Origin: an uncultured Muribaculaceae bacterium | GTDB lineage: Bacteria > Bacteroidota > Bacteroidia > Bacteroidales > Muribaculaceae | Assembly (NCBI GenBank): GCA_947625935.1 | Contig: CANQQE010000001.1 | Coordinates: 124,001 to 188,000, forward strand | Direction: 5' to 3' | DNA length: 64,000 bases | Shown: positions 1-64,000 of the stretch, piece by piece | How positions within the stretch are numbered: position 1 is the stretch's first letter | Layout: every line of letters starts with the position of its first letter | The notes under the pieces: model-generated | Seen by the model: the letters and a program-made list of their open reading frames with translations, nothing else | Told to the model about the DNA's origin: nothing | Databases searched by the model: none | Made by a program: the position numbers and the translations under genes

Positions 1-362
1 AAATCGTAAATTTCTGTGGTGGTGCCTATGGTACTTCTTGGGTTACGGTTCACAGTTTTTTGCTCGATGGCTATTACGGGGCTGAGTCCGCTAATGTTAT
101 CCACGTCAGGACGTTCCAGTGCGCCAAGCATATTGCGGGCATAGGAGGAAAAAGTCTCGATATATCGGCGTTGACCTTCGGCGAAAATTGTGTCAAATGC
201 CAATGATGATTTACCGCTCCCGCTTAATCCTGTTATGACAGTCAGCCTGTTGTGGGGAATCGTGACATCAATATTCTTTAGATTGTGAACACGGGCGCCT
301 GTTATGGTCAGCGTCTCAAGCTGACGAATTGAGTCATCGGCCATTGTTGATGTATCATCCAT
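1..362 (-). CDS. uvrA: Excinuclease ABC subunit A, N-terminal part (cut by window edge)
   Basis: The first 120 or so residues of UvrA, the ATPase that finds bulky DNA lesions and loads UvrB in nucleotide excision repair; the rest lies beyond the left edge. Reading from the ATG at 362 the protein has the opening [14 protein letters not shown], the Walker A stretch [15 protein letters not shown] and then [15 protein letters not shown] and the [13 protein letters not shown] stretch, all hallmarks of UvrA. An in-frame ATG at 344 (MADDS) is an alternative start. It begins 7 bp after the stop of the lytic transglycosylase gene, so the two are probably co-transcribed. Identity is certain; only the start is open. 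Confidence 0.96.
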
Positions 363-369
363 GATCTGT

Positions 370-1341
370 TTACTGGACTACCCAATTTTTATTGTAAACT
401 GTTTTCTTTTGTTTTGAGCGGTAAAGCGAGTCGGATTTGGGGACTTTTACCTGATAGGTCTTTCCCGATTTGTTTGGGAGCGATTTAGCTCTTATCCAGG
501 GATTCATTTCCCTAAGTTGATAGTAGTTAATCCCCTTGCTTTTTGCCCATGTCGGCCAGTCCTCGACGGGTCCGCTCACTTCCTCGATGCTGTATTCTAT
601 CGGTTGGTAGAGCTGATGGCGGTCAAGTCTGAACCCGTAGGCAGCCGGATGTTCCATTATTAATTTGGCTGCGAGAATACGGAACATATACCGTGAGGTC
701 TCATCCACAAGATATAGGTCGAACGCCGATGACGACAGTTGTTTTGATAGTTCTGATGATATGCGGCCCATTCCCCCGTTGTACGATGCGGCGACCGACT
801 CCCAGTTACCATATTTTTGATAGGCAGTCTTGAGATAACGGCAGGCAGCTTCAGTGGCTTTCTCGGTGTTATATCGCTCATCGACCCACTCATTCACCTC
901 CAATCCGTATTGCTTGCCAGTCTCCGGCATGAATTGCCATAATCCGGCGGCTTTGGCTCCTGAGTAAGCTCTTGGATTGAGAGTGCTTTCTATACAAGCG
1001 AGATAAAGCATATCCAAAGGGACACCGTTTTTTTTAAGTATTGGGGCGAGTTCAGGGAAATATCTGTTGGCTCGCTTGAGCATCAGCAGGGTGTTTCCGT
1101 GGGTGTATGTCATGCTTGTCAGTTCCCGGTCGAGTCGTTCAAACATATCAATGCGGTCGAGATTTATTTTTTGTCCCGCAAATTCCATGCTCAAAGGGAC
1201 ATCGGGGTTTTCGACAACAGAGAATATTGAGTTATTCCCTCGAGGAGGAACGTTGGATGAAGCTTGTATCGTATTATAGCCGCAAGCGAGCGTCAGCATG
1301 ACGGCTGCGATATATTTTGAAGAATTAGACAATTGAATCAT
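370..1341 (-). CDS. Lytic transglycosylase, MltD-like SLT domain
   Basis: Predicted murein lytic transglycosylase, cleaving the MurNAc-GlcNAc bond in the cell envelope. The SLT fold runs over roughly residues 105-220, with the catalytic Glu in [11 protein letters not shown], then [20 protein letters not shown] and the SYNGGMGRI motif typical of family 1. The open frame extends upstream to 1440 but that stretch lies inside the preceding gene; I chose the ATG at 1341, which gives a hydrophobic leader ending LTLAC. This fits the loose PROSITE lipobox pattern, so it may be a lipoprotein or simply Sec-secreted. The C-terminus has a short LysM-like stretch ([13 protein letters not shown]...YQVKVPKSD) instead of several full LysM repeats. 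It lies between a T9SS-type protein and uvrA in one minus-strand run. Confidence 0.9.
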
Positions 1342-1363
1342 GAATAATATGGTTTTAATAAAG

Positions 1364-2710
1364 TTAATCAGTGGGTTGGGAATCTTCTTCTGACGATGAA
1401 AAATTACCCTTAGCCTTAATAACGTTAATATCCCCTCCAAGGTTGTATTGCTTTCCGTCAGAGCCGGTGGCCTTTATAACATAATAATACACACCTGAAG
1501 GGACGATTTTGCCTTTATATTTGCCATCCCATCCTTGCGACGGATCGTTAAATGAGGTTAATTTTACGCCCCATCTGTTGAATATATGGCATTCAAAATC
1601 AATGATTGATCTGTAGCTGACCTTCCACTCATCGTTCACTCCTTCCGAAGCTCCGGGCGAGAATGCGTTCGGACATTCGAGTCTCGATGCGCCGATAAAC
1701 ACTTCATATGTTTCTCCGATATATTCACAATTGCCGGCTGCGTTGTTGGCTGTAAAACGGACGTAGGTTGTGCCTTCATCCGTGAATGTGTAGGTGACTT
1801 CGTTTTCGTTGTAGCGTGTTGTTATATCGTTAAACTCCGGGTCATATGAGAATTGCCATTCTTTGAATATAGCGGCATCGGTTGTCGCGGCTGAGAAAGT
1901 TATTTCAGCAGGAGCCGAGCCACCCATCTGTGATCCTTCCTCTTTCTTTTCATTGTCATTGTCGCGCTCGGTTTGCGACGCGCGGGTTTCCGCTGATACA
2001 GAGATGGTATTGAAGATGGGGCTGACTGCTTCCTGCGGCATTCCCCATTGTTTCAAAAATATGTCGCCCGAAAGGGTAAAATCGGTGTCGCATAGCGGTG
2101 CCTGGGTGTGGATAGTAGCAGGAAGATGTGACAATGATTTTATTTCTGTTTTTTGAACATAGCTCTCATTGTCAGAGCTGTATTCAAGCGTGGTGTATGT
2201 TAGTTGAATCTCACGGTCAAGTTCTTTAGGCACGCCGGTAATGGAATAGTAAATGATTTTATCGCCTGATCCCGATGGAATGAGGGCGGTCATGTCACAT
2301 TCTTGCTCTGTCGGAATGTCGAGCCCTGTTATGTTGAAATGGTGACGGGAGTAATCCACAACCCAGAAGTAGGTTCTTGTCGTGCCCTCCTCTATGATAT
2401 AGCCCATATCGCCTGTCCCGGTTAACTGATAGCTGTAATTACGTCCTGCTTTGTTCACGCCACTCACCTCCTCAGCGTAACCACCGCCTAGATTGCTGTA
2501 CCTGTACCAGGTTACTTTTGCGTCCGACGTTGCAGTGTATTGGGCTGTGACACCGTTCAGGTTGTAGATGACGTACACTGAGTTCAAACCGGTTGATGAC
2601 TCGGGGGAGACAGTGATGACATCGTGTGAAACGCCATTGAAACTAATCGCTGCGGTCAGCGATGCGTATGATGCTGAAGCTATGACAATGACAAGAAGGG
2701 CCTTTTTCAT
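1364..2710 (-). CDS. Secreted protein with C-terminal gliding-motility (CHU_C) domain
   Basis: A 448-residue exported protein of unknown function. It has a Sec signal (MKKALLVIVIASASYASLTAA). Residues of about 350-435 match the gliding-motility-associated C-terminal domain: CPNAFSPGASEGVNDEW, then FNRWGVKL, GWDGKYKGK and VPSGVYYYVIKATG. In other Bacteroidetes this domain is the type B sorting signal of the type IX secretion system. After the usual end of the domain there is an extra acidic tail of about 16 residues (KGNFSSSEEDSQPTD). The middle contains no enzyme motif I recognise; an Ig-like or PKD-like segment around 255-345 (TFSAATTDAAIFKEWQF) is likely. The stop lies 22 bp before the transglycosylase ATG. 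Confidence 0.85.
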   Translation of the reverse strand: MKKALLVIVIASASYASLTAAISFNGVSHDVITVSPESSTGLNSVYVIYNLNGVTAQYTATSDAKVTWYRYSNLGGGYAEEVSGVNKAGRNYSYQLTGTGDMGYIIEEGTTRTYFWVVDYSRHHFNITGLDIPTEQECDMTALIPSGSGDKIIYYSITGVPKELDREIQLTYTTLEYSSDNESYVQKTEIKSLSHLPATIHTQAPLCDTDFTLSGDIFLKQWGMPQEAVSPIFNTISVSAETRASQTERDNDNEKKEEGSQMGGSAPAEITFSAATTDAAIFKEWQFSYDPEFNDITTRYNENEVTYTFTDEGTTYVRFTANNAAGNCEYIGETYEVFIGASRLECPNAFSPGASEGVNDEWKVSYRSIIDFECHIFNRWGVKLTSFNDPSQGWDGKYKGKIVPSGVYYYVIKATGSDGKQYNLGGDINVIKAKGNFSSSEEDSQPTD

Positions 2711-2745
2711 ATGTGAAGGGGATATGCTAATCCTGATTTAAACTA

Positions 2746-2753
2746 CAAATTTA
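2746..2753 (-). promoter_or_regulatory. Candidate -7 element for the CHU_C gene
   Basis: TAAATTTG on the minus strand fits the Bacteroidetes -7 consensus TAnnTTTG and lies 36 bp before the ATG at 2710. I see no clear TTTG at the -33 distance, so the call rests on one box. Confidence 0.4.
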
Positions 2754-2807
2754 ATAAAAAACGGACATAAAAGAGGTTATAGTGTGCGATATGTGGGCAA
2801 ATCCTGT

Positions 2808-2815
2808 TAACTTTG
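2808..2815 (+). promoter_or_regulatory. Candidate -7 element for the GT4 gene
   Basis: TAACTTTG matches the Bacteroidetes -7 consensus and lies 25 bp before the ATG at 2840. It covers the TTG at 2813 that would extend the frame upstream, which argues for 2840 as the real start. Confidence 0.55.
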
Positions 2816-2839
2816 CTGAAAATCAAATTCTATTCGCTT

Positions 2840-4021
2840 ATGGCGGCTAACGACAAGCCGAAACTCTTACATATTAATACAGTGGCCGATCAGTGCAACT
2901 CGGTTGGTGCGATAATGGGTTCTATAGTTTCCCGTGCCAAAGCTGCCGGATTCGATGCCCGCATTGGTGCAGGCCGCGGTGATGTGTCGTCGGTTGATTT
3001 TCCGATTGGAAGCGTTATGTCGGTAATGGCCCATGTTGCGGCAAGCCGCATGAATGACTGTGAAGGATGGTGGTCAAAACGAGCGACGGTCAAATTCTTG
3101 GAAGCGGTTGATGAGTGGGGTCCCGACATCGTACATCTCCATAACGTGCATGGCCATTATATCAATATACCAACGTTGTTTGATTGGCTTGAAACCCGAA
3201 AATTGCCAGTGGTTCTGACATTGCATGATTGCTGGTGGCTGACAGGGCACTGCTCGTTTTACAGCCATCTCGATTGTTCTCCTCTTGACGGCTGTGTTGA
3301 TTGCCGTCATCATGGAGATGAGTACCCCATCAGTTTCAGGAGCCGTTCTGTCCGTAATTTTCGTCTGAAACATGAACTTTTGAACCGTCGGGGGTTGAAG
3401 TTAAATATCGTGGTGCCGTCGCGGTGGACAGCCGACAGGCTTAACGATTCAGGCTTAGGTCACCACCTTGTCAGTGTCATTCCCCACGGCATAGAGATTG
3501 ATGAGTTTTCATCGTGTCATATGGACGAAAGCCATGAAATGGTATTGGCGGTTGCCGCACGTTGGGAAAAGCGAAAAAACCTTGAGGCGGTCAATAATCT
3601 TGCCGAATCAGGACTTTGTAAAGCTCCAATTATGGTAGTTGGACATCTCATGGGACAGACTCTCCATGAAAATATCACTTATCATCCACAGATTGACTCA
3701 CGCGACCATTTGGTTGGGTTATACTCCAAGGCGTCAGTATTACTCAATCCCTCTATTTCCGAAACGTTCGGGTTGACGGCTCTTGAAGCTATGGCGGCAG
3801 GTACGCCTGTGGTAGTCAATGCCGACAGTGCCATTAACGAGATAGTGACTCCTGAATGTGGAATAGCTACCGATGTCAACGACACCATTAATCTCGCCAA
3901 GATTGTGAATGAGATTATGGTAAAAAGAGACGAGTTTAACCCTAAGGCAGTCGCTGCTCGCTATACATCGACCCTCATGTCTGAAAAATACATGGATTTA
4001 TACCGCTCTCTTATTGGTTGA
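2840..4021 (+). CDS. Glycosyltransferase family 4
   Basis: Cytosolic GT-B glycosyltransferase of about 393 residues, probably adding a sugar to a surface polysaccharide or lipid-linked glycan. The N-terminal Rossmann half contains the Bacteroidetes-type block HDCWWLTGHCSFY followed by a Cys-rich C..GCVDC loop. The C-terminal donor-binding half has SETFGLTALEAMAAGTPVV near residues 305-325, with the E-x7-E pair of retaining GT4 enzymes. Donor and acceptor cannot be read from sequence. It is a lone gene rather than part of a polysaccharide cluster, with its own promoter and a shared terminator with convergent rpsP. I rejected the upstream TTG at 2813 because it overlaps the promoter. Confidence 0.88.
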   Translation: MAANDKPKLLHINTVADQCNSVGAIMGSIVSRAKAAGFDARIGAGRGDVSSVDFPIGSVMSVMAHVAASRMNDCEGWWSKRATVKFLEAVDEWGPDIVHLHNVHGHYINIPTLFDWLETRKLPVVLTLHDCWWLTGHCSFYSHLDCSPLDGCVDCRHHGDEYPISFRSRSVRNFRLKHELLNRRGLKLNIVVPSRWTADRLNDSGLGHHLVSVIPHGIEIDEFSSCHMDESHEMVLAVAARWEKRKNLEAVNNLAESGLCKAPIMVVGHLMGQTLHENITYHPQIDSRDHLVGLYSKASVLLNPSISETFGLTALEAMAAGTPVVVNADSAINEIVTPECGIATDVNDTINLAKIVNEIMVKRDEFNPKAVAARYTSTLMSEKYMDLYRSLIG

Positions 4022-4054
4022 TTGTTCTGATGTATATTATAAGAAATAAGAAAG

Positions 4055-4083
4055 GGGTCGATAATCTCAGTGACTATCGACCC
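4055..4083. terminator. Bidirectional terminator between GT4 and rpsP
   Basis: A perfect 9-bp inverted repeat, GGGTCGATA at 4055-4063 with TATCGACCC at 4075-4083. The outer flanks (AATAAGAAAG on the left, TCTCTTATT on the right) nearly extend the pairing and give pyrimidine-rich runs in both directions. It lies between two convergent genes. Confidence 0.8.
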
Positions 4084-4116
4084 TCTCTTATTGATTAGTT
4101 TTAAGCTGCGTAATGA

Positions 4117-4665
4117 TTATTCTGCGGCTTCGGGAGCTGTCGCTTCTTCGGCTGCGGTTTCCTCAGCCTTTGCTGCTGCTTCGGCTTCTGCTTTTGCTGC
4201 TGCGATTTCAGCTTTCTTCTTGGCTACTTCCTCAGCTTTAGCCTTGTTCTTTGCCTGCTCATCGGCGAGACGTTCTTTAGCGGCTACAGCCTTCTTGTCG
4301 GCCATAGATGCTTTCATAGCGTCTACCGCTGCTTGTTTCTTGCTTTTCCAAGCATCGAAACGACGCTGAGCTTCAGCTTCATCAAATGCGCCTTTTTTCA
4401 CGCCACCCATAAGGTGCTTCATCAGAAGGACACCTTCGTTTGAGAGGATGGTGCGTACGGTGTCGGTGGGTTGTGCGCCGACGTTCAACCAATACAAAGC
4501 CCGCTCGAAGTTAAGAGTAATTGTAGCAGGATTAGTGTTCGGATTATAAGAACCTATCCTTTCAATAAATCTACCATCTCGTGGTGCCCTGCTATCGGCG
4601 ATAACAATAGGATAAAACGCATAGTTTTTGCGACCATGACGTTGTAATCTGATTTTTGTTGCCAT
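4117..4665 (-). CDS. rpsP: 30S ribosomal protein S16 with long charged tail
   Basis: Small-subunit ribosomal protein S16. The first 85 residues are the S16 core ([42 protein letters not shown], split here by its motifs [20 protein letters not shown] and IGSYNPN). The remaining half of the 182-residue chain is an Ala/Lys/Glu-rich helical extension ending [10 protein letters not shown], which most bacteria (80-90 residues) lack but which is usual in Bacteroidetes. The gene is monocistronic with a strong promoter upstream and a terminator downstream. Confidence 0.97.
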
Positions 4666-4708
4666 TAAATAGTTTAATTAAATTTGGTTTTGTATTGTTT
4701 AGCGACCG

Positions 4709-4740
4709 CAAAGGTACGGCTTTCCTCTGACATTTCCAAA
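4709..4740 (-). promoter_or_regulatory. rpsP promoter
   Basis: On the minus strand TTTG (4740-4737) is followed after about 20 bp by TACCTTTG (4716-4709), a full -33/-7 pair of the Bacteroidetes primary sigma factor. The 5' leader to the ATG at 4665 is about 40 nt and A/T-rich. Confidence 0.75.
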
Positions 4741-4775
4741 TTAATTTAATGGCGAATCTTGCGATTTTCATTTAT

Positions 4776-5471
4776 CTACTGTGAGTCTACTGTGAGCATA
4801 TAGCCGAATCCGCGCTGATTAATGATAAAGATTGCGGAGTCTTGGCGGAGCAAACGACGCAGTTTATGAATATAACCGTGTAGGGAGTTGCGGTTGCTGG
4901 GGTCATCACGTTGCCATACGGCAATCATCAGCTCGGAAGCATCGACAGTTTTGCCGATGTTCACGGAGAGCCGTTCAAGTATCTTTGACTCGAAGTGTGA
5001 CAATTCTGTTGATTTATTCTCATACGAAAGAGTCTGGGTTGTCACATTGAACGTGTAGGCACCTATCTGATATTTCACATCCTTTTGCCGGTTTACACCG
5101 TATCTTTTCAGAAGGGATTTGATTCTCACTATCAGTTCGCGGAGCTCAAATGGCTTTTTCAAGTAATCGTTGGCTCCGATTTCAAAACCCTCCTCCACAT
5201 CGTCAATCGTGCTTTTGGCAGTCAGGAAAAGCAATGGAACCTCGGGAGACATTTTCCTTATCCCCTTGGCCATCATGAATCCGTCCATGCGTGGCATCAT
5301 CACATCGGCGACAATAATATCGGCACCTTCAGACCGGTATTTATCCAGTCCTTCCACACCGTCGGCCGCAGTAATTACGTCATAGCCGAGACTGCGCAGC
5401 GTATCTGCGACAATCAGAGTGAGGTCAGCCTCATCTTCTACAATGAGCACCTTATTTCTCATTCCTGCCAT
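4776..5471 (-). CDS. Response regulator, OmpR/PhoB type, RprY-like
   Basis: DNA-binding response regulator (231 residues). The receiver domain occupies about residues 5-120, with acidic pocket VEDEAD, phosphoacceptor Asp in IIVADVMMPRMDG, conserved Thr in LFLTAKS and Lys in YLKKPFE. The C-terminal winged helix (about 135-228) ends with the RGFGYML turn typical of the family. It overlaps the 3' end of the sensor kinase gene by 20 bp, so it is translated with it; the ATG at 5462 (MRNKV) is an alternative start. Sequence and order resemble RprX/RprY of Bacteroides fragilis. A tandem repeat 60 bp upstream of the kinase gene may be its binding site. Confidence 0.9.
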   Translation of the reverse strand: MAGMRNKVLIVEDEADLTLIVADTLRSLGYDVITAADGVEGLDKYRSEGADIIVADVMMPRMDGFMMAKGIRKMSPEVPLLFLTAKSTIDDVEEGFEIGANDYLKKPFELRELIVRIKSLLKRYGVNRQKDVKYQIGAYTFNVTTQTLSYENKSTELSHFESKILERLSVNIGKTVDASELMIAVWQRDDPSNRNSLHGYIHKLRRLLRQDSAIFIINQRGFGYMLTVDSQ

Positions 5472-6879
5472 ACTTTATTGTGAATACCGAACCTTCTCCC
5501 TCCTTACTCCTGGCCTCAATATCCCATCCCATTTTATCAAGAATACTCTTGACGTAATAAAGCCCTATACCGTAACCGCGAACGTCTTGACGGTTGCCAT
5601 GAGGAACACGGTAAAACTTGTTGAACAGAAAAGGAATTGATTTTTGCGGAATGCCTATCCCGTTGTCTTTTACCGAAATAGCACCATTGTCATTAGAAAC
5701 CGTTATTGTCACGCTATCACCGGAATATTTGATTGCATTGTCAATCAGATTATTCAACACATTGCCGAGGTGTGTCTTGTCTGCCTCGACAGACGCATCG
5801 TCAGACATATTCACGTTGATGACAATCTCTTTCTCCATTCTCATTCGCTGGGCAGTTGCAATTTCCTCCACAAACGGGCGCAAAAGAATTGTTTCGGATT
5901 TGAGTTTCATCGTTTTCCGCCGTTCCATACTCATGGCGAGGATATTCTCCACCAGTTCGCCGAGACGTTTAAGCTGTTTGTTAGCGATCTTGAGGTATGT
6001 CACTTTTTTCTGCGGGTCATTGTCGGTGTCATAATTGAGCAGGGCATCGTTGGCGGAATAGGCGATGGCGATAGGTGTTTTCAGCTCATGCGTCATGTTG
6101 CTGACGAAATCATCCTTCATCTCCTCGATTGTCCGCATCTTCGACACTGTGTGAAGCAGATACCAAAACGCCAATATAAAAGCGACCAAAAGAAGAAATA
6201 CCGTTATTATTACCCCGAGCATCTGTGAGAGTATATGGCGTGTGAGCGGCGTCATATATGCGCGATAATACATATCAGCCTGCGGGTTGAAGCATAATGA
6301 AAAGACATCGTAACCCGACTGTTTTTTAGGCACATGGACATTCCCTCTAATAACATTCCCTTTCGAGTTCACAACTTCAACAGCGAGGAAATCCGGATAG
6401 ATTTTTCGGTCAGCAAGACGTTTTAATAGAATACTATCCATAATCGCCAGATTGAAATCTACGAATGGATCCATGTTTTCGTGCATCTGCTGACTCATCT
6501 CGTTGACCATTTGATTTGTATATGACCTGTCGCGGCGTAACGGGGTTTTATTTACTGTAGTCTTACCATCTTTATTCTCAGATGTTGTGATGAAATTTCC
6601 ATCTGGGTCTTTTACTCCTGACACACCTCCCCGTTGATTTGAATAAATTGAATCACCATTTTCCCCTGCGGCTTTCTTAGCCGCTTCTGCCGCACGATTG
6701 GCCCGGTCAGATCGCTCCCACATATCATCAATGTCAGCATCGGCAATAGCTGTCATCACCTCACGCGCCACATCATCACGAATTGAACTATAAAGACTGA
6801 CAAGGTAATAGACATTGCAGCCGAAAATTACCGCAATGACAATAATAAACATGGTCGATATTGCTTTAAAACGCTTCAT
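5452..6879 (-). CDS. Sensor histidine kinase, RprX-like
   Basis: Inner-membrane sensor kinase of 475 residues. TM1 is at about 8-30, a periplasmic sensor region of about 185 residues follows, and TM2 (VIITVFLLLVAFILAFWYL) is near 220-242. The HisKA motif MTHELKTPIA holds the phosphorylated His; the ATPase domain shows NVLNNLIDNAIKYSG (N box), VKDNGIGIP (G1) and RGYGIGLYYVKSIL (G2). The periplasmic part contains an unusual Ala/Arg-rich then Gly/Asn-rich stretch (about 55-115). First gene of a two-gene operon with the response regulator and divergent from the outer-membrane receptor gene at 7033. Confidence 0.92.
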   Translation of the reverse strand: MKRFKAISTMFIIVIAVIFGCNVYYLVSLYSSIRDDVAREVMTAIADADIDDMWERSDRANRAAEAAKKAAGENGDSIYSNQRGGVSGVKDPDGNFITTSENKDGKTTVNKTPLRRDRSYTNQMVNEMSQQMHENMDPFVDFNLAIMDSILLKRLADRKIYPDFLAVEVVNSKGNVIRGNVHVPKKQSGYDVFSLCFNPQADMYYRAYMTPLTRHILSQMLGVIITVFLLLVAFILAFWYLLHTVSKMRTIEEMKDDFVSNMTHELKTPIAIAYSANDALLNYDTDNDPQKKVTYLKIANKQLKRLGELVENILAMSMERRKTMKLKSETILLRPFVEEIATAQRMRMEKEIVINVNMSDDASVEADKTHLGNVLNNLIDNAIKYSGDSVTITVSNDNGAISVKDNGIGIPQKSIPFLFNKFYRVPHGNRQDVRGYGIGLYYVKSILDKMGWDIEARSKEGEGSVFTIKYGRNEK

Positions 6880-6885
6880 GAAGCG
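6872..6885. repeat. 14-bp perfect palindrome over the rprX start codon
   Basis: CGCTTCATGAAGCG is a perfect palindrome centred on the kinase ATG (6879-6877). It could be an operator or form a hairpin that masks the start codon in the mRNA; chance cannot be excluded. Confidence 0.45.
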
Positions 6886-6930
6886 AAGTTACTAATATTC
6901 CCGCATACAATCGTTTAGGCTCGCTGATAT

Positions 6931-6968
6931 TTAAGACTAAATAAGGGAGCGTTTAAGACTAACTAAGG
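6931..6968. promoter_or_regulatory. Tandem response-regulator-like boxes
   Basis: A 16-nt sequence, TTAAGACTAAATAAGG at 6931-6946, recurs with one mismatch at 6953-6968. The start-to-start distance is 22 bp, two turns of the helix. Each copy holds two TAAG steps about 10 bp apart, so four half-sites face the same way. Such spaced direct repeats are how OmpR/PhoB-family regulators bind. They lie between the two-component genes and the receptor gene, just upstream of the receptor's -33 element. Confidence 0.65.
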
Positions 6969-6975
6969 TTGGAGA

Positions 6976-7008
6976 TTGCAGATGTGGAGCCACACGCCTG
7001 TAATTTTG
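6976..7008 (+). promoter_or_regulatory. Promoter of the receptor gene
   Basis: TTG at 6976-6978 and TAATTTTG at 7001-7008, about 22 bp apart, fit the Bacteroidetes -33/-7 pattern. It lies 25 bp before the ATG at 7033 and directly downstream of the tandem boxes. Confidence 0.6.
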
Positions 7009-7032
7009 CATCAGAAAAAATGACTAAAAGAC

Positions 7033-9090
7033 ATGGATATGAAACAAGCAGTCACATTCATCATTGCCTTGCTCTATGCCTTATACGCTACGGCTCAGAC
7101 GGAAATGCCTGATACTATCTCCGCTCGACAGCTCGATGAGGTTGTAGTCAAAGGCGAAAAACCTCAGGTAAGAGCAGAGGACGGCGTAATGGTCGTTGAC
7201 TTACCTGGAATAGTCAGGGACAAGCCTGTAAATAACATACTCGAAGCTCTTGGCTATCTGCCGGGCGTGATAGATAACAACGGCATGATAGGTCTGGCAG
7301 GTACATCCAGCGTAACCATCATTCTCAATGGCGAACTGACCGATATGCCGCTTCAGAATCTTTATCAGCTTCTTTACACTACTCCGATCGACAGGCTGAA
7401 GAATGTAGAGGTGATGTACTCGGCTCCGGCAAAATATCACGTCAACGGTGCCGTAATCAACGTGGTGCTGAAAACGCCGACGCCTCTCGACGGGCTGCAA
7501 GGACAAGTGAGAGCCGGCTACAATCAGGCACACTATGGGTCGTATGTCGGTGCGCTTGCCGCCACATACGCAGTCAAGGACTGGACGTTCGACCTTGACT
7601 ATGGTATTTCGCGCACCAGATCATGGAGTCGTGAGGAAACATGGTCGAATCATCTCCTCGACGGTCAGCGTACGGTGATTGAGGACGATATGCGCCGCAT
7701 TACCCGAAACCTGAGCAATACTATCTTTGCGTCTGCCTCATGCAAGACATTGAAACTGACCTACAACGGGCAGATCACCTCGAATCAGAAAAGCTTCGGT
7801 CTCTCATCCGGCACTCTCGGCAGTTTCACAAACGACCATAAGATGTTGTCGCCCATCAACTATCATAACATCGCCTTGCGTTATGTCGCTCCTTTCGGCA
7901 TGACAATAGGCGGCGACTACACCTGTTATTCTGAAAACCGTTCCCAGTCTTTGTTTAAGGATACTGATTATCTGCTTGGCTCGGAAAACCGTCAGGACAT
8001 AAACCGATGGCATGTGTATGTCGACCAAGAGCATCAGTTCGGCAAATGGCAGCTTAACTATGGAGTGGAGTATCAGCACTCTAAAGACCACAGTTCGCAA
8101 CACTATGGCATTGTCGGTATGGCCGATAATCCTGATTTCGATGATATTCTCAACGAGGATGTGGCAAGTTTTTACGTCGGCACCCAACGGTCGTTCGACT
8201 GGGGACTGTCATTCAATGCCTCGGCAAAGGGCGAATGTTATCACAACAAATATCAGCACAACTGGAATCTTATCCCTCAGCTTGGAGCCACATATTACAA
8301 AACGCCTAAAAGCATATTCCAACTCAATTTCGACGCCCAGCGCATTTATCCATCATATTGGGAACTGCATGGCGGTACGAGCCACATCAACGACTACTCG
8401 ACAATCATCGGTAATCCAAAGCTGCAATCGTATATCCAATATGACGCACAGTTCAACTATATTCTGAGACAGAAATATGTAGCCACATTGTATTTTCAAT
8501 ATGGTGACAAAGCGACGGTGCAGTTACCTTACCAGTCGCCCGATGCCCTGAATCTGATATATCAGACCATCAACATGAACTACAAACGAGTTGTCGGGCT
8601 TAATCTTCATGCGCCTTTCGGAGCTGGATATATCTGGAACGCCACGGCCACAGCCAATGTGTTCAATCAGCGGGAGAAAGCAGACAATTTCCATGACATC
8701 AGCTTTGACAACAGCAAGTGGATATTCTATGGTTCTCTTACCAATTCATTCAAGTTCAGCCAGAATTGTCCGGTATCCTTGTCGGTTGATTTCAGCTACA
8801 TATCTCCTTCATTGCAAGGTATCGCCGACCTGTCGGCTATATGGAAAATCGACGCCGGAGTAAAATGGCAGTTCGGAAAGAAGCGTTGTTGTGAGCTTGA
8901 TTTGAAAGCGGATGATATATTCAATAAATGGTCACCCACAATGACAATCCGCCATGCAGGTCAGGACTACCGAATGAAAGTTCTCGACATGGCCCGCAAC
9001 CTCAAAATGACATTCATCTGGCGATTCAACGGATTCAAACCCAAAGAGAACAACAATATCGACACGTCACGTTTTGGAACCGGAAAATGA
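7033..9090 (+). CDS. TonB-receptor-like outer-membrane beta-barrel protein
   Basis: Outer-membrane protein of 685 residues: signal peptide (MKQAVTFIIALLYALYATAQ from the second Met), a plug-like domain over about 25-150 (LDEVVVKGEKPQ, NILEALGYLPGV, DRLKNVEVMYSAPAKY) and a C-terminal barrel of the OMP_b-brl_3 / carboxypeptidase-like family. It lacks the N-terminal carboxypeptidase regulatory domain common in relatives and has no SusD partner next to it, so a glycan-uptake role is not supported. The barrel is rich in alternating aromatic strands. Substrate is unknown. Divergence from rprX and the shared tandem boxes suggest control by the RprY-like regulator. Confidence 0.85.
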   Translation: MDMKQAVTFIIALLYALYATAQTEMPDTISARQLDEVVVKGEKPQVRAEDGVMVVDLPGIVRDKPVNNILEALGYLPGVIDNNGMIGLAGTSSVTIILNGELTDMPLQNLYQLLYTTPIDRLKNVEVMYSAPAKYHVNGAVINVVLKTPTPLDGLQGQVRAGYNQAHYGSYVGALAATYAVKDWTFDLDYGISRTRSWSREETWSNHLLDGQRTVIEDDMRRITRNLSNTIFASASCKTLKLTYNGQITSNQKSFGLSSGTLGSFTNDHKMLSPINYHNIALRYVAPFGMTIGGDYTCYSENRSQSLFKDTDYLLGSENRQDINRWHVYVDQEHQFGKWQLNYGVEYQHSKDHSSQHYGIVGMADNPDFDDILNEDVASFYVGTQRSFDWGLSFNASAKGECYHNKYQHNWNLIPQLGATYYKTPKSIFQLNFDAQRIYPSYWELHGGTSHINDYSTIIGNPKLQSYIQYDAQFNYILRQKYVATLYFQYGDKATVQLPYQSPDALNLIYQTINMNYKRVVGLNLHAPFGAGYIWNATATANVFNQREKADNFHDISFDNSKWIFYGSLTNSFKFSQNCPVSLSVDFSYISPSLQGIADLSAIWKIDAGVKWQFGKKRCCELDLKADDIFNKWSPTMTIRHAGQDYRMKVLDMARNLKMTFIWRFNGFKPKENNNIDTSRFGTGK

Positions 9091-9112
9091 CTCAGCAATA
9101 AATCATTTTCCG
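9081..9112. terminator. Bidirectional terminator over two convergent stop codons
   Basis: A 10-bp perfect inverted repeat, CGGAAAATGA (9081-9090) and TCATTTTCCG (9103-9112), spans the ends of the receptor and SDR genes, which are only 1 bp apart. The T-tract lies inside the stem rather than after it, so efficiency is uncertain. Confidence 0.6.
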
Positions 9113-9934
9113 TGTCATACCGCCATCGATCGGAATGACAGTGCCGTTGATAAAATTGTTATCGGGATGTGCCAGAAACAATGCGAGTCGGGCTATGTCG
9201 TCGGCAAGTCCGACTCGACCTGACGGGTGCTGTGATTTATCACTGTCGGTTATTGCTTCATCCTTGGTGTTTATCCATCCGGGAGCGATGCAATTTGCAG
9301 TTATGCCATATACCGCCATTGATGACATTAATGAATGTGTCAGTGACACTATCGCCCCCTTAGTCGCACTATAGGCTATGGTGCCGGGCTCGCTTTGGAA
9401 TGCCCTTGTTGAAGATATGTTGATTATCGTCCCCCCATGATGTCCGTTTCCTTTACGGTGGATGGCAAGTGCGCGCGAACAGATGAAAGCCGATTGCAGA
9501 TTCGTCTCTACAACTTGACGCCAATCATCGTCTGACATATCTTCCAGACCTTTGAAACCTCCGATTCCGACGTTGTTGATTAATACGTCGATATCACCCC
9601 AAGCCGATATGGCATCATTCATAGCATGGTTAAGTTTGACCGCATCCCTGGCGTCTAATGGATAGAATCTTGCTCCAAACTTTTGGGCGGTTTCATTGCC
9701 TCGTTTTGTGTCAATATCGCAAAACGCTACTTTGGCGTCTATTTTTCTAAACGCTTCAACGCAGCTCTCCCCTATTCCAGATGCTCCACCTGTTATGAAT
9801 ATGCGCAATTGTGGATATGAAACGACCAATTGGCCGGGACGATGTAGTTTCGCTGAGGTTTTCAGGCGCGTTTTTATGGCAAATTTGCCCGCGCGATAGT
9901 CCTCCATCTGTTTTTCAAGATAATTATCTGCCAT
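9092..9934 (-). CDS. SDR-family oxidoreductase
   Basis: Classical short-chain dehydrogenase/reductase, NAD(P)-dependent and cytosolic. The cofactor loop is TGGASGIGES, followed by NNVGIGG (in place of NNAG), the catalytic Ser in INISSTRAF and YSATKGA giving the Tyr-x-x-x-Lys pair; it ends in the usual IDGGMT. There is an N-terminal extension of about 45 residues before the Rossmann fold (MADNYLEKQMEDYRAGK) that I recall from other Bacteroidales SDRs. Two starts are possible: an ATG at 9958 overlapping the stop of the upstream gene (ATGA), or the ATG at 9934, chosen because the extension begins there and a TAACTTTG box (9950-9943) lies between them. Substrate unknown. Confidence 0.87.
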   Translation of the reverse strand: MADNYLEKQMEDYRAGKFAIKTRLKTSAKLHRPGQLVVSYPQLRIFITGGASGIGESCVEAFRKIDAKVAFCDIDTKRGNETAQKFGARFYPLDARDAVKLNHAMNDAISAWGDIDVLINNVGIGGFKGLEDMSDDDWRQVVETNLQSAFICSRALAIHRKGNGHHGGTIINISSTRAFQSEPGTIAYSATKGAIVSLTHSLMSSMAVYGITANCIAPGWINTKDEAITDSDKSQHPSGRVGLADDIARLALFLAHPDNNFINGTVIPIDGGMTRKMIYC

Positions 9935-9954
9935 AACACCCACAAAGTTAACAA

Positions 9955-11577
9955 TCATTTGTGGATAAAAAAATCGCCTTTGAATAATGATTTACCTGAG
10001 ACACTATAGTCGGGAAGGTCATATCCGGCAATTTCCAATACGGTATATAAAAGATTACTTGTTTCGAATCTATCATCAATATGCTTTTGTATGAATTTTG
10101 AAAACTCAGGAAATCTGTTGCGATATTCGGGAGTCAAATAGATTAAAAAAGGTATCTGGCAACCTGCAGAGAAAGATTCGGGATTATTCAATAGTCCATG
10201 GCCTGCGTAATCATCACGCGTAGAGTAAAAATCTACTCCATGGTCAGGGAAATATAACATAATAGCCTCCTTTCCATTAACTGACTTTATTAACTCCGAT
10301 ATTACATAATCATTATATAATACGGTGTTATCGTAATCAGCGTAATTTTGTCGTTGGTTTTCAGGCTTGTCGTGATAATCATAATCCTTGAATACTGCGA
10401 AATCATCTGGGAATCTATCTGTACATTTTCCATGTGATCCCATTAAATGCAGAACAAAGAGATTGTTGTTTTTATCATTTTTGAGAAGCTCATTATTGAA
10501 TGCGTCAATCAGTATACAATCATAACTATTCTGTTTTGTGCTATCAGATTTGTTGAGAAACAAATAATCATCACATAAATAAGCAAAATGTGACACTATA
10601 TTATCATAAACTCCAGTTTCAGTTTGATTGGATAGCCAATGAGTTCGGTAGTTGGCATTTCGCAAGGTCGTCGGGAGCATGATTTTGGTCTGCCAATCAT
10701 TATCGTGTAAATATGTAGCGGAACTAAACATGAGCTTGAATGAATATCTCGTTGATGGCGCGGATGATGTCACATTATTAAAACGAAATATAAGGCTATC
10801 AGAATACAGGTTATATAATAGAGGAGTCGTTTTTTTTTCATAGCCGTATAATTGAGAATGTCCTTTATCGTATGATTCTCCAACGATAAGAATGATATTT
10901 TGGGGATGGTTTTGCGTTATCTCTACTGGGATTATTTTGGTCTCAGTTTGCGATAAATCATACCCCTTTTGATAGTTCCTAACAAAAAAATCCACAGCAT
11001 CATAGGCAACTCCTATACCGGTGCCTCTGATATTTCCACTAATAATAGAATATATAATCGCAATGATAGATACTGATGTTAATATCCATGACATTTTATT
11101 GGGTTTAGATGATTTTACCAATTTAGTACCAAGATACCACATAATGGCTGCTAAAATAATCAATACACACAATGAGACCATATATGATGTAGTAATACTA
11201 TCTGAAAGGAAATCCTTAGCTTCGTTAAAATTGGTATCTCCAATTATAACTAAATCGCTTGAGCTGAAAATCTTGTGGAGTCTAATAGCGCAAAATAATT
11301 GCATCATGGCTATTAGATAGCATGTGGCCAACACTATGCCTGAATAGACCCGTTTGATTACTATGTTCATCCAGGATGTTGGTAATGTGAGAAAATATGC
11401 TACCCCAATTGAACAAAAAATTAATGAGATTCCGAAGCCTCCTATTACCGAAACACTGCAATATACTTGTGCAAGTTGTGATATCAATATAACAAGAAAC
11501 AGATTCAGGCCGTGGGTGAAAGGATAGGTAATTTTTGTAAATGAACCAAAAAAATGATGTTTTCTCTTAACTGGCAT
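9955..11577 (-). CDS. Phosphoethanolamine transferase (EptA/CptA type)
   Basis: Inner-membrane enzyme of 540 residues that would add phosphoethanolamine to lipid A or core sugars. Five hydrophobic segments fill the first 200 or so residues, as in EptA. The periplasmic sulfatase-like domain shows ESYDKGHSQLYGYEKKTTP, a putative nucleophile region SSAPSTRYS, HLMGSHG and the metal-binding PDHGVDFYS and AGHGLL. Modification of this kind usually lowers sensitivity to polymyxin and host peptides; here that is inference. The gene is clearly more A/T-rich than its neighbours and adjoins an IS element, which suggests acquisition by transfer. It overlaps the SDR gene by 4 bp if that gene starts at 9958. 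No TAnnTTTG box is visible upstream. Confidence 0.86.
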   Translation of the reverse strand: MPVKRKHHFFGSFTKITYPFTHGLNLFLVILISQLAQVYCSVSVIGGFGISLIFCSIGVAYFLTLPTSWMNIVIKRVYSGIVLATCYLIAMMQLFCAIRLHKIFSSSDLVIIGDTNFNEAKDFLSDSITTSYMVSLCVLIILAAIMWYLGTKLVKSSKPNKMSWILTSVSIIAIIYSIISGNIRGTGIGVAYDAVDFFVRNYQKGYDLSQTETKIIPVEITQNHPQNIILIVGESYDKGHSQLYGYEKKTTPLLYNLYSDSLIFRFNNVTSSAPSTRYSFKLMFSSATYLHDNDWQTKIMLPTTLRNANYRTHWLSNQTETGVYDNIVSHFAYLCDDYLFLNKSDSTKQNSYDCILIDAFNNELLKNDKNNNLFVLHLMGSHGKCTDRFPDDFAVFKDYDYHDKPENQRQNYADYDNTVLYNDYVISELIKSVNGKEAIMLYFPDHGVDFYSTRDDYAGHGLLNNPESFSAGCQIPFLIYLTPEYRNRFPEFSKFIQKHIDDRFETSNLLYTVLEIAGYDLPDYSVSGKSLFKGDFFIHK

Positions 11578-11910
11578 AATGATAATAGTTATGTCGGCTT
11601 CTAGTCCCCAAATCCGATTAAATAAACGTATAAAGCGTGAGACTAACTATACTTATTCTGATTGGTGGCTCTGAGAAAGCCAATGATGACGAATATATGT
11701 ATAGTTATCCCACGCATAAACGTAGAAATCACTATGCGGGTCTTTGTCATCATTTGAAAATTTCTCAGGTTTCCAATCACAAGACAAGCATAACGCTTCT
11801 TAGATTACGAAATGTTGTGAAGTTGCTGACCTCTGTCAGCTACTTCTCCGAATGCAAAATTATAAAAATATCAGCACAGAATAAAATGCCTTTAAATCAT
11901 ATCATTTTTA
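11578..11910. other. Intergenic region upstream of the PEtN transferase
   Basis: No convincing gene. It holds a 9-bp inverted repeat (TAACTATAC 11644-11652 with GTATAGTTA 11699-11707) enclosing a smaller ATTGG/CCAAT hairpin. A 117-residue frame from 11637 runs antisense into the IS element and has no family features. Confidence 0.5.
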
Positions 11911-11924
11911 TTATGAATTTAAAT
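11911..11924 (+). repeat. 14-bp direct repeat, left of the IS30 element
   Basis: TTATGAATTTAAAT, identical to the copy at 13148-13161 and abutting the end of the IS. It may be a target duplication, though IS30 elements normally duplicate only 2-3 bp. Confidence 0.6.
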
Positions 11925-11951
11925 GCGCAGGTTCAACTGGCAAGTGCAATA

Positions 11952-12924
11952 TTAGCGAAAATGTTTGAAAAATTCGACAGTAGGGGTTGAGAAATTCAGT
12001 TTCTCACGAGGTCTACAATTTAACTTGGCTTGTATTTTCCTGATAAGCCCGAGGTAACAGTCGAGAAGTCAGTTCCTTTTGGGATATACTGTCGAATGAG
12101 TTTGTTGGTATACTCGACTAACCCTTTCTGCCGCGAGCAGTATAAGTCGGCAAAATATACGATTACGCCATTAAGACCTTTGGTTATCAGCTGATGAGCC
12201 GAGAACTCGCTGCCATTATCCGTGGTTATGGTAAGAACACCCGTGAGCCAGTAGGCATACAGGAGCCTGATGACGGCTTTGTCAATCGCCTTGGCGTTCT
12301 TTCCATGCGGCAGTTTCTCGATGATGCAGTATGATGTGTTTCTTTCGGTGAGAACGAGGATTGCCCCGTATCCACCCTTCCCGATGATCAGATTCATATC
12401 CCAGTCCCCGAAACGCGATCCGTCAGCCTCTTTGGGTCTTTGGTGTATACTTGTTTGGTTTGGGTTATTCGTAGCTTTGGTCGGTTTTAGCCCCTTTTTC
12501 GACGTTCTGTTATACTCCCCCCTTGCCTGGTGTTGGCAAGCAGTTTGCCGCTTTTGTCGGCGTGGATGTAGTTGTGGATTGTCTGTTTCGAGATGCGCGT
12601 CCCTTCTTTGGCCAAGGTGCCGACAATCTGGGCCGGAGGCCATCGCTTTTCCGTAATCCACTGCTCTATACGCCATAACAACAGCCGTGGCGTCTTGTTG
12701 TGCGGCTCGCCATGACTTCGGCGTTCTTCGGTCATGGCCTGCGCTTTGGCGTCATTATAACCGCCACGCGCAGTGGTGTTGCGTTTGTACTCGCGGCTGA
12801 CGGTTGACGGGTGTTTGCCTATCTCTGCCGCAATTTCTTTCCGCGTTCTCTCTTTGCGAGTGCCGCGGTTTTGGTGTTCCACGAAAAGGTGGTATCTTTG
12901 CGCTGAGGTTAATTGGTTGTACAT
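11952..12924 (-). pseudogene. IS30 transposase, broken by two frameshifts
   Basis: Three fragments in three frames together make one IS30 transposase. The first (ATG at 12924, MYNQLTSAQRYHLF) carries the helix-turn-helix AAEIGKHPSTVSREYKRN and runs to LLANTRQGG near 12513. There a run of six G requires a -1 shift into the frame with the DDE core: FGDWDMNLIIGKGG, TITTDNGSEF and KGLVEYTNKLIRQYIPKG. That frame stops at 12020, but a further -1 shift near 12045 restores the normal C-terminus IRKIQAKLNCRPREKLNF, STPTVEFFKHFR, ending at 11952. Two separate single-base losses argue for decay rather than programmed frameshifting. Several DDE-domain residues look intact. Confidence 0.85.
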
Positions 12925-12926
12925 AA

Positions 12927-12985
12927 GCAATACAAAATTAGTTAATCTTGGAGAGACTTCGGTCTCCTTTTTTGTTTTGTATTGC
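12927..12985. repeat. Nested stem-loop in the transposase leader, with a UUCG hairpin
   Basis: GCAATACAAAA (12927-12937) pairs with TTTTGTATTGC (12975-12985), ending 2 nt before the transposase ATG. Inside is GAGAC-TTCG-GTCTC (12953-12966) followed on the plus strand by C and six T, which reads as an intrinsic terminator against antisense transcription. Confidence 0.6.
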
Positions 12986-13026
12986 CTTGGACTGAGGCTG
13001 CCTTTCGGTCGGGTCGAACCATCCCT

Positions 13027-13068
13027 CGGCGGGGAGGGACAGAGGCTTTATGAAGCCCCATCCCGCCG
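13027..13068. repeat. GC-rich hairpin in the IS 5' region
   Basis: CGGCGGG (13027-13033) pairs with CCCGCCG (13062-13068) around an inner GGCTT/AAGCC stem (13044-13057). It is much more GC-rich than its surroundings and lies in the 220 bp between the transposase start and the IS end, which hold no gene. Confidence 0.5.
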
Positions 13069-13147
13069 ATAACCGTTTCAACCCTGCGGCCTCAAAAATA
13101 TGGGGCTATGCAGGTAAAAAATTGCGTTTCGACTTTGACTTTAGGTC

Positions 13148-13161
13148 TTATGAATTTAAAT
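13148..13161 (+). repeat. 14-bp direct repeat, right of the IS30 element
   Basis: Second copy of TTATGAATTTAAAT, abutting the other end of the IS. Confidence 0.6.
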
Positions 13162-13170
13162 AGTTATAAA

Positions 13171-13202
13171 TTGTGGCGTATTCGTTTGGAATATTAACTT
13201 TG
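13171..13202 (+). promoter_or_regulatory. Promoter of the NSS transporter gene
   Basis: TTG at 13171-13173 and TAACTTTG at 13195-13202, 21 bp apart. It lies outside the IS, so the transporter does not depend on IS-borne transcription; the leader to the ATG is about 35 nt. Confidence 0.7.
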
Positions 13203-13243
13203 AAAGTTGGAAATAATAATAATTCAAATTAAAAATATATGAT

Positions 13244-14605
13244 ATGGCACAACAGAGTCTCTTTAAGTCAAAAATAGGATTGATTGCGGCTACCGTCGGG
13301 TCGGCGGTCGGACTTGGCAATGTATGGCGTTTTCCTGCCGAGACCCAAGCCAATGGCGGTGCGGCGTTTCTGCTTACTTACATTTTATGTGTATTGGTTT
13401 TAGGCATACCTGTTATGCTTGCTGAGTTTTCGTTAGGTCGGGCCGGACATAGCGATGCCGTTGGTGCGTTTAAGAATCTCGGTGCTTCCCGATGCTGGTG
13501 GGGTGTCGGTGCTCTTGGCATATTGGCGAGTTATATTATCCTGTGGTTCTATATGGTAGTGGCCGGATGGACTCTCGAGTATCTGATACAATCCATAACA
13601 GGGGTATTATATGAACCAATCGCCGGGATTTCTGACGGAAACGGCCAATTCGCGGTTAGAATGAATCAGTTTATTTCCGAGGGACCCGGGGCGGTTGCTA
13701 ATACATTTCTGATGATTGCCATTAACATTGGCGTGTTGCTCCTTGGTGTTCAGAAAGGTATAGAACGTTTGTCGAGTATATTGATGCCTCTGCTGTTTGT
13801 GTTGCTACTCGTATTTTGCTATGTGTCAGTGACTCTGCCCGACGCGGCGGCCGGGCTTGAATATTTCCTCAATCCCGATTTTTCCAAAATAACTCCGGGA
13901 GTGGTGCTCAATGCGTTGGGGCAGAGTTTCTTCTCGTTGAGTCTTGGAATGGGCATACTGATAACTTATTCATCATATTTCCCGGCTAAAACGAGACTTA
14001 TAAAAACTGCGTTCACAGTCTCATTACTTGATTTGCTTGTTGCTGTTATGATGGGTGTGATTATCTTTCCGGCTGTGATGTCGTTCGGATTGCAAGACCA
14101 TGGACTGGAAGGCGCGACGCTTGTTTTTGTAACGTTGCCCGAAGTGTTCAGCCAAATGCCGGGCACGCAATTCTGGTCGGTGCTATTCTTCCTGTTTCTC
14201 ATGGTTGCTGCATTGACCTCGACTATTTCGATAGCTGAGGTCTCGGTGAAATTCATGCAGGATCGATTTCGTTTTGGTCGGGTTAAGGCGTGTTTAACCG
14301 TGCTTTGTCCCCTGTTTCTGTTCAGCACGGTGTGTGCGCTAAGTCAAGGCCCTCTGAGTCACATCAAAATTTGCGGAATGACTATTTTTGATTCACTTGA
14401 CTTTTTTGCCACCAACATTTGTCTGCCGGTAGGTTCGATATTCTTGTGCGTATATCTTGGATGGTTTTCCCCGAAAGGGCTGTTTGAGAGCCAGCTCACC
14501 AATGCGGGGACTATACGGAGCCGTTTTGTCGGTATCATTCGATTCATTATTCGTTATTTAGCCCCGATCCTGATTGCGCTCGTGTTGCTGTCACCTTATT
14601 TTTGA
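13244..14605 (+). CDS. Sodium-dependent transporter, NSS/SNF family
   Basis: Inner-membrane Na+-coupled symporter of 453 residues in the neurotransmitter:sodium symporter family (LeuT, TnaT), probably for an amino acid. TM1 carries the signature TVGSAVGLGNVWRFP (about 17-31) whose unwound part binds Na+ and substrate; TM2 follows with NGGAAFLLTYILCVLVLG. The unwound TM6 region corresponds to LGQSFFSLSLGMGILITY and TM8 to LFFLFLMVAALTSTISIAEV. About 11-12 hydrophobic segments are visible, normal for bacterial members. Substrate cannot be assigned. It is a single-gene unit with its own promoter. Confidence 0.93.
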   Translation: MAQQSLFKSKIGLIAATVGSAVGLGNVWRFPAETQANGGAAFLLTYILCVLVLGIPVMLAEFSLGRAGHSDAVGAFKNLGASRCWWGVGALGILASYIILWFYMVVAGWTLEYLIQSITGVLYEPIAGISDGNGQFAVRMNQFISEGPGAVANTFLMIAINIGVLLLGVQKGIERLSSILMPLLFVLLLVFCYVSVTLPDAAAGLEYFLNPDFSKITPGVVLNALGQSFFSLSLGMGILITYSSYFPAKTRLIKTAFTVSLLDLLVAVMMGVIIFPAVMSFGLQDHGLEGATLVFVTLPEVFSQMPGTQFWSVLFFLFLMVAALTSTISIAEVSVKFMQDRFRFGRVKACLTVLCPLFLFSTVCALSQGPLSHIKICGMTIFDSLDFFATNICLPVGSIFLCVYLGWFSPKGLFESQLTNAGTIRSRFVGIIRFIIRYLAPILIALVLLSPYF

Positions 14606-14638
14606 ATATTTTAGGCAGGGCTGTCACCTTTTGTGTCT

Positions 14639-14667
14639 GAGATGTGTCTTATTTGCGAGATGTCTCG
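14639..14667. promoter_or_regulatory. Repeats upstream of the sigma-factor trio
   Basis: GAGATGTGTCT at 14639 is echoed by GAGATGTCTC at 14657, and the latter sits inside the palindrome CGAGATGTCTCG (14656-14667). They lie 37 bp before the first gene of the trio; no TAnnTTTG box is present, so transcription may use another sigma factor or a regulator bound here. Confidence 0.35.
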
Positions 14668-14703
14668 GAAACAATGAATTTATAACTATAATAATCAGTC
14701 AAA

Positions 14704-15114
14704 ATGGAAATTTTAGTACCTATTTTTGTTTGTGTGGTCCTCCCGGTTTCAATAGTCGCCATATATTACGGCGCCAGTATTAACAGTGAAGACAAGAGAG
14801 CAAAAGTGTTAATCAAAGCGATTGAATCCAACAGTGGCATTGATGCTGACAAACTTGTTCAGGCACTGACCAAGCCGAGAAAAACGGCTCGTGAAATTCT
14901 AAACCTGCGTCTGCTTAAAGGATGTATCTTCACTTTTATCGGTTTGGGTCTGACAATAACAGGACTCCTGTCGTGGATTGATGGCTCTCAGTTTAAGGAG
15001 GATCCTGTTACCGTTCCGATGCTTTTAGGCAGTGCCTCTCTTGCAGTCGGACTCAGCTATCTGATAGTGTATTTCGTAACCCGTAAACAGATAAACAACA
15101 GTTCCCGTAGTTAA
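14704..15114 (+). CDS. Small membrane protein, DUF6249-like
   Basis: A 136-residue protein of unknown function with three hydrophobic segments, at about 4-24, 78-98 and 105-126, and a charged stretch (INSEDKRAKVLIKAIES...KPRKTAREIL) between the first two. The pattern matches the DUF6249 family, which in Bacteroidales often precedes an ECF sigma gene. The stop is 3 bp before the sigma-factor ATG, so they form an operon. A role in signalling to the sigma factor is a guess from position. Confidence 0.75.
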   Translation: MEILVPIFVCVVLPVSIVAIYYGASINSEDKRAKVLIKAIESNSGIDADKLVQALTKPRKTAREILNLRLLKGCIFTFIGLGLTITGLLSWIDGSQFKEDPVTVPMLLGSASLAVGLSYLIVYFVTRKQINNSSRS

Positions 15115-15117
15115 GCG

Positions 15118-15603
15118 ATGAATCGCGAACAGTTCATATCCCATGTAGAGAGTACCCAAAAAGCGTTCCGGCGTTTTATGGTTGCTCTCTGCTGCGGAGA
15201 CTCATTGTTGGCTGACGACATTGCACAGGAGGCACTTATTAAGGCATACATTTCCTGTGATAACTTCAACAGTCCCGATAAGTTCACATCTTGGATTTAC
15301 AGAATCGGTTACAATACGTTCCTGAATCACAAACGATCAGAAAAGATGACTGTCGGCTATGAACAGGCTGAAAATCTTACCGCTTGCGACTCCCCTGATT
15401 CCGGGTTTAAGTATCAGGAACTGTATGAAGCGTTGAAACTTTTGCCTGATAGAGAACGCACCTCAATCCTGCTTCATTATATGGAGGGCTATTCGATAAA
15501 AGAAATTGCCGGGATTGTCGGTGTGTCGGCAGATGCGGTCAAACAGCATCTTTCAAGAGGACGAAATCATTTGCGCGGTTATTTAAATTCCAATATTAAC
15601 TGA
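15118..15603 (+). CDS. RNA polymerase ECF sigma factor
   Basis: Extracytoplasmic-function sigma factor of 161 residues. Region 2 (about 14-80) has ADDIAQEALIKAYIS and FTSWIYRIGYNTFLNHKR, where the -10 element is recognised; region 4 (about 100-155) has LLPDRERTSILLHYMEGYS, IKEIAGIVGVSADAVKQHLSRGRNHLR, which reads the -35 element. There is no C-terminal extension. It is flanked by two small membrane-protein genes and no recognisable ZAS or FecR-type anti-sigma gene, which makes the third gene the candidate partner. Confidence 0.93.
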   Translation: MNREQFISHVESTQKAFRRFMVALCCGDSLLADDIAQEALIKAYISCDNFNSPDKFTSWIYRIGYNTFLNHKRSEKMTVGYEQAENLTACDSPDSGFKYQELYEALKLLPDRERTSILLHYMEGYSIKEIAGIVGVSADAVKQHLSRGRNHLRGYLNSNIN

Positions 15604-15996
15604 ATGACTATGGATGACGATAAACTTAAAAACATATTTCATGACTTTGATCCTGTTATATCTTCTGATATTCGGTTCATGGATAAACTGCAACGCAATT
15701 TGAATGCGGTCGAGATTGTCAGACAGCAGAATCGCATGATGCTCGCCCGCAATAAACGAGCCGTAGTTATTGCCGCTATGGCGGGCTTTTTAGTCGGTTT
15801 GATTTTCTCGTTTGCCCTCCCCTATATTGGTGATATGATTGCGGGCCTCAGGCCAACTCTTGATGTCGGATCGGTCGGATACATACTTGCCGATAATTAC
15901 CAACTGATAACTTGGTTGATAATTGGTGCTGTATCGGTATTTACATCTCTCAATACCTATGAGCTCGTTCTTTCCATTATAAGAAAACCCGCATAG
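15604..15996 (+). CDS. Small membrane protein, possible anti-sigma partner
   Basis: A 130-residue protein starting immediately after the sigma-factor stop codon (a second ATG is at 15610). The soluble N-terminus of about 55 residues (DDKLKNIFHDFDPVISSDIRFMDKLQRNL) is followed by two hydrophobic segments, at about 57-82 and 100-120. That layout, and translation coupled to an ECF sigma gene, is what one expects of a membrane-bound anti-sigma factor, but I see no zinc-binding H-x3-C-x2-C motif and no family I can name. Confidence 0.7.
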   Translation: MTMDDDKLKNIFHDFDPVISSDIRFMDKLQRNLNAVEIVRQQNRMMLARNKRAVVIAAMAGFLVGLIFSFALPYIGDMIAGLRPTLDVGSVGYILADNYQLITWLIIGAVSVFTSLNTYELVLSIIRKPA

Positions 15997-16021
15997 ACCT
16001 CAGCGGCAATTGATTAATCGG

Positions 16022-16058
16022 AATGAGCGTTATCTCTATTTTGGGGATAACGCTCATT
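16022..16058. terminator. Strong bidirectional terminator
   Basis: A perfect 13-bp stem, AATGAGCGTTATC (16022-16034) and GATAACGCTCATT (16046-16058), with an 11-nt loop and TTTTG following. It separates the sigma trio from the convergent end of the nitrogen operon. Confidence 0.85.
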
Positions 16059-16080
16059 TTGTCGCTGTAATTGAAATGTC

Positions 16081-17961
16081 TTAGCGTAGGTCGGTGTTGC
16101 CTTCGTAGTAATTGATGTATGCGCGGTTGACTAAACGTGTGCCTCCGGGTGTGGGGTAATCTCCAGAAAAGTACCAGTCTCCTGGAGATGTGGGTACGGC
16201 ATTATGCAGTCCCTCCAACGTCTGATATACTATGTATACTTCAGCATTTATGTTTTTGTCCGTGAGCATATCTGCAATCTTGGCAGATATCTGTTCATCT
16301 GTAAACTGTTCATAAATCGCTTTCACGCAGTTTGTCTGCTCGGTCGCTGGTTTCTCAAGCTCGGCCAGACAGCGATTATATGTAGTGAGCAGTATATCTT
16401 CCCTGCCCGTTTCGCGAAGCAATTGCACGGCGGCTTTGAATGCGATAAATTCACCCATGCGCGACATATCGATGCCGTAATAGTCAGGGTATCTAACCTG
16501 TGGTGACGAAGATACCACTATGATGCGTTTGGGATGCAATCGGTCAAGCATTTTGATTATGGACTGGCGCAGGGTGGTTCCGCGCACAATCGAGTCGTCG
16601 ATGACAACAAGTGTGTCGATATCATTTTTCACGCAACCATAGGTCACATCATAGACGTGTGCCGCAAGGTCATTCCGGCTCGTGCCTTCGGCTATGAAAG
16701 TGCGCAGTTTGATATCTTTTATCGCGATTTTCTCGACCCTCAGTTTGCGCTTCATGATGTCGATAAGTTTCTCGCGGCTAAGGCTGCCATCCGATTGCAT
16801 TTTTAGTATAGCGTCGGCCTTCTGTGTGTCAAGAAGTTTTTCAAACCCTTCAATCATTCCTATGAACGCAACTTCGGCGGTATTGGGTATGAATGAGAAA
16901 ACAGTGTTCTGTAAATCGTCACCGACATATGTCGATAACGCCGGGACAAGATTGCGCCCGAGAGATTTACGCTCCTGATAGATATCCGCGTCACTGCCTC
17001 GGGAGAAATAGATGCGCTCAAATGAACAGCGAGAGTTCTTTTCCTGTGGAAGAATGGTATCCAGTCTGACCTCACCATCTTTTTTCACGATTAATGCCTC
17101 TCCGGGGATTAGCTCTGAAACTTTTGCCCGTGGAATGTTCATCACAGTCTGGATGACCGGCCGCTCTGATGCAACAACCGCAATCTCATCGTCCACATAG
17201 TAGAATGCGGGTCTTATACCTCTCGGATCGCGCATGGTGAACATATCGCCTGAACCGGTCGCGCCGCATATCACATATCCCCCGTCCCATTGTGGTGAAG
17301 ATGCTGACAGCACTCGTTGCAAATTGATATTCTCTTCTATTTTGCGAGTTAACTCAGGGTCTTCGTAGCTGTCACGGAATTGTCGGTAAAGCCGTTGATT
17401 TTCTTCGTCGAGAGCGTATCCGAGTCCTTCAAGCAACATGATGGTGTCACTATATATGCGGGGATGCTGTCCGCGCTTGACGACGGCTTCGAATATCTCA
17501 TCAACATTGGTCATATTGAAGTTACCGCACAGCAGCAGATTACGCCCCCTCCAATTGTTACGCCGCAAAAACGGATGTACATATGACAATCCGCTTTTAC
17601 CCGTAGTGCTATATCTGAGATGCCCCATGTAGATTTCACCGATAAACGGCGCATATTCCTCAACATATGATGCGGGTTCTTTGTCGATTCCGTCAAGTTT
17701 AGGCATTATGGTGGAGAATATCTCGGGAATCGCATTGGCTCCAAGCGCCCTTTCCCGATATATGTACTCATTCCCGGGAAGTGCGTGCATTTTCACAACT
17801 CCCACCCCGGCGCCTTCTTGTCCACGGTTGTGCTGTTTCTCCATCAACAGATAGAGTTTGTTGAGACCGAAACAATATGTGCCGTATTTTTCTTTGTAAT
17901 ATTCAAGCGGCTTCAAAAGCCTTATCATGGCAACGCCACATTCATGTTTTAATGGTTCCAT
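16081..17961 (-). CDS. purF: Amidophosphoribosyltransferase-like (class II glutamine amidotransferase)
   Basis: Would convert PRPP and glutamine to phosphoribosylamine, the first step of purine synthesis. The N-terminus MEPLKHECGV carries a 7-residue propeptide before the nucleophile Cys of a class II glutaminase, followed by KQHNRGQEGAG and GEIYMGHLRYSTTG. The PRPP loop VVIDDSIVRGTT is intact, and VSSSPQVRYPDYYGIDM follows. At 626 residues it is longer than usual PurF (about 470-510), with extra segments in both halves and a C-terminal part ending in TSPGDWYFSGDYPTPGG. It is last in the dapF-to-gltD run rather than in a purine cluster; PRPP amidotransferase activity is likely, a second specialised role is possible. 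Confidence 0.85.
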   Translation of the reverse strand: MEPLKHECGVAMIRLLKPLEYYKEKYGTYCFGLNKLYLLMEKQHNRGQEGAGVGVVKMHALPGNEYIYRERALGANAIPEIFSTIMPKLDGIDKEPASYVEEYAPFIGEIYMGHLRYSTTGKSGLSYVHPFLRRNNWRGRNLLLCGNFNMTNVDEIFEAVVKRGQHPRIYSDTIMLLEGLGYALDEENQRLYRQFRDSYEDPELTRKIEENINLQRVLSASSPQWDGGYVICGATGSGDMFTMRDPRGIRPAFYYVDDEIAVVASERPVIQTVMNIPRAKVSELIPGEALIVKKDGEVRLDTILPQEKNSRCSFERIYFSRGSDADIYQERKSLGRNLVPALSTYVGDDLQNTVFSFIPNTAEVAFIGMIEGFEKLLDTQKADAILKMQSDGSLSREKLIDIMKRKLRVEKIAIKDIKLRTFIAEGTSRNDLAAHVYDVTYGCVKNDIDTLVVIDDSIVRGTTLRQSIIKMLDRLHPKRIIVVSSSPQVRYPDYYGIDMSRMGEFIAFKAAVQLLRETGREDILLTTYNRCLAELEKPATEQTNCVKAIYEQFTDEQISAKIADMLTDKNINAEVYIVYQTLEGLHNAVPTSPGDWYFSGDYPTPGGTRLVNRAYINYYEGNTDLR

Positions 17962-17990
17962 TCAGAAATGGTTAACTTGCTATATAAATT

Positions 17991-18025
17991 AAAGGCGACC
18001 GTGATAGTAACACATGGCCGCCTTT
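17991..18025 (-). terminator. Hairpin between gltD and the purF-like gene
   Basis: AAAGGCG (17991-17997) pairs with CGCCTTT (18019-18025), extended inward by CC/GG across a bulge. On the minus strand it is followed by AATTTAT, a weak U-run. It could reduce transcription into the purF-like gene or protect the 3' end of gltD mRNA. Confidence 0.5.
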
Positions 18026-18029
18026 ATAA

Positions 18030-19457
18030 TCAGTTGGATTTGGTTAAATATTGGTGAATGTTTTGGGCTGCTTTACGTCCCGATGCGATACATCTCACAA
18101 CGAGTGATGCCCCGGTCGAAGCATCGCCTGCGGCAAAAACCTTATCGGTACTGGTTTTCTGGTTCTCATCGACCTTGACATTGTGACGTTGGTCAAGTTC
18201 GACTCCAAGCTGTTCAATCAGACCTTCATACACCGGGTTGGTGAAACCCATGGCCAATAACACGAGGTCGGCTTTTATCGTCTCAGTGCGACCCGTGTGA
18301 ATGAGATTCATTCGATTGGTTTCCGGATCTTTCTCCCATTCTACTTCCTCAACCACTACCTCGGTGACTTTCCCGTCTTTGCCTTTAATCTCTTTGGTGT
18401 CAAGAAGCCAGCGACGGTTGCATCCTTCGGCGTGAGAACTTGATGTCTTGAGAATTAACGGCCAGTAGGGCCAGGGGGTGTCGGGGTTTTCTCCCTCCGG
18501 CGGTTTGGGCATAATCTCTATCTGGGTCACTGACAATGCTCCCTGACGGTTTGAGGTTCCGACACAGTCGCTACCCGTGTCACCCCCTCCAATTACAAGG
18601 ACGTGTTTGTCCTTGGCCGTGATGCGCTCGTCTTTTGGGATTTCCGCACCTGCAATCACTCTGTTTTGCTGCTGTAGAAGCTCGAGAGCGAAGTGCACTC
18701 CCGACAGCTCGCGCCCCTTGACTTTCAAATCGCGGGGAACTCCTGAACCGATGGCAATGCAGACGGCATCATAATCTTTCAGTAATTGACCGGATGGAAT
18801 ATCTTTTCCGATTTCGACTCCGCATTGAAATTCCACACCTTCCTCTTTCAAAAGGTTTATTCTGCGGTCGATAACGCTTTTATTGAGCTTAAAATCGGGG
18901 ATACCGAAACGAAGCAATCCTCCGACCGATTCGTTTTTCTCGAACACGGTTACCGAGTGTCCCCGTTGGTTAAGCTGGTTGGCGCAGGCAAGTCCTGCCG
19001 GTCCCGAACCGATAACAGCGACCTTCTTGCCCGTCCGTTTATGCGGAGGGCGTGCGGTGACATAACCCTCAAGAAACGCTCGTTCTACAATCGCCGCTTC
19101 GTTTTCACGCACAGTTACAGGCTCATGAATTTTATTGAGGACGCATCCTATCTCACAAAGTGCCGGACACACTCGGCCCGTGAACTCTGGGAAGTCGTCG
19201 GTCGCTATAAGTAGTGCGTAGGCGCCTTTGATGTCATTTTTATATAGGCGGTCTTGCCATTCGGGTTGTTTGTTTCCGAGAGGACAACTCCAGTGGCAAA
19301 ACGGGACGCCACACTCCATACATCTGGACGCCTGTAATCTGCGGTCTTCAGAGTTTAGTGTCTGCTCAACCTCGCCATAATCTTTTATGCGGTCTGCAAT
19401 TGGCCTGTAACCGGCTTCCTTGCGATTAATCGTTAAAAACGCTTTGGGATTTCCCAT
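18030..19457 (-). CDS. gltD: Glutamate synthase (NADPH) small subunit
   Basis: Flavoprotein subunit of GOGAT that takes electrons from NAD(P)H and feeds them to GltB. 475 residues. The N-terminal Fe-S region shows CMECGVPFCHWSCPLGN and CPALCEIGCVL; the FAD fold starts IGSGPAGLACANQL (about 150) and the NADPH fold has VIGGGDTGSDC (about 288). The C-terminus has the second FAD loop VFAAGDASTGASLVV. Located 40 bp after gltB, in the order gltB-gltD. Confidence 0.97.
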   Translation of the reverse strand: MGNPKAFLTINRKEAGYRPIADRIKDYGEVEQTLNSEDRRLQASRCMECGVPFCHWSCPLGNKQPEWQDRLYKNDIKGAYALLIATDDFPEFTGRVCPALCEIGCVLNKIHEPVTVRENEAAIVERAFLEGYVTARPPHKRTGKKVAVIGSGPAGLACANQLNQRGHSVTVFEKNESVGGLLRFGIPDFKLNKSVIDRRINLLKEEGVEFQCGVEIGKDIPSGQLLKDYDAVCIAIGSGVPRDLKVKGRELSGVHFALELLQQQNRVIAGAEIPKDERITAKDKHVLVIGGGDTGSDCVGTSNRQGALSVTQIEIMPKPPEGENPDTPWPYWPLILKTSSSHAEGCNRRWLLDTKEIKGKDGKVTEVVVEEVEWEKDPETNRMNLIHTGRTETIKADLVLLAMGFTNPVYEGLIEQLGVELDQRHNVKVDENQKTSTDKVFAAGDASTGASLVVRCIASGRKAAQNIHQYLTKSN

Positions 19458-19497
19458 TTTTATTCAATGGTTTGGAGATATTTTTGTACTCTTAATT

Positions 19498-22400
19498 TTA
19501 ATCACGTTGGACTTCTGCAATCTTGCGTTGAAGTTTCTCCATCTTTTCATCATGAAGCACCTTTTTGTATTCAAAGGGTACGACCTTGATGAACTGGTTC
19601 ACATACTCGTGCCAATTGTCGAGCATCATACCCGCCAATGGGCTGTGGGTATGCTTATAGTGGTTACCAATCAGGCGATAAAGCTCGCGATTGTCCGACA
19701 TATCCTCAATTAGCGACAATTCGACCATCTCCATATTGCAGAAATAATCAAAGTTTCCGTCAGGATTCCAGACATAAGCCACACCTCCGCTCATACCGGC
19801 TGCGAAGTTTCGACCGGTTGATCCGAGCACTACCGTACGGCCCCCGGTCATATATTCGCAACAATGGTCTCCGACACCTTCCACTACTGCTGTCGCTCCT
19901 GAGTTTCTCACGCAGAAACGTTCGCCGACTCGGCCGTTGATGTAAACCTCGCCCGCTGTCGCTCCATAAAGGATGGTGTTGCCGGCGATGATATTATCTT
20001 GCGGTGCGAATGGCGACCCGGTTGGTGGTACTATTACAATCTTGCCGCCCGAAAGACCTTTGCCTACATAGTCGTTAGCGTCCCCTTCCAGTCTGAAAGA
20101 TATTCCATGCGCAAGGAACGCTCCGAAGCTCTGTCCGGCCGAACCTCTGAACGCACAGGTTATCGTGTTGTCGGGAAGTCCGGCGTCGCCATACTTCTTG
20201 GCTATGACCCCCGACAGCATCGCCCCGACTGAACGGTCGGTGTTGCATATCGGAAAATCAAGTTCAACAGGCATTTTTGATTCTATAGCCGGATATGAGC
20301 GGCTGATTAGTTCCTTGTCAAGAACCTTGTCAATGTCATGTTGTTGCTTTGTGACGTTTATGATAGCGTTGTTGGCCGCTTCAGTCGGGAAATAAATTAT
20401 ACGCGACAGATCGAGATGGCTTGTTTTTGGAGTTTGTAAATCAGGCTTGACTCTCAACAGATCGCTGCGGCCTATAATCTCATCTATAGACCTGACGCCG
20501 ATTTCCGCCAATGTCTCGCGTATTTCCTGTGCAAGGAATCTGAAGAAATTTATCACATATTCCGACCTCCCGAGGAACCGCTTGCGCAATTCAGGGTTTT
20601 GGGTTGCCACACCCACGGGGCAGGTGTTGAGATGGCATTTGCGCATCATGACGCATCCAAGCACTATCAATGCGCTTGTGGCGAATCCATATTCCTCAGC
20701 GCCGAGCATCGCCATGATGATGACATCGCGTGCGCTTTTGAGCTGGCCGTCGACCTGCAGTTTTACCTGGCCCCTCAGATTGTTGAGTACAAGTGTCTGC
20801 TGGGTCTCGGCAAGACCTATTTCCGATGGCAGACCGGCATAACGTATTGAACTTGCCGGCGATGCGCCTGTGCCGCCTTCCGACCCACTGATTGTGATGA
20901 GGTCGCTTTTGGCTTTCGCCACACCGGCAGCGATTGTGCCGACTCCTGTTTCCGACACTAATTTAACGCTGATGCAAGCTGTCGGGTTGACATTCTTCAA
21001 ATCAAATATCAACTGAGCCAAATCCTCAATAGAATATATATCGTGGTGCGGTGGTGGCGATATAAGCGATATTCCGGGTATGGAATGACGTGTTTTAGCG
21101 ATAATTTTGTCAACTTTGAATCCTGGAAGCTGGCCGCCTTCACCGGGTTTAGCTCCCTGTGCCACCTTGATTTGGATTTCATCGGCATTGACAAGATATT
21201 CGGCGGTTACGCCAAATCGCCCTGATGCCACCTGCTTGATCGCGCTACGGGCCGATGTCCCGTCCTCGCGGGGTTTGAATCGGGCTGCGTCTTCGCCGCC
21301 TTCGCCTGTGTTGCTTCGCGCGCCTATGGCATTCATGGCTATACCGAGAGCTTCGTGAGCTTCACGGCTGATTGAGCCGAATGACATTGCCCCGGTCACA
21401 AAACGCCGCATGATATTCTCAACCGGCTCCACTTCATCAACGGGGACGGGGTTACCTTTAACGAAATCGAGATAATCGCGGATGAAAATCGGCTTCGGTT
21501 TGTTGTCGACCAACGATGTAAATTCCTTGAATTTCTTGTAACTGCCCAATCTCGTAGCCAACTGCAGAGTGGCTATTGTCTCAGGGTTCCACGCATGGCT
21601 TTCACCATCTTTGCGGAACGAGTACATGCCGAGATGCTGCATCGGAGTGTCAAGGTCTGCGTCAGGGTCATATGCGTTAGCATGTGACGCCAATATATCA
21701 CGGGTGAGATCAGAGAGATCTATGCCGCCGATTTTAGATGGGGTATTCCCGAAATATGTTTTTGTCAGTTCATCTGACAATCCGATAGCCTCAAAGAGTT
21801 GTGCCCCTTTATAGGAAGTTATCGTGGAGATTCCCATTTTAGACATCACTTTCAGCAACCCTTTGTCTATTGCCTTGATATAGTTTTTCTCCGCAGTCGG
21901 GTAATCAAGTTGAACTTCACGGTTTTTGATGACCTCATTTATGACCGCGAAAGCGAGGTATGGGTTGACGGCACTTGCGCCATACCCCGACAACAGTGCG
22001 AAATGCATCACCTCGCGTGCGTCGGCTGTCTCTATGACGAGAGCCGTCTGCACACGTTTTTTCTTATCAATGAGATGGTGGTGCACCGCCGACGTTGCGA
22101 GCAATGACGGTATGGGCGCATTCTCGGCATCAACACCGCGGTCGCTAAGCACTATGTAGTTGCATCCTTCATCAACCGCTTTTTCCGCTTCAGCACAAAG
22201 ACGGTCGATAGCGCCTTTCATTCCCTCCGCTCCATCTTTTACCGGGAAAGTCATAGCCAGCTTGCGGGTGTTGAACCCTTTATATCGGAGATTGCACAAA
22301 ATGTCAAGCTCCTGATTTGTCAGAATCGGCCGTTTCAACTCCACCATCTTGCAAAGATCTGATGTGGGTTCCATCAGATTCAGATTGATTGCTCCGATGT

Positions 22401-24000
22401 AACTGTCGAGGCTCATCACAAGTTCCTCTCTCAGTGGGTCTATTGGCGGATTGGTGACCTGTGCGAAATGCTGGCGGAAATAGTTGAACAATAGTTGTGG
22501 CTGATTGCTCAACACGGCCAACGGAGTGTCATTGCCCATAGAGTTTACGGGCTCCTTGGCGTCTACTATCATCGGGGTTATGATTTTTTCTACCTCCTCG
22601 CGGTGATAGTTGAACGACCTGAGCAATCTTGTCATCTCGTCCACCTCATTTTTAACCTTACGCCCCGACGAAATTTTGTCGAGTTTTATGCGGTTTTTCT
22701 CAAGCCAGTCGCGATAAGGGAATTGGCTCGCAAGCTGTTCTTTAAGTTCAGCGTCATGCAAGACTTTCCCCTCCTCCATATCGACAATCAACATCTTGCC
22801 GGGACGGAGGCGGCCTTTTTCCTTGACTTCCGACGGGTCAAAGCTGAGTACGCCCATTTCCGAGGCGATGACTATAGTGTCATTGTTGGTTATCAGATAG
22901 CGTGCGGGGCGAAGACCGTTACGGTCAAGCATTCCGCCGGCATAGCGTCCGTCACTGAACAGAAGTGTCGCGGGGCCGTCCCATGCTTCCATGAGAATCG
23001 AATGAAACTCATAGAACGCTTTCAATTCGGCTGAGATAGGGTTCTTGTCGTTGAAACTCTCCGGCACAAGCATTGCCAAGGCGTGCGGGAGGCTCATCCC
23101 GCCCATCACAAAATATTCGAGGGCGTTGTCGAGCGAAGCACTGTCGCTCATGTCGGGCTGAAGAATCGGTGTGAGGTCTCTGTCGCCGAACGCCTTGGGG
23201 TGCAATACGCATTCACGCGCCTTCATCCACAATCGGTTGCCCTGTATTGTGTTTATCTCGCCGTTATGCCCCAGCATACGGAACGGTTGGGCGAGTGACC
23301 AGGTCGGGAACGTATTGGTACTGAAGCGTGAGTGCACCAGTGCCATTGCGGTCGTAAAATGCGGATTCATCAAATCGGGGAAATAGTATCGAAGCTGAAG
23401 TGACGATAGCATCCCTTTATAAACTATGTTTTTCGACGACAACGACACGATGTAGAACTCATCTTTTCCTGCCATATCGAGCGCGGCGATTTTCTTCTCT
23501 ATCGACCTGCGCAGCAGATAGAGCCTTGGCTCGATTGGATCGTTGCTTTTCTCATCAGCGATGAAAATTTGCTTAATCACGGGTTCGGCTGCCCGCGCTA
23601 CCGCACCAAGACCTTCATTGTTGGTGGGCACGTCGCGGACAGGCAACAGAGTCAACCCCATTTCTATGGCTTCACGTTCGATGATGTCGAATATTATGGA
23701 TTGCTCATCTTCATTTTTGGGAAGGAAGACGAGACCGCTTCCATAACGCCCCTTTTCGGGAACCGCTATCCCCTGAAGCAAGATAAACTCATGAGGAATC
23801 TGGACCATGATACCGGCACCGTCTCCCGTCTTGGGGTCGGCGCCTTCAGCTCCGCGGTGCACCATGTGCTCAAGGACCTGAAGACCTTTCTCTACGAGTT
23901 GGTGGGATTTCACCCCATTTATGTTGACTAAGAGGCCAACGCCACAGGCGTCTTTCTCGTTCTGCGGGTCATACAGCCCGCGGGCTGATGGTAACTTCAT
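19498..24000 (-). CDS. gltB: Glutamate synthase large subunit
   Basis: Makes two glutamates from glutamine and 2-oxoglutarate. 1500 residues from the ATG at 24000 (a TTG at 24009 extends the frame but is unneeded). The class II glutaminase Cys is residue 19 in EKDACGVGLL, implying an 18-residue propeptide; HRGAEGADPKTGDGAG and HSRFSTNTFPTW follow. The synthase domain has RFVTGAMSFGSISREAHEALG and SEGGTGASPASS; the Fe-S cluster is CVMMRKCHLNTCPVGVATQ; the glutamate synthase C-terminal beta-helix domain shows GRVGERFCVRNSGATAVVEG. It lies 16 bp after glnN. Confidence 0.98.
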   Translation of the reverse strand: MKLPSARGLYDPQNEKDACGVGLLVNINGVKSHQLVEKGLQVLEHMVHRGAEGADPKTGDGAGIMVQIPHEFILLQGIAVPEKGRYGSGLVFLPKNEDEQSIIFDIIEREAIEMGLTLLPVRDVPTNNEGLGAVARAAEPVIKQIFIADEKSNDPIEPRLYLLRRSIEKKIAALDMAGKDEFYIVSLSSKNIVYKGMLSSLQLRYYFPDLMNPHFTTAMALVHSRFSTNTFPTWSLAQPFRMLGHNGEINTIQGNRLWMKARECVLHPKAFGDRDLTPILQPDMSDSASLDNALEYFVMGGMSLPHALAMLVPESFNDKNPISAELKAFYEFHSILMEAWDGPATLLFSDGRYAGGMLDRNGLRPARYLITNNDTIVIASEMGVLSFDPSEVKEKGRLRPGKMLIVDMEEGKVLHDAELKEQLASQFPYRDWLEKNRIKLDKISSGRKVKNEVDEMTRLLRSFNYHREEVEKIITPMIVDAKEPVNSMGNDTPLAVLSNQPQLLFNYFRQHFAQVTNPPIDPLREELVMSLDSYIGAINLNLMEPTSDLCKMVELKRPILTNQELDILCNLRYKGFNTRKLAMTFPVKDGAEGMKGAIDRLCAEAEKAVDEGCNYIVLSDRGVDAENAPIPSLLATSAVHHHLIDKKKRVQTALVIETADAREVMHFALLSGYGASAVNPYLAFAVINEVIKNREVQLDYPTAEKNYIKAIDKGLLKVMSKMGISTITSYKGAQLFEAIGLSDELTKTYFGNTPSKIGGIDLSDLTRDILASHANAYDPDADLDTPMQHLGMYSFRKDGESHAWNPETIATLQLATRLGSYKKFKEFTSLVDNKPKPIFIRDYLDFVKGNPVPVDEVEPVENIMRRFVTGAMSFGSISREAHEALGIAMNAIGARSNTGEGGEDAARFKPREDGTSARSAIKQVASGRFGVTAEYLVNADEIQIKVAQGAKPGEGGQLPGFKVDKIIAKTRHSIPGISLISPPPHHDIYSIEDLAQLIFDLKNVNPTACISVKLVSETGVGTIAAGVAKAKSDLITISGSEGGTGASPASSIRYAGLPSEIGLAETQQTLVLNNLRGQVKLQVDGQLKSARDVIIMAMLGAEEYGFATSALIVLGCVMMRKCHLNTCPVGVATQNPELRKRFLGRSEYVINFFRFLAQEIRETLAEIGVRSIDEIIGRSDLLRVKPDLQTPKTSHLDLSRIIYFPTEAANNAIINVTKQQHDIDKVLDKELISRSYPAIESKMPVELDFPICNTDRSVGAMLSGVIAKKYGDAGLPDNTITCAFRGSAGQSFGAFLAHGISFRLEGDANDYVGKGLSGGKIVIVPPTGSPFAPQDNIIAGNTILYGATAGEVYINGRVGERFCVRNSGATAVVEGVGDHCCEYMTGGRTVVLGSTGRNFAAGMSGGVAYVWNPDGNFDYFCNMEMVELSLIEDMSDNRELYRLIGNHYKHTHSPLAGMMLDNWHEYVNQFIKVVPFEYKKVLHDEKMEKLQRKIAEVQRD

Positions 24001-24016
24001 AGATTGCAAACGTTTG

Positions 24017-26200
24017 TTAACGGATAAAGAGCAATTCGCGGTATTTGGGCAATGGCCACATCTCGTTGTCTACCATAAGTTCAAGTTTGTCGATATGATA
24101 GCGTATCACGTCCATGCACGGTGCAACATTATCATGATATGAGATGGCCTTCTCACGCTCATTCTCAATGCGGTTGGCCTTCTTCCGAGCCTGCACCATC
24201 TTGTCGACCTCCTCTTTTATTATCAGCATATGATCCGATATTTTCTCAATCGTGATGAGATCCTGCGATATGATTTTCTCTGCTTTCTCATCATTAAACA
24301 AACTTTTAATCTTGACGAGATTGTCAACGAGGATTGATTGATAGCGGGTTGCCACAGGAATGATATGGTTGATGGCGAGATCACCGAGGACGCGGGCCTC
24401 TATTTGGATTTTTTTGGTGTACATTTCCCATTTCACCTCATTGCGCGCCTCAAGCTCAAGTTTCGAGAACACACCCACCGACTGGAACATATCGATTGAT
24501 GACTGAGAGAGATATGCGTCAAAAATCTTAGGTACTGATGTCTCGCAGTCAAGTCCGCGGCGCGCAGCTTCCTCTTTCCACTCGTCACTATAGCCGTTTC
24601 CGTCAAAGTGAATCGGCTTGGAGCTGGTAATCAGCTCCTTGATTTCCTCAAGCAGCGAGTGTATGAGGGTCTCACCTTTTGCGATGCGGGCATCGACCTT
24701 AGACTTGAAGTCTGCGAGCTGTTCGGCTACGGCGGCGTTGAGTGCGATCATGGCTGATGCGCAGTTGGCCGACGACCCTACGGCGCGGAATTCAAAACGG
24801 TTTCCTGTGAACGCGAAAGGCGATGTACGGTTACGGTCAGTGTTGTCAATTAGAATCTCGGGGATCTGATTGACGCCGACCGACAATCCCTCTTTTCCCG
24901 ACAGCTTGAATAGCTCATCCTTGGTGCTCTTTTCAAGTTTGTCCAGAATCTCGGCGAGCTGGCTTCCGGTGAAGATTGATATGATTGCTGGAGGAGCTTC
25001 ATTGGCTCCGAGGCGATGTCCGTTCGTGGCTGACATAATCGACGCTTTGAGCAAGCCGTTGTGGCGGTGCACCGCTGCCATGACGTTCACTACAAATGTT
25101 ATAAACTGCAGGTTGTCCATCGGGGTTTTACCCGGAGCGAAAAGCAGCACACCCTTGTCGGTGCCGAGACTCCAGTTGTTATGCTTACCTGAACCGTTAA
25201 CTCCTGCAAACGGTTTTTCATGCAGCAGCACGCGGAAATTATGGCGTCGGGCCACCTCCGCGATAAGCGACATTAAAAGAAGGTTGTGGTCATTGGCAAG
25301 GTTAGTTTCTTCAAAAATCGGGGCTAACTCAAACTGATTGGGGGCAACCTCGTTGTGGCGCGTTTTAGCCGGAATGCCAAGTTTATGGCACTCTATCTCA
25401 AGATCCAGCATAAACGCTTCAACTCGTGACGGAATCGCACCGAAATAGTGGTCTTCGAGCTGCTGGTTTTTTGCGCTCTCGTGCCCCATCAATGTACGAC
25501 CGGTCATCACAAGGTCGGGACGGGCGTTATAAAGGGCCTCGTCAATGAGGAAGTATTCCTGTTCCCATCCGAGATATGAGTGGACGTGCTTAACATCTGC
25601 GTCAAAATAGCGGGCAACGCCGGTTGCGGCCTTGTCGACTGCGTTAAGGGCGCGAAGAAGCGGCGTCTTGTAGTCGAGAGATTCACCGGTATATGAAATG
25701 AAAATTGTGGGGATGCACAGCGTCTTGTCCATGATAAACGCCGGAGACGATATGTCCCAAGCCGAATAACCGCGTGCCTCGAACGTGTTTCTGATGCCTC
25801 CGTTAGGGAAACTTGAGGCGTCAGGTTCCTGCTGGACAAGTAGTTTACCCGAAAATTCTTCGACTACCCCACCCTTGCCGTCATGCTCTATGAATGCGTC
25901 ATGTTTCTCGGCTGTGCCGTCGGTCAGCGGATGGAACCAGTGAGTGTAATGGCGCGCGCCGTTATCGATAGCCCAACGCTTCATGCCGTCGGCCACGCTG
26001 TCGGCTATCTCGCGTGAAATCGGCTCTTTGTTTTCTATGGCGAAAATCAATGCGTCATATGTCTTCTTAGGAAGATATTCAAACATTTTTTGGCGATTGA
26101 ACACCAATTTGCCATAGTACTGTTCGGGACGTTCCGACGGAATTTCCACAGGAACGGCTTTACGGTCGAAAGCCTCTTCCACTACTTTAAATCTCAACAT
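24017..26200 (-). CDS. glnN: Glutamine synthetase type III
   Basis: ATP-dependent synthesis of glutamine from glutamate and ammonia. 727 residues, the size of GSIII (GSI is about 470). Motifs seen: the GSIII N-terminal region with PSERPEQYYGKLVFN, then ARGYSAWDISSPAF, the active-site YLGWEQEYFLID, ARTRHNEVAPNQFELAPIFEE (as AKTRHNEVAPNQFELAP), KPFAGVNGSGKHNNWSLGT and the C-terminal coiled region ending MWPLPKYRELLFIR. With gltBD downstream it forms the complete GS-GOGAT ammonia-assimilation route. No tyrosine adenylylation loop is expected in this type. Confidence 0.97.
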   Translation of the reverse strand: MLRFKVVEEAFDRKAVPVEIPSERPEQYYGKLVFNRQKMFEYLPKKTYDALIFAIENKEPISREIADSVADGMKRWAIDNGARHYTHWFHPLTDGTAEKHDAFIEHDGKGGVVEEFSGKLLVQQEPDASSFPNGGIRNTFEARGYSAWDISSPAFIMDKTLCIPTIFISYTGESLDYKTPLLRALNAVDKAATGVARYFDADVKHVHSYLGWEQEYFLIDEALYNARPDLVMTGRTLMGHESAKNQQLEDHYFGAIPSRVEAFMLDLEIECHKLGIPAKTRHNEVAPNQFELAPIFEETNLANDHNLLLMSLIAEVARRHNFRVLLHEKPFAGVNGSGKHNNWSLGTDKGVLLFAPGKTPMDNLQFITFVVNVMAAVHRHNGLLKASIMSATNGHRLGANEAPPAIISIFTGSQLAEILDKLEKSTKDELFKLSGKEGLSVGVNQIPEILIDNTDRNRTSPFAFTGNRFEFRAVGSSANCASAMIALNAAVAEQLADFKSKVDARIAKGETLIHSLLEEIKELITSSKPIHFDGNGYSDEWKEEAARRGLDCETSVPKIFDAYLSQSSIDMFQSVGVFSKLELEARNEVKWEMYTKKIQIEARVLGDLAINHIIPVATRYQSILVDNLVKIKSLFNDEKAEKIISQDLITIEKISDHMLIIKEEVDKMVQARKKANRIENEREKAISYHDNVAPCMDVIRYHIDKLELMVDNEMWPLPKYRELLFIR

Positions 26201-26215
26201 AATTATAGTCTGAAT

Positions 26216-27442
26216 TTATATATTTTTAATTCTATTCATTGCTTGCATTGTCGCTTCACGGGTAGAGAATGCGCTGAAGCGGAAATATCCTTCTCCCGAC
26301 GGGCCAAACCCAACTCCGGGTGTACCGACGATTTGGAATTTTTCGAGCAATAGGTCAAAAAATTCCCACGACGACATTCCATCTGGAGTTTTTACCCAAA
26401 CGTAAGGAGCGTTTACGCCACCAACCGCTTGAAGACCCAATCCCATGACAGAGTTTAGTATCATCTTGGCATTATCCATGTAATACTTTATATTTTCAGC
26501 CACTTCCTTTTTCCCACTATCGCTGTAAAGGGCAGCGGCCCCGCGTTGTGATATATAGGAAGCACCGTTGAATTTTGTGGTTTGACGGCGGCGCCACAAT
26601 CCATTCAGACCTATGACATTGCCGTCACGGTCTCTCCCTTCAAGTTCTTTAGGCACCACGGTATATCCGCATCTCACTCCGGTGAATCCGGCGGTCTTTG
26701 AGTAACTGCGGAACTCTATGGCGACCTTTTTGGCACCAGGAATCTCATATATGGAATGGGGGGTGTCACCGTCGGTTATATAGGCTTCATACGCCGAGTC
26801 AAAGAGCAGAAGCACGTTGTTGGTTATCGCATATTCCACCCATTTTGTCAATTCTTTCCGGCTCAAAGAAGTTCCGGTTGGATTATTGGGATAACAGAGA
26901 TATATGGCATCAGGATGCTCTTGTGGCAGTGAAGGGACAAAACCGTTCTCAATTGAGCAGGGTAGATAAATTATGTTTGACCAGCACCCTGACTTTTCAA
27001 GATTGCCGGCTCTGCCTGCCATCACGTTAGTGTCGACATATACCGGATAGACCGGGTCGGTTACCGCTATGCGGCAATCATGCGATAAAATGTCTCCGAT
27101 GTTTCCCGTGTCGCTTTTAGCTCCGTCATTGATGAATATCTCGTCAAGCTCTATGCTGACTCCGCGTAGACCGTAATCATTTTTAGCTATGGCCTCGCGC
27201 AAAAAGTCATAACCGGTCTCAGGCCCATAGCCGTGAAATGTGTCCCGCCGGGTCAGCTCATCGATGGCCGCGTGCATTGCCGCTATCGCCGATGGACAGA
27301 GTGGCAACGTTACATCCCCGATTCCCATTCTTATTATTTTCGCTTCGGGATGCGCTTCAGAGTACGCCCCTACACGCCTTGCCACCTCAGAAAAAAGATA
27401 GCTGCCCGGAAGTTTGCAGAAATTGTCATTAACCTTAATCAT
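26216..27442 (-). CDS. dapL: LL-diaminopimelate aminotransferase
   Basis: PLP enzyme that converts tetrahydrodipicolinate to LL-diaminopimelate in one step with glutamate as amino donor, replacing DapD/DapC/DapE. 408 residues. Fold-type I motifs: FINDGAKSDTGNIGDI, YLCYPNNPTGTSLS, LLFDSAYEAYI and the PLP-lysine in RSYSKTAGFTGVRCGY (about residue 247). Directly follows dapF and precedes glnN by 15 bp. The glutamate it uses is made by the downstream genes. Confidence 0.97.
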   Translation of the reverse strand: MIKVNDNFCKLPGSYLFSEVARRVGAYSEAHPEAKIIRMGIGDVTLPLCPSAIAAMHAAIDELTRRDTFHGYGPETGYDFLREAIAKNDYGLRGVSIELDEIFINDGAKSDTGNIGDILSHDCRIAVTDPVYPVYVDTNVMAGRAGNLEKSGCWSNIIYLPCSIENGFVPSLPQEHPDAIYLCYPNNPTGTSLSRKELTKWVEYAITNNVLLLFDSAYEAYITDGDTPHSIYEIPGAKKVAIEFRSYSKTAGFTGVRCGYTVVPKELEGRDRDGNVIGLNGLWRRRQTTKFNGASYISQRGAAALYSDSGKKEVAENIKYYMDNAKMILNSVMGLGLQAVGGVNAPYVWVKTPDGMSSWEFFDLLLEKFQIVGTPGVGFGPSGEGYFRFSAFSTREATMQAMNRIKNI

Positions 27443-27480
27443 AAATCTTTTTTACCAAAATTATAACCATATCGTGTGAT

Positions 27481-28326
27481 TCAACATCTTTTATATACTC
27501 CGTCAAAAACTTTTGTTGCAGCCCCGGTCATATAGACATGACCGTCATCAGGGTTCCATCTGATTCTTAGCTCGCCCCCTTTAAGCCTCAGCAGAACATC
27601 GCGCGACGTTCTGCCTGTCAAGACTCCGATAACAGCGGTTGCGCAAGCCCCTGTTCCGCAAGCCATTGTCTCCCCACTGCCGCGTTCCCACACCCTCATT
27701 ACTATTTCGTTAGGAGAAATAGCCTGGGCAAATTCTATATTGGCCCTGTCGGGCCATATTGGATGAATCTCAAGTTCACGACCAAGTTTTTTCAAATCAA
27801 TCGATGATAGGTCATCGACGAATATCACCCCGTGGGGGTTGCCCATCGACACCGCCGAGATTGACAACGGTCCGGCTGAAGTGGCTATTAATTCATTTAT
27901 CAGATGCCGTCCTTCAGCTTTGACTGGGATTCGCTCGGCATCAACTATCGGCTCTCCCATATCGACAGTTACCGACTCGACCGCACCTCCTTCAATATGG
28001 AGTTGCATTGTCTTGATTCCGCTGAGCGTTTCTAATGTGATTGTTGATTTTGTTGTGATTCCGTTGTCAAAGACATATTTGCCGACACAGCGACTACCGT
28101 TTCCACACATCCTCGCTTCTGAACCGTCAGCATTAAAAATGCGCATTTTGAAATCTGCGACTTCCGAAGGCTCTATTGTGATAATTCCGTCTGCTCCAAC
28201 GCCATAGTGCGGGCGGCTCATCTCTACCGACAGCGCCGGCAAGTCGGCGGGGCAACCGCCAAGGCAATTGATATAAATGTAATCATTGCCTATTCCATGC
28301 ATTTTTGTGAATCTAATATCTTCCAT
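27481..28326 (-). CDS. dapF: Diaminopimelate epimerase
   Basis: Interconverts LL- and meso-diaminopimelate for lysine and peptidoglycan. 281 residues with the two catalytic Cys: Cys74 in ARMCGNGSRC and the second near residue 223 in GSGETMACGTGACA. N-terminal FTKMHGIGNDYIYINC is typical. First gene of the long minus-strand run; promoter at 28360-28389. Confidence 0.97.
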   Translation of the reverse strand: MEDIRFTKMHGIGNDYIYINCLGGCPADLPALSVEMSRPHYGVGADGIITIEPSEVADFKMRIFNADGSEARMCGNGSRCVGKYVFDNGITTKSTITLETLSGIKTMQLHIEGGAVESVTVDMGEPIVDAERIPVKAEGRHLINELIATSAGPLSISAVSMGNPHGVIFVDDLSSIDLKKLGRELEIHPIWPDRANIEFAQAISPNEIVMRVWERGSGETMACGTGACATAVIGVLTGRTSRDVLLRLKGGELRIRWNPDDGHVYMTGAATKVFDGVYKRC

Positions 28327-28359
28327 AATTTTGAGGACGATTTAAATATTATCACAGCG

Positions 28360-28389
28360 CAAAGTTAAGCATTTTGTCACAAATACAAA
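28360..28389 (-). promoter_or_regulatory. Promoter of the dapF-to-purF run
   Basis: TAACTTTG (28367-28360) with TTTG (28389-28386) about 18 bp upstream on the minus strand. It gives a leader of about 28 nt before the dapF ATG. It is the only clear promoter found for the six genes down to 16081. Confidence 0.7.
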
Positions 28390-28435
28390 CAATTTTATGA
28401 AAAATATTTTGAAAATTCTTGTATTTGTTTGACAA
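28374..28435. promoter_or_regulatory. Large imperfect palindrome over the dapF promoter
   Basis: TTGTCACAAATACAA (28374-28388) is the reverse complement of TTGTATTTGTTTGACAA (28419-28435) apart from two inserted T. The arms are 30 bp apart and the left arm covers the -33 element of the dapF promoter, so it may be an operator. Confidence 0.5.
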
Positions 28436-28552
28436 GTGCTATCGCAATTGGTGTTTTTCTAACAAAAATCTTATTATAAAGCCGATTGACTTTCATTATA
28501 TTGCTATTTAGCTCTTGTAATGATAAATTTTTTAAAATCGGCAAATATTTTT

Positions 28553-28583
28553 TTTGGCTCTCCGACAATTATGTATAATTTTG
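28553..28583 (+). promoter_or_regulatory. Promoter of the amylase operon
   Basis: TTTG (28553-28556) and TAATTTTG (28576-28583), 19 bp apart. Start of transcription would be near 28590, about 23 nt before the ATG at 28613. The roughly 285-bp gap between dapF and 28613 holds nothing else I recognise besides the palindrome. Confidence 0.75.
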
Positions 28584-28612
28584 TGAAAAATTAGATTACA
28601 TCTTCTTACTTT

Positions 28613-28927
28613 ATGTCTATTAAAATAATTTTAGGTATTGGAACATACATTTTACTGGGTTGGTTGCTTTGCTACATTGACCCGTATGAAAGTTATTCAT
28701 GGTACTCTGGTATCTGGCATGGAGCGTTTTTCGTACCTAACCTGCTGAAAAGTTTACTTTGGAACACTCCGTATAAGGCTGAAATCTGCACAACCGGGTA
28801 CACAGTGTTCTTTAGACTGTTAAGCATACTATCAATATTGTCATGCCTTGGCATCAGGGAATACAAGACAAAAGGTCAGAAAGAAAATAATTATTTAACC
28901 AAAATCAATAACACTAAAATCAGATGA
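28613..28927 (+). CDS. Small membrane protein of unknown function
   Basis: A 104-residue protein with a hydrophobic N-terminal segment (IILGIGTYILLGWLLCYI), the stretch SYSWYSGIWHGAFFVPNLLKSLL and a second hydrophobic segment near residues 64-80, then a basic tail. The WYSGIWHG block looks like a conserved motif of small membrane proteins seen in several gut bacteria, but I cannot name a family. Its stop overlaps the amylase ATG (ATGA), so the two are translated together. Confidence 0.75.
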   Translation: MSIKIILGIGTYILLGWLLCYIDPYESYSWYSGIWHGAFFVPNLLKSLLWNTPYKAEICTTGYTVFFRLLSILSILSCLGIREYKTKGQKENNYLTKINNTKIR

Positions 28928-30342
28928 AAATTTTAGCACTGACAATCGCAGCCGCTATGTCGGTTCCGATGATTGCGACAGGAAGTCCTTCGGGTCACAA
29001 AACCGATGACGACGTGATTCTCCATGCTTGGTCATGGTCATTCGACACTATAGCTTCCAACATGAAAGACATCGCAGCGGCCGGATATGATTTTGTCCAG
29101 ACCTCACCGGCCAACACCTGCTATGTAGGTGATGGCGGGGGCATGGCACTATTCAGTGAGCCGGGTGATTCAATCATGGGCAAATGGTACTATTACTATC
29201 AGCCTACCGATTGGAAAATTGGTAACTATATGCTTGGCAATCGCGATCAGTTCAAGGCCATGTGTGACTCTGCTTACAAATATGGTGTCAAGGTGATTGT
29301 CGATGTCTTGCCTAATCACACAGCCATTGACCACAATGCCGTGTTGCCCGGTCTGAATAACGCTGTAGGCGGACATGAAAACCTATACCATGCCAATGGC
29401 TTTACCCCTATAACTGATTATAACGACCGTTTCCAGTGCACAACTGGCGAGATGGGTGGGCTGCCTGATGTGAACACTGAGAATCCCGATTTTCAATACT
29501 ATTATCTGCAATATGTCAACGACCTTATCAATCTCGGTGCGCGTGGATTCCGTTATGACACAGCAAAGCATATTGGTCTGCCATCCGATCCTCTTGATGC
29601 TAAATCGCAAAAAAATAATTTTTGGAATATAGCGACCGGTCGTGAGGGCGTGAAAGGTTTGTCGCTGCTTATGCCCGACAGTCTTTATATCTATGGCGAG
29701 GTTCTCCAAGACAAAAACACCAAAGAAGATGAGTATGCCGAATATATGGATTTGACTGCAAGTGCTTATGGCCATGCGCTTCGCAATGCGCTTGCTTCCG
29801 GCAACTATAAAGCAGATGATTTGGCGTCGTGGCATCATGTGGCCGATCCACACAAGTTGGTCACCTGGGTTGAATCTCACGACACATATTGCAATGCCCA
29901 TGAATCGGCGTCATTGAGCGACGATGTCATCAGGATGGGTTGGGTGTTCCTTACCGCACGCGATAAAGGCACGCCTCTGTTCTATAGCCGTCCCGCCGGT
30001 AGCACCCGCGAAAATTACTGGGGCAACAATCGCATTGGCGCCCGCGGAAACGATGAGTTCAAAAATCCGGAAGTGGTTGCTGTCAACCAATTCCGCCATG
30101 CCATGAGCGGACAGCCAGAAAATGTTGTGGTATCCGACAATGGTGCTGTTGTTGCTGTTGAGCGTGGGGAAAAAGGTGTCGCTATCGTAAACTTGTCAGA
30201 AAAGGCTCAGAAAATCAAGATTGCGACAATTTTGCCCGATGGAGAATACACCGACGGTGTGCATTCAACAATGTTTAAGGTGAAAAAAGGTATGATTGAG
30301 GGAAAAGTAACCCCACTCACATCCTACATACTTTATCGCTGA
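28924..30342 (+). CDS. Secreted alpha-amylase, GH13
   Basis: Alpha-1,4-glucan hydrolase of 472 residues. The first 20 residues are hydrophobic (ILALTIAAAMSVPMIATG) and act as a Sec signal. The GH13 barrel is complete: VIVDVLPNHTA, GFRYDTAKHI with the nucleophile Asp (about 212), YIYGEVLQ with the acid Glu (about 257) and WVESHDTYC with the third Asp (about 319). A small beta C-domain ends at TPLTSYILYR. It is not in a Sus-type locus. Starch or glycogen is the probable substrate. Confidence 0.93.
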   Translation: MKILALTIAAAMSVPMIATGSPSGHKTDDDVILHAWSWSFDTIASNMKDIAAAGYDFVQTSPANTCYVGDGGGMALFSEPGDSIMGKWYYYYQPTDWKIGNYMLGNRDQFKAMCDSAYKYGVKVIVDVLPNHTAIDHNAVLPGLNNAVGGHENLYHANGFTPITDYNDRFQCTTGEMGGLPDVNTENPDFQYYYLQYVNDLINLGARGFRYDTAKHIGLPSDPLDAKSQKNNFWNIATGREGVKGLSLLMPDSLYIYGEVLQDKNTKEDEYAEYMDLTASAYGHALRNALASGNYKADDLASWHHVADPHKLVTWVESHDTYCNAHESASLSDDVIRMGWVFLTARDKGTPLFYSRPAGSTRENYWGNNRIGARGNDEFKNPEVVAVNQFRHAMSGQPENVVVSDNGAVVAVERGEKGVAIVNLSEKAQKIKIATILPDGEYTDGVHSTMFKVKKGMIEGKVTPLTSYILYR

Positions 30343-30363
30343 TAAATCCGATTGTCATACACC

Positions 30364-30402
30364 GACGCCCTCCTACAACCAGAGTGGGAGGGCGTCATTT
30401 TT
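30364..30402 (+). terminator. Amylase operon terminator
   Basis: GACGCCCTCC (30364-30373) and GGAGGGCGTC (30387-30396) form a perfect 10-bp GC-rich stem, followed by ATTTTTATTG. Confidence 0.92.
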
Positions 30403-30596
30403 ATTGTGGCGGGATAATAACCTGCGCATTCTTCTCTTTAACAATTTTTAGTTATAAATTGGAAATGACATTTTGTAATGCCATAAAGCTAATATCATTA
30501 GTGACTCGATGCTTTTTGACGAAAAAATATAATAAACTTCCATTCTGAGCTGACATTGTGGTAGCGGGGAAACCGATTACAATTTTTGAAAAAATT

Positions 30597-30626
30597 TTTG
30601 ATGATTGAAAATTATAATTAACTTTG
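30597..30626 (+). promoter_or_regulatory. Promoter with no gene directly downstream
   Basis: TTTG (30597-30600) and TAACTTTG (30619-30626), 18 bp apart, a good Bacteroidetes promoter. The next gene starts almost 300 bp later and a terminator-like hairpin lies between. Confidence 0.65.
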
Positions 30627-30632
30627 CGTTGT

Positions 30633-30789
30633 AAAAGAAATCAATCATAGTTAACAATTAAATCGTCACCAACGAATAGCACTATAACTTTTTCATAATA
30701 ATATCGTTTTTAGACATATCAAATTCAACATTAAGTACTATGTGTGTAAGCGAATAAAGGTGGGCCGGGAGGTTGACCTTTATTTTTTT
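30633..30789 (+). ncRNA. Candidate small RNA or attenuated leader upstream of purT
   Basis: The stretch from the expected start of transcription (near 30633) to a terminator hairpin, about 155 nt, A/T-rich with no plausible coding frame. The end is AATAAAGGT (30753-30761) pairing with ACCTTTATT (30776-30784) around a 14-nt G-rich loop, then five T. It does not match the purine riboswitch core as I remember it. Either an independent small RNA or a conditional leader for purT. Confidence 0.5.
30753..30789 (+). terminator. Intrinsic terminator in the purT leader region
   Basis: Perfect 9-bp stem (30753-30761 with 30776-30784) with a 14-nt loop, followed by T5 and G. Confidence 0.75.
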
Positions 30790-30824
30790 GTGCCTAACCG
30801 AATGGGTTTTATATTGAAAATGGC

Positions 30825-30832
30825 TATCTTTG
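30825..30832 (+). promoter_or_regulatory. Candidate -7 element for purT
   Basis: TATCTTTG fits TAnnTTTG and lies 89 bp before the ATG at 30921, after the terminator. The -33 region is weak. Confidence 0.45.
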
Positions 30833-30920
30833 CGTCTGCGTTTTGACAACGGCGATCGGTAAGAGATTATATGTTGGTGAGACGCTCCATTAAATTTAGA
30901 ATACAATATTGATATTTCAG

Positions 30921-32111
30921 ATGACAAAAATCGGATCAGTGATGACCTCTGTTGGTCGAAAGGCTTTGTTGTTGGGTAGCGGTGAACTTGGAAAAGAAGT
31001 AGCCATCGAGTTACAGCGTTATGGCGTTGAAGTGGTGGCGTGCGATAGATACCCCGGGGCCCCGGCGATGCAGATTGCACATAGAAGCCATGTGTTCAAT
31101 ATGCTCGACGCTAAAGAATTGAGGAAAATCATTGAGTTGGAAAAACCGGACCATATCATACCAGAAGTCGAAGCCATTGCGACTCCGGTCCTTAAAGAAC
31201 TTGAAAAAGAGGGCTACAACGTCACTCCAACAGCAACGGCTGCATGGTTGACAATGAACCGTGAAGGCATTAGGACACTTGCGGCCGAAAAACTCGGGGT
31301 AAAGACTTCAACCTACCGTTTCGCTTCAGACGAACAAGAATTTAAAGAGGCGGTTAAAGCTGTGGGTATACCTTGTGTCGTTAAGCCAATCATGAGTTCT
31401 TCCGGCCATGGGCAGAGCGTCATAAAGTCTGAAGCTGACATCGACAACGCTTGGCGCATAGCTCAGGAAGGTGGTCGAGCAGGTGCGGGACGCGTCATTG
31501 TGGAAGGTTTTGTCGATTTTGATTATGAAATAACACTTCTAACCGTCAGAAGCTGTTCCGGCACAACTTTCTGCGCGCCGATCGGTCATATTCAGGTCGA
31601 TGGCGACTATCGCTACTCATGGCAACCTCAGCCAATGTCTACGGCTGCTCTTGAAAAGGCCCAAGAGATTGCGAGGAAAGTCACAGGTGCGTTAGGCGGC
31701 TACGGGATATTTGGCGTTGAACTGTTTGTGAAAGGCGATGAAGTGATATTTAGTGAAGTGTCACCGCGACCGCATGACACCGGTATGGTAACCATGATTA
31801 CTCAGGATCAGAGCGAGTTCGCATTGCATACCCGGGCGTTGCTCGGATTGCCGGTCCCTGAAATTACTCTATTGACTCCGGGTGCGTCAAGAGCCATCGT
31901 CGTCGAGGGAGACACCGACAAGATTGTAATGGACAATCTTCAAGAGGTTCTTGCCGAGCCGGGCACACAGATGCGCATTTTTGGCAAACCTGAAATAAAG
32001 GGACATCGCAGAATGGGCGTGATACTTGCTTCTGCTCCAACTGTCGATGAGGCCAGAGATAAGGCGTCACGAGCCTACTCCAAGCTTAATGTTGAGGTGT
32101 TGCCTCGGTAA
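30921..32111 (+). CDS. purT: Formate-dependent GAR transformylase
   Basis: ATP-grasp enzyme that makes formyl-GAR from GAR, formate and ATP in purine synthesis, a folate-free alternative to PurN. 396 residues from the ATG at 30921; the frame also opens at a TTG at 30909. Motifs: [31 protein letters not shown] (GSGELGKE loop), [22 protein letters not shown] and [13 protein letters not shown] near the end of the ATP-grasp domain. Likely followed in the same transcript by the aminotransferase gene, 35 bp downstream. Confidence 0.96.
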
Positions 32112-32146
32112 TTATTCTGAGTCAACACTATTAAATTACTGTATTT

Positions 32147-33349
32147 ATGCCAAATACATCTCTACGCGGGCAGATAATGCCGGCATCACCCATTCGTAAA
32201 TTAGTGCCTTTAGCCAACGACGCAAAAGCGCGTGGTATCAAAGTGTACCATTTGAATATCGGACAGCCCGATTTGCCAACCCCTGCTGAAGGGCTTGCCG
32301 CTTTAAAAAACATTGACCGCAAGGTGTTGGAATATAGCCCGTCTGAAGGTCTTTATTCTCTCCGTAAAAAACTCGAAAGCTATTATCATCGTTTCCACAT
32401 CAAAGTCGATGTCGATGATATAATCGTGACCACAGGTGGCTCCGAGGCGGTTCTGTTTGCTTTCATGGCTTGCCTTGACCCAGGCGACGAGATTATTGTC
32501 CCCGAGCCTGCGTATGCTAACTATATGGCTTTCGCTATTTCTGCCGGTGCCAAAATTGTAACTGTCCCCTCAAACATTGACGAGGGATTCGCATTGCCTC
32601 CGTTGGAGAAGTTTGAGGAGCTTATCACGCCCCGCACCAAAGGAATTTTGATTTGCAATCCGAATAATCCCACAGGATATCTTTATACCCAGAAGGAGAT
32701 GAATCAGATTCGGGATATAGTCAAAAAATATGATTTGTTTCTGTTCTCTGATGAGGTATATCGTGAATTTTGCTACACAGGCGCGCCCTACATCTCTGCG
32801 TTCCATCTTAAAGGTATCGAGGAACAGGTGGTGTTGATCGATTCCGTATCAAAGCGGTATAGCGAATGTGGAATTAGAGTTGGTGCCATAATAACCAAAC
32901 ACAAAGAGCTTAAAGCTAATGTGATGAAATTCTGTCAGGCGCGGCTGAGTCCGCCCCTGTTGGGCCAGATTGTTGCTGAGGCATCTATTGACGCTCCGGA
33001 AAGTTATATGTTAGGGACATACAACGAATACGTCGAACGTCGAAAGTTCTTGATTGACGGTCTTAACCGTATTCCCGGATGCTACTCCCCTATCCCTATG
33101 GGGGCGTTCTATACCGTTGTGTCGCTCCCGGTTGACGATGCTGATAAATTCTGTGAGTGGTGTTTGCGCGATTTCCAATATGAAGGGGCCACCGTTTTTA
33201 TGGCGCCTGCATCAGGATTCTACACAACCCCCGGCGTTGGCAAAAATGAGGTCAGGATGGCATATGTCCTCAAAAAAGAAGATTTGGCTCAGGCTTTGAC
33301 CGTATTGAAAGAGGCGCTAAAAGAGTATCCCGGACGCACTATCGCCTGA
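32147..33349 (+). CDS. Class I/II pyridoxal-phosphate aminotransferase
   Basis: Cytosolic aminotransferase of 400 residues, aspartate/aromatic type. Motifs: LNIGQPDLPTP, TTGGSEAVLFAF, ICNPNNPTGY, LFSDEVYREF and the PLP-lysine in DSVSKRYSECGIRVG (about residue 236), then the substrate-carboxylate Arg in NEVRMAYV. Aspartate aminotransferase is the usual annotation, but specificity is not readable. The permease gene begins 8 bp after its stop. Confidence 0.9.
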   Translation: MPNTSLRGQIMPASPIRKLVPLANDAKARGIKVYHLNIGQPDLPTPAEGLAALKNIDRKVLEYSPSEGLYSLRKKLESYYHRFHIKVDVDDIIVTTGGSEAVLFAFMACLDPGDEIIVPEPAYANYMAFAISAGAKIVTVPSNIDEGFALPPLEKFEELITPRTKGILICNPNNPTGYLYTQKEMNQIRDIVKKYDLFLFSDEVYREFCYTGAPYISAFHLKGIEEQVVLIDSVSKRYSECGIRVGAIITKHKELKANVMKFCQARLSPPLLGQIVAEASIDAPESYMLGTYNEYVERRKFLIDGLNRIPGCYSPIPMGAFYTVVSLPVDDADKFCEWCLRDFQYEGATVFMAPASGFYTTPGVGKNEVRMAYVLKKEDLAQALTVLKEALKEYPGRTIA

Positions 33350-33357
33350 TTGGGGTT

Positions 33358-34629
33358 ATGGATGTTTCGGTTTTTATCGCTCGCCATCTTGGCTTCGGGT
33401 CTGAGAATGGTCGACGCAGTTCGTCAAGCATGATAATCGCTGTAGTCGGAACCGCATTGTCTATGGCCATAATGATTTTGGCGATTACCGTGGTTATGGG
33501 CTTTAAAAGCCAGATTCGGGAGAAGGTTCTGGGCGTTGGCGCGTCTATAACGGTCTCCGCTCCGGAGTCTTACGACGAGTTCGGACGATATTCCGCTCCG
33601 ATGATGACCCAAAACGATAGGCTCAGGATTGATGACGCATTAAGGGGGGTATATCCCGTCTCTTTGGCCTTGAGCCAATCAGGGGTTTTGAAAACCGAAA
33701 ACGATTTTCTCGGGCTTCAATTTGAAGCATTCGACGCTAACCACGATTGGACTACAATAGAATCAGCGGTTGTCGACGGACAAATGCCTGATTTAAACGA
33801 CCCCGATGAACGCAATTCTTTGATTCTGTCAAAAGCCTCTGCCGAAAAACTCGGTATAACTGTCGGTGAAAAGATTGATGCCTATTTTTTTACAGGTGAG
33901 AATCTAAGAGCACGCCGATTGAATTTGAAAGCGGTCTACGACACGCACTTTGCTGATTTCGACAATTCACATTGTTTCATATCTTTGCCGCTGTTGCAGC
34001 GCATAGCGGGTATTGACTCGGTCTCAGGCAGTCGCATTGAGATTGCCTCTGTACCCGACGACTCAATTATTTCCTTGTCTGCGGCTCTCGACAACACTCT
34101 ATATGATAATTATTTGGCCGCGCGTGCCAACGGCGATGAAACGGTTAGCCGCTGCAAGGTCGATAATGTCATGAAAACCGGTGCGGCCTATTTCAGTTGG
34201 CTTGACTTGCTTGACACCAATGTGATTGTGATTATCGCGCTAATGGCGGCTGTATCGGGTTTCACACTGGTGTCATCTCTTTTTATTCTCATACTCGAGC
34301 GAGTGAAATTCATAGGCATCCTGAAGGCTATGGGGGCCACAAATGTCCAGATCGGTAAGGTGTTTGTTTATATGGCAGAACGAATAATCATAAAAGGCAT
34401 GATTATCGGGGATGTCATAGGGCTTGGGGTTTCAATTATCCAATGGAAATTTCGCTTGTTGCCGCTTGACGCTTCCTCCTATTATCTGACGGCGGTTCCG
34501 ATTAAAATAGACTGGCCAGCGATCCTCATATTGAATATCTGCGTATTGGTGATGTCCACGGCGTTATTCCTTATCCCGGCCCATATGATTTCTCGTATAT
34601 CTCCGGCATCGACAATGAAATATGAATGA
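33358..34629 (+). CDS. FtsX-like permease, LolC/LolE type
   Basis: Inner-membrane ABC permease of 423 residues, of the family that extracts lipoproteins for the outer membrane. One N-terminal TM (about 24-47, SMIIAVVGTALSMAIMILAITVVMG), a periplasmic MacB-type domain to about 275, then three TMs in the FtsX block (VIIALMAAVSGFTLVSSLFILIL, near residue 345, and 395-415) with the coupling stretch ERVKFIGILKAMGATN. There is no ATPase (LolD) gene next to it. Confidence 0.85.
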   Translation: MDVSVFIARHLGFGSENGRRSSSSMIIAVVGTALSMAIMILAITVVMGFKSQIREKVLGVGASITVSAPESYDEFGRYSAPMMTQNDRLRIDDALRGVYPVSLALSQSGVLKTENDFLGLQFEAFDANHDWTTIESAVVDGQMPDLNDPDERNSLILSKASAEKLGITVGEKIDAYFFTGENLRARRLNLKAVYDTHFADFDNSHCFISLPLLQRIAGIDSVSGSRIEIASVPDDSIISLSAALDNTLYDNYLAARANGDETVSRCKVDNVMKTGAAYFSWLDLLDTNVIVIIALMAAVSGFTLVSSLFILILERVKFIGILKAMGATNVQIGKVFVYMAERIIIKGMIIGDVIGLGVSIIQWKFRLLPLDASSYYLTAVPIKIDWPAILILNICVLVMSTALFLIPAHMISRISPASTMKYE

Positions 34630-34720
34630 ATCCATCCGCTCCGATAACTTTTTTGGCACGTTTTTTGTTCTAAAGTGGAAGTTACTTAAACAAAAACGAT
34701 TCTTATAACTGAAAATTAAT

Positions 34721-34728
34721 TATTTTTG
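34721..34728 (+). promoter_or_regulatory. Candidate -7 element for rsfS-ftsH
   Basis: TATTTTTG fits TAnnTTTG, 25 bp before the rsfS ATG. The -33 element is not clear. Confidence 0.5.
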
Positions 34729-34753
34729 CAATTATAATATTTAACTTAATCAG

Positions 34754-35113
34754 ATGACAGAAAATACTGATTTAAAGCGACTGATAATTGAAGGAATCCA
34801 AGACCGCAAGGGACGCGGTATAACGCTTGTCGACCTTTCAAAAATCGATGGCGCCGCTGTCGATGAATTCATCATATGCCAAGGTTCTTCGACCATGCAG
34901 GTCGCATCAATAGCCGATAATATCAGGGAATATGTCCAGAAACAATCTGGCCAAAAACCATATAACTACGATGGATATAAGAACTCTCAATGGATAGTCA
35001 TTGATTATGGCTCCACGCTCGTTCATGTGTTCCTCCCTGAAATCCGTCAACTCTACAATCTTGAGGAACTGTGGAGTGACGCACGGCTCGAACAAGTCGC
35101 TGACTTGGATTGA
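34754..35113 (+). CDS. rsfS: Ribosome silencing factor
   Basis: Binds uL14 on the large subunit and blocks subunit joining in starved cells. 119 residues of the RsfS/YbeB/Iojap family: VDLSKIDGAAVDEFIICQGSS, VQKQSGQKPYNYDGYKNSQWIVIDYG and VHVFLPEIRQLYNLEELWSDA. Adjacent to ftsH, an arrangement I recall from other Bacteroidetes. Confidence 0.95.
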   Translation: MTENTDLKRLIIEGIQDRKGRGITLVDLSKIDGAAVDEFIICQGSSTMQVASIADNIREYVQKQSGQKPYNYDGYKNSQWIVIDYGSTLVHVFLPEIRQLYNLEELWSDARLEQVADLD

Positions 35114-35190
35114 TTTATTCCCGCGTATACCAAACAACGGCATAAACTGGTTTCTCAAATCTCAAAATTCCGCTAACACATTCACATTTA

Positions 35191-37269
35191 ATGGCACCCA
35201 ATAAAAAAAAGAAAACAATAAAATTCAGTATCTACTGGATGTATGCCATACTTCTTGTGTTTTTGGCCGGGGCGCTCTACCTCGATAACAACACCATAAC
35301 AAAAGAAGTAAGTTACTCCGAATTTGAAAAGTACGTCACCGAGGGAGGTGTCAAGAAGATTATAATCATATCAAAGAAAAATGAAGCCGAAGCGGTGCTT
35401 ACCGATTCGCTTGCGTCTGCATTATTCCATGATAGTCAGTATCGCAGTGATGCCGGTATCGATGCGAGGGTAGCCACTGACATAGCTTCTGCCGATTATC
35501 TTCAGAAACAAATAGATACATGGAAACAGCAAGGCGTCTTCAAAGGCGACGTACAATATGAGAAAAGCAGCGATTTTTCTTCCATCATATGGACTTTCGG
35601 GCCGGTCTTGTTGCTTGTGGCGTTCTGGTTCTACATGATGAAACGAATGTCGGGGCGCGACGGCGGAGCCGGAGGCGTATTCAGCGTCGGTAAATCAAAA
35701 GCGCAGATTTTCGATAAAGACGGACCCGTTAAAGTCACATTTAAAGATGTCGCCGGACTGTCTGAGGCGAAGACTGAGATTGAGGAAATCGTGGAGTTCC
35801 TTAAAAACCCGCAGAGATACACCGATCTTGGTGGTAAAATTCCAAAAGGGGCTTTGCTTGTCGGCCCTCCGGGTACTGGTAAGACTCTGCTTGCCAAAGC
35901 GGTGGCAGGCGAAGCAAACGTCCCGTTCTTCTCTATGTCAGGGTCTGATTTTGTCGAGATGTTCGTTGGAGTCGGTGCTTCGCGTGTGCGCGATTTGTTC
36001 CGTCAAGCAAAAGAAAAAGCTCCATGTATCGTCTTTATAGATGAGATTGATGCTGTCGGCCGTGCCCGTGGCAAAAATCCGAATATGGGAGCCAATGACG
36101 AGCGCGAGAATACCCTGAACCAACTTTTGACCGAAATGGATGGTTTCGGATCCAACAGCGGTGTCATTATCTTGGCAGCCACAAACCGCGCCGACATTCT
36201 TGACAAAGCCCTTTTGCGCGCCGGACGTTTTGACCGACAGATATATGTTGAGTTGCCCGATCTTAATGATCGTGTCGCAATCTTCAACGTGCATCTGCGC
36301 AATATCAAGACCGATCACACAGTGGACGTGGAGCTTCTTGCCCGTCAGACCCCCGGTTTTTCTGGTGCGGACATTGCTAACGTCTGCAACGAGGCGGCAC
36401 TAATAGCAGCGCGCCATAACAAAACCACTGTCCAGCGTCAGGACTTCATTGACGCTGTGGACCGCATAATCGGCGGGCTGGAGAAGCGCACTAAAATCAC
36501 GACTGAAGAAGAAAAAAAGGCTATCGCTATTCATGAAGCCGGCCATGCCGCCTTGTCTTGGCATCTGCAATATGCCAATCCCTTGATTAAGGTCACAATC
36601 GTGCCCCGTGGTAAAGCACTTGGCGCGGCATGGTATCTGCCTGAAGAACGCCAGATTACGCCCACAGAAGCCATTCTTGATGAAATGTGCGCTACGCTTG
36701 GCGGACGTGCCGCCGAGGAACTGTTTTTGGGCAGAATATCGACCGGTGCGGCTAATGACCTTGAGCGAGTGACAAAACAGGCTTATGCGATGGTCGTGTA
36801 TTATGGCATGAGTCCCAAGTTGCCAAACCTGTGTTACTATGACTCTACCGGGCAGGAATACGGATTCTCAAAGCCTTACAGCGACGACCGTGCGAGAATG
36901 ATTGATGAGGAAGTGCTTCGCATTGTCAATGAGCAGTATAAAAGAGCTAAAAAAATTCTCCTTGAACACGCTGAGGGGCATAGGAAACTGGCTGAGGTTT
37001 TGATTAGTCGGGAAGTCATATTCTCCGAGGACGTTGAGAAGATATTCGGAAAACGTCCATGGACATCACGCACCGATGAGATACTCGCAGCGCGTGAAGC
37101 CGGTAAAAAGGGCCCTGCACAAGATATAGAAGATGTGGACGTCGAGGATGTCTCTGCCAGTCCTTCGGAAGAAAAAACCGATGCTGGCAACACTGATGGA
37201 AGCTCAAAAAATCCCGACGACCCCGCTGCGGATTATCCCAAAGATATGCCACCGTTACCCAAACAGTGA
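35191..37269 (+). CDS. ftsH: ATP-dependent zinc metalloprotease FtsH
   Basis: Membrane-anchored AAA+ protease for quality control of membrane and short-lived soluble proteins. 692 residues: TM1 about 9-28, periplasmic domain to about 130, TM2 about 132-152, Walker A GPPGTGKT (225-232), Walker [16 protein letters not shown], second region of homology [21 protein letters not shown], zinc site HEAGH (448-452) and the third ligand region. The C-terminal 60 residues are acidic and low complexity ([21 protein letters not shown]). Confidence 0.98.
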
Positions 37270-37293
37270 TTCCACCAATCTTACCTTCTCTTG

Positions 37294-38559
37294 ATGAGAT
37301 CTTGGATATTAATTTTAGCCTGGCTGTTTGCTTCGCCATTGATTGTGGCGCAAACAGTCAGTGCTGATTCCATACCCAACTCCGAAAATGAAATAGGCAC
37401 CCCATTATCTGGGATAAGTCAAACCGTACCTGAGGAGAAAGTAATATCTTCAACTGAATACGCCGATTCCATTCCATATCTCTCAAAAGCCCCAAAATGG
37501 ATGCGCACCTACTTGTCGTCGCTGATGAGAGGTAACGTCGACCGTACTCACGAACGTAAGATTGATTTGAGTTTTGGAATCACCCCATCCTACACCCGCG
37601 AGGCAGGTTTCGGTATTGGTGGAGCGGCGACCGCACTTTACCGGATTGACCGTACCGACACCATTATGCAACCTTCAGATGTATTCGCGTCAATCAATGC
37701 GTCACTAAATGGCTTCTATGTACTTACCCTGAAAGGAAACAATCTATTTCCCGATAACAGATCCAGGTTATCCTATAAAATCGAGATATATAAAAAGCAT
37801 CTCGATTTTTGGGGCATTAACTCCGAGGAAACAGCAACCAATCCAAGGACTAAATATGATCGTCGGCAGATAGACTTGAATGCCGAATACATATACCGCC
37901 TAACCCATAATTTCTATGGAGGATTCCAAATGAGAGCCGATTACACCGATGCCCGTAATATCGGCAACCCCGACTATCTGCTCGGTGAACGAAGGCAGTA
38001 TTATGTGACGGGGTTAGGGCTTTCGTTGGAATTTGACACCCGCGACAATCTGTTGACACCCACCCGCGGGCTGCATTTTGCCTATAAACCGATGTTTTTC
38101 TATAAATTTTTTGGCAATGCGCCGGCCTCATTTTTCCGACACACATTTATTTTTAACTTCTATAAACACTTGTGGAGGGGTTCTGTGCTCGCTTTTGACT
38201 GGTACGCCTGTCTCCAGACATCTCACACTCCCTGGACTATGCGAGAGATGATTGCTTCAGATGGTATCAGGATGAGAGGCTATTATATGGGTTCGTACAT
38301 GGATAATAATCAAGTAGCCAGCCAAGTGGAGTTGAGGCAACACATATGGCGGCGTATCGGGGTGACGACATGGATTGGTGGAGCGACCCTTTTCTCCTCC
38401 TTAAAAGAATATAAGGAACATGACATAAGCCCTGAATGGTTGTATAACTTTGGATTCGGTCTTCGATTCGAATTCAAGCACAACGTCAACGCACGCATTG
38501 ATTACGGCTTCGGCAAAGGGACTTCAGGGATTTTATTCGCTATTGGTGAGGCATTTTGA
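37294..38559 (+). CDS. BamA/TamA-family outer-membrane barrel without POTRA domains
   Basis: 421 residues: Sec signal (SWILILAWLFASPLIVAQ), a short linker, then an Omp85-type barrel from about residue 90 to the terminal Phe (SGILFAIGEAF). The block MASDGIRMRGYYMGSYMD is in the family (here IASDGIRMRGYYMG) and corresponds to the loop-6 RGY motif of Omp85 proteins. At this size there is no room for the five POTRA domains of BamA, so it resembles the short 'surface antigen' proteins of Bacteroidetes. The frame opens at a TTG at 37291; ATG at 37294 is preferred. Function unknown. Confidence 0.85.
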   Translation: MRSWILILAWLFASPLIVAQTVSADSIPNSENEIGTPLSGISQTVPEEKVISSTEYADSIPYLSKAPKWMRTYLSSLMRGNVDRTHERKIDLSFGITPSYTREAGFGIGGAATALYRIDRTDTIMQPSDVFASINASLNGFYVLTLKGNNLFPDNRSRLSYKIEIYKKHLDFWGINSEETATNPRTKYDRRQIDLNAEYIYRLTHNFYGGFQMRADYTDARNIGNPDYLLGERRQYYVTGLGLSLEFDTRDNLLTPTRGLHFAYKPMFFYKFFGNAPASFFRHTFIFNFYKHLWRGSVLAFDWYACLQTSHTPWTMREMIASDGIRMRGYYMGSYMDNNQVASQVELRQHIWRRIGVTTWIGGATLFSSLKEYKEHDISPEWLYNFGFGLRFEFKHNVNARIDYGFGKGTSGILFAIGEAF

Positions 38560-38588
38560 TGTTTAACAATCATATGCAGAATAGCCTC
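38548..38588. terminator. Weak shared stem between convergent genes
   Basis: GAGGC (38548-38552) pairs with GCCTC (38584-38588), extended by imperfect ATTTTG/CAGAAT pairing. It spans the ends of the barrel gene and tatD. Confidence 0.35.
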
Positions 38589-39346
38589 TTGGCATTCTCG
38601 TTTGTCACGGCGGCTACATCATCAATGGTCATACCAAGAATTTGCGCGATATAAGCCGCCACATGAATTAAGTATGCGCTCTCGTTACGTTTACCCCTAT
38701 GTGGCACAGGCGCAAGATATGGTGAATCCGTTTCAAGTAAAATCCTTTCAATACCGATAGCAGGCAGCACATCTTTTAGTTTTGAGCTTTTAAACGTCAC
38801 TATTCCGTTTATTCCGAAGTAAAAGTCACCATGTCGTCTTATCAGCTCTATATCAGCTACTGTACCCCCGAAGCTATGAAAGACCCCATTTGGTGCCACG
38901 GCACCATCCATCACACTTAACACTTCGTCCAGTCCATCCCTGCAGTGAATTATGACAGGCAGGGAACGTTTACGCGCCTCATTAAACTGAATGGCAAGGG
39001 CTTCCATTTGTTGCTCACGGAAGGATTTATCCCAGTATAAGTCAATGCCTACCTCTCCTATTGCGACGAATTTATCGGGGAATTTGTCGAGAATAGAGAT
39101 GATTTTCTGAAGGTCTGTTTGCCAGTTTTCTCCGATTTCAGTCGGGTGTAGACCCATAGCCATTGCTATATTGCCGGGGTAGGCGGAGGCCAACGTCATC
39201 ATTGGCTCTACAGTGGTCAAATCGACATTAGGAAAAATCAGGCGGTCAACGCCTGCGGCTATGGCCCGGTCAACTGCCGAACTGCAACTGTCAGCTTCAA
39301 ACTCAGGCAAATAAAGATGTGTGTGGGTGTCTGTTAGTCTCGTCAT
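38570..39346 (-). CDS. TatD-family metal-dependent hydrolase
   Basis: TIM-barrel metallohydrolase (258 residues) of the TatD/YcfH family, probably a DNase or D-aminoacyl-tRNA-type deacylase. Metal ligands seen: DTHTHLYLP, GEVGIDLYWD, VIIHCRDG, VFHSFGGT and LLETDSPYLAP. A TTG at 39358 extends the frame but the ATG at 39346 gives the normal N-terminus. Starts 8 bp after the prenyl synthase stop. Confidence 0.93.
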   Translation of the reverse strand: MTRLTDTHTHLYLPEFEADSCSSAVDRAIAAGVDRLIFPNVDLTTVEPMMTLASAYPGNIAMAMGLHPTEIGENWQTDLQKIISILDKFPDKFVAIGEVGIDLYWDKSFREQQMEALAIQFNEARKRSLPVIIHCRDGLDEVLSVMDGAVAPNGVFHSFGGTVADIELIRRHGDFYFGINGIVTFKSSKLKDVLPAIGIERILLETDSPYLAPVPHRGKRNESAYLIHVAAYIAQILGMTIDDVAAVTNENAKRLFCI

Positions 39347-39354
39347 ATAGGTTT

Positions 39355-40320
39355 TCAATGGTCGCGTGTCGCTGATTTTCGTGCAAGGTTGATGAAGAAA
39401 GATTTCGCATCGTCATCTATTACGAGATGTTCGACGATTGAGATTGCTTCATTTACAAACTTTTCAATCAGTTCATGGCACTTGGTGGATAGATTGAGTC
39501 TCCCATAGACAGCTTTCATACGTTTGATTTTCGTTTCAGGCAAAACCCCCGAGCCAATCAGACTGCGGGTTTCATCTGTCTCATCTTGCTCTATGGCTGA
39601 TATTAGCAACCAGGTTTTTTTATCATTGAGTATATCTCCTCCAATCTGCTTTCCAAATTTAAGCGGATCGCCATATGTGTCGAGGTAATCATCTTGAAGC
39701 TGAAAGGCAAGACCAAGTTTCTCCCCGTAGCGGTAGAAGGATTTCCTGATATTTTCTGAAGCCCCGGCCATCAGCGCTCCCATTTCGCACGCACAACCTA
39801 TCAGAACCGATGTTTTCAGCCTTATCATATTCATATATTCGTTGACATTGACATCTGTTCTCGATTCAAAATCCATGTCGTATTGCTGTCCTTCATATAT
39901 TTCCATAGCGGTTTTATTGAAAAGGGCAATAGCTTCACTTTTGAGTTTATCGTCGTCAACGTCGGCTATGTATTGTGTTGCCATGGTAAGCATCGCATCG
40001 CCCGATAAAATCGCAGTGGGAATATCCCATCGGCGATGAACCGTCGGTCTTCCGCGACGGGTATCGGCATTATCCATCACATCATCATGTAATAATGTGA
40101 AATTATGAAATATCTCGATGCCAAGAGCTTGATTGATTACCTTGTCAAGCCGACATCCAAGCGCAGAACATACAGCGAGAGCCAATACTGGTCTCAATCG
40201 TTTCCCTCCCCCCTCCAAAGTATATTGTATAGGAGCGTATAACCCTGCGGGGGCTTCGGGATATTTCATTTCCGATATTTTGCTGTTTATGATGTCGCTT
40301 AGTTGACTGACAGTGTACAT
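39355..40320 (-). CDS. Polyprenyl diphosphate synthase (IspA/IspB family)
   Basis: Trans-prenyltransferase of 321 residues that condenses IPP with allylic diphosphates for quinone or undecaprenyl precursors. Both aspartate-rich motifs are present: LLHDDVMDNAD (DDVMD at 79-83) and LQDDYLDTYGD (about 208). GGGKRLRPVL, the IPP-binding block, is at 37-46, and the KTWLL stretch replaces KxT near residue 230. Product length cannot be decided; it could be FPP, GGPP or longer. Confidence 0.9.
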   Translation of the reverse strand: MYTVSQLSDIINSKISEMKYPEAPAGLYAPIQYTLEGGGKRLRPVLALAVCSALGCRLDKVINQALGIEIFHNFTLLHDDVMDNADTRRGRPTVHRRWDIPTAILSGDAMLTMATQYIADVDDDKLKSEAIALFNKTAMEIYEGQQYDMDFESRTDVNVNEYMNMIRLKTSVLIGCACEMGALMAGASENIRKSFYRYGEKLGLAFQLQDDYLDTYGDPLKFGKQIGGDILNDKKTWLLISAIEQDETDETRSLIGSGVLPETKIKRMKAVYGRLNLSTKCHELIEKFVNEAISIVEHLVIDDDAKSFFINLARKSATRDH

Positions 40321-40372
40321 AATATGCTTTATATTATAAACTTATTTATTGTTATTATATTGGTTTGCGTTG

Positions 40373-40380
40373 CAAAGTTA
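40373..40380 (-). promoter_or_regulatory. Candidate -7 element for the prenyl synthase-tatD operon
   Basis: TAACTTTG on the minus strand, 53 bp before the ATG at 40320. The -33 part is unclear. Confidence 0.5.
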
Positions 40381-40481
40381 ACTCAAAATAGATGAACCAT
40401 AGGGGTGGAATGCGAAAAATTTCCTATCTTCGTAGTCTTAGAGACATATAAATAAACTCAATCGCATTGATTAAATCTACA

Positions 40482-40661
40482 ATGGACCAGTTACCACATG
40501 ACCCCGCAATATTATTGAGCTATGTTAATACATTGCTCAGAGATAAATACGTTTCACTTGATGACTTGTGTGCGTCGCTTGATATTGACGAAGATGAACT
40601 GAAACGGAAATTGTCAGTTCTTTCCGTGGAATATGTTAGTGAAATAAACCAATTCAGATAA
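40482..40661 (+). CDS. DUF4250 protein
   Basis: A 59-residue protein of unknown function that fits DUF4250: MDQLPHDPAILLSYVNTLLRD, then KYVSLDDLCASLDIDEDEL and a C-terminal Phe. The internal pattern looks like a small helix-turn-helix, so nucleic-acid binding is conceivable. Begins at the ATG 40482; the frame opens at a TTG at 40467. It precedes the uvrD/pcrA-like gene by 9 bp, so both are probably one transcript. Confidence 0.85.
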   Translation: MDQLPHDPAILLSYVNTLLRDKYVSLDDLCASLDIDEDELKRKLSVLSVEYVSEINQFR

Positions 40662-40670
40662 AGTCGGGTA

Positions 40671-42998
40671 ATGACAGAGGAATATCTTGACGAATTAAAT
40701 GAACAACAGCGTCAAGCCGTGTTGTACACCGATGGCCCTTCGTTAGTTATAGCGGGGGCCGGATCAGGTAAAACCCGTGTATTGACCTATAAGATTGTGC
40801 ACTTGCTTTCTCATGGCTATGAACCGTGGAGAATACTTGCGCTAACCTTTACAAACAAGGCTGCGAGAGAAATGCGAGAGCGAATCGAAGGGCTCGTCGG
40901 CCCTAAGACATCATCGCGGCTGTGGATGGGGACGTTCCACTCAATATTTGCCAAAATATTGCGCCAACATTCCGACCGACTCGGCTTCAAGCGCGATTAT
41001 ACAATATATGATACCTCCGACAGCAAGGCCCTTATCAAGACTATAATCAAAGATATGGGACTTGATGACAAATTATATAAGCCCAATACCATCATGTCGG
41101 CGATTTCATGGGCAAAGAACGCACTGATATCGCCCGAAGCGTACGCCGCCGATAAAGGGTTGATGGAGGCGGACAAAAGGGCACGGCGTCCTTACACGCA
41201 AGCAATATATGCGGCCTATCGCAACAGATGTTTCGTCGCAGGAGCGATGGACTTCGATGATTTGTTGTATTTTACTAATGTATTGTTAAGAGATAATCCC
41301 GATATTTTGAGACACTATCAGGAATTTTTCAGATATGTGCTCGTTGATGAGTATCAGGATACAAATTTCGCACAACATCTCATCGTTTCTCAGCTCGCAG
41401 CCGGAAACAACAACTTGTGTGTGGTTGGTGACGACGCCCAAAGCATCTATTCGTTTCGCGGAGCCAACATAAAGAATATATTGAATCTGAGACAGAACTA
41501 CCCTACCCTCAAAATTTTCAAACTTGAACAAAACTACCGTTCTACCCAAAATATCATTAATGCCGCAAACTCCCTCATTGACAAAAATACTGAACAAATC
41601 AGAAAACAGGTATTTTCACGCAACGCATTGGGCCAGCGCATAGAAGTGGTTCAAAGTTACAGTGATTATGAGGAAAGTTTTCTTGTAGCCAATCGCATAT
41701 CGCAGGTGAAAATGAACACCCGCGACTCATATGATGAGTTTGCGGTCTTATATCGCACGAACGCACAGTCACGAATATTGGAAGAATCGTTGCGTAAACG
41801 CAACATCCCTTATCGTATATACGGCGGACTGTCGTTCTACCAACGCAAGGAAGTAAAGGATGCTATAGCCTATTTCCGTCTGTCGGTCAATCCCGACGAT
41901 GACGAAGCGTTGAAACGGGTTATAAACTATCCCGGCCGGGGAATCGGGGAAACCACCGTCAATAAGCTGCTGCGATGCGCTATGGACTATCATGTTTCGG
42001 TGTGGCAAGTTTTGAATGACATCGAAAGCTATAATCCTGGAGTCAACAGTGGAACGGCAAAAAAACTTGAAGCATTCAGGTTGATGATTCAGCGGTTTAT
42101 AGATATGAACAGTCAGGGTAAGGATGCGGAGACTGTTGCCGTGGCGATAATCAGGGAAACAGGATTGCTGTCGGTGCTACTTACGGATCGTACGCCCGAG
42201 AGCATCTCAAAACAAGAGAACATCAATGAACTTTTGAATGGCGTTAAGGAATTTGTTACCGGGAAACTCGAAGAAGGGGCATCTGAGGAAACCACTCTAA
42301 GGGATTTCCTCGGCGTAGTGTCATTGGCAACCGACCAAGACCAGGAAGATGGGGCCGGTGAACGTGTGACATTAATGACTGCCCATGCCGCGAAGGGATT
42401 GGAATTTTCCAATGTGTTTATCGTTGGTGTCGAGGAGGAACTGTTTCCGTCGGCCATGAGTTCATCGACATTAAGCGAAATTGAGGAGGAACGCCGTCTG
42501 CTGTATGTGGCAATTACACGCGCAAAGAATTTCTGTATGTTAAGCTATGCGTCGTCCCGATTCAGAAATGGCCAGACAAGTACCTGCTCACCATCCCGTT
42601 TTATTCGTGACATCAATCCACAGTATCTGCATCTTGTGTCGGGAACTTCGTTAGGAACGCAACCCCGCATAAATCCTGTTGAAAAATATCAATCTTCATT
42701 TCATTCAGCGACATCAAAAAGCTATAACTCAACGTCAGAATCAGCCGTGCCATCCTGGCGTAGCAAGGTTATGTCGACATCTGCGACCAAACCGGCTGAA
42801 GTTTCATCGGGAAATTTTTCATTGCATGAAGTATCTGATTTAGCTGTAGGCATGAAGATTGAGCATCCCCGATTCGGATCTGGTGAAATCACAAACATTG
42901 ACACTGTGTCGGCCGATCCGAGAATTACAGTCAATTTCTCGAATGTAGAGACCAAGACTCTGTTATTGAAATTTGCCCGTTTTAATATAGTATCATGA
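40671..42998 (+). CDS. ATP-dependent DNA helicase, UvrD/PcrA type
   Basis: 3'-5' superfamily 1A helicase of 775 residues, used in excision repair and in clearing RecA or stalled forks. Motif Q and Walker A LNEQQRQAVLYTD, IAGAGSGKTRVLTY (29-35); motif Ia LTFTNKAAREMRER; Walker B VLVDEYQDTN (about 226); motif III GDDAQSIYSFRGA; motif IV LEQNYRST; motif V MTAHAAKGLEF; motif VI LYVAITRAK. The C-terminal 60 residues (GMKIEHPRFGSGEI) form the small RNA-polymerase-binding-type Tudor fold found in PcrA. Confidence 0.95.
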   Translation: MTEEYLDELNEQQRQAVLYTDGPSLVIAGAGSGKTRVLTYKIVHLLSHGYEPWRILALTFTNKAAREMRERIEGLVGPKTSSRLWMGTFHSIFAKILRQHSDRLGFKRDYTIYDTSDSKALIKTIIKDMGLDDKLYKPNTIMSAISWAKNALISPEAYAADKGLMEADKRARRPYTQAIYAAYRNRCFVAGAMDFDDLLYFTNVLLRDNPDILRHYQEFFRYVLVDEYQDTNFAQHLIVSQLAAGNNNLCVVGDDAQSIYSFRGANIKNILNLRQNYPTLKIFKLEQNYRSTQNIINAANSLIDKNTEQIRKQVFSRNALGQRIEVVQSYSDYEESFLVANRISQVKMNTRDSYDEFAVLYRTNAQSRILEESLRKRNIPYRIYGGLSFYQRKEVKDAIAYFRLSVNPDDDEALKRVINYPGRGIGETTVNKLLRCAMDYHVSVWQVLNDIESYNPGVNSGTAKKLEAFRLMIQRFIDMNSQGKDAETVAVAIIRETGLLSVLLTDRTPESISKQENINELLNGVKEFVTGKLEEGASEETTLRDFLGVVSLATDQDQEDGAGERVTLMTAHAAKGLEFSNVFIVGVEEELFPSAMSSSTLSEIEEERRLLYVAITRAKNFCMLSYASSRFRNGQTSTCSPSRFIRDINPQYLHLVSGTSLGTQPRINPVEKYQSSFHSATSKSYNSTSESAVPSWRSKVMSTSATKPAEVSSGNFSLHEVSDLAVGMKIEHPRFGSGEITNIDTVSADPRITVNFSNVETKTLLLKFARFNIVS

Positions 42999-44149
42999 TG
43001 GATATTAAAGAATTGCCCACGCCGTTTTATATCGTATATGAAGATAAGCTTCGAAAAAATCTATCGCTGATAAAGCGTGTCAAGGATGAAGCAGGCGTCA
43101 ACATTATCATGGCGTTTAAAGCCAATGCTCTATGGCGCACTTTTCCTATAATAAAAGAATATGTTCGCGACTCCACCGCAAGCTCGTTGAACGAACTCCA
43201 TCTCGGGAATGAGGAGCTTGGAGGCGATGTGCATAGCTATTGTCCGGCATACACCCCATCCACTATAACTGAATATCTATCGGGGAGCAAGCACATCACG
43301 TTTAACTCTGTCGGTCAATATGAACGTTTCCGAGAACAACTCATGGCTTGGAATCAGTCGCATCCTGAGAGCAGAGTTTCGCCCGGACTTAGAGTGAATC
43401 CGCGCTGCTCGGTAATAGAGACAGACATATACAATCCGGCACTTCCGGGCTCAAGGTTCGGCGTCACCGCCGAGACTCTTGGCGGCGAGTTGCCTGACGG
43501 AATTGAAGGCTTGCATTTCCATGCGTTATGTGAATCATCTTCATATGATTTACAACGTGTTCTGGAGGTGTTTGAGAGCCAATTCGGGCAACTGCTTGGC
43601 AATTTGAAATGGGTTAACATGGGTGGAGGACATCTGATGACAAAGGAAGGGTATGATGTTGAGCATCTTATCTCTTTGCTCAAAGGATTCAGAGAACGTT
43701 ATCCTTGGCTTGAGATAATTCTTGAACCGGGTAGCGCATTTACATGGCGTACAGGAGATCTAATCACTTCGGTAGTTGATGTGGTGGAGAATGACGGAAT
43801 AAGCACAGCTATAATAGATGCGTCGTTCGCTTGCCATATGCCTGACACATTGGAGATGCCATATAAACCTGCCATTACTGAAAGCATTGAACCGGCTGAC
43901 GGGAAACCAAGCTATAGACTCGGCGGAAACTCATGTCTAAGTGGCGATTTTGTTGGCGATTGGAGTTTTGAAAAGCCTCTTTCTATCGGAGACCGTCTGA
44001 CTCTTGAGGATATGAACCACTATACAACTGTTAAAACGACAATGTTTAACGGTATATCTCATCCTGATATTGTGCTATGTCACTCGAACGGTAATTTGGA
44101 ATACCTGCGTAAATATGATTATAACGATTATAAATCACGAATGAGCTGA
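42995..44149 (+). CDS. nspC: Carboxynorspermidine decarboxylase
   Basis: PLP-dependent decarboxylase of the alanine-racemase fold, last step of norspermidine or spermidine synthesis by the carboxy-polyamine route. 384 residues. PLP-lysine is Lys42 in IIMAFKANALW; GLHFHALCESSSYD, WVNMGGGHLMTKEGYD and EPGSAFTWRTG follow; the Cys in NSCLSGDF is the C-terminal active-site Cys. The ATG overlaps the helicase stop (ATGA), a tight coupling to a gene of unrelated function. No carboxynorspermidine dehydrogenase gene is nearby. Confidence 0.93.
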   Translation: MMDIKELPTPFYIVYEDKLRKNLSLIKRVKDEAGVNIIMAFKANALWRTFPIIKEYVRDSTASSLNELHLGNEELGGDVHSYCPAYTPSTITEYLSGSKHITFNSVGQYERFREQLMAWNQSHPESRVSPGLRVNPRCSVIETDIYNPALPGSRFGVTAETLGGELPDGIEGLHFHALCESSSYDLQRVLEVFESQFGQLLGNLKWVNMGGGHLMTKEGYDVEHLISLLKGFRERYPWLEIILEPGSAFTWRTGDLITSVVDVVENDGISTAIIDASFACHMPDTLEMPYKPAITESIEPADGKPSYRLGGNSCLSGDFVGDWSFEKPLSIGDRLTLEDMNHYTTVKTTMFNGISHPDIVLCHSNGNLEYLRKYDYNDYKSRMS

Positions 44150-44156
44150 TACACCC

Positions 44157-45155
44157 ATGCCGAAGTACTCTATTATCATACCCGTATATAATCGAATCGA
44201 TGAAGTCGATGATTTACTCAAAAGTCTTGCCGCACAGAAATGTAAGGATTTTGAGGTCATAATAGTCGAAGACGGATCCACGAATCCTTGCAATGAAATC
44301 GTGGCAAGCTATTCCGACAAAATAGACATTAAATACTATTTCAAGGATAATGAAGGCCGTTCTATCGCACGAAACTACGGAATGGAGCGATCATCGGGCG
44401 ATTATCTGATTTTTTTTGATTCAGATTGCGTTATTCCCCCCGATTATTTTGCCGTTCTTACCCAATCTCTTGAAAAATCTCCTGTGGATTGTTTCGGAGG
44501 ACCCGATGCTGCCCATGAATCATTTTCCAATACCCAAAAGGCCATTAACTATTCAATGACATCATTCCTGACGACTGGTGGAATAAGAGGGGGAAAAGTG
44601 CAGTTGGAAAAATTCACACCGAGGACTTTCAACATGGGGTTTTCTCGTGAAGTTTATGATAAAGTCGGCGGTTTCCGCGAAATGTTTTCAGAGGACATCG
44701 ATATGTCGACTCGCATACGCAACGCCGGATTTGGGATAAGCCTTATAAGGGCAGCGTATGTCTATCATAAGCGTAGAGTCAACATGAAATTGTTTGCCCG
44801 GCAGGTTTATGTATTCGGAATGTCGCGAATCACACTCAAATTGCTTTATCCTGAATCTCTTAAATTAGTGCATCTGCTTCCGGCTGTATTTGTCATCGGT
44901 TCATTAGCTCTGATATTTTTGTCGATATTTGTTTCATGGTGGTTTGCAGTTCCGTTGCTGGTCTACTTCGGGGCTATTCTTATCACAGCGTTGATCTCGA
45001 CCAAATCGCTTGGTATTGCATTGAAGGCGCTTCCTGCAAGCATACTGCAACTTGGCGGATATGGCGTGGGATTTATTAGAGCCTATGTGACTAAAATAGT
45101 TTTTAGGCAAGGGAGAGATGTCGATCAGGAAATTGCAATGCGTAAAGGTAAATAA
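44157..45155 (+). CDS. Glycosyltransferase family 2, membrane anchored
   Basis: 332-residue GT-A glycosyltransferase. SIIIPVYNRIDEVDDLL and IIVEDGSTNPC form the nucleotide site, LIFFDSDCVIPP the D-x-D region (about 92), and FSEDIDMSTRIRNAGF the acceptor/base loop. Two or three hydrophobic segments from about 235 to 300 (FVIGSLALIFLSIFVSWWF...VYFGAILITALIS) anchor it. Acceptor unknown. It overlaps radC by one base (TAATG). Confidence 0.88.
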   Translation: MPKYSIIIPVYNRIDEVDDLLKSLAAQKCKDFEVIIVEDGSTNPCNEIVASYSDKIDIKYYFKDNEGRSIARNYGMERSSGDYLIFFDSDCVIPPDYFAVLTQSLEKSPVDCFGGPDAAHESFSNTQKAINYSMTSFLTTGGIRGGKVQLEKFTPRTFNMGFSREVYDKVGGFREMFSEDIDMSTRIRNAGFGISLIRAAYVYHKRRVNMKLFARQVYVFGMSRITLKLLYPESLKLVHLLPAVFVIGSLALIFLSIFVSWWFAVPLLVYFGAILITALISTKSLGIALKALPASILQLGGYGVGFIRAYVTKIVFRQGRDVDQEIAMRKGK

Positions 45156-45868
45156 TGATGGCGACCATAGAAACAGACAACCGCGCCTTTAGGATACATG
45201 ATCTTAATGATGATGACCGACCTCGTGAAAAAGCATTGAGAATCGGGATTCAGGGACTGAGCAATGCTGAGCTCCTTGCCATTATATTTGGGGGAGGATT
45301 GCCCGGAAAATCAGTCATTCAATTGAGTCAGGAAATATTGCGCGATCATGACAACCGGTTGTCGCGTCTCGCAAAGATGTCGATTCACGAGATGTCGACT
45401 AAATATAAAGGTATAGGCCCTGCCAAATCAATATCTCTTGCTGCGGCTTTTGAACTTGGGATAAGATGTCAGGCGGATTTCGCGGAGGAAGATCCTCGCA
45501 TCTGCGGTAGCCAGGATGCCTACAAATTAATGTATCCGCATCTATGCCGTTTAAACTACGAGGAGTTTTGGGTGTTGCATTTATCCCATGCCAACAGGCT
45601 AATATCTAAAGAATGTATTAGCGGGGGTGGAACCGCAAGCACACTTGTCGATGTTAAACTGCTTATGAAACGCGCTGTCGACAAATTGTCAAGCGGTTTG
45701 ATTCTTGTGCACAACCATCCATCAGGAAATTTGTGCCCAAGCACCCCGGACAATCAGCTTACATTACGGATTAAGCAAGCGTGCCAAATACTCGACATCA
45801 GATTACTTGACCACCTGATAGTGTCATCAGCAGGCTACTTCTCATATAATGACGAGGGCAAATTGTGA
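45155..45868 (+). CDS. radC: RadC-family JAB/MPN protein
   Basis: 237 residues with an N-terminal helix-hairpin-helix-like region (LRIGIQGLSNAELLAIIFGGG, IGPAKSISLAAAFELG) and a C-terminal JAMM metal site: the Glu region EEFWVLHLS, then LVHNHPSGNLCPSTPDNQ, giving H-x-H-x10-D. RadC was named for a repair phenotype later attributed elsewhere; biochemical function is unknown. Starts at 45155 or the next codon 45158. Confidence 0.95.
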   Translation: MMATIETDNRAFRIHDLNDDDRPREKALRIGIQGLSNAELLAIIFGGGLPGKSVIQLSQEILRDHDNRLSRLAKMSIHEMSTKYKGIGPAKSISLAAAFELGIRCQADFAEEDPRICGSQDAYKLMYPHLCRLNYEEFWVLHLSHANRLISKECISGGGTASTLVDVKLLMKRAVDKLSSGLILVHNHPSGNLCPSTPDNQLTLRIKQACQILDIRLLDHLIVSSAGYFSYNDEGKL

Positions 45869-45931
45869 TTCTTATGTTCCCGATTAATTTAAATCCAAAG
45901 GTTAATACACTCCGATAAAGAATCGACCGTC

Positions 45932-46972
45932 ATGGGTATGAACGCGAAAAGCAGCATGATAATCAAGGTGATAGCCCCTATTGCGATAGGCGCCACTGTA
46001 ATAGTTTGGCTATTCCATCGTGAATTTAGCGTTAATGCGCTACAGCAGATACATTTCACTCCTCATGTTATCGGCTCCATATTCCTTGCATGGTTGTTTA
46101 TGGTCGGCAGAGATTTCGGCCTGACTTGGCGATTCCGTGCTTTGACCGACGGCGAACTGACATGGCGTCAAGCCTTGCGTGTTGATATGCTATGTGAGTT
46201 CACTTCGTGTGTCACTCCATCGGCTGTCGGTGGAGGCGCATTAGGCATGATATATCTGAATCGGGAGGGTATAGCTTTCGGACGCGCCACAACATTGATG
46301 ATGACCACCCTATTTCTTGATGAGTTGTTTTTTGTAATCGCGTGTCCAATTATAGCCTTGTTAATCCCCCATGATAAATTATTCGGCTTCGGGCATGGCA
46401 ATGACACGTTCACTATCGGGCTGGAAATTGTGTTTTGGTGCGTTTACGGGGCCTTGTTCGCATGGACTTTAATTTTATTTTTCGGAATAATCGCAAAGCC
46501 TCATGGCGTAAAAATTGTACTGACAAAACTATTCCGATTCCCGTTTTTGCGCCGATGGGGATATAAAATAGCGGAAGTTACCGAAAATATGGTAGCCACA
46601 TCAGCCCAATTGAAAATTAAGCCGTTGAAATGGTGGCTTGAAACTTTTGGGGCGAGTGCGTTATCATGGACATCTCGTTTTTTAGTTGTCAACGCACTGT
46701 TTTGGGGTTTTGTCCCTGGCTCTGACCAGCTTGTAGTACTCGGTAGACAGTTTGTCGTATGGGTGTCATTGATGGTCAGTCCGACTCCCGGAGGCTCAGG
46801 AATCAGCGAATGGCTTTTCGCCGAATATTACGGAGATATGATATCTGGAGCGGCAGGGATCGGAATCACGTTGATCATTGCGCTTTTCTGGCGGTTGATA
46901 TCATATTATGTATATCTTGTTATCGGCGTATGCCTATTACCGGGCTTTTTTTCAAGAAAACGCGCTAAATAG
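45932..46972 (+). CDS. LPG_synthase_TM / flippase-like membrane protein
   Basis: Polytopic inner-membrane protein of 346 residues in the UPF0104/AglD family (lysylphosphatidylglycerol synthase TM region). Eight or so hydrophobic segments. Family blocks are GRDFGLTWRFRALTDGELTWRQAL, FTSCVTPSAVGGGALGMIYL and SLMVSPTPGGSGISEWLF near residue 285. It lacks the soluble synthetase domain of MprF, so aminoacyl-lipid synthesis is not expected; lipid flipping or glycolipid assembly is suspected in relatives. Confidence 0.88.
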   Translation: MGMNAKSSMIIKVIAPIAIGATVIVWLFHREFSVNALQQIHFTPHVIGSIFLAWLFMVGRDFGLTWRFRALTDGELTWRQALRVDMLCEFTSCVTPSAVGGGALGMIYLNREGIAFGRATTLMMTTLFLDELFFVIACPIIALLIPHDKLFGFGHGNDTFTIGLEIVFWCVYGALFAWTLILFFGIIAKPHGVKIVLTKLFRFPFLRRWGYKIAEVTENMVATSAQLKIKPLKWWLETFGASALSWTSRFLVVNALFWGFVPGSDQLVVLGRQFVVWVSLMVSPTPGGSGISEWLFAEYYGDMISGAAGIGITLIIALFWRLISYYVYLVIGVCLLPGFFSRKRAK

Positions 46973-46988
46973 GTTTTGGTTCGATATG

Positions 46989-46996
46989 TATATTTG
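46989..46996 (+). promoter_or_regulatory. Candidate -7 element for kdsB
   Basis: TATATTTG fits the consensus, 35 bp before the kdsB ATG; the only TTTG upstream (46975-46978) is closer than usual. Confidence 0.4.
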
Positions 46997-47030
46997 GTTT
47001 AACAACGATAAAATATAAATTATAAATTCC

Positions 47031-47792
47031 ATGAACAATAGTTTTATTGGCATAATCCCGGCACGCTATGCTTCAAGTCGATTTCCTGGCAAACCGTTAG
47101 CTAAAATCGGGTCAATGACGATGATTGAACGCGTGTACCGTCAAGTATCAAAGGCATTGGACGATGTGATAGTCGCAACAGACGATGACCGTATCGCTAA
47201 TGCCGTAAAAGCTTTTGGAGGCAATGTAGTGATGACGTCCAAAGAACATCGCAGCGGCACAGACCGTTGTTATGAGGCTTATCGCAATAGCGGCTCTAAT
47301 GCGGCTGTCGTAATTAATATCCAAGGCGATGAGCCATTTATAAACCCCGAACAAATTTCATCATTAAAACAATGTTTTGAAGATGAAACTACCGATATTG
47401 CCACTTTGGCTCGCCGTTATGACTCCTCAAAAGGATTTGAGGGGATTTTTGATCCTAATGTAGTTAAAGTCATTCGCAATCAAAATGATATGGCCATATA
47501 TTTTAGCCGTGCCATTATTCCCTATATACGCAATTACCAGTGGCAAGAATGGCTCGATCATTTCCCTTTTCTGACCCATGTGGGTATGTATGGTTACCGT
47601 TCGTCCACCTTAGCCGAGATTACAAAATTGCCTCAGTCGCCTCTTGAGATAGCTGAATCGCTTGAACAACTGAGATGGATTGATAATGGATATAAAATTA
47701 AAGTAGGCTTGACAGATTGTCCAACGATTGGAATAGACACTCCGGCCGATCTTGAAGAAGCGCGTCGCTTTTGTGAACTAAACGGGCTATAG
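47031..47792 (+). CDS. kdsB: CMP-KDO synthetase
   Basis: Activates KDO with CTP for lipopolysaccharide core. 253 residues. GIIPARYASSRFPGKPLAKIG, the nucleotide-binding start, VIVATDDDRIANAV, MTSKEHRSGTDRCYEA, INIQGDEPFI and HVGMYGYRSSTL are all typical. KdsB supports an LPS or lipooligosaccharide outer membrane. Confidence 0.97.
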   Translation: MNNSFIGIIPARYASSRFPGKPLAKIGSMTMIERVYRQVSKALDDVIVATDDDRIANAVKAFGGNVVMTSKEHRSGTDRCYEAYRNSGSNAAVVINIQGDEPFINPEQISSLKQCFEDETTDIATLARRYDSSKGFEGIFDPNVVKVIRNQNDMAIYFSRAIIPYIRNYQWQEWLDHFPFLTHVGMYGYRSSTLAEITKLPQSPLEIAESLEQLRWIDNGYKIKVGLTDCPTIGIDTPADLEEARRFCELNGL

Positions 47793-47814
47793 CCTAATTA
47801 ACATTTATTAGATT

Positions 47815-49116
47815 ATGAATGCCGTTAATCGGAAAATTCCACCGTCGATAACCGGTTTCCCAAAATTACGGTTACCGGATGTCAGTACCATAAATTTAAA
47901 CAATGGTTCTAATCTTGTGACCTTAAATTCCGGCAATCAGCCGATAGTGCAGCTTACACTGGTTTATGAAGGAGGTAAACTTGACTTCACAAATCCGGCT
48001 ATTCCGATGCTGGTGTCGGCGTCATTGCGCGATGGTTGTAAGACCATGTCGGGAGATGAAGTTGAATACCAGCTTGACTTTAATGGAGCATGGTTGAAAA
48101 GTGAAGTGAGAGACCATAACTCGGTAGTCACGCTCACATCGTTAAGCAGCAAATTAGACAAGGTGCTTCCGATTGTCAGGGAAATTTTAACCTCCCCTAC
48201 CTTTCCTGAACAACGAATAAGCCGTAATAAAGATAAAATGGTAGCATCGTGGGAGCTACAACGTAAAAAAGTCGATTATCTGGCAGAATCTGCCTCGCTA
48301 TGCCAACTGGCGGGGTCGGGACATCCGTTAACCATTGAGGCGACCCCGGAACGCATATCGGCAGTTGATCGGCAAGTTTTGATTGAATCGCAGAAACCCA
48401 TGTATGCGACGAGTTCAATGTCGGCTTATCTGGCAGGAAGCGTCAATGAATATGAAATGGATTCTGTAGTGAGATTCCTTGAATCGTTGCCGACCGGTAA
48501 TCAATCGGTCAAACGCAGATTGGAGCCGTTTAAATCTGATTATAGTCCGACAGAAGTGGTGATTGATCATAAGGGGGCGTTGCAAAGCGCAGTTGTCATG
48601 TCAATACCCGCCATAGACCGATACCACCATGATTACTGTATGTTGCGTCTGGTCACTATGGCTCTTGGGGGGTATTTCGGGAGTCGCCTGATGACAAATT
48701 TACGGGAAAAACAAGGATTGACATATGGCGTATCCGCAGGTCTTTACGGTTATCATGAGGGCGGAGCGGTGATGATATCTACGCAGTGCGACAACCGAAG
48801 TGTCAGAGCGGTTATTGAGGGTACTAAACATGAAATCAGAAGCCTGATGGAGAATCCCCCAATGGGGGAAGAACTTGAACGACTTGTTCAGACGGCAAGC
48901 AGCGAACTCGCTTCTATCCTCGACTCTCCGTTCAACGTCATGAACCATGTTGCCACGCATCGTCTGGCAGGCACTCCGCCCGATTATTTTGACCGTCAAC
49001 AGGCGGCTGTGGACACATTGTCGCCCGACGCTATCTCTGATTGCGCAAGCCGTTATCTGAATGTTGACAAGATGCTTGTGGCAATTGCAGGAGATACAAC
49101 GACCATGGTTAAATAA
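47815..49116 (+). CDS. M16-family peptidase homologue, probably non-catalytic
   Basis: 433 residues with the two-domain M16 fold: N-domain VQLTLVYEGGKLDF, and C-domain LGGYFGSRLMTNLREKQGLTYGVSAGLYGY containing the usual R-x-Y loop. The zinc motif HxxEH that should lie near residue 60 is absent; the corresponding stretch is AIPMLVSASLRDGC. No signal peptide is evident. In M16 pairs, one subunit often has lost the zinc site and helps the other; no active partner lies nearby in this window. Confidence 0.85.
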   Translation: MNAVNRKIPPSITGFPKLRLPDVSTINLNNGSNLVTLNSGNQPIVQLTLVYEGGKLDFTNPAIPMLVSASLRDGCKTMSGDEVEYQLDFNGAWLKSEVRDHNSVVTLTSLSSKLDKVLPIVREILTSPTFPEQRISRNKDKMVASWELQRKKVDYLAESASLCQLAGSGHPLTIEATPERISAVDRQVLIESQKPMYATSSMSAYLAGSVNEYEMDSVVRFLESLPTGNQSVKRRLEPFKSDYSPTEVVIDHKGALQSAVVMSIPAIDRYHHDYCMLRLVTMALGGYFGSRLMTNLREKQGLTYGVSAGLYGYHEGGAVMISTQCDNRSVRAVIEGTKHEIRSLMENPPMGEELERLVQTASSELASILDSPFNVMNHVATHRLAGTPPDYFDRQQAAVDTLSPDAISDCASRYLNVDKMLVAIAGDTTTMVK

Positions 49117-49118
49117 TT

Positions 49119-49139
49119 TTCACATCTTAGTGTGTGAAA
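49119..49139. repeat. Inverted repeat after the M16 gene
   Basis: TTTTCACA and TGTGAAAA form an 8-bp stem 3 bp after the M16 stop. There is no following T-run, so I do not call it a terminator. Confidence 0.4.
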
Positions 49140-49143
49140 AATG

Positions 49144-49174
49144 TTGAAAATATCACAGATAATTGCGAACTTTG
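49144..49174 (+). promoter_or_regulatory. Promoter of PPi-PFK gene
   Basis: TTG (49144-49146) and GAACTTTG (49167-49174), 20 bp apart. The first two bases of the -7 box deviate from TA. The leader to the ATG at 49248 is about 65 nt. Confidence 0.5.
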
Positions 49175-49247
49175 CAGAGAATATAACTACATCTCTCTCG
49201 TTGGAATTTATAATTAAAAATCAAAACCAATAATAACATTTAGCTGA

Positions 49248-50894
49248 ATGAAAAAGAGTGCTTTGCAGAAAGCCCGTGCTGCTTATCAGCCCAAATTGCC
49301 GATTGTTTTGACCGGCGCAGTCAAGGCTGTGGAGGGGGAACCCACCCAGTCAGTAGCCGATCAGGCAGAGATTAAGGCTTTGTTTCCCAACACATACGGG
49401 TTGCCGGAATTAAAATTTGAGAAAAACGCTAATCCCGCCGCTACTCGTCCGATAAATGTCGGTGTTATTTTGTCTGGTGGACAGGCTCCCGGTGGGCATA
49501 ATGTGATTAGCGGTCTTTTTGACGGAATCAAGAAGATTCACCGTAACAGCCGTCTGTATGGATTCCTGATGGGCCCCAGCGGATTGGTTGACCACCGCTA
49601 TATGGAGCTAACGGCAGATATTATTAATGAATATCGCAACACCGGGGGCTTTGACATTATCGGCTCAGGTCGCACTAAACTTGAGACTAAAGAACAGTTT
49701 GACAAAGGCCTTGAAATCCTCAAGGAACTCGACATCAAGGCCGTGGTTATTATCGGTGGCGATGACTCCAATACCAACGCCGCTATACTCGCCGAATATT
49801 ACAAAGCGATTGGTGCGGGCGTGCAAGTGATCGGTTGTCCCAAGACTATTGACGGTGACTTGAAAAACGCTCAAATTGAAACCTCATTTGGATTTGATAC
49901 CGCAACCAAAGTCTATTCGGAGGTTATCGGCAATATTCAGCGTGACTGTAATTCCGCCAAAAAATACTGGCATTTTATCAAGCTGATGGGACGCTCGGCC
50001 TCGCACATCGCTCTTGAATGTGCGTTGCAGACGCAACCCAACATCTGTATTATATCAGAGGAGGTTGAGGCTAAAAACCTGTCGCTTGATGATGTCGTCA
50101 ATAACATAGCCAACACAGTTGCGGCACGCGCCGCTGCCGGTGACAATTTCGGCACCGTTCTTATTCCCGAGGGACTTATCGAGTTTATTCCTGCCATCAA
50201 AGCCCTGATTGCCGAACTCAACGAAGTCCTCGCCAAGAATCCTGATTTGTCAGCAAAAGATCCGGAGACCATATTCTCATTCATCAAGAGCAACCTGTCG
50301 GCTAATAATGCCGCCACGCTGGCATCGCTTCCTGACAAAGTCGCCCGTCAACTTTGTCTTGACCGCGACCCCCACGGCAATGTTCAGGTTTCACTTATTG
50401 AAACAGAGAAACTTCTTAGCGAAATGGTCGCAAAACGTCTTTCAGAGATGGCGAAAGTCGGGGAATTTGTGGGTAAATTCTCCGCGCTCCATCACTTCTT
50501 CGGTTATGAAGGCCGTTGCGCAGACCCATCAAACTTCGACGCTGACTATTGCTATGCGCTTGGTTTCAACGCCGCTTGCCTTGTAAATGCAGGCGTTACG
50601 GGCTATATGTCATCAGTTCGTAATTTGACCAAGCCCTCTGTCCAGTGGATCGCCGGTGGTATACCTATCACAATGATGATGAACATGGAACGCCGCAACG
50701 GTGCGATGAAACCCGTGATACAAAAAGCGCTTGTCGACCTTGCCGGTGCGCCTTTCCTGAAGTTTGCATCCAAACGCGATGACTGGGCAGTCAACACTTG
50801 CTATGTATATCCCGGCCCCATTCAATATTTCGGGCCGGCTGAAGTTTGCGACCTCCCCTCGATGACACTCCGTTACGAGCATCAGGGCAAATAA
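49248..50894 (+). CDS. pfp: Diphosphate-fructose-6-phosphate 1-phosphotransferase
   Basis: Reversible PPi-dependent phosphofructokinase of glycolysis. 548 residues, the long PFP type. [19 protein letters not shown] (about 70), [17 protein letters not shown] (about 171-186; the GGDDS rather than ATP-type GGDGS), [10 protein letters not shown] (about 200), and [16 protein letters not shown]. PPi is the donor where GGDD replaces GGDG, which matches this sequence. Single gene with promoter and a strong terminator. Confidence 0.96.
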
Positions 50895-50944
50895 AGGTGA
50901 CGCAAATCCATTTTTCAACAGCAACCTTTTTTACGGCTTGCATA

Positions 50945-50991
50945 GATACCCGCCAACGCAGCGTTTTTTTGCGTTGGCGGGTATCATTTTT
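50945..50991 (+). terminator. Strong terminator after pfp
   Basis: A 15-bp perfect stem, GATACCCGCCAACGC (50945-50959) and GCGTTGGCGGGTATC (50971-50985), extended by one A-T pair, with ATTTTTA following. Confidence 0.95.
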
Positions 50992-51058
50992 ATACATCAA
51001 ACTGCGATTTTAACTAAATAAATTTAAAAATAGCATTACGCAGCCATCGAAAACAAGA

Positions 51059-51085
51059 TTGATTCAGAAAAAAGATGTATATTTG
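51059..51085 (+). promoter_or_regulatory. Promoter of the zapA cluster
   Basis: TTG (51059-51061) and TATATTTG (51078-51085), 16 bp apart, slightly short. About 16 nt from the ATG at 51102. Confidence 0.5.
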
Positions 51086-51101
51086 TGAAAACTTGGATTA
51101 G

Positions 51102-51395
51102 ATGGCTGTAGACTTGCGGCAAAGATTGGAACGCATTGAGAGTAAGTCAAAACTTCTCACAGAGCGTTATCAGGTTGTTCTCGATGAGAAACACGCTGCC
51201 CAACAGCGAATTTCAGAGCTTGAGAATATCGTGAGTTCTTTGCGGAAGGATGTCGAAAAGTTGCAACAATCATTGGAATACCAACGTGTCGCTACTACGA
51301 TATCGCCCACGAAAGACGACATTGACCGCAGTCGAGCCATTTTAGCCGGGTTAGTGCGGGAAATCGACAACTGCATCAATGAGCTAAAAGACTGA
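51102..51395 (+). CDS. Coiled-coil protein upstream of zapA
   Basis: 97 residues, nearly all heptad-like helix (RLERIESKSKLLTERYQVVL, then QQRISELENIVSSLRKDVEKLQQ). The size and position before zapA suggest a ZapB-like cell-division partner, but sequence alone does not show homology to ZapB. Four bp separate it from the next gene. Confidence 0.75.
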   Translation: MAVDLRQRLERIESKSKLLTERYQVVLDEKHAAQQRISELENIVSSLRKDVEKLQQSLEYQRVATTISPTKDDIDRSRAILAGLVREIDNCINELKD

Positions 51396-51399
51396 TGCA

Positions 51400-51705
51400 A
51401 TGACTGATAGACAGAATATAACAATACGAATATCTGATTTGGCTCCAATGCCTCTCTCTATATTGAGAGCTGATGAGGAAATTTATCGCCAGGCCGAATA
51501 CAATGTCAATCAACTTTGCGGCGTATGGGGCAAGCGATATAAGGACAAAAGTTCCAAAGAGATTTTGGCCATGGTGGCTTTTCAGTTTGCCAAGCTATAT
51601 TTCTCGGGAAAAGCTGATGTTGAAGCGACCGACTCGCTTCTCGACAGTTTAGAAAGCGAACTTGACCGATTGCTGTTGTCGTCGGAGGTACAAACCGGGC
51701 AATGA
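51400..51705 (+). CDS. zapA: Cell-division protein ZapA
   Basis: FtsZ-binding protein that bundles protofilaments at the Z-ring. 101 residues: ITIRISDLAPMPLSI, DEEIYRQAEYNVNQLCGVW (the DxE-type start of the helix), then LAMVAFQFAKLYFSGKAD and a C-terminal coiled coil DSLLDSLESELDRLL. The stop codon is the start of the structured RNA that follows. Confidence 0.92.
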   Translation: MTDRQNITIRISDLAPMPLSILRADEEIYRQAEYNVNQLCGVWGKRYKDKSSKEILAMVAFQFAKLYFSGKADVEATDSLLDSLESELDRLLLSSEVQTGQ

Positions 51706-51877
51706 CCGACAAGTATCTGACGCGATGATGGATACCATGAATATTGTAATATAACATCTACCAAATTCGACCAACGCTTTAGAGGAAGCTAATAACACTC
51801 GCACTATCAATCGAATGCCATTGGGTGACGGTCTACCACATTCACCTCGGTATTTGTTTGTCGGTGCGTTATTTTTT
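51701..51877 (+). ncRNA. Structured RNA between zapA and rny, possibly 6S-like
   Basis: About 177 nt without a coding frame. ACCGACAA (51705-51712) pairs with TTGTCGGT (51858-51865), extended beyond a bulge by AATG/CGTT, closing the whole region; T6 follows (51872-51877) as in an intrinsic terminator. Inside are CTT/AAG hairpin GCTT-TAGAGG-AAGC, and ATTCGA/TCGAAT pairing around it, so a long irregular rod is possible. 6S RNA has this form, and I recall 6S RNA next to zapA in proteobacteria and between zapA and rny in some Bacteroidetes; the latter is memory, not checked. The 5' end overlaps the zapA stop codon. Confidence 0.5.
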
Positions 51878-51900
51878 AATATTTTAAATCTAATCGCAGA

Positions 51901-53442
51901 ATGGATATATTCATTTATGTATTAATCGGCGTTGTCGCACTTGGCATAGGAGCTTTGGCGACAATCATGATTCAAAAGTCTTTGGCTAAAAGCAGGGCAA
52001 AATTAATAGTAGAAGAAGCCGAGCGTGAAGCCGCTCTGATTAAGCAAAACAAGCTCCTTGAAGCTCGAGAGGAGGAAATAAAGATTAAATCGGAAGCCGA
52101 AAAACAAGCGCAGGCGCGTCTTTCTAAAGTGCAATCAATTGAAGCGAAACAAAAACAACGTGAACTGCAGCTTAATCAACAACAGAGCGAAAATCAGCGC
52201 GCACGCAATGAAAACGAAGCCGTAAAAGCTAATCTCGAAGCTCAACAAGGGGTGATTGATGCCCGCAAAGCTGAACTTGACCGACTTCACCGCAAAGCTC
52301 AGGACGAGTTGGAACACATCTCCGGCCTATCGAGCGAGGAAGCAAAGGAAAAATTGGTCGAATCGCTCAAAGATGAGGCAAAAACAGCGGCCGCATCCTA
52401 TATTAATGACATCATGGATGAAGCCAAGATGACGGCCAACAAAGAGGCAAAACGCATAGTAGTCCAGTCGATACAGCGCGTAGCTACTGAGACAGCAATT
52501 GAAAATTCAGTCACGGTGTTCCATATTGATTCCGACGAAATCAAGGGCCGTATAATCGGTAGAGAAGGGCGTAACATCCGTGCGCTCGAAGCCGCTACGG
52601 GCATAGAGATTATCGTTGACGACACACCTGAAGCAATTGTCCTTTCCGGGTTTGATCCGGTGCGACGTGAGATCGCCCGTCTCGCTTTGCACCAGCTTGT
52701 AGCTGACGGCCGCATACACCCTGCCCGTATCGAGGAGGTTGTCGCTAAGGTAAGAAAGCAGATTGAAGAGGAGATTATAGAAACCGGTAAACGCACCGCT
52801 ATAGACCTTGGAATACATGGACTGCACCCTGATTTGATACGTCTTGTCGGAAAAATGAAATATCGTTCGAGCTATGGCCAGAATCTGCTGCAGCATTCGC
52901 GGGAAACCGCTAATCTATGTGCGATCATGGCATCTGAACTTGGGCTTAACCCCAAAAAGGCTCGCCGCGCCGGTTTGCTCCACGATATAGGCAAAGTACC
53001 CGATGAAGAACCGGAACTTCCGCACGCACTCCTTGGCATGAAACTCGCGGAAAAATACAAAGAGAAGCCTGAAATATGCAACGCCATCGGAGCGCACCAT
53101 GACGAGGTCGAACAGACCACTTTGCTTGCCCCCATCGTGCAGGTATGCGATGCTATTTCAGGCGCCCGTCCGGGTGCTCGCCGCGAAATTGTCGAGGCAT
53201 ACATCAAACGTCTGAATGATCTTGAGCAACTGGCTCTGTCTTATCCGGGTGTTATCAAGACATACGCTATACAGGCCGGTCGAGAGCTGCGAGTCATTGT
53301 CGGTGCCGACAAGATAGATGATGTCGAGACTGAAAAGCTGTCGAGTGAAATAGCTAAGCGCATTCAGGATGAAATGACCTACCCCGGGCAGGTTAAGATT
53401 ACCGTAATCCGTGAGACGAGATCGGTAAGTTTCGCAAAATAA
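51901..53442 (+). CDS. rny: Ribonuclease Y
   Basis: Membrane-tethered endoribonuclease initiating mRNA decay. 513 residues: N-terminal TM (about 3-26), long coiled coil (about 30-190), KH domain with [28 protein letters not shown] (about 212-240) and HD domain with [13 protein letters not shown] (about 360) and [13 protein letters not shown]. The start at 51901 gives the membrane anchor. Confidence 0.97.
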
Positions 53443-53459
53443 CCATTTGTCATAAGGTT

Positions 53460-54836
53460 ATGTCTATTAAAGATAGTAACTCACACCCCGACAGGCCGTC
53501 AGAAGCTCTCGACACCCAAAATTCCGCACCTTGCTCTATGGGTAAGTGTGCCTGCGGTAAGGGGGTTCCCCGCGGTAAATTGCACTGTTACAATTGGCTT
53601 GAAGATATCCCCGGTGGATATGCTGATTGCGATATAGTCGAGGTGCAGTTCAAAAATACGAGAAAAGGATTTTATAAAAACAGCACCAACATCCCGCTTG
53701 AGATTGGAGACTGGGTGGCTGTTGAAGCATCTCCCGGTCACGACATAGGCCAAATCACCCTGACAGGCGCGCTTGTTAAGCTGCAGATGACCAAGGCGAG
53801 GGTGAAACCCGACGCCGAAATACGCCGTGTGTTCCGCAAGGCTAAACAGAGCGATATGGAGAAGTTTGAAGAAGCGAAAGCCAAGGAAAACGATACCATG
53901 ATTCGCTCGCGCAAAATAGCCGAGGACTTGAACCTAAATATGAAGATCGGAGATGTTGAGTACCAAGGCGACGGTAATAAAGCGATATTTTATTATATCG
54001 CAGACGAGCGCGTTGATTTCAGACAACTGATTAAAGTGCTTGCCGATACTTTCAAGATAAGGATTGAGATGAAACAGATCGGTGCTCGTCAAGAGGCCGG
54101 ACGTATCGGAGGTATAGGTCCCTGTGGCCGACCGCTCTGCTGCGCCAGTTGGATGTCGAGTTTCGTGTCGGTCGCTACGAGCGCGGCAAGATACCAGGAT
54201 ATATCTCTGAATCCTCAAAAACTTGCGGGTCAATGTGCTAAACTGAAATGTTGCCTGAACTTCGAGGTAGACGCCTATGTGGAAAGCGTTAAGAGATTGC
54301 CCGGAAAAGATATCAGGCTTGAAACTGCCGACAATACCTACTTCTATTTTAAAGCAGATATATTCAAACGGCTCATAACTTATTCTACTGATAAGTCAGT
54401 TCCGGCAAACCTTGTCACAATTGATGCTGACCGGGCTTTTGAAGTCATCGCCATGAATAAAGCCGGTGAAAAACCGATGAAACTTGAGCGTGAAGGCGTT
54501 GAGAAAAAGGAACAGAAAAAAGAGTTTGGCGATATTATCGGACAGGACAGCGTGACCCGCTTTGATAAGAAAGGTAAGAAAAAGTCTCCTAAAAATAAAC
54601 AACGCAATGGCGGAACACAATCCCAATCGGAGCAAAAGCCTCAGGATAACAATCGCCAGCAGCGTGAGAAAAAGGGAGTGGACAATCAGAAAAACAATAG
54701 GCAGCGAGAGCAGCGTAAAGGTCCGAAACCTCAAACGCAAGGTGAACCAAGACCAAAAGCGACCCGCGACAAGCCTAAAGACAACCGTCAGGAACGACCT
54801 CCGCTTAAATCAGACAACAATGACAGTAATGAATAG
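53460..54836 (+). CDS. ricT: PSP1-family regulatory protein RicT
   Basis: 458 residues, the PSP1/YaaT protein that in Bacillus joins RicA/RicF in an Fe-S complex controlling RNase Y. Cys-rich N-terminus (CSMGKCACGKGVPRGKLHC), PSP1 core with GPCGRPLCCASW and CAKLKCCLNFE, giving the conserved Cys set for clusters. The last 120 residues are a Lys/Gln/Asn-rich disordered tail (PKNKQRNGGTQSQSEQKPQ...). Its place 17 bp after rny supports a joint role in RNA turnover. Confidence 0.93.
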   Translation: MSIKDSNSHPDRPSEALDTQNSAPCSMGKCACGKGVPRGKLHCYNWLEDIPGGYADCDIVEVQFKNTRKGFYKNSTNIPLEIGDWVAVEASPGHDIGQITLTGALVKLQMTKARVKPDAEIRRVFRKAKQSDMEKFEEAKAKENDTMIRSRKIAEDLNLNMKIGDVEYQGDGNKAIFYYIADERVDFRQLIKVLADTFKIRIEMKQIGARQEAGRIGGIGPCGRPLCCASWMSSFVSVATSAARYQDISLNPQKLAGQCAKLKCCLNFEVDAYVESVKRLPGKDIRLETADNTYFYFKADIFKRLITYSTDKSVPANLVTIDADRAFEVIAMNKAGEKPMKLEREGVEKKEQKKEFGDIIGQDSVTRFDKKGKKKSPKNKQRNGGTQSQSEQKPQDNNRQQREKKGVDNQKNNRQREQRKGPKPQTQGEPRPKATRDKPKDNRQERPPLKSDNNDSNE

Positions 54837-55290
54837 ACTGTTTACAATAGTAATATTATCGGTATTGTGCTTGGGGGCCTGCGTCCCCGGGCACAATGAC
54901 TTTAGCGACTTCAGGAATTTGCCGCCATCGGGCTGGCGATATGCCAATGTACTTACATTTAATCCTGAGCATGGCGATTCGATAGCGGTTGGCACCCTGT
55001 GTGTCAGTTTGCGCCACACAGACGCCTATATGTTTTCCAATCTATGGCTTGAAGTGGAATGCGTGGATGCGGACAAAACATTGCGTCGTGATACAGTAAA
55101 TCTCAAACTTGCCGACATCTATGGCAGGTGGCTCGGGGTTGGAAACGCAACAGATTTTCAAGTCACAGACACCGTATTCAAGGGGCTCCGTCACAAGAGC
55201 GGATCACCCGTCAGGGTCCGTCATATTATGAGGGTCGATACCCTTACCGGGATTGATCTTGTAGGTGTGACTTTCAACGGAAATAACTAA
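54829..55290 (+). CDS. gldH: Gliding-motility lipoprotein GldH
   Basis: About 153 residues. Signal with lipobox LSVLCLGAC, then GWRYANVLTF and ADKTLRRDTVNLKLADIYGRWLGVG, the usual GldH features. In Flavobacterium GldH is needed for gliding; non-motile Bacteroidales keep it, presumably for T9SS or envelope functions. The start overlaps the ricT stop (ATG at 54829, or 54820 giving MTVMNRLF), so translation is coupled. Open-frame extension back to 54562 lies inside ricT and is rejected. Confidence 0.88.
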   Translation: MNRLFTIVILSVLCLGACVPGHNDFSDFRNLPPSGWRYANVLTFNPEHGDSIAVGTLCVSLRHTDAYMFSNLWLEVECVDADKTLRRDTVNLKLADIYGRWLGVGNATDFQVTDTVFKGLRHKSGSPVRVRHIMRVDTLTGIDLVGVTFNGNN

Positions 55291-55304
55291 GATTATTAGG
55301 ATTC

Positions 55305-56750
55305 ATGCATCCAATAGCGAAAAAGATAGATAAAAAGGTGTTTCGTCTCGTCGGCGAAGCTGCTGATTCGCTTAACCGTCCATGCTATGTCGTAGGTGGC
55401 TATGTGAGGGATTTGTTCCTCGGACGGCACTCCAAAGATATTGATTTTGTCAGTGTCGGTAGCGGGATAGAGATTGCCGAGGCTATCACAAAAATTATCG
55501 GCAAAGGGGCTCATCTTAACGTATTCAAAAATTTTGGAACGGCCCAAGTAAAGTATCGCTCTCTTGAACTTGAATTTGTTGGGGCGAGACGCGAATCATA
55601 CCGTCGCGACAGTCGAAAACCCATAGTAGAAGACGGCAGCCTTGAAGATGACTTGTCAAGACGCGACTTCACAATAAACGCAATGGCCATATCGGTTAAC
55701 GAAAATGGCTTTGGCACAATAGTGGATAAATATAATGGGGTTGAAGACCTTGACAACAAGATAATACGCACGCCGCTTGATCCTGACATAACATTCAGCG
55801 ACGACCCATTAAGAATGATGCGCGCCGTACGCTTCGCCACACAATTACAGTTCGACATACTGCCTGATACGTTTGACGCGATTAAACGCAACGCCTCAAG
55901 GATATCTATAATTTCAAAAGAGAGGATAGTTGACGAGCTTATGAAAATCATGGCATCCCCTACCCCTTCCATAGGTTGGAAACTATTGCTCGACAGCGGT
56001 TTGCTCCATCTGATTTTCCCTGCATTGGCTCAGATGAAAGGCGTTGAAATCGTCAGGGGACGAGGACATAAAGATAATTTTTACCATACCCTGACTGTGC
56101 TTGATAATGTCGCCAAGCAAAGCGATAATGTGTGGTTGCGGTGGGGAGCGTTGTTACATGACATCGCGAAACCCGCTACCAAACGTTGGGACGACCGTGT
56201 AGGATGGACCTTCCACAATCATAATTTCATAGGTGCCAAGATGATTCCTCGCTTGTTCAGAGAGATGAAACTTCCGCTCAATGAAAAAATGAAATATGTG
56301 CAAAAAATGGTTGAATTGCACATGAGACCTATTTCTTTGGTCGAAGATGGGGTAACAGATAGCGCTGTTAGGCGATTACTCGTTGACGCGGGCGACGACA
56401 TTGACGACCTGATGGTGTTGTGCAGGGCGGATATAACGTCGAAAAACGAGGACAAAGTGCGTCGATTTCTTGAGAATTTTGACATACTGCGTCAAAAAAT
56501 GGATGAAATTGAGGCGAAAGATAAATTACGAAACTGGCAACCGCCGGTCGATGGCCTTGAAATCATGCAGACATTCGGACTTAAATCAAGCCCTATGGTA
56601 GGAATCATAAAAGATGCTATCCGTAATGCTATACTTGATGGCGATGTCGAGAATACTCATGAAGCCGCCCATGCGTTCATGTTGAAGGTAGCTGCCGATA
56701 ATGGCGTTTATCCCGTAATCCAATCCAATACAGATGAAACAGCTAAATAG
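55305..56750 (+). CDS. cca: CCA tRNA nucleotidyltransferase (HD type)
   Basis: Adds or repairs the CCA end of tRNA. 481 residues: class II Pol-beta head with VVGGYVRDLFLGRHSKDIDFV, catalytic Asp45 and Asp47; EFVGARRESYRRDSRKP; the neck SDDPLRMMRAVRFATQL; and an HD domain with WGALLHDIAKPATKR (about 285). Bacteroidales CCA enzymes often carry this HD domain. Overlaps the U32 gene by 17 bp. Confidence 0.95.
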   Translation: MHPIAKKIDKKVFRLVGEAADSLNRPCYVVGGYVRDLFLGRHSKDIDFVSVGSGIEIAEAITKIIGKGAHLNVFKNFGTAQVKYRSLELEFVGARRESYRRDSRKPIVEDGSLEDDLSRRDFTINAMAISVNENGFGTIVDKYNGVEDLDNKIIRTPLDPDITFSDDPLRMMRAVRFATQLQFDILPDTFDAIKRNASRISIISKERIVDELMKIMASPTPSIGWKLLLDSGLLHLIFPALAQMKGVEIVRGRGHKDNFYHTLTVLDNVAKQSDNVWLRWGALLHDIAKPATKRWDDRVGWTFHNHNFIGAKMIPRLFREMKLPLNEKMKYVQKMVELHMRPISLVEDGVTDSAVRRLLVDAGDDIDDLMVLCRADITSKNEDKVRRFLENFDILRQKMDEIEAKDKLRNWQPPVDGLEIMQTFGLKSSPMVGIIKDAIRNAILDGDVENTHEAAHAFMLKVAADNGVYPVIQSNTDETAK

Positions 56751-58602
56751 CCGGCCCATTGAGCTATTGGCTCCTGCAAGAACTGCCGAAATAGCGATAG
56801 AAGCCATAAAGCATGGAGCCGATGCTGTCTACATGGGTGCCTCATCGTATGGAGCACGGGTAGCTGCCGCCAATTCACTTGACGATATTACGAAAGCTGT
56901 TAATCATGCGCATCAGTTTGGATGCAGGGTTTATTGTACAGTCAATACAATCGTGTATGACGACGAATTGAAAGATGTTGAAAAGCTGATTAAGGAACTG
57001 TACATCAGAGGAGTCGATGCGTTGATAGTGCAGGATTCAGGTATTCTAAGAATGGATATTCCCCCTATCGCTCTCCATGCGAGCACGCAATGCGACACTC
57101 GCGATGCCGCAAAGGCAAAATTTCTTGAGAGCGTAGGATTCTCTCAAATCGTACTTGCGAGGGAACTGACGCTACACGAGATTCGGAATATCAGCAACTC
57201 GGTTTGTGTGCCATTGGAAGCGTTTGTGCATGGAGCATTATGCGTGAGCTACAGTGGCGATTGTCAGGCGAGTTTCATGGTGAATGGCCGGAGCGCCAAC
57301 CGTGGCGAATGCGCTCAAATGTGTAGATTGCCATATAAATTAGTCGACGAGAGAGGTTGTGAAATTCCTGTTGAAAGAGGCAATCATTTATTGTCGCTGA
57401 AGGACATGAATCGAAGTGGACGTATTGCCGAGATGCTTGAAGCCGGCGTGTCCTCATTCAAGATTGAGGGCAGGCTTAAAGACGTCACTTATGTCAAGAA
57501 TGTAGTCGGAGCATATCGGAAGATAATAGATGATGTAATTTCGGGTTCAAATGGGATGTATTGCCGTTCTTCGTTTGGGATGAGCCGGTTATCATTTAAT
57601 CCGAATCTTGCCAAGAGTTTTAATCGCGGTTACACTGATTATTTTTTAGATGATAGATATCCCGCAGCCGAAATGGCTTCTATCGCATCTCCGAAATCTA
57701 TAGGAGAAGCCATTGGTAAAATATCGGCAAATAAGGCCGATTTCAAATTAAAAGTGTCGTCCATGTCTGAGCCGCTTCACAATGGAGATGGTCTGGGCTA
57801 TTTTGATAGTGCCGGCAATTTTCAAGGATTCAGATTGAACAGGATAGATGGAAACATTATTTCCCCTGCGACAAAAATCAGTATCCCGGCGGGTACCTTG
57901 TTATATCGTAATAGCGATAAACAATGGAACGACATGATGGCCGGTGACACCGCTAAGCGGACCATCGATATAGAATTTACCCTCAGGGATGCCGGTGGCC
58001 CGGCCATAGCACTCGATGCTAAAATATGTGAGAACGACCTTACAGTCTCATCAACAGTTGATGTGGATTATGCAGAGGCAAGAACCGCACAGGAATCATC
58101 GAGATTAACCGCATTGTCAAAGCTCGGAGACACGGCATATAAGCTTATCAATCTTACTGACAGTCTCGGAAATCGCTTTGTCCCCTTGTCGGTTCTGACG
58201 TCATTACGACGTCAGGTAATTGCGAATCTTGACCGAGCTATAAAACTGAACCATCATTATTATTACCGGCGTGCTGAAAACATGGATGTGGCATCACCTG
58301 TTGGCGATGCTGCGACATATCATGATAATATATCCAATCGTCTGGCGGAAAAGTTCTATAGCGATCATGGGGTAAAGCGAATAGAGCATTCAGTCGAGAC
58401 AGTTAAAACTGTGGACTGTTCTAAGCCGCGAGTGGTAATGACCACTCGATATTGTTTGCGTCGCGAACTCGGTTGTTGCAAGAAATCGGCCACGTCCGGC
58501 AAACTCCCGGAAAATTTGTATCTGAATAATGGGCGCATTGTTTTTAAATTGGTTTTCAATTGCAAAAAATGTGAAATGCAGGTATTGACAAATCCATTTT
58601 AA
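56734..58602 (+). CDS. U32-family protein (TrhP/RlhA-like)
   Basis: 622 residues. N-terminal TIM barrel IELLAPARTAEIAIEAIKHGADAVYMG and U32 signature EAFVHGALCVSYSGDCQASFM followed by NRGECAQMCRLPYK. The Cys there bind an Fe-S cluster in tRNA- and rRNA-hydroxylating relatives TrhP and RlhA. The C-terminal half has a DUF3656-type domain and ends with a CLRRELGCC and CKKCEM pair. The likely role is prephenate-dependent hydroxylation of a tRNA or rRNA base rather than proteolysis. Confidence 0.9.
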   Translation: MKQLNSRPIELLAPARTAEIAIEAIKHGADAVYMGASSYGARVAAANSLDDITKAVNHAHQFGCRVYCTVNTIVYDDELKDVEKLIKELYIRGVDALIVQDSGILRMDIPPIALHASTQCDTRDAAKAKFLESVGFSQIVLARELTLHEIRNISNSVCVPLEAFVHGALCVSYSGDCQASFMVNGRSANRGECAQMCRLPYKLVDERGCEIPVERGNHLLSLKDMNRSGRIAEMLEAGVSSFKIEGRLKDVTYVKNVVGAYRKIIDDVISGSNGMYCRSSFGMSRLSFNPNLAKSFNRGYTDYFLDDRYPAAEMASIASPKSIGEAIGKISANKADFKLKVSSMSEPLHNGDGLGYFDSAGNFQGFRLNRIDGNIISPATKISIPAGTLLYRNSDKQWNDMMAGDTAKRTIDIEFTLRDAGGPAIALDAKICENDLTVSSTVDVDYAEARTAQESSRLTALSKLGDTAYKLINLTDSLGNRFVPLSVLTSLRRQVIANLDRAIKLNHHYYYRRAENMDVASPVGDAATYHDNISNRLAEKFYSDHGVKRIEHSVETVKTVDCSKPRVVMTTRYCLRRELGCCKKSATSGKLPENLYLNNGRIVFKLVFNCKKCEMQVLTNPF

Positions 58603-58615
58603 ATAAGTATTTTTG
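58585..58615 (+). promoter_or_regulatory. Promoter of the secreted DUF4468-like gene
   Basis: TTG (58585-58587) and TATTTTTG (58608-58615), 20 bp apart, partly inside the end of the U32 gene. Confidence 0.7.
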
Positions 58616-58644
58616 CTCCATTATAACCTTAAAACATAGTAGTT

Positions 58645-59223
58645 ATGAAATTAAGAGTTTTGTCAACGCTGCTTCTGTGTATGGCGGTATCAATGATATC
58701 TTCGGCGCAGTTTAAAATTACACCCGATGGAATCGTAGCCGAGGATGGTAAAAAGTTCATGGTCGAAAAAATCAAGGGTAGCCAAACGCAATTGTTCCAA
58801 CGCACAATGTCAGTCCTTACATCTATGTTGAAATCGTCTGACTGCAAATTGAAATCTAACGAACCTGATATCATCGTTATATCAAATAACACCATGAAGA
58901 TAAAGAAAGATTATATCGCAGGAATAAAAGACAAGTATTCAGCGACATGGTCTCTTGAAATCAAATTCAAACCTAACCGCATAAGAATCGACGCACCGGC
59001 CATTAGCGAACTCAAGTGCCGTAAATCGATAATAGGGCTTGGAAAAGGCGGAGCCATTGAGGTAGGTTCAGGCTTAAACCGCAAGGGATATCTGTTCAAG
59101 GACGATGGCACACCCCGCGAAACCGATATGATTAAACAAATTGAAGACCACTTGAATAACTTTATCGAAGAGCTTGTCAATCGTGTGAAGACCTACGAGA
59201 CATCTGAAGACAACAAGTGGTAA
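58645..59223 (+). CDS. Secreted protein, DUF4468-like
   Basis: 192 residues with signal peptide (KLRVLSTLLLCMAVSMISSAQ). The rest, KIKGSQTQLFQRTMSVLTSML and YSATWSLEIKFKPNRIRIDAP, fits the general pattern of the DUF4468 (TBP-like fold) family of Bacteroidetes, which I propose with moderate certainty. No catalytic motif. Periplasmic location is likely. Function unknown. Confidence 0.7.
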   Translation: MKLRVLSTLLLCMAVSMISSAQFKITPDGIVAEDGKKFMVEKIKGSQTQLFQRTMSVLTSMLKSSDCKLKSNEPDIIVISNNTMKIKKDYIAGIKDKYSATWSLEIKFKPNRIRIDAPAISELKCRKSIIGLGKGGAIEVGSGLNRKGYLFKDDGTPRETDMIKQIEDHLNNFIEELVNRVKTYETSEDNKW

Positions 59224-59263
59224 CTGAATTATTAATAAAATTTCTAATCGAGAAAAATTAACT

Positions 59264-59713
59264 ATGACCATAGGAGATAAAGCCCCGGATTATTTAGGCT
59301 TAGACCAGAATGGCAATCCGTTGAAACGAAGTGATTTTCCCGGTAAAAAAATCGCTCTGTATTTTTATCCCAAGGATTTAACATCGGGCTGCACGGCGCA
59401 GGCTTGTAATCTAAGGGACAACTATGCTGAATTATCCAAAGCCGGTTACCAGATAATCGGTGTGAGCGTTGACAACGAAGCATCTCATCGTCGTTTCATT
59501 GATAAGAATCAGTTGCCATTCCCTTTGATTGCGGATGTAGATCATAAATTGGTCGAAGAATTTGGGGTATGGGGTGAAAAGTCGATGTATGGACGAAAAT
59601 ATATGGGAACTTTGCGCACCACCTTCTTAATTTCAGCGGATGGAACCATCGAACGTATTATCGGCCCTAAGGAAGTTAAAACTAAAGACCACGCAAAACA
59701 GATACTGCAATAA
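59264..59713 (+). CDS. bcp: Thiol peroxidase, Bcp/PrxQ family
   Basis: Thioredoxin-dependent peroxidase of 149 residues. Peroxidatic Cys in YPKDLTSGCTAQACNLRD, with the resolving Cys five residues later (CTAQAC); FPLIADVDHKLVEEFGVWGEKSMYGRKYMG follows. Atypical 2-Cys type. Monocistronic or read from the preceding gene, 40 bp away. Confidence 0.95.
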   Translation: MTIGDKAPDYLGLDQNGNPLKRSDFPGKKIALYFYPKDLTSGCTAQACNLRDNYAELSKAGYQIIGVSVDNEASHRRFIDKNQLPFPLIADVDHKLVEEFGVWGEKSMYGRKYMGTLRTTFLISADGTIERIIGPKEVKTKDHAKQILQ

Positions 59714-59751
59714 AAAGCATGGAACATTACGACTGTGACCGTAATTTTTTG

Positions 59752-59759
59752 TAAATTTG
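59752..59759 (+). promoter_or_regulatory. Candidate -7 element for purH
   Basis: TAAATTTG fits the consensus, 32 bp before the ATG at 59791; the -33 region shows only TGTG. Confidence 0.5.
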
Positions 59760-59790
59760 CAGCCAAGTTTTGAAAATCATAGTACAATAT

Positions 59791-61317
59791 ATGGCGGACG
59801 TAAAAAAAATTAAGACCGCGCTCATCTCAGTGTTTCACAAAGACGGGCTTGACGAGATTCTATCTCTTTTAAATAAAGATGGTGTGAAATTCCTTTCCAC
59901 CGGTGGTACTAAATCATTCATTGAGTCGCTTGGCTACCAGTGTGATGCGGTCGAGGATCTCACTGGTTACCCGTCGATTCTCGGAGGCCGCGTCAAGACG
60001 CTTCATCCTAAAGTGTTCGGTGGTATTCTAAATCGTCGAGACAATTCCGGCGATAAAGAACAAATCGCAACTTACGAAATTCCCGAAATTGACCTCGTAA
60101 TCGTCGATCTATATCCGTTTGTTGACACAGTCGCTTCCGGCGCATCTGATGCCGACATTATTGAAAAAATAGATATAGGCGGTATATCCTTAATCAGAGC
60201 GGCCGCTAAAAACTATAACGATGTTGTTATCGTAGCCTCTAAAAGCCAGTACGCACCACTTGCCGAAATGCTAAAAAAGCAAGGAGCAGAGTCAACTTTG
60301 GCTGAGCGCAGATGGTTTGCAAAAGAAGCTTTCTCGGTGTCATCATCTTATGACAGTTCCATTTTCTCATACTTTGACGGAGATGAAACACCGTCGGCTC
60401 TCCGTGTGGCGATCGACGGGTCAAAGCCTATGCGCTATGGAGAGAATCCCCATCAAAAAGGTGTATTTTTCGGAGACCTTGACGCTATGTTTGAGAAACT
60501 GCATGGGAAAGAGATTTCCTACAATAATCTTCTCGATATTGATGCCGCAGTATCCCTCATCTCTGAATTTGATGAGCCCACCTTCGCTGTATTGAAACAC
60601 AATAACGCCTGCGGACTCGCCACTCGCTCCACCGTGCTTGATGCGTGGAAAGATGCTTTAGCCGGTGATCCGATTTCAGCATTCGGTGGTGTACTCATAA
60701 CTAACCGTCCAATTGATGTTGCGACTGCCGAAGAAATCAATAAAATTTTCTTTGAAGTCGTAATCGCCCCCGCATACGATGAGGATGCCTTAAAGATTCT
60801 TGAACAGAAGAAGAACCGAATTATCTTAGTGCAAAAAATCAAGAACACCACTAAGAAGCAGGTCCGCACAGTCCTTAACGGGGCATTAGTCCAAGACCGG
60901 GATCTTAAAGTCGAAACTCCCGAAGATCTCACTCAAGTGACAGAAAAAGCAGTCACACCTGAGCAAGTGGCTGATTTGCTTTTCGCAAACAAAATTGTGA
61001 AGCACAGCAAGAGTAATGCCATCGTACTTGCTAAAAACGGCCAGTTATGTGCCAGCGGTGTTGGGCAAACCTCACGAGTTGACGCATTGAAACAAGCAAT
61101 CGCTAAAGCTCAATCGTTTGGTTTCGACCTTAACGGCGCGGTAATGGCCTCAGACGCATTCTTCCCCTTCCCTGACTGCGTTCAAATCGCACATGAGGCG
61201 GGAATCAATGCGGTGATTCAACCCGGCGGTTCAGTTCGCGATAATGAGTCGATTGACTACTGTAATGCGAATGGTGTCGCCATGGTCACAACAGGAATAC
61301 GCCATTTTAAACATTAA
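59791..61317 (+). CDS. purH: Bifunctional AICAR transformylase/IMP cyclohydrolase
   Basis: Last two steps of IMP synthesis. 508 residues from ATG 59791 (the frame opens at TTG 59770). N-terminal cyclohydrolase: KTALISVFHKDGL, FLSTGGTKSFI, GGRVKTLHPKVFGGIL. C-terminal transformylase: RYGENPHQKG, FAVLKHNNACGLA, SKSNAIVLAKNGQ and SDAFFPFPDCVQIAHEAG. With purT and purF-like it gives three de novo purine genes in the window, each in a different place. Adjacent to mreB, an order I recall from other Bacteroidetes. Confidence 0.97.
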   Translation: MADVKKIKTALISVFHKDGLDEILSLLNKDGVKFLSTGGTKSFIESLGYQCDAVEDLTGYPSILGGRVKTLHPKVFGGILNRRDNSGDKEQIATYEIPEIDLVIVDLYPFVDTVASGASDADIIEKIDIGGISLIRAAAKNYNDVVIVASKSQYAPLAEMLKKQGAESTLAERRWFAKEAFSVSSSYDSSIFSYFDGDETPSALRVAIDGSKPMRYGENPHQKGVFFGDLDAMFEKLHGKEISYNNLLDIDAAVSLISEFDEPTFAVLKHNNACGLATRSTVLDAWKDALAGDPISAFGGVLITNRPIDVATAEEINKIFFEVVIAPAYDEDALKILEQKKNRIILVQKIKNTTKKQVRTVLNGALVQDRDLKVETPEDLTQVTEKAVTPEQVADLLFANKIVKHSKSNAIVLAKNGQLCASGVGQTSRVDALKQAIAKAQSFGFDLNGAVMASDAFFPFPDCVQIAHEAGINAVIQPGGSVRDNESIDYCNANGVAMVTTGIRHFKH

Positions 61318-61350
61318 ATTTAGAAACATCTCCCCTACTCGATTATTCCC

Positions 61351-62367
61351 ATGAGACTTTTCTCACTCACCAAAGAAATAGCCATTGACCTTGGTACAGC
61401 CAACACAATTATCATCCATAATGAGAAAATTGTGATTGACGAACCGTCAATTGTCGCCCTTGACCGCCGTACCGACAAATTAATAGCAGTCGGCAAAGAG
61501 GCTCAACAGATGCAAGGGAAAGAAAACGACCATATTCGCACCGTACGTCCGTTGCGTAAAGGCGTGATCGCTGATTTTAATGCAGCCGAGCTTATGATTC
61601 GCGGTCTCGTAAAAAAAGCAAGTTCCAAAAGTTGGTTCTCGCCATCGTTGCGCATGGTCGTGGGTATTCCATCCGGTTCAACAGAAGTTGAGATTCGTGC
61701 TGTCCGAGACTCGTCGGAACACGCCGGAGGCCGTGATGTCTACATGATATATGAACCCATGGCGGCGGCTCTCGGTATCGGCCTCGATGTTGAAGCCGCT
61801 GAGGGCAACATGATTGTCGACATAGGCGGTGGTACGACTGAAATCGCAGTTATCTCTCTTGGCGGTATTGTCAGCAACAAGAGTATACAGATTGCCGGTG
61901 ATGACCTCACAGACGACATCCAGTCGCATATGCGTCGCGCCCACAACGTGAAAGTCGGCGAGCGTACGGCTGAATTGATTAAGATAAATGTCGGATCCGC
62001 ATTGACCGAACTTGATAACCCACCCGAAGATTTCATCGTCCACGGCCCGAACCAAATGACCGCCTTACCGATGGAAGTCCCCGTATCATATCAGGAAATT
62101 TCGCATTGTATAGAAAAATCCATATCAAAGATTGAAGCGGCTGTCTTGAGCGCATTGGAGCAGACCCCCCCCGAATTATATGCCGACATAGTCAGAAACG
62201 GCATTTGGCTCGCCGGCGGCGGTGCTCTAATCAGAGGATTGGACAAGCGTCTGACCGATAAAATAGGCATTCAATTCCATATTGCCGAAGATCCATTGCT
62301 CGCAGTGGCGAAAGGTACCGGCGTGGCATTGAAAAATATCCAGAACTTCTCATTCCTAATCAGATAA
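61351..62367 (+). CDS. mreB: Rod shape-determining protein MreB
   Basis: Actin-like ATPase that guides lateral wall synthesis. 338 residues. IAIDLGTANTIIIH (phosphate-1), PSIVALDRRT, MIVDIGGGTTEIAVISLGGIV (phosphate-2) and GIWLAGGGALIRGLD (adenosine). Suggests a rod shape or at least an elongation phase. Confidence 0.98.
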   Translation: MRLFSLTKEIAIDLGTANTIIIHNEKIVIDEPSIVALDRRTDKLIAVGKEAQQMQGKENDHIRTVRPLRKGVIADFNAAELMIRGLVKKASSKSWFSPSLRMVVGIPSGSTEVEIRAVRDSSEHAGGRDVYMIYEPMAAALGIGLDVEAAEGNMIVDIGGGTTEIAVISLGGIVSNKSIQIAGDDLTDDIQSHMRRAHNVKVGERTAELIKINVGSALTELDNPPEDFIVHGPNQMTALPMEVPVSYQEISHCIEKSISKIEAAVLSALEQTPPELYADIVRNGIWLAGGGALIRGLDKRLTDKIGIQFHIAEDPLLAVAKGTGVALKNIQNFSFLIR

Positions 62368-62389
62368 TCCATCAGGAGAGCAAAGAACA

Positions 62390-63250
62390 GTGCGCAGTCT
62401 ATTCAGCTTTTTAGTTAGATATAGCTCTGTATTTGTGTTCACATTCTATGTGATCATCTCATGTGTGTTATTATTTGATCGTAACCCATATCATCACCAT
62501 GTCTATATGACATCGGCCGGAAAGTTGGCTTCCACTGTATATGAGGAAGCCAACGCTTTTACATCATATTTCCATCTGAGGGATATAAACGAAGACTTGC
62601 AGAGGCGGAATGCGAGCCTTGAGGCCGAAGTAATCGGGCTGCGTCATCAACTTAGGTCGTATAGGGAATCATCCTATGCCGACTCAATGACTGTCACCGA
62701 AGTCCTGAATCCGTATAGCTTTATCATTGCCCATGTGATAAACAATAGCATCACACGTCCCTACAATTACATAACAATTGAAAAGGGAGAGCTTGACGGG
62801 ATTAAACCAGAAATGGGTGTTGTAGACCAAAACGGCGTGGTCGGTATAGTAAATATCGTTGCGCCCCACAGTTCTCGTATAATTTCGTTGCTTAATCCTA
62901 ATTTCAGATTATCGTGCAGGGTGAAAGGCAGCGACAGTTTCGGATCGTTGGTATGGGATGGTCGCACATATGAGGAGGCTGTTTTGGAGGAATTGCCTAA
63001 GCATACTGTGTTTAAACAAGGCGACACAATTGTCACCAGCGGATATTCGGCTGTATTTCCCGAAGGGATTCCAGTCGGTACCGTTATCGGCAAAGCCAGA
63101 GACGCTAACGACAACTTCTTCACGCTCCGTGTAAAACTGCTGACCGACTTCTCTCAGTTAAGCACGGTAAGAATTATCTCGAATGCTTTGAAAGAAGAGA
63201 TAGAAAAGGTTGAAACCGAGGCATTATATGAGGATAGCAAGACTAATTAA
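62390..63250 (+). CDS. mreC: Rod shape-determining protein MreC
   Basis: Periplasmic MreC scaffold, 286 residues, starting at GTG 62390, 10 bp after an AGGAG-like site (62374-62378) unusual for this phylum. TM about 9-27, coiled coil about 63-90 (LQRRNASLEAEVIGLRHQL), then MreC beta domains with YNYITIEKGELDGIKPEMGVVDQNGVVGIV and TIVTSGYSAVFPEGIPVG. Overlaps nothing; mreB ends 22 bp upstream. Confidence 0.93.
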   Translation: MRSLFSFLVRYSSVFVFTFYVIISCVLLFDRNPYHHHVYMTSAGKLASTVYEEANAFTSYFHLRDINEDLQRRNASLEAEVIGLRHQLRSYRESSYADSMTVTEVLNPYSFIIAHVINNSITRPYNYITIEKGELDGIKPEMGVVDQNGVVGIVNIVAPHSSRIISLLNPNFRLSCRVKGSDSFGSLVWDGRTYEEAVLEELPKHTVFKQGDTIVTSGYSAVFPEGIPVGTVIGKARDANDNFFTLRVKLLTDFSQLSTVRIISNALKEEIEKVETEALYEDSKTN

Positions 63251-63276
63251 AAGTAGAACGCAATAGTTACTAATCA

Positions 63277-63798
63277 ATGGCCAGGTCGATATTAGGTTTC
63301 ATCTTACTATTTGTGGCGCTCGTTGTCGCCCAGGTGATTATATTTAATCACCTGTTCCTTTTCAATGTAGCTTTGCCGTTAGTATTTATCTATTTCATAA
63401 TAAAGTTGCCTGTAACTCTTGGGATAAACTGGACAATGACATTGTCTTTTCTCCTGGGATTGACAATTGATATTTTTTCTGACACGCAGGGTATGAATGC
63501 GCTCGCCTGCACAATATTCGCCACTCTGAAAAAGCCTGTGCTTAGGCTCTATTTCCCAAGAGAGGAGGATTTGACCGACCCTGAACCATCAATAAAGTCT
63601 CTCGGATTGGCGGTATACATGAAATATCTGATTTCTATGACAGTAGTTTATTGTGTGCTTTACTTTACCATAGAGTCATTCTCGTTCTTTAACCCCATCA
63701 GATTGCTGTTGCGGGTTATTGGCAGCAGCGCACTGACATTTTCTCTCATTTTAGGCATAGACAGCCTCAGCATACGACGAAATGCGAAAAGATTATAA
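63277..63798 (+). CDS. mreD: Rod shape-determining protein MreD
   Basis: 173-residue inner-membrane protein with five to six hydrophobic segments. LPLVFIYFIIKLPVTLGINW and FLLGLTIDIFSDTQGMNALACTIFATL with the FxxGLxxDxF pattern fit MreD. Overlaps mrdA by 17 bp. Confidence 0.88.
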   Translation: MARSILGFILLFVALVVAQVIIFNHLFLFNVALPLVFIYFIIKLPVTLGINWTMTLSFLLGLTIDIFSDTQGMNALACTIFATLKKPVLRLYFPREEDLTDPEPSIKSLGLAVYMKYLISMTVVYCVLYFTIESFSFFNPIRLLLRVIGSSALTFSLILGIDSLSIRRNAKRL

Positions 63799-64000
63799 TC
63801 TTGAAAAACGTAAATATGTAATTGGTGGTTTCCTTATTCTGATAGCAATCATATATGTCGTGAGATTATACGAACTTCAGATTGCTGACAACCGATACAA
63901 GGAATACGCCGATATAAATGCGTTTTTGAATAAGACCCAATACCCCTCGCGGGGGCTAATATACGACCGCAACGGTAAGCTCATAGTTTACAATCAACCC
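63782..64000 (+). CDS. mrdA: Penicillin-binding protein 2, N-terminal fragment (window edge)
   Basis: The first 73 residues of the elongation transpeptidase PBP2: short cytoplasmic start, TM (about 13-33, VIGGFLILIAIIYVVRLYELQI) and the pedestal opening with RGLIYDRNGKLIVYNQP, which is the class B PBP dimerisation-domain signature. Transpeptidase motifs lie beyond the edge. Follows mreD by overlap. Confidence 0.9.
   Translation, partial: MRKDYNLEKRKYVIGGFLILIAIIYVVRLYELQIADNRYKEYADINAFLNKTQYPSRGLIYDRNGKLIVYNQP

Follow-up and report, generated by a model that had tools for sequence, protein, structure and literature searches.

The question raised by this locus is what reads two nearly identical short repeats that lie between the genes of a two-component system (TCS) and a divergently transcribed gene for an outer-membrane protein. 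The features concerned, all within the window (i.e., the whole 64-kb stretch of DNA that was analysed), are as follows:

4776..5471, minus strand: OmpR/PhoB-type response regulator, 231 aa (Response_reg, Trans_reg_C), the presumed binder of the boxes, not RprY
5452..6879, minus strand: sensor histidine kinase, 475 aa (HisKA, HATPase_c)
6872..6885, no strand: 14-bp palindrome CGCTTCATGAAGCG that covers the start codon of the kinase gene, taken to be fortuitous
6884..6891, minus strand: -7-like element of the kinase gene, read on this strand as TAACTTCG; the ATG is 4 bp away and the first TAAG 48 bp
6931..6946, plus strand: distal box TTAAGACTAAATAAGG, with TAAG half-sites at 6932 and 6942
6953..6968, plus strand: promoter-proximal box TTAAGACTAACTAAGG, with TAAG half-sites at 6954 and 6964
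7001..7008, plus strand: TAATTTTG, -7 element that serves the gene for the outer-membrane protein; the last TAAG is 37 bp away
7033..9090, plus strand: OMP_b-brl_3 outer-membrane beta-barrel protein, 685 aa, the predicted target

The reading that we favour, with high though not complete confidence, is that the boxes are the operator of the adjacent OmpR/PhoB-type regulator, through which it would activate the outer-membrane gene and probably its own TCS genes as well. The regulator matches both domains of that family above cut-off (PF00072 at 98.7 bits and PF00486 at 50 bits), and the divergent gene product matches PF14905 (OMP_b-brl_3) at 147.3 bits against a cut-off of 27. The first-pass annotation had called the latter gene a receptor gene, a label kept here for short. 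OMP_b-brl_3 is the only match of the protein, and 'receptor' is thus a putative label: the Plug domain (PF07715) of TonB-dependent receptors gave no match in the window protein at E <= 0.001; the distant protein of locus L176 has a sub-threshold Plug match only. Elsewhere in the window, at 12020-12930, two overlapping ORFs in different frames look by eye like a single IS30-like transposase, possibly frameshifted.

The repeats themselves were found as first described. TTAAGACTAAATAAGG and TTAAGACTAACTAAGG differ by one mismatch and lie 22 bp apart, at 6931 and 6953, and they hold four same-facing TAAG half-sites with steps of 10, 12 and 10 bp. Same-facing half-sites every ~10-11 bp characterise OmpR/PhoB-family operators, and the steps seen here are 10-12-10 in the window and 10-10-11 in the related arrangement that we call type B. 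No other TAAG-N6-TAAG pair occurs on either strand of the window. In the genome scan that had been proposed, only the two boxes match TTAAGACTAANTAAGG without mismatch; allowing up to 2 mismatches gave five places, the other three with 2 mismatches each, versus 10 for the reversed control.

The system had also been taken as RprXY-like, and a close tie to RprY was not supported. With the RprY equivalog model (NCBIfam NF051850, cut-off 370 bits) the window regulator scores 203.3 bits and four of its relatives score 190-229 bits, while the genome's own RprY (L234) lies on another contig and scores 452 bits. We therefore reject RprY as the identity of the window regulator. No TAAG chain was found upstream of the kinase gene beside the genome's own RprY, and on present evidence the boxes are no RprY site. 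Of the earlier prediction of a specific box and target for an RprY-like regulator, the conserved box and the target survive, now assigned to the adjacent regulator, but the close tie to RprY does not. There is some likeness to the RprXY system of Bacteroides and Porphyromonas, in that RprY is the best-scoring NCBIfam model for the window regulator and the order is the same; the difference is that the separate RprY of this genome lacks the TAAG array of the window system. Targets named for RprY in the parts of two reports available to us are chaperones, ahpC and nqr (PMC3646045, PMC7002350), and a term count in PMC3646045 gave zero for 'motif', 'consensus' and 'binding site'.

Non-conservation of the repeats in relatives had been named as the outcome that would sink the proposal, and the repeats proved to be conserved. 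A scan with the receptor protein alone retrieved 35 loci, and the box is present in all 24 that hold the receptor start and its upstream DNA, in tandem in 23 of them (L054 has three copies, and L062 one). Nine of the other 11 loci begin inside the receptor gene or within ~80 bp of its matched part; the remaining two, L063 and L070, include upstream DNA, but the receptor is represented in them by its C-terminal part alone. In L063 no TCS or box lies near this fragment, whose start is missing, and the L070 boxes are those of a different TCS pair. Scanning with the regulator yielded 114 matches in 94 of 298 family genomes (E <= 1e-50). DNA was fetched for 95 of these matches and not for 19, and 88 loci could be assessed by script; the other seven are truncated at a contig end or were left unresolved by the script, and L202 and L151 among them show boxes. 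A TAAG-N6-TAAG pair lies upstream of the kinase gene in 87 of the 88, of which 83 were found by the script at once and four (L138, L143, L199, L221) on listing pairs in the same stretches. The sole miss, L232, has no kinase match. The fetched loci, which include L138-L194, fetched for matching the box pattern, contain 160 such pairs within 450 bp of a kinase start and 17 elsewhere. The tandem pattern occurs in 57 of the 298 family genomes, at one place each, against 0 for the reversed control, and many of the 95 regulator loci also belong to these 57 genomes.

The genes on the far side of the boxes vary. OMP_b-brl_3 was matched in the divergent genes of L176, L185, L203, L221, L224 and L228 and in the second gene of L226, and that of L219 has carboxypeptidase-like domain matches only. 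No Pfam match was obtained for L204, L211, L215 or L222, for the tested ORFs of L138 and L230, or for the first gene of L226. A lipoprotein-like ORF, judged by eye, comes first in L225, L226, L227, L229, L230 and L231. In L163 a phage-type integrase gene (454-1701, by Pfam) adjoins the kinase-side box, and so does an ORF with a similar N-terminus in L196 (1-653). As for distribution, a receptor orthologue is present in genome G000 but not in G001-G003, of the same genus, where the best matches have E values of 4e-9 and 6e-7 in two genomes and the third has none (G001 is only 68% complete); in G195, of another genus, the regulator is 91% identical. Judged from these sequences the distribution is patchy, possibly through transfer.

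The position of the boxes relative to the promoter is also conserved. Among 44 nonredundant tandem (type-A) loci, a set that includes loci found through the box pattern itself, information content is 1.0-1.95 bits over the 15 columns of each box and does not exceed 0.6 bit between +5 and +36. A -7 element with consensus TAATTTTGC starts 37 bp after the last TAAG, with 7 of its 9 columns reaching 1.25-1.8 bits; the Bacteroides-type -7 promoter is given as TAnnTTTG in the part of PMC7366714 that we consulted. The -33 region is weak, with no column above 0.6 bit 11-14 bp after the last TAAG. The boxes had been said to abut the -33 element in the position of an activator, and the activator-like place upstream of the divergent gene is borne out, but a strong -33 is not. 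Individually, the promoter-proximal TAAG lies 36-37 bp from the receptor-gene -7 in 42 of 55 type-A loci, the window included; in 11 the -7 pattern as written found nothing, and two give other figures (in L139 the pattern matched a nearer TA, and in L158 the -7 is 37 bp from the fourth TAAG of that locus). Four loci, L199, L200, L201 and L202, have a middle step of 11 or 13 bp instead of 12 and still keep 36-37 bp, so the promoter is the reference point of the spacing. Of 16 type-B loci, 14 have their half-sites at 46, 36, 26 and 15 bp from the -7; in L205 the 15 bp are counted from the fourth TAAG, and L228 does not keep the type-B distance. The half-site chains of L166 and L185 are broken.

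These figures bear on the idea that the repeats are neutral, left by a recent tandem duplication or carried over by shared descent. Duplications of a 22-bp unit do occur, as the three copies in L054 illustrate. Against this stand the steep fall in information just outside the boxes and the promoter distance that stays fixed across 11- and 13-bp middle steps, which contradict neutrality, and we regard it as very improbable. Since the repeat is near letter-perfect, and at a fixed promoter distance, in dozens of relatives, the boxes very probably are a landing site through which the neighbouring signalling system controls the outer-membrane gene.

The sign of that control is a separate matter, and the same regulator might bind the boxes and repress the gene. 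Conserved sites alone do not separate activation from repression, the two type-B half-sites nearest the -7 (26 and 15 bp) overlie the usual -33/spacer region, and RprY of P. gingivalis, a distant relative, is reported as a repressor of chaperone genes in the portion of that report available to us (PMC3646045). The type-A operator, however, stops 33 bp before the -7 and leaves the core promoter uncovered, the -33 is as weak as expected of an activator-dependent promoter, and both main types keep a TAAG pair at ~36-37 and 46-47 bp from the -7. Repression thus seems improbable to us, and activation remains the preferred reading.

On the kinase side, where relatives were searched with a loose pattern, the distance between the first TAAG and a -7-like element is 47-49 bp in 53 of 70 loci and 36-38 bp in 14, with no such element matched in three. 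In the available part of a start-site map of B. thetaiotaomicron, two sensor kinases are among the rare mRNAs with leaders of <10 nt (PMC7366714); by analogy, the short leader suggested by the -7-like element 4 bp from the kinase ATG would fit. The palindrome CGCTTCATGAAGCG, reported earlier as covering the kinase start codon, is present at 6872-6885, but as a regulatory element it is rejected: perfect palindromes of 14 bp or longer number six in the window and 3.8 on average in 20 shuffled versions, none lies within 25 bp of the kinase start in any of 70 related TCS loci, and the match is most likely due to chance. Upstream of the kinase gene in L041, L043 and L058 and in the receptor leader of L202, an extra ~48 bp with a hairpin-like ACCACGAAG...CTCGCGGT was seen by eye.

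A link between the boxes and this regulator in particular is suggested by a tree of 94 regulators, on which the operator types form clusters; the labels are our own (type C and the g17 group by locus list, g17 by lineage). Type A is accounted for by 7 changes, where shuffling gives 30.7 on average; the corresponding figures are 6 and 15.1 for type B and 1 and 9.7 for type C (support 98/85). All five labels together need 15 against 49, a figure that is partly circular because g17 was labelled by lineage and type C by hand. Common descent also contributes to the clustering. The recognition helix differs in one type: the type-C regulators printed read N-R-L-H, whereas in the others printed the residue ahead of L or M is S (N-S-L-H, K-S-L-H, R-S-L-Q, and R-S-M-D in the genome's RprY). 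Where printed, the type-C boxes are CTAAGACTAACTAAG, with one difference in L224, and those of L242 and L243 are TTAAGACTAACTAAG; type C is one clade, and the match of helix and box therefore counts as one event.

It may still be asked whether a different DNA-binding protein reads the boxes, the TCS being a mere neighbour. Boxes lacking an adjacent TCS occur in L165 and L241 (both of G082), in L062, and in L271 of another family. The two G082 loci are a receptor gene that has both boxes (L165) and a gene for a 274-aa protein that has boxes (L241), neither with a TCS beside it. The 274-aa protein is 41% identical to an ORF of L204 that starts 289 bp from the kinase start, where an earlier short ORF is not excluded, and the L241 box is 36 bp from a -7, counted on the printed sequence. 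The boxes of G082 are type A but its closest regulator homologue is type C, so they are read by some other regulator or are relics; judged by sequence, G082 counts against a strict one-to-one link of regulator and box. The genome of L062 appears, by matching hits, also as G168, in which the kinase end with boxes is on one contig and the one-box receptor on another, and the assembly yielded no close regulator. A foreign reader is nonetheless hard to square with the TAAG pair in 87 of 88 regulator loci, including those of regulators of ~44-48% identity with other divergent genes, with a layout that follows the regulator tree (on our own labels), and with head-to-tail half-sites every 10-12 bp, which suit OmpR/PhoB-type regulators. 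We consider it quite unlikely, more so than repression, and retain the adjacent regulator as the reader. Natural splits were also seen: in L182, L183 and L188 two genes stand between TCS and receptor gene, with a box on both sides. These are a DUF3791 and a DUF3990 gene (L182:4126-4853, by Pfam), and the same short and long ORFs recur, by sequence, at L183:4107-4846 and L188:2487-3214.

The adjacent gene also appears to be the only target. In 52 genomes picked as carrying the system, the box 15-mer with up to 1 mismatch has 110 sites, of which 97 are at TCS loci by a hand tally on positions (one, G077:C519, assigned by distance to an unfetched regulator), three are in G082 and 10 are scattered. 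These 10 one-mismatch sites are fewer than the 32 of the reversed control, and a larger regulon was rejected.

We thus propose that the two boxes together form one operator of the adjacently encoded response regulator, whose winged-helix domains, arranged head-to-tail, would read the four TAAG-centred half-sites (10-12-10 bp) on approximately one face of the DNA. Upon a presumed signal, the phosphorylated regulator, placed just upstream of a weak-33 promoter, would activate the outer-membrane protein gene. From the same sites it would probably also act on the opposite kinase-regulator promoter, whose -7 element nearly touches the kinase start codon. The result would be a local switch, with one operator and one adjacent target in this genome.

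Tandem operators of PhoB and OmpR consist of head-to-tail half-sites about one helical turn apart, located upstream of or replacing a weak -35/-33. Judged by its sequence, the candidate operator is of this already known kind, with the same head-to-tail half-sites at about one helical turn beside a weak -33; it differs in half-site sequence, in its Bacteroides-type -7 promoter, and in being common to two divergent promoters. The best comparison is HP1043/HsrA of Helicobacter pylori, described in the part of PMC5253667 available to us as an OmpR-type regulator with direct repeats of TTTAAG, whose centres are 11 bp apart and which, being one helical turn apart, are taken as read by a dimer on one face. 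The half-site core of this TTTAAG-N5-TTTAAG arrangement matches that of the window, but the step within a box is 10 bp here. By the same partial source, HP1043 is an orphan with several targets and a less conserved second repeat (PMC5253667), whereas the window system, in another phylum, has four half-sites with steps of 10-12-10 (or 10-10-11), one local target, and an adjacent kinase.

Among the literature matches listed, judged by title and abstract start, none concerned this TCS-OMP system, and the exact 15-mer did not occur in the literature text searched. To our knowledge, which here is an impression and not a survey, few binding sites of ordinary two-component regulators are known in gut Bacteroidales. 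The present analysis gives a precise predicted operator, promoter geometry, and target for a system with regulator relatives in 94 of 298 family genomes and traces in other families. An OMP_b-brl_3 protein becomes approachable through its predicted switch. Together with the recognition-helix difference that accompanies one of them, the operator types make up a ready natural set on which specificity could be studied.

Outside the family, DNA around 12 regulator homologues (41-48%) was fetched, and a divergent OMP relative accompanies four of them (L256, L259, L261, L262). Three of these carry a 10-10-11 array alternating TAAG and TAAC and the fourth one pair, and the TAAG-N6-TAAG of the family is absent from all four. 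The OMP relative was not seen in the other eight, of which L264 is too short to tell. In G401 an OMP gene lacking a TCS (L271) has a TAAG...TAAC...TAAG...TAAC array. Similar arrays thus occur at receptor-like genes in other Bacteroidales families. The exact 15-mer was found in one of 291 other-family genomes of a 295-genome sample of the order, against 14 reversed-control matches over the sample; the exact word is therefore family-specific and not above chance outside. The out-of-family form TAAGACTAAATAACANTNNNTAAG, at up to 2 mismatches, has seven places in the 295 genomes against 23 control matches, a control not split by mismatch number, so it is not enriched as a whole and only its three exact places carry weight, two at TCS-OMP pairs and one upstream of an OMP gene. 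Tentatively, and with more doubt than confidence, one may imagine a Bacteroidales-wide module in which a TCS and an outer-membrane barrel gene are joined by a portable TAA(G/C) operator at a fixed promoter distance; the operator would travel with its targets, flank both sides of split pairs, and be retuned with the recognition helix, and the barrel might shape the kinase signal and so close a loop. One minor observation concerns L271, where an ORF upstream of the OMP gene with four half-sites (L271:1500) appears by eye to encode an AraC-type regulator, not a TCS.
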